A stretch of DNA of 11,194 nucleotides from Lachnospiraceae bacterium (GTDB taxonomy: Bacteria > Bacillota > Clostridia > Lachnospirales > Lachnospiraceae), in NCBI GenBank assembly GCA_020860745.1, contig JAJBTR010000330.1:1-11194 (forward strand). The letters run 5' to 3'. The notes beneath the pieces were generated by a model that worked only from the letters and a program-made list of their open reading frames with translations, was not told the DNA's origin and did not search any database. How positions within the stretch are numbered: the stretch's first letter is position 1; every line of letters begins with the position of its first letter. This document shows, piece after piece, positions 1 to 11,194 of this stretch. A program made the position numbers and the translations under genes.

Positions 1-435
1 GAACAGATAATGTCCCTTGGTTGTTTTCGCTGTCGTTAAAATCAAATGTTGCTTTTGTTGCTTGGCATAAAGACGATTCTGTTATGCGAATCTGCTTTCC
101 ATCTACAACAGAAGTGATGTCAATATTAGCAGTGTTTCCACCAAGAATCTGGAAATGAAGGGTTACTCCGGATGCATCGTCTTTATAACATCCTGCATAT
201 CTTTCATACAAAATTTGCAGTTGTCTGTCGCTGTCTTTATAGCCGGTTAAATTATAAAAAAGTTCAATTGCTCTTGCGTATTCCCCTTTTTCCATACAGG
301 CAACCGCTTCATTGTATTGTGTCAATTGCTGATCAACGGGCGCTTCATCAGCTTTTTTGAAAACCAAATCTGTCCCGAAAATCAAAAAGCCTGCAATCGC
401 CATAACAACAGCAATTACACTTATAGCCAATACAA
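1..435 (-). pseudogene. C-terminal part of second TIR protein (TM + YxDS repeat), out of frame with its N-terminal half, runs off window
   Basis: An open frame runs from about 435 to the window edge with no stop codon. It lies one frame away from the zinc-ribbon/TIR gene at 421-1002. It starts with a hydrophobic helix (IVLAISVIAVVMAIAGFLIF) that follows directly on the basic KKQKK tail of that gene. Next comes one TPR-like YxDS repeat (YNEAVACMEKGEYARAIELF ... GYKDSDRQ), then a beta-rich stretch of unknown function. No convincing start codon or ribosome-binding site precedes the frame; the first ATG lies inside the TM helix. It is therefore best read as the continuation of the upstream gene after a one-base loss in the six-base A run (T run at 436-441 on the plus strand). 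The end of the gene lies outside the window. Confidence 0.7.
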
Positions 436-1002
436 TTTTTTCTGCTTTTTACCTGTATGCTTGTTGTTTACAGTAAGAAGGTCAGCCTCTGAGGTTCTTC
501 CAAGCGCATTTAATATGCTTTTTATGAGGTCTATATCCGAACCGATTTTATTGTAATCCAGCGCCTGTATTGCGCTGATATTTTTGGGAATATCATAAGG
601 ATTCATCTCAGAAAAAACAGGAATCACTATTTTTCCGGTATATAAACTCTCATAATGATTGACCAGAGATTCGAAATTTTCTTTCGATGTGCCGATTATA
701 ATTACAGTTTTTGCATTAGCGAGCGCAGCATTACAAGCTTTTTTATACAACTCGCCGCTTAAATCAGAAACTGAAATGCGGCTGTAAAACGATTTGATTT
801 TTGTTGCCTCAAGTTTTTGATATAAGTCTTGTGCAATAATGGAATCCTTCGTACGCCTCCCGGCGTGATCGCTTTCTATATAGCAGATATATGTATCAAT
901 ATCCTCATAGTAATTTGCGACAGAATATTTTGTCCCGCAGGATTCGCACACATAAACTCCGTCGCCGATTATTAAATTTCCGCCGCATTTTTTACATTGC
1001 AT
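421..1002 (-). CDS. Zinc ribbon + TIR domain protein, N-terminal part (frameshifted before its TM helix)
   Basis: The readable product is 193 aa. Residues 1-25 form a zinc ribbon (CxxC pairs C3/C6 and C19/C22). Residues about 35-170 look like a TIR fold: DIDTYICYIESD as the first strand, a GRRTKDSI region, FYSRIS, and ALANAKTVIIIGTS. The basic tail HTGKKQKK should lead into a TM helix, but the frame ends four codons later. Adding one A at the run 436-441 joins it to the open frame at 1-435. The residue aligning with the catalytic Glu of NAD-cleaving TIRs (LEDKIG in the upstream paralogue) is Ser79 here (SVSDLSG), so this TIR may lack NADase activity. The start ATG lies 5 nt after the stop of the previous gene and has only a weak ribosome-binding site, suggesting translational coupling. 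It is the last gene of the operon that can be seen. Confidence 0.8.
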   Translation of the reverse strand: MQCKKCGGNLIIGDGVYVCESCGTKYSVANYYEDIDTYICYIESDHAGRRTKDSIIAQDLYQKLEATKIKSFYSRISVSDLSGELYKKACNAALANAKTVIIIGTSKENFESLVNHYESLYTGKIVIPVFSEMNPYDIPKNISAIQALDYNKIGSDIDLIKSILNALGRTSEADLLTVNNKHTGKKQKKLYWL

Positions 1003-1007
1003 ATCGC

Positions 1008-2822
1008 TTAACTCTTATCTAACCATACATCTTTTATCTGCGTTTTAACGGTTGTATTCGTAGGGGCAGTCCCCTCCAAATTATATTCCGTATAGATTGT
1101 ACCGCTTCTTGTTACGATAAAATCTTTATTCATATATACTACATCTTCAATAATAGTATTTTCACTACCTAAGCGAGACAATGTTAATTCGTTGCTAAGA
1201 ATAAAAAATTGTAAAGTAATATCACTATTCGAATAAAAATCAGTTGTCTCTACATCTATAATATTTAAGTTTTCATAAGTGTCATAAGCGCCATCAGCAA
1301 ATGTAAATAATGTTCCGTTTTCATCAAGAGCAACTATACTTACCGTTCCACTACTGATTTCAACATTAACGCTAATCTCTTTGATGTTTTTTAACGAAGC
1401 AATAAATGAATTAGCATTTGTCTGAATGCCATAGAACACGGATACGACTGTTCCATCGGATTTTAATCCAACCAATGCAGCACTCGCCATTCCTCCGTCA
1501 CCACATCGTTCTACATCGTAAGACAATGAAACAATTTTATCCCACTCATTTGTAGCTTGTAACCAACTATCCGTACCGTCTGGATTGATTTCATTCTTAG
1601 TATTTCCATATATCACCTTTCCTTCACTGGTTAAGGCCGCATTTGTAGTATTAAAACGAGAAGTAATTTGTATAATATTTTCCCAATCAGAATCTAATCC
1701 GTTATTAGTTTTTGAATTTGTTACATAGCCGTCCTCATGTAATGCATATAGCGCAATATTATCGGCGATAGAAACGATTTTACCATGCTCGTCTATGCTA
1801 ATGTTACTGTTGGCATCTCCGGGATTATAAGTAAAAGTTTCAACAGAACCATTCGCTGAAATATAATAAGCACCATGTGATGATGAACCCAAATTATTAT
1901 TTGTTGCGACAGTTGCCAGCTTTTCTCTCCAATTAAGTTCAGCTTTTTTCTGCATTTCTGCCGAATCTTTGTATCCGTTCATGTCCCGAAACGCCCAAGC
2001 GGCCTGAGGATAATCACCATCATAATACAACTGCATGGCGGCAGTATATTTGCCCATATTCAGAGACTCTTGCTGCATCTCGGCTGAATCCTTAAAATCA
2101 GACAGTTTTGCAAAAGCATCAGCTGCCTCACCGTATTTCTCTTCGTTATATAACTGCATTGCGGTCTGATAATCAGCGTTATATGTAATGTAATCTTTTA
2201 TATAGGGGAAAGAAACAACACCTGCCACCAATATAACACCCACAAGGATCGCAGCTGATATGCCCAGTCTCTTTTTTAATTTTTTTCGCCGGGCTGCCAA
2301 CATAATCGGCAACGGTATCATCTTTTTGATTCCTCGGAGAAGTTCCTGCTCAAAGTCGTCTTTCGACATATTCTGTGTGGCCAAGATAGCAAATTCGTCC
2401 GGCAAATCTGACTTTGGCATATCAAAATAAAGCGGAATCAGTGTTTTGCCTGCGTCGTTTTGGCGTAATGTTAAAAAACGGCTCCACTCATTTCTCACCC
2501 AAGGGGATTCAATGTTTTCCTTGGAGGAGCAGACAGTCAGCATCACCTTACTGGAATAGAGCGCGGCATAAATATAAGGCTCATATTCCGTTCCGATCTT
2601 ATCCTCTAAGGTAATGCGGGAGAAAAACACCTTGTAACCGTTCTCAGTCAGTTTTTTATAAAGTTTTTGAGCGGCAATGCTGTCTTTGGTTCTGTTTCCC
2701 TTATTATCCGTTTCCTTATAGGAAATAAAGATGTCAAATGGTTTTTCTTTTTTTGAAACAGCAAGAATCCCTTTTTGTATATTGTTGATCGCTTCAGCAT
2801 TCTCTCGATAAAACGCCGTTTG
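1008..2822 (-). pseudogene. TIR + TM + YxDS repeats + RCC1-like C-terminal part of first TIR protein, downstream of in-frame TAG
   Basis: The frame is open from codon 128 of the gene that starts at 3203. It is in the same frame as 2823-3203 and separated from it only by the TAG at 2823-2825. Order (joined numbering): TIR domain about 150-290 (PFDIFISYKETD; FFSRITLEDKIG, where Glu200 is the likely NADase residue; SPWVRNEW); basic stretch RRKKLKKR; TM helix about 312-333; two YxDS repeats about 341-420 (MQLYNEEKYGEAADAF ... FKDSAE; MQLYYDGDYPQAAWAF ... YKDSAE); and about 430-731 with several RCC1-like units (WENIIQI, WDKIVSL, DGTVVSV, NGTLFTF). By the positive-inside rule the TIR is cytosolic and the RCC1-like part is outside. 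The first start-like codon, GTG at 2630, falls inside the TIR and lacks the first TIR strand, so this half is unlikely to work alone. Confidence 0.8.
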
Positions 2823-3203
2823 CTAATCGTCGGCATATTGGAGAACCTTTTGGTAATTTCTATCGTTTAAGATGGATTCGTAATGTGTGCGGTTACAGGT
2901 AGGGATATATTTTCCCGTTTTCGGATCTTGGACAAATGTAACGCCGTATTTACATAAAACAATGTCCCAATAAATTTCCGGATCTTCCGGGCATAAGGCT
3001 AAAAGCTGATTAAAAATGGTTTCAGCCTTGTCATATTCGTTTTGCCGCAGATAGCTGTTTTCCCTGTCGTATAACAGCTGCGCGCTTTCATCCGAAAACA
3101 GAGGCAGAATTTGTTTGCTTCCGCAATAATCACAAACAGCAACCCTGCTTTTAGAGGTCACTGTGAGACTGCCGCCACATATTTTACATTTAAAAGTCTG
3201 CAT
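2823..3203 (-). CDS. Zinc ribbon + TPR-like N-terminal part of first TIR protein (ends at in-frame TAG)
   Basis: The readable product is 126 aa. It has a zinc ribbon (C6/C9 and C24/C27, CKICGG ... CDYCGSKQ) followed by a TPR-like helical pair (YDRENSYLRQNEYDKAETIF ... PEDPEIYWDIVLCKYG). From memory, Clostridial proteins with this N-terminus normally continue as YADxYQ...IYxExA...NIQKGIL into a TIR domain. Here the frame reads LQYADD, then TAG, then QTAFYRENAEAINNIQKGIL in the same frame. The stop sits where relatives tend to have Tyr or Lys, so one base change explains it. The start ATG overlaps the last 14 nt of the HNH gene, so translation is probably coupled. Whether any full-length protein is made depends on TAG readthrough or on the base being an error. 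Confidence 0.8.
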   Translation of the reverse strand: MQTFKCKICGGSLTVTSKSRVAVCDYCGSKQILPLFSDESAQLLYDRENSYLRQNEYDKAETIFNQLLALCPEDPEIYWDIVLCKYGVTFVQDPKTGKYIPTCNRTHYESILNDRNYQKVLQYADD

Positions 3204-4188
3204 GATTTTTCATTCCTTTATAGATTTCTATCAATTCTTCAAAGGACAATTTAAGCCCCACGCTATCCAGTTTGCCTTTTTGCTTGTCGTATAATATTTT
3301 TAAATATTTTTCTTGTATTTCATCATTTCCATAATGGATTGCTCGATGACAGTTTGGACAGATACACACTATGTTTTCTTCTCTATCCAATTTAGATTTT
3401 TTCTGATACCTCTGACTGTTTGACACTGTGCACGGAATTAAATGATGTGCCTCCATATAAGGTACACCTGAACGAGTTTGAAAAGTAAGGCGAGATGAAT
3501 CGATAGCACAGTGATAATTATTGATAGCCAGGACTCTTTTTGCAATTAAAGGATCTCTTTTGATACATTGACCACCGGAGAAGTTAGATATCTCATCGGG
3601 TACATTTTCATAGTTTCGTGCATATTTGAATGTCGCTGCCGGTGTGGAATGAACTTGATTTTGATAATCGTAACTTTCAAGGTCATTGATATAGGATATA
3701 ATTTTTTCTTTCAGTTCCGGATATTCTTTTAAAAAGGTGCGCTGTTTCCGAAACATATATGGATTGTATTTTGAGGTCTCAATGACAAAAGATTGTTCTA
3801 TAGATTCCAGATTGAACAGATTATCGCTCATAACACTGTAAGATGCGCAGCGTTGCGTACCGTCTGAATCTTTAAAATATCTACCCTTTTCTTCTCCTGA
3901 TTGCGGTTTGTTAAAGACAGTTGCGTTTTTACAATAGGCGACTATCCTTCTGTCTGTACTTTTACCGATAGCCTTAACATAGATAACGAGTACACCTTCA
4001 ACATAGTCTTTTGCTTTCGGGTCTAAATTAGTAATATCAACATGGTCATCATCCGGGACAAAGCCATAAAACATTCCATCGTCATTTCGTCTTAAATTGA
4101 GGATTTCATATCCGATATGGTCTTTAGGATAATCTCCGGATTGTAAGTCGACTAACATCATTTTTATATCCATTTTATTTTTCTCCAT
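3190..4188 (-). CDS. HNH endonuclease with unassigned N-terminal domain
   Basis: The product is 332 aa from ATG 4188. This start is preferred over the TTG at 4206 because AAGGA sits about 9 nt upstream of it. The C-terminal half holds a clear HNH nuclease of the type seen in restriction enzymes: Cys227 in NYHCAID, then PYMEAHHLIP with His248-His249, then REENIVCICPNCHRAIH with Asn272, a CPNC zinc pair (C277, C280), His281 and His285. The N-terminal part (GYEILNLRRNDDGMFYGFVP ... VEGVLVIYVKAI) is a compact beta-rich domain. It could be a modified-base reader of the PUA/EVE kind, as in EVE-HNH restriction enzymes, but that is a guess. The gene follows its upstream neighbour by 18 nt and overlaps the TIR gene by 14 nt, so it is a core member of the operon. 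It is intact. Expected role: cutting DNA. Confidence 0.82.
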   Translation of the reverse strand: MEKNKMDIKMMLVDLQSGDYPKDHIGYEILNLRRNDDGMFYGFVPDDDHVDITNLDPKAKDYVEGVLVIYVKAIGKSTDRRIVAYCKNATVFNKPQSGEEKGRYFKDSDGTQRCASYSVMSDNLFNLESIEQSFVIETSKYNPYMFRKQRTFLKEYPELKEKIISYINDLESYDYQNQVHSTPAATFKYARNYENVPDEISNFSGGQCIKRDPLIAKRVLAINNYHCAIDSSRLTFQTRSGVPYMEAHHLIPCTVSNSQRYQKKSKLDREENIVCICPNCHRAIHYGNDEIQEKYLKILYDKQKGKLDSVGLKLSFEELIEIYKGMKNHADF

Positions 4189-4206
4189 TTTCTTGTTTTC
4201 CTTCAA

Positions 4207-5808
4207 TTATTTCAAATCAATCCAAATACAAGGCCGCACACCTTTTGCACGGACAACAGTTTCTCCGTCTTCAACGATCTCGCCGGACGCCGTTACATAC
4301 ACAGCGTTTACATCGGCCTTTGTACGAAGCCACCAATCCTTTTCACCGGAGAGGATGAATTCGTCTTCCAGATCTTCTGCCTCTTCTTTGCTGAGCAGAT
4401 AGACCTTGCAGTCTGCACCGTCAATTTTGGTCGTCAAGATACCGGCTAACTGCTCTTCGGAGAACGAACCGATAAATTCATTGTTGAGCCAGTTGCAAAG
4501 GGAACTTTCCTGCCATGTAACATCTTTTATTTCATTGTTGTACGGCAGTTCACAGATAGCTTCCTGCGCAATCAGCAGCATCCTGTCATCCTCCGTTTGC
4601 AAGACGCGCCATGCGATCGGCTTGTTTTGGTAGGTTCCGTAATAAACGGCGCTGTCTGTTGCAAGACGATTTTGAATCTGCTCGATTTTCTGTTTACAAT
4701 CTTTGTAATCTCCAAGTTCAGTGTAGAGTTTCATTGCCTCAAGATAGTTCTGACTTTCAAAATAATCTTCGGCTTGTATGTATTTGTTTTCAGTCACTGT
4801 CTGCTTTACAGACTCGATCATCTCCTTACTGTCCTTGTAAGTACCCAAGCTTTCAAAAGCCTGAATTGCCTCATCATATTTTCCTTCTTCATATAGCTTC
4901 TGGGCATCTAAATACTGCTGTTCGGTAATCGCCGTTTTGCACGCCTCAATCATTTCGTTGCTGTCGCTATATCCATTCAGGCTTTCAAACACTACCCTTG
5001 CTTCTGTGTACTGCTCGTTTTCATACAACGACATCGCGGTCTTGTAGGTATTATTTGGAACAATAACAAAGCAGATAACCAACGCCACGGTTGCCAGCGC
5101 TCCCAAAATGCCAACCGTCACGGCGACATATTTCACGCCGGAATAGTCATCGGCTTTTTTCTCTTCCTTCACATTTTTCAGCATCCGACATTTCTGATTC
5201 CGCTCTTTTAACAAGTCGCTGATACCTTCGATATCCGCCATTGCTTTCTCTTTATCCGAAACATCCGCTTTTAAAAGAATAATTTTTGCTTCGATTTGCT
5301 TTTCCAGTTCGCTGAGCATGGAATGGCTCATAGGATCGCTGAACTTGATATCCTCCGATAAAGCATTGATTTTTTGTGTAATCTCCGCATCGTCTGTTTT
5401 GACAGAGGACAGAAGAAACTGCATATTATTGATAAAATATACTTTTTCCGCAATATGCGCTTCCTGCTTTTCAATGGATTCTCCGGCGGTTTTTGACGCC
5501 AAGAGAAGAATGATAAAAAATCCTGCCAGACAACCGTTGATGATCAGCGCCGGGACATAGGGGAACGACGGATTGAGGATCTGTCCAAGGCCAACAATTG
5601 TTTGCAGAATCAGATAAATCCATGCAATAGAAACCAGCGGAAGACGCAAAAAGGTTCTTTTTTTGTCTTCCGAGTCAAAAAGAAACAGTATAACTGCCGC
5701 AAACAAAATGACAGCCAAGGTCACAAAGCTGTAACCTATCCAAAATGTAATACCGTGCACCGTCGGCAGAAGAAAAGCAATCACATTAAATAAAGCCAGT
5801 AAAATCAA
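4207..5808 (-). CDS. Multi-pass membrane protein with coiled coil, YxDS repeats and DUF6273-like C-terminus; probable frameshift near start
   Basis: The open frame is 533 aa from a TTG with no ribosome-binding site. A much better start is ATG 5848, preceded by AAGGAG (5856-5863). It reads MKLNRKK and then needs one A fewer in the run 5829-5834 to join this frame as MKLNRKRISIAAVLILLALF (corrected length 546 aa). In corrected numbering: four TM helices (about 8-120), a coiled-coil region (about 120-230), a fifth TM helix (237-263), three YxDS repeats of about 40 aa (267-388), and a DUF6273-like domain (396-546: YYGTYQNKPIAWRVLQ, SLCNWLNNEF, WWLRT, GVRPCIWIDL). The 4-TM/coiled-coil part occurs beside SPFH genes in other Clostridia. 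The ribosome-binding site overlaps the SPFH stop codon, so the two are probably made together. Function is unknown; a membrane receptor or assembly partner is plausible. Confidence 0.78.
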   Translation of the reverse strand: MILLALFNVIAFLLPTVHGITFWIGYSFVTLAVILFAAVILFLFDSEDKKRTFLRLPLVSIAWIYLILQTIVGLGQILNPSFPYVPALIINGCLAGFFIILLLASKTAGESIEKQEAHIAEKVYFINNMQFLLSSVKTDDAEITQKINALSEDIKFSDPMSHSMLSELEKQIEAKIILLKADVSDKEKAMADIEGISDLLKERNQKCRMLKNVKEEKKADDYSGVKYVAVTVGILGALATVALVICFVIVPNNTYKTAMSLYENEQYTEARVVFESLNGYSDSNEMIEACKTAITEQQYLDAQKLYEEGKYDEAIQAFESLGTYKDSKEMIESVKQTVTENKYIQAEDYFESQNYLEAMKLYTELGDYKDCKQKIEQIQNRLATDSAVYYGTYQNKPIAWRVLQTEDDRMLLIAQEAICELPYNNEIKDVTWQESSLCNWLNNEFIGSFSEEQLAGILTTKIDGADCKVYLLSKEEAEDLEDEFILSGEKDWWLRTKADVNAVYVTASGEIVEDGETVVRAKGVRPCIWIDLK

Positions 5809-5855
5809 AACTGCTGCTATGGATATCCTTTTTTCTATTCAGTTTCATTGTCGTT

Positions 5856-5863
5856 CTCTCCTT
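5856..5863 (-). promoter_or_regulatory. Ribosome-binding site deciding the start at 5848
   Basis: On the minus strand the sequence is AAGGAGAG, 7 nt before ATG 5848, and it overlaps the SPFH stop codon TAA (5862-5864). No comparable site precedes the TTG at 5808. This is the main reason to place the start of the multi-pass membrane protein at 5848 and to infer a one-base frameshift at 5829-5834. Confidence 0.7.
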
Positions 5864-6980
5864 ATAAATTTTTCAAAAGTTCCTGTTTTGCAGCATTGAA
5901 CTCTTCTTCGGACAAAATGCCGCTTTCTTTCATCAACTTTAGTTTTTCCAGCTTCATTTTAAAAGCGTCAAGCCCACCATCAGCCTGTGCAGGAGCGGAA
6001 ACTTGTCCGATGGCGTCGTTCATCATACCGCCTACCATGCCGCCGACAGCACCGCCGACGCCTGCCATTGTGCCTAAGCCGACACCCATATTGGTAAACT
6101 CGCCGACTGCTTCGTTTTCGGCCACCTTTTCTGCGACATCAAAACCGCGCTCCTGCTGATAGGTATATCCTTCCTGAGCACGCTTTGTCGCCATTGCCTG
6201 CGATTCAATAACTGTCTTTTTTGCCTCGGTTTCGGCATGGATGACATCGGCTTGCTGTCTCAACTTTGCCTCTGCGATATCCGCATATTGCCGGATATGT
6301 ATCTCCTTGAACTTTTCATAAGCCGTTTCGCCGTCCGGCTTGGCGATTGTCGTAACAAAAAATTTGTCGAGGCCAATTCCGTATTCATTGAAATCCGGTG
6401 TTAATGCACTTTTTAATGCGGACGAAAATTCATCCATATGCGCGTCTACTTCAAAAATACTGTAAGGAGCGCTTTGCATCGTTGCCGCAATATATGGCTT
6501 GATTTTGAACATCAGATAAGAACGGAACTGCGTAACAAACCCACTTTGCGTAAGGTTGGATTCTGTTCCGACCAGTTTGGTAAGGAGCCTGCGGGAATCA
6601 CTGACAGAAAGAGTCATTTCACCGGAAGCGCCGATCTGGAGAGGGAATTTATATGTCGGCTCCATATACCGCACCTGACTGTCCGTGCCCCATTTAATCG
6701 CCATCTGCTGTGTTTTGTTTATAAAATACACCTCGCAGTGAAACGGTGTTTTTCCACCGGTTGGCAGATTCAAAAAGCGCCTGAGCAAAGGAATATTTTG
6801 TGTTTCAAGCGTATATCTTCCTGCTTCAAACAAGTCCAGCGCCTGGCCGTTTTTAAAGAAAACAGCCTCTTGGGATTGATGGACGATAAGCTGAGACAAG
6901 GTGTTGAAATCTTCAATCGGGGACTTCCAGACAAAAGTGGAGTTATCCCCCTCATATTTGATAATTTTGGCAAGTGCCAT
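5862..6980 (-). CDS. SPFH-domain membrane scaffold protein with C-terminal SHOCT domain (YdjI-type)
   Basis: The product is 372 aa and the gene is intact. It starts with MALAKIIKYEGDNSTFVWKS, typical of the YdjI/'virion core protein'-like SPFH family. The SPFH region covers about residues 25-225. A charged helical stretch follows (about 225-290: AEAKLRQQADVIHAETEAKK). Next are a Gly/Met-rich loop (about 298-325) and a C-terminal SHOCT helix pair (about 338-372: MKLEKLKLMKESGILSEEEF). SPFH proteins oligomerise at membranes. In Bacillus subtilis, YdjI acts with membrane partners YdjG/YdjH and PspA in envelope stress; here it likely scaffolds the membrane proteins encoded downstream. The start is fixed by GGGAGGAAA (6986-6994). 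It is the first gene of the operon, and its start lies 31 nt from the invertible promoter segment. Confidence 0.88.
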   Translation of the reverse strand: MALAKIIKYEGDNSTFVWKSPIEDFNTLSQLIVHQSQEAVFFKNGQALDLFEAGRYTLETQNIPLLRRFLNLPTGGKTPFHCEVYFINKTQQMAIKWGTDSQVRYMEPTYKFPLQIGASGEMTLSVSDSRRLLTKLVGTESNLTQSGFVTQFRSYLMFKIKPYIAATMQSAPYSIFEVDAHMDEFSSALKSALTPDFNEYGIGLDKFFVTTIAKPDGETAYEKFKEIHIRQYADIAEAKLRQQADVIHAETEAKKTVIESQAMATKRAQEGYTYQQERGFDVAEKVAENEAVGEFTNMGVGLGTMAGVGGAVGGMVGGMMNDAIGQVSAPAQADGGLDAFKMKLEKLKLMKESGILSEEEFNAAKQELLKNL

Positions 6981-6985
6981 CTCTA

Positions 6986-6994
6986 TTTCCTCCC
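6986..6994 (-). promoter_or_regulatory. Strong ribosome-binding site of the SPFH gene
   Basis: GGGAGGAAA on the minus strand, a few nt before ATG 6980. It lies outside the invertible segment, so it is kept in both orientations; only the promoter would change. Confidence 0.75.
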
Positions 6995-7011
6995 TCGGTT
7001 AGTGAAATGCA

Positions 7012-7030
7012 ACATAATCCGCGTTATGTT
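7012..7030 (+). repeat. Left inverted repeat / recombination site
   Basis: ACATAATCCGCGTTATGTT. The exact reverse complement is at 7272-7290. The site itself has dyad arms ACATAA and TTATGT around a 6-bp asymmetric core TCCGCG, the form expected of a tyrosine-recombinase crossover site. The next seven inward bases match the other copy at five positions. Confidence 0.88.
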
Positions 7031-7115
7031 ATAAACGCAGGATAAAATTTGCAGCTTAAACGTACCGAATCATTTTAGAGTCGTAGACAGCATTTAAAAA
7101 TGAATGCAGAAAGCC

Positions 7116-7147
7116 AAGCCTTTTCAGAATTTGCTTTGGAAAGGCTT
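7116..7147. other. Hairpin inside the invertible segment
   Basis: AAGCCTTT (7116-7123) pairs with AAAGGCTT (7140-7147), with a further T-G and C-G pair inside and a loop of about 12 nt. There is no clear U run on either side. It could limit readthrough, act as a protein-binding site, or be a leftover terminator. Its role is unknown. Confidence 0.4.
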
Positions 7148-7207
7148 ATTTGTGCTGCTTTCATTCGACAATATCCCGTAAAATCATACTTTTCTTCGCC
7201 AAACTGT

Positions 7208-7236
7208 TTGAATTTTCTCTCGAGCTATGATATAAT
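7208..7236 (+). promoter_or_regulatory. Sigma-A promoter inside the invertible segment
   Basis: -35 TTGAAT (7208-7213), a 17-bp spacer, and -10 TATAAT (7231-7236) preceded by TG at -15 (extended -10, TGATATAAT). Transcription would start near 7243 and run rightwards. No plus-strand gene lies downstream; the transcript would meet the terminator at 7296-7319 after about 75 nt. The promoter therefore makes sense only if the segment flips. Confidence 0.82.
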
Positions 7237-7271
7237 AATATAAATAAAATAGGTTTGGTATGTCCGTTTTC

Positions 7272-7290
7272 AACATAACGCGGATTATGT
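7272..7290 (-). repeat. Right inverted repeat / recombination site
   Basis: AACATAACGCGGATTATGT, the perfect reverse complement of 7012-7030. Because the two asymmetric cores face opposite ways, recombination between the copies inverts the DNA between them rather than deleting it. Confidence 0.88.
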
Positions 7291-7295
7291 ACTCA

Positions 7296-7319
7296 GCCGC
7301 CGATTTCGGTGGCTTTTTT
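7296..7319 (+). terminator. Intrinsic terminator stopping the OFF-orientation transcript
   Basis: GCCGCCG (7296-7302) pairs with CGGTGGC (7307-7313) through a 4-nt loop, with one G-T pair, and is followed by six T. On the minus strand no T run follows the hairpin, so it does not terminate the recombinase gene. It lies just beyond the right repeat and faces the invertible promoter. The end of the T run overlaps the recombinase stop codon. Confidence 0.8.
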
Positions 7320-7654
7320 CATAGGATCAGCCGCATATTTTCCATTCTTTTGCGGTGTTCATTGCCGGTGGAAACGATATAAATTCTTGTGGTGTTGATA
7401 CTGCTGTGACCTAAAATATCGGCTAATTTTGCAATATCCTTTTCAATGCCGTAAAACACCCTTGCGAACAGATGCCGCAGGTTATGCGGAAACACCTTAT
7501 GCGGACTCACGCCTGCCTGCCCACACAGTCCTTTCATCTCCCGCCAGATGTTTGTGCGGCTCATCGGTCTGCCCGTTCTTGTAATAAAAATTGTACCTGA
7601 TGATATCCCTTGCTCCGCTGCATAGCGGAGCAGGTTCTTTTTCAATTCTTTCAC
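7319..7654 (-). CDS. Tyrosine recombinase, C-terminal catalytic part (separated by frameshift)
   Basis: The 111 aa readable from GTG 7654 carry most of the catalytic core. In joined numbering these are His227 and Arg230 (PHNLRHLFA), His253 (ILGHSSINTTR) and the nucleophile Tyr262 (TTRIYIV). It is the direct continuation of 7651-8163. Adding one A to the four-base A run (T run 7672-7675 on the plus strand) yields LKGKTRSVFIVKEL and a single protein of 281 aa, the usual size for small Xer-like integrases. No ribosome-binding site precedes the GTG. The stop codon abuts the switch terminator. The likely job of the whole enzyme is to invert the adjacent segment. Confidence 0.82.
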   Translation of the reverse strand: MKELKKNLLRYAAEQGISSGTIFITRTGRPMSRTNIWREMKGLCGQAGVSPHKVFPHNLRHLFARVFYGIEKDIAKLADILGHSSINTTRIYIVSTGNEHRKRMENMRLIL

Positions 7655-8163
7655 GATAAATACAGACCGTGTTTTCCTTTAAGGGATACGATTGCTTCTC
7701 CGTTTTTAACAGCCTCCACCGTTATGTATTGTAGCTCGCTCACACGGATCCCTGTGCCGCAGATTGTCTGCAAGATAAGGTTCAGCCGCTCGTTGCCTTT
7801 CTGCTTAGCAGTATTTACCAGCCGCATATACTCCGCTTTGGTCAGTTCCTTTTCTTCGGAGCAGTAGATTTGTCGTTGTAGCTTGATTGATTTCACTCTG
7901 CAGTCCGTCCGGCCTAAAAATGAGAACAGGCTGTTGATGGAAGCCATCATAGAGTTGATACTTCGCACTGCATAGTTTTCGGAGAGCAGCTTGTTTTTAT
8001 AGGCAATGACCGTTTCTTTCGTAATCTCCGCGCCGCCTAAATATGCAGCGAACGCCTGCACATCCCGCAAATATTTTCCTATAGTGTTTTCGCTTTTCTC
8101 CTCTCTTTTGAGATAGCAGGAAAAGTCCCCAATTATTTTTTCTGTTAAAATTCGTCCTTTCAT
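7651..8163 (-). CDS. Tyrosine recombinase, N-terminal part (DNA-inversion enzyme candidate, frameshifted)
   Basis: The readable product is 170 aa. It has a SAM-like core-binding domain (about 1-100: EKSENTIGKYLRDVQAFAAY) and the beginning of the catalytic domain with the first catalytic Arg140 (TICGTGIRVSEL) and the hairpin Lys near 162-164 (SLKGK). The frame then changes and ends at HGLYLS. Restoring one A at 7672-7675 joins it to 7319-7654 with all R-K-H-R-H-Y residues present. The start ATG 8163 has a good ribosome-binding site (CGGAGGTA, 8171-8178). No terminator faces this gene at its 3' end, so its transcript could enter the switch and the SPFH operon. As given, the enzyme would be inactive. 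Confidence 0.82.
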   Translation of the reverse strand: MKGRILTEKIIGDFSCYLKREEKSENTIGKYLRDVQAFAAYLGGAEITKETVIAYKNKLLSENYAVRSINSMMASINSLFSFLGRTDCRVKSIKLQRQIYCSEEKELTKAEYMRLVNTAKQKGNERLNLILQTICGTGIRVSELQYITVEAVKNGEAIVSLKGKHGLYLS

Positions 8164-8278
8164 TTTGATTTACCTCCGAGTAATCTATTTTACCCGAAAA
8201 GTATGACACGAAAATTGTCCCCTCCATTTTAAAGAAAGACAATCCGCTAATCGAATGTACGGACATAGCATAAAGACT

Positions 8279-8322
8279 GCCCCGATGAGATTCAGATTTT
8301 TCTGTACTCATCGGGGCTTTTT
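8279..8322 (+). terminator. Strong intrinsic terminator with no visible upstream plus-strand gene
   Basis: GCCCCGATGAG (8279-8289) pairs perfectly with CTCATCGGGGC (8307-8317). A nested CAGA/TCTG stem sits inside the loop, and five T follow. It faces right, in the gap between the divergent recombinase and sigma-like genes. The gap 8164-8458 otherwise holds the recombinase ribosome-binding site, a small hairpin at 8320-8339 (TTTGCGT/ACGCAAA) and the promoter of the next gene. It may insulate the right-hand genes from antisense transcription, or end an unrecognised small RNA. Confidence 0.8.
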
Positions 8323-8344
8323 GCGTTTATTTACGCAAAGGGAG

Positions 8345-8373
8345 TTTTATGGGACGCTGAGATATGATATAAT
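8345..8373 (+). promoter_or_regulatory. Promoter of the sigma-like gene
   Basis: Extended -10 TGATATAAT (TATAAT at 8368-8373) with a poor -35 (TTTTAT at 8345-8350, 17-bp spacer). The start would be near 8380, giving a leader of about 80 nt. That leader contains a small hairpin AGAGAG/CTCTCT (8424-8440) right before the ribosome-binding site AAAGGAGG (8443-8450). Confidence 0.65.
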
Positions 8374-8458
8374 ATTTTTAAATTTTCGGGAACAATACAA
8401 TATTTTCGCGTCGATTAATACATAGAGAGCTTGCCTCTCTGGAAAGGAGGCGCAAAAT

Positions 8459-9364
8459 ATGCCGATATTATTGAAAAGAAAAAACGGTGAGATCACGCCG
8501 TTTCGCAATGCGGACTTTATCCCTGCATTCTACTTTATTCCGAAATCCATTTTGGACAGGTGCGGTTCGGAACTGAACAGCATTCCCCGCAATCCGAGAA
8601 AGCTATTGCAAAGCTGGGACGCAATCGCTATGGTAGAAAGCGATTTGTTTCTGCTTGCCATTATCGACGCTTATGCGTTTATGGTCTGGCCGTTTATGGG
8701 ACTGGGTGCAAAGCGTGAAATCTATTCCGGTTATGAGCCGTCTTGGATTTTCGCCCACGCAGCGCCATACTGGATTCAGGAAATGCAGGAGGAAAAGATT
8801 CTTCCGGCAGCAAAGGAGTTGTTAAAGAACGGAGGTGTGGATGAAATCTTCGGCTATGTGTCGGAAGAAGAAACCTACGATCTGTTCAGTTGGCTCGTTC
8901 CTCAGACAATGGCGCACAATAATATGAAAGCTGTCATTGATACCGCAAAGGAGTTCCGCTGCTTTGAAGATTTTGATTATCGGAACAGTCGGCAAAAAAT
9001 TGATTTTTACCGCAAGTGGCATCACACCCGTGCCAAGAATGTTACGGTCGAATCTCTTGAAGAAATCAAGGAACGGTATGCTGAAAACAACGACGGTATG
9101 GAATGGGATATCCCCGATGAAAACAGCAATATGAACCATACTGTTTTAGAGCCGATGGCGGCAAGCGAGTTTTTAGCTTCGCTCGGCGAAACGGACAGGC
9201 AAATCCTTACCATGCGTATGGAGGGTATAACGCTTGAGAAAATTGCGGAAAAGCTCGGATTCAGAACGCACAGCGCCGTTCACAAGCGCATCCGAAAAAT
9301 CGGGCTGGCTTACGAGAAGTTCAGCGGCGAGGATTTCGGATTCAGCCAAAAGAAAATCATCTGA
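8459..9364 (+). CDS. Protein with sigma-70 region-4-like C-terminal helix-turn-helix; N-terminal domain unrecognised
   Basis: The product is 301 aa, starting at an ATG with an ideal ribosome-binding site (AAAGGAGG). Residues about 234-288 resemble sigma region 4 or a related helix-turn-helix: ASEFLASLGETDRQILTMRM, then GITLEKIAEKLGF as the first helix and HSAVHKRIRKIG as the recognition helix. The first 230 residues (aromatic-rich, with SWDAIAMVESDLFLLAIIDA and PYWIQEMQEE) match no domain I know. I see no sigma region 2, so it is probably a DNA-binding regulator or plasmid-control protein rather than a full sigma factor. It has its own promoter and terminator and stands ahead of a ParM-like operon, which suggests a regulator of the mobile-element backbone. 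Confidence 0.7.
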   Translation: MPILLKRKNGEITPFRNADFIPAFYFIPKSILDRCGSELNSIPRNPRKLLQSWDAIAMVESDLFLLAIIDAYAFMVWPFMGLGAKREIYSGYEPSWIFAHAAPYWIQEMQEEKILPAAKELLKNGGVDEIFGYVSEEETYDLFSWLVPQTMAHNNMKAVIDTAKEFRCFEDFDYRNSRQKIDFYRKWHHTRAKNVTVESLEEIKERYAENNDGMEWDIPDENSNMNHTVLEPMAASEFLASLGETDRQILTMRMEGITLEKIAEKLGFRTHSAVHKRIRKIGLAYEKFSGEDFGFSQKKII

Positions 9365-9404
9365 TAACACTTGTTGATGTAAAAATCGGCAGGTGTTATT
9401 TTTT
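9364..9404 (+). terminator. Intrinsic terminator after the sigma-like gene
   Basis: ATAACACTTG (9364-9373) pairs with CAGGTGTTAT (9390-9399) with one T-G pair, followed by a run of T. It starts at the last base of the stop codon, so the sigma-like gene is probably a separate unit. No clear promoter was found for the genes that follow, so some readthrough is likely. Confidence 0.7.
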
Positions 9405-9431
9405 CGCCCAAAAACGGAGAAGGAGGACTTT

Positions 9432-9605
9432 ATGACACAGTACCATCTAATAAAATCGGAACAAATCAAAACTAAGAATACCCTATGTATGCAATGCGGA
9501 CACCAAAGCTGTTTGATGATAAGTAGTGGTGTCTGCCCTGTTTTTTCGGGCAGCAAACAAGAAATCATTAATATCAAGGAGGACAATCACAATGAAAAAA
9601 TATAA
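9432..9605 (+). CDS. Small Cys-rich protein, possible zinc finger, coupled to the ParM-like gene
   Basis: The product is 57 aa from ATG 9432, chosen because AAGGAGGA sits at 9420-9427. It has a compact Cys/His cluster (C19, C22, H24, C27, C35: CMQCGHQSC ... GVCPVF) that could bind one zinc ion. I do not recognise the family. Its last 14 nt overlap the start of the ParM-like gene, so translation is probably coupled. A hairpin CTGCCC/GGGCAG (9533-9553) lies within the coding sequence shortly before the ParM ribosome-binding site. It may be a small regulator of the segregation genes. Confidence 0.6.
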   Translation: MTQYHLIKSEQIKTKNTLCMQCGHQSCLMISSGVCPVFSGSKQEIINIKEDNHNEKI

Positions 9606-10518
9606 AGAAACCTATATCATCGGTATTGACCACGGCTATGGAAATATGAAAACGGCTAATTGCTGTTTCCAGACAGGTGTGACCGTATATGATAAAGAAC
9701 CAATTTTCAAAGATAACCTGCTTGTTTGGAATAACAAGTATTATCTGATCGGCGCAGAACATAAGGAGTTTTCGGCAGATAAAATGCTGGATGAAGATTA
9801 TTATGTTCTGACGCTTGCGGCAATCGCACGAGAGCTGAATATTGCAAAAATCTATTCTGCTGATGTATTGATTGCCGCCTGGCTTCCGCTGACTTGGGTA
9901 AGCGAACAGCGAGAAGAATTCAAACGATATTTGCTGAAGAACGAAACAGTTGATTTCAATTTCAAAGGCAAGGATTATCATATCCGCATTGTCGGCGCAG
10001 ATGTTTACCCGCAGGGATTTGCCGCTATTGTCAATCACTTATCCGATTTTTCAGGTGTAAATATGCTCTGCGATATTGGAAACGGCACGATGAATATTAT
10101 GTTCGTCAATGATAAAAAGCCGAACCCCAACCGCTGTTTTACCGAGAAATTCGGAACGCACCAGTGTATGCTCCAAATCCGTGAAAATCTGATGAGAGTT
10201 CATCACGCAGAGCCACCTGAAGAAATGATTACCCGTGTGATTCGTTTCGGCACAGCAGATGTTGACGGTGAATATCTGAAGACCATTATCCAAACCGCAA
10301 GAGAATATGTAACAGGTATTTTTCGTAGACTGCGTGAACACGGCTACGATTCAAAACTGATGAAGCTGTATATTGTCGGTGGAGGCGGTTGTATGATCCA
10401 TAATTTTGCCGAATATGACGAAAACCGTATTACTGTAAACGATGATATTTGCGCTACTGCCAAAGGCTATGAACGAATGCTGGAAATGAAATTAATTAAA
10501 AACGGCGGTGCGTTATGA
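9592..10518 (+). CDS. ParM/StbA-family actin-like ATPase (DNA segregation)
   Basis: The product is 308 aa from ATG 9592, chosen for the ribosome-binding site AAGGAGG at 9577-9583; the frame extends further upstream without a comparable site. Actin-fold landmarks are present: phosphate-1 loop GIDHGYGNMK (11-20), phosphate-2 loop CDIGNGTMNIM (160-170), and adenosine motif LYIVGGGG (259-266). Proteins of this type polymerise with ATP and push plasmid or conjugative-element copies apart, together with a small DNA-binding adaptor. The next gene overlaps its stop codon (ATGA) and fits the adaptor role. It is intact and marks the right half of the window as plasmid- or ICE-like. Confidence 0.88.
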   Translation: MKKYKETYIIGIDHGYGNMKTANCCFQTGVTVYDKEPIFKDNLLVWNNKYYLIGAEHKEFSADKMLDEDYYVLTLAAIARELNIAKIYSADVLIAAWLPLTWVSEQREEFKRYLLKNETVDFNFKGKDYHIRIVGADVYPQGFAAIVNHLSDFSGVNMLCDIGNGTMNIMFVNDKKPNPNRCFTEKFGTHQCMLQIRENLMRVHHAEPPEEMITRVIRFGTADVDGEYLKTIIQTAREYVTGIFRRLREHGYDSKLMKLYIVGGGGCMIHNFAEYDENRITVNDDICATAKGYERMLEMKLIKNGGAL

Positions 10519-10802
10519 GTATTAAACGAATGAGCCTTCGGTTTAACTTGGATAACGAAGCTGACCGCAAGGCTTGGGAGCATTTAAAAAATACAGCGGA
10601 TTCAAAAAACAAGGCAGTTATTACTGCTATCAATCAATTTTATGAGCTATACACAGAAATAGCAGATGTTATCCGAAAAACTATTCGTGAGTGCTTGCAA
10701 AATCTTTCTGTAATACAGATGGAATCAGCACAGCCCACCAAAGCACTGTCCGAAGAAGAAAACGAACTTATGGATTCCCTCGATATGTTTCTCGGTGAAT
10801 GA
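10515..10802 (+). CDS. Small ParR-like partner of the ParM-like protein
   Basis: The product is 95 aa, with its start overlapping the ParM stop as ATGA. The N-terminus (SIKRMSLRFNLDNEADRKAW) looks like a ribbon-helix-helix type beginning. It is followed by SKNKAVITAINQFYELY and an acidic tail (EEENELMDSLDMFL). Size, position and N-terminal pattern fit the centromere-binding adaptor that links ParM filaments to DNA, but no motif proves it. It has no obvious ribosome-binding site of its own, which is consistent with translational coupling. Confidence 0.72.
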   Translation: MSIKRMSLRFNLDNEADRKAWEHLKNTADSKNKAVITAINQFYELYTEIADVIRKTIRECLQNLSVIQMESAQPTKALSEEENELMDSLDMFLGE

Positions 10803-10803
10803 C

Positions 10804-10828
10804 GGCATCAGAGTGGTGTCGCTTTTTT
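10804..10828 (+). terminator. Weak intrinsic terminator after the ParMR-like pair
   Basis: GGCATCA (10804-10810) can pair with TGGTGTC (10814-10820) across a 3-nt loop, with two G-T pairs, followed by GC and six T. It is short and partly wobble-paired, so it may attenuate rather than stop transcription into the next gene. Confidence 0.45.
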
Positions 10829-10891
10829 ATGCTCTGAAATTTCCTGTGGCATCATTTTGGCATCAAATTAAAATTAAGGAGGATTTTTATT

Positions 10892-11194
10892 ATGAGAGCT
10901 TATTCATCATTAAGACAACTTGAAGAAAAAGGTATTTGTGTAGATGAATACCTGACCAATGAAAGAGACGGCGTATTTAAGGCACGCCTTGACTGCAAGC
11001 GTTGGGGCAAGAAACGAAATATTCTTGCGTACTTCACATTTGAAGACGGAAGTAAGGTTATGGCCTCCGCTTGGCAGAACACCGGGTATCTCGGTATCCC
11101 TGAGATTGAAGAAGGAGCAATGCTAACGCTGACTTTTGAGAGCTTGAATTGTCAAGTCAAGTGCAACAGAGTATCGAAGAAGACTTCAAAGGGG
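10892..11194 (+). CDS. Uncharacterised protein, 5' part (runs off window)
   Basis: The frame is open from ATG 10892 to the window edge, 101 codons without a stop. It follows a good ribosome-binding site (AAGGAGG, 10876-10882). The start reads MRAYSSLRQLEEKGICVDEY; later parts contain ILAYFTFEDGSKVMASAWQN and an acidic turn IEEGAMLTLTFESL. The pattern suggests a small beta-rich fold. I do not recognise the family. Its place after the ParM-like pair suggests an accessory gene of the mobile element. Confidence 0.75.
   Translation, partial: MRAYSSLRQLEEKGICVDEYLTNERDGVFKARLDCKRWGKKRNILAYFTFEDGSKVMASAWQNTGYLGIPEIEEGAMLTLTFESLNCQVKCNRVSKKTSKG

Follow-up and report, generated by a model that had tools for sequence, protein, structure and literature searches.

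This locus raises the question of whether a short DNA segment, lying upstream of an operon that begins with an SPFH gene, is an invertible promoter seen in the orientation in which it points away from that operon. The window, by which we mean the whole stretch of 11,194 nucleotides that was analysed, spans the whole of contig C318, one of 430 in its MAG. Judging from its sequence and from that of its relatives, we consider it very probable that the window carries a site-specific invertible promoter cassette in the OFF state. The features on which this reading is built are collected in the table.

Features predicted in the window, with strand and the basis or remark given for each
Feature	Position	Strand	Basis or remark
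Far (cargo-side, left) recombination site, ACATAA-TCCGCG-TTATGT(T)	7012-7030	+	repeat search, family consensus
Near (recombinase-side, right) site, exact inverted copy with the same 6-bp core	7272-7290	-	repeat search
Invertible segment	7031-7271	.	homologous segment antiparallel in relatives with parallel flanks
Invertible promoter TTGAAT-17-TATAAT, TG before -10 (extended -10)	7208-7236	+	score 10/12
Terminator-like hairpin just right of the right repeat	7295-7314	+	absent from the original prediction
Terminator-like hairpin AAGCCTTTTC...AAAGGCTT, upstream of the invertible promoter	7116-7147	+	
Box GACAAT-N12-CATACTTTTC, upstream of the invertible promoter	7167-7194	+	
Second box copy GACAAT-N8-CATACTTTTC, upstream of the recombinase	8196-8219	-	
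XerA/XerD-like tyrosine recombinase, frame broken around 7651-7654	7319-8163	-	ORFs 7651-8163 and 7319-7654
SPFH (Band_7_1) and SHOCT gene, first cargo gene	5862-6980	-	profile search
TPR-like repeats and DUF6273 protein, second cargo gene	4207-5808	-	
HNH_2 nuclease gene	3190-4206	-	profile search
Zinc-ribbon-like/TPR/TIR (TIR_2) gene	1008-3203	-	in-frame stop 2823-2825
Second TIR-like protein of the operon	421-1002	-	weak ThsB profile match, 0.0028
Divergent protein, weak sigma-70 (ECF/region 4) match	8459-9364	+	homologues near the recombinase in 12/81 loci (window included)
ParM/actin-like protein	9526-10518	+	relaxase and ParB genes beside the L085 homologue

The original prediction had described a perfect 19-bp inverted repeat, and this was confirmed: the two arms match at 19 of 19 positions, can be extended to 24 of 26, and rank first among the inverted repeats of the window. 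At ≤3 mismatches the 19-mer arm has two sites in the whole window against 0.01 expected, and a chance repeat was rejected on the grounds that none of 200 shuffles gave two arm matches. Direct reading of each arm also bore out the recombinase-site symmetry ascribed to it, and the near-consensus extended -10 promoter was located inside the repeat as described, so that the window has the inverted repeats enclosing a promoter by which an inverton is recognized. As given, this promoter is indeed OFF, facing away from the SPFH gene, whose start codon lies at the expected 31 nt outside the left repeat, and into the terminator-like hairpin just right of the right repeat; past that hairpin it would read antisense into the 3' end of the recombinase gene, which is convergent with it.

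Relatives were collected from public genomes with one intact homologue of the recombinase, and the best 80 of 265 were taken to give, with the window, 81 loci; the hosts of the 80 are mostly recorded as Clostridia or groups within them, with exceptions such as L101 (Rhodospirillaceae) and L110 (Bacilli). The order of the cassette was conserved, running from the tyrosine recombinase through a near site ACATAA-N6-TTATGT and about 240 bp containing the promoter to the far site and the cargo. At least 420 nt follow the recombinase in 70 of the 81 loci (window included) and less in 11. Defining a site as ACATAA-N6-TTATGT with ≤1 arm mismatch, and the near site as one within 80 nt of the recombinase end, we found the near site in 68 of the 70 loci and both sites in 64. 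The pair was missing at this threshold from six loci with room (L073, L076, L086, L112, L127 and L136), of which L086 had shown a site pair with two arm mismatches in the first pair search.

Near and far cores were identical in 62 of these 64 loci, the exceptions being L064 and L070, as against 3.7% identity between different loci, and 30 different 6-bp cores occurred. No core was palindromic in a set of 65 loci, consisting of the 64 of the first pair search (L086 among them) plus L064, which also served for the two-mismatch box, terminator and AGCC-hairpin counts given below. Copies within one MAG had different cores (L086, L092 and L111; likewise L063 and L084). Since the first pair finder demanded 15/18 identity and so favoured matching cores, the recount given here dropped that condition; both the recount and a sample of more distant relatives accept any matching far site where several exist (two loci in the recount). 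That distant sample yielded 25 pairs in 42 loci with cores equal in all 25, five of these pairs repeating first-sample loci with identical segments, while 15 of the 42 loci had room and no pair and two had no room. Tyrosine recombinases need homology in the overlap between their sites, and cores that are matched within a locus and free between loci are the trace expected of such an enzyme. Among plasmid-borne relatives at about 50% identity (3 of 4 examined), two have ACATAA-type pairs and L158 has another repeat. A Subdoligranulum plasmid record (L160, 4874-5175) carries a run of three ACATAA-type sites next to a recombinase, an arrangement that could yield segments of two sizes.

The search of related genomes for both orientations, proposed as a check on the prediction, found the segment inverted between parallel flanks in three pairs of loci, L062/L064, L116/L117 and L117/L124. 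Scored by promoter alone, 53 of 64 loci were OFF and 11 ON; by homology alone, 52 of the 64 segments could be linked, 45 lying as in the window (itself included) and seven flipped (L060, L065, L089, L113, L116, L124 and L129). The orientation graph obtained from homology had one inconsistent edge of 470 and left 12 segments unlinkable to that of the window. Because promoter-only calls were close in 14 of the 64 loci and conflicted with homology at L129 and L133, our orientation calls rest on homology.

We regard the pair L062/L064 as decisive. On the recombinase side 1955 alignment columns ran parallel at 95%, the segment itself was antiparallel over 188 columns at 89%, and from the far site into the SPFH gene 1256 columns ran parallel again at 84%; read directly, the promoter of L064 faces the SPFH gene (ON), and L062 is OFF like the window. 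On the evidence of this alignment, the SPFH operon's own segment has been inverted in nature. Inverted segments in relatives, this SPFH pair included, thus bear out the central claim of an invertible promoter placed before the SPFH operon and seen OFF. Counting against a switch, 13 of the 14 loci in which SPFH is the first cargo gene were OFF, L064 being the sole ON copy, and since the two cores of L064 differ, this ON copy at 6881-7160 is perhaps naturally locked. In L129, where a TIR gene precedes SPFH, the segment was flipped by homology on a modest best single match of 42 nt at 81%, and the promoter score favoured the opposite orientation by one point. Among 20 new pairs of the distant sample, called at a score difference of at least 3, six promoters faced the cargo, 12 faced the recombinase and two were undecided; two of the six, L186 and L195, are each contradicted by a single short homology match (39 and 28 nt).

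Read in the promoter's orientation, the segment has the order hairpin AAGCCTTTTC...GAAAAGGCTT, box GACAAT...CATACTTTTC and promoter TTG-17-TGnTATAAT. The AGCC-type hairpin was present in the segment in 44 of 65 loci against a mean of 0.55 in shuffles that, like those for the box and the OFF-terminator, preserve base composition only; a stem of at least 9 pairs of any kind, some not of the AAGCC type, stood upstream of the promoter in 55 of 65, a count made without shuffle control. Paired changes on both hairpin arms were seen in L065, L103 and L129. RNAalifold returned no structure from the gappy hairpin alignment, an Rfam search of the window gave no match, and a fold-energy scan separated real from shuffled sequence only partially (median -18.9 vs -12.5; ≤-9 in 64/65 vs 56/65). 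The box was found with one mismatch upstream of the recombinase in 46 of 79 loci (1.2 in shuffles) and inside the segment in 28 of 64 (1.4 in shuffles), and with two mismatches inside the segment in 42 of 65 loci, upstream of the recombinase in 42 and in both places in 34.

A tyrosine recombinase gene had been placed next door; the gene is there, but as two frames (7651-8163 and 7319-7654) instead of one intact gene, and a genome-wide search of the MAG contigs shows the same break. XerA/XerD profiles match it with scores below their equivalog cut-offs. Patterns of the R-K-H-x-x-R-H-Y set, whose residues we take to play the catalytic roles in these recombinases, occur in 64-78 of the 80 relatives, the tyrosine pattern used being a loose one, and in the window the set is split over the two frames; 77 of the 80 relatives have no stop within the matched stretch, and Merdimmobilis hominis An559 (L085) is an example of a strain whose recombinase is intact. 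Other recombinases in the MAG comprise relatives of 46-47% on C85 and C366 and a partial one of 31% on C50. The 46% relative on C366 has a 20-bp repeat pair, GACAGAATATACATTCTGTC, next to it (L139, 1094-1365 of G000:C366), whose arms differ slightly from those described above and which may mark a second switch.

The cargo opens with SPFH in 14 of the 81 loci (the window, L061, L062, L064, L071, L072, L075, L078, L085, L090, L098, L104, L115 and L119, the last with no open + frame called); in L077 and L129 SPFH comes later in the cargo. Elsewhere the cargo was a signal-peptidase/TasA-like set (named by eye), a collagen/BspA-repeat protein, an Ig-like/cohesin protein or an NRPS; in L063 (5563-9780) the far site is followed by an NRPS gene with condensation and AMP-binding domains, and the promoter score there is OFF. 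Most other SPFH homologues are without such a switch: among 19 SPFH loci scanned (window included), a long upstream repeat pair was found in two, the window and L042, and a 12- to 14-base pair in L041 and L053, while nine further SPFH loci had some repeat in four and the ACATAA type in none within the stretch examined. L042 (9812-10029; L013 2312-2529) is an SPFH-TIR operon, its SPFH protein 62-63% identical, that has another, perfect 28-bp repeat pair just upstream of SPFH and no tyrosine recombinase motif within 18.8 kb; the pair may be another switch, unrelated to the present one, on an operon of this kind. Another SPFH homologue (L145, 1307-1468, in G473) has a 22/26 inverted repeat upstream, with 110 nt between arms that are themselves near-palindromic.

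The naming of the operon as SPFH-HNH-TIR did not hold as a general description, the HNH gene being matched in the window alone among the 81 loci, many of which were covered over part of their cargo only. At the in-frame stop of the TIR gene the 91%-identical L075 orthologue reads on, and the L085 TIR gene matches the surrounding stretch in one frame. The glutamate of W-[VI]-[RK]-N-E-W, which we assume to be catalytic, was invariant in all seven aligned TIR proteins. Residues 1-301 of the L085 TIR protein gave a predicted fold with mean pLDDT 85.8, for which the best Foldseek match, and the sole one to a solved structure below 0.001, was the TIR domain of AbTir (PDB 7uxu; E 4.6e-4, TM 0.69 by target length). 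A predicted TIR fold, in this orthologue, and the glutamate expected of a TIR NADase are both present. Defence profiles matched the L085 TIR protein (candidate PDC-S66, 1.5e-10), the HNH protein (restriction/HNH, best 5.1e-9) and, weakly, the sigma-like protein (CARF, 0.0048), and gave nothing on SPFH, the DUF6273 protein or the window's 540-aa TIR frame. From these features the operon would encode a membrane-held TIR effector with an SPFH scaffold; an anti-phage action is a guess from sequence, and the suggested bet-hedging in defence, resting on a TIR fold and on candidate or weak defence profiles, was not supported.

The window may not be native to the genome in which it was binned. Its GC content was 41.0%, whereas 18 MAG contigs averaged 49.3% (sd 2.8, minimum 42.1%), and its tetranucleotide distance to the MAG was 0.47, the MAG's own contigs averaging 0.34 and reaching 0.58. 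The distance to L085 (Merdimmobilis hominis) was 0.14, partly owing to shared sequence, and the window's DNA matched Merdimmobilis hominis at 86.6% over about 7 kb. Merdimmobilis belongs to the Oscillospiraceae, and the MAG is of the same family as G031 (the genome of L058), recorded as Lachnospiraceae. The low GC and a match across families indicate that the contig may be a transfer or wrongly binned, and the tetranucleotide distances favour neither.

Three other explanations bear on this reading. The facing of the promoter towards the recombinase in the large majority of loci by promoter score (53/64) would suit a promoter of fixed orientation that makes a small RNA or an antisense transcript against the recombinase, with the repeats serving only as recombinase-binding operators. 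We rejected this as highly improbable: the homologous segment is inverted in relatives while its flanks stay parallel, 55 of 65 loci (15.8 in shuffles) have a terminator-like site between promoter and recombinase, in the zone that runs from the near site to the final 45 nt of the recombinase gene, and the cores match between the two sites, which operators would not need. A separate explanation concerns only the present state of the window's copy, namely that its recombinase broke, the promoter froze OFF and the silent operon is decaying as a locked relic. The two-frame recombinase and the in-frame stop in the TIR gene, from which it follows that this copy may be stuck OFF, together with the fact that the other recombinases among the MAG contigs examined are no closer than those named above, are set against sites and a promoter that are intact. 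In so fragmented a MAG, faulty assembly could account for both breaks, or a recombinase acting in trans, such as those on C85 and C366, may still serve the sites, the one on C366 adjoining its own repeat pair with similar arms; we hold the chances of a relic to be even.

The third explanation takes the sites for attachment sites at which cargo is integrated or exchanged, inversion being a side reaction, and it is compatible with a switch. Different cargo does stand behind close recombinases. On a quick and weakly resolved recombinase tree (14 of 77 inner branches starred, 32 open; the window placed by its N-part), the SPFH label changed 12 times against a shuffled mean of 12.8 and was as low in 152 of 500 shuffles, which indicates that cargo has been exchanged; at least 7 changes were forced by supported branches. 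Ten pairs with different first cargo were compared for the point at which their DNA match ends. Four of them (L075/L096, L085/L135, L091/L083 and L096/L135) lose it 1-4 nt beyond the far site and L117/L124 loses it 18-21 nt beyond, whereas five (L085/L096, L085/L091, L085/L083, L085/L087 and L116/L117) lose it within the segment or earlier; with 6 kb of flank examined, new cargo may have been inserted ahead of the old. Relaxase, ParB or ParM genes near the cassette in 17 of the 52 loci that have 4.5 kb or more upstream, including MobA/VirD2-type relaxases in L085, L058 and L113, point the same way as the four far-site endings. Megablast of the whole window against plasmids and phages gave no match, and SPFH sought in viral contigs was found in none. 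Crossing over between loci at these sites is not expected of a tyrosine recombinase, given that cores differ between loci, and the promoter and terminators are positioned as for a switch, so we judge it unlikely that the sites are primarily attachment sites.

Under the invertible-promoter reading, a XerA/XerD-like tyrosine recombinase would act at the two inverted ACATAA-N6-TTATGT sites and flip the roughly 240 bp between them, and expression would follow orientation. By the coordinates, the ON state would bring the extended -10 to about 7066-7071 on the - strand and start an SPFH-operon mRNA whose leader would measure about 80 nt. In the OFF state the promoter would fire into the terminator, stopping transcripts before the recombinase gene, while the hairpin that precedes the promoter probably keeps read-through from reaching the cargo.

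Taking the family as a whole, we tentatively advance, at slightly less than even confidence, a plug-in phase-variation module made up of a recombinase, sites with matched cores, an insulated promoter and a box common to the recombinase and cargo promoters, with surface proteins, an NRPS gene or a TIR-SPFH effector operon as its cargo. Such a module would travel among gut Clostridia, often with relaxase, ParB or ParM genes, and be joined again and again to new cargo at its far site; because each copy mostly has a 6-bp core of its own, a cell with several switches would flip each independently, and the shared box would tie the flipping rate to cargo expression. In the present locus, stochastic DNA inversion would be linked to an immune-type TIR operon. 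The family amounts to many natural replicates in which core identity, cross-talk and the rules of cargo exchange are directly testable, and natural ON or OFF copies could reveal the cost or benefit of the TIR-SPFH operon.

The open-licence literature gave no report of a phase-variable SPFH-TIR operon or of SPFH-TIR anti-phage activity, no report of an invertible promoter controlling defence genes beyond a review on mobile elements, none of a bacterial SPFH-TIR operon beyond a paper in which SPFH appears in the reference list alone, and nothing recognized by title on cargo transfer among such elements or on other ACATAA-type clostridial invertons. Known systems resemble parts of the present one. 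The predicted TIR fold of the L085 orthologue is shared with the TIR NADase AbTir, whereas the operon's TIR is joined to a zinc-ribbon-like part and TPR repeats and stands beside an SPFH protein. Invertible promoters of Bacteroides invert a promoter between short repeats; likened by description, they have the layout of the present switch and belong to another phylum. Clostridial invertons with a linked tyrosine recombinase have already been published, and in the accessible parts of that work inverton group 139, with tyrosine-type invertase group 35, comprises 33 invertons of hCom2 gut strains, 32 of them from Clostridia; in the two examples printed with coordinates the repeats measure 26 and 14 nt and enclose 205 and 227 nt, and read-supported orientation shifts are given for Clostridium sp. 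D5 and Intestinimonas (PMC11892184). Like the present family, this group is found in Clostridia with a tyrosine recombinase within 5 kb, and, judged by that description and not by repeat motif, our family is probably group 139 or close to it; the main text of the paper contains no words beginning TIR or SPFH (PMC11892184). In Clostridioides difficile, as the available portions of the reports describe, the RecV switches (Cdi1-7) are invertible DNA near operons and depend on a recombinase (PMC5903667, PMC5386303, PMC2784873), RecV being needed for several of them and not for all (PMC5903667). Compared by description, the present family differs in having a recombinase directly beside each switch, a feature that holds by construction as the search began from the recombinase.
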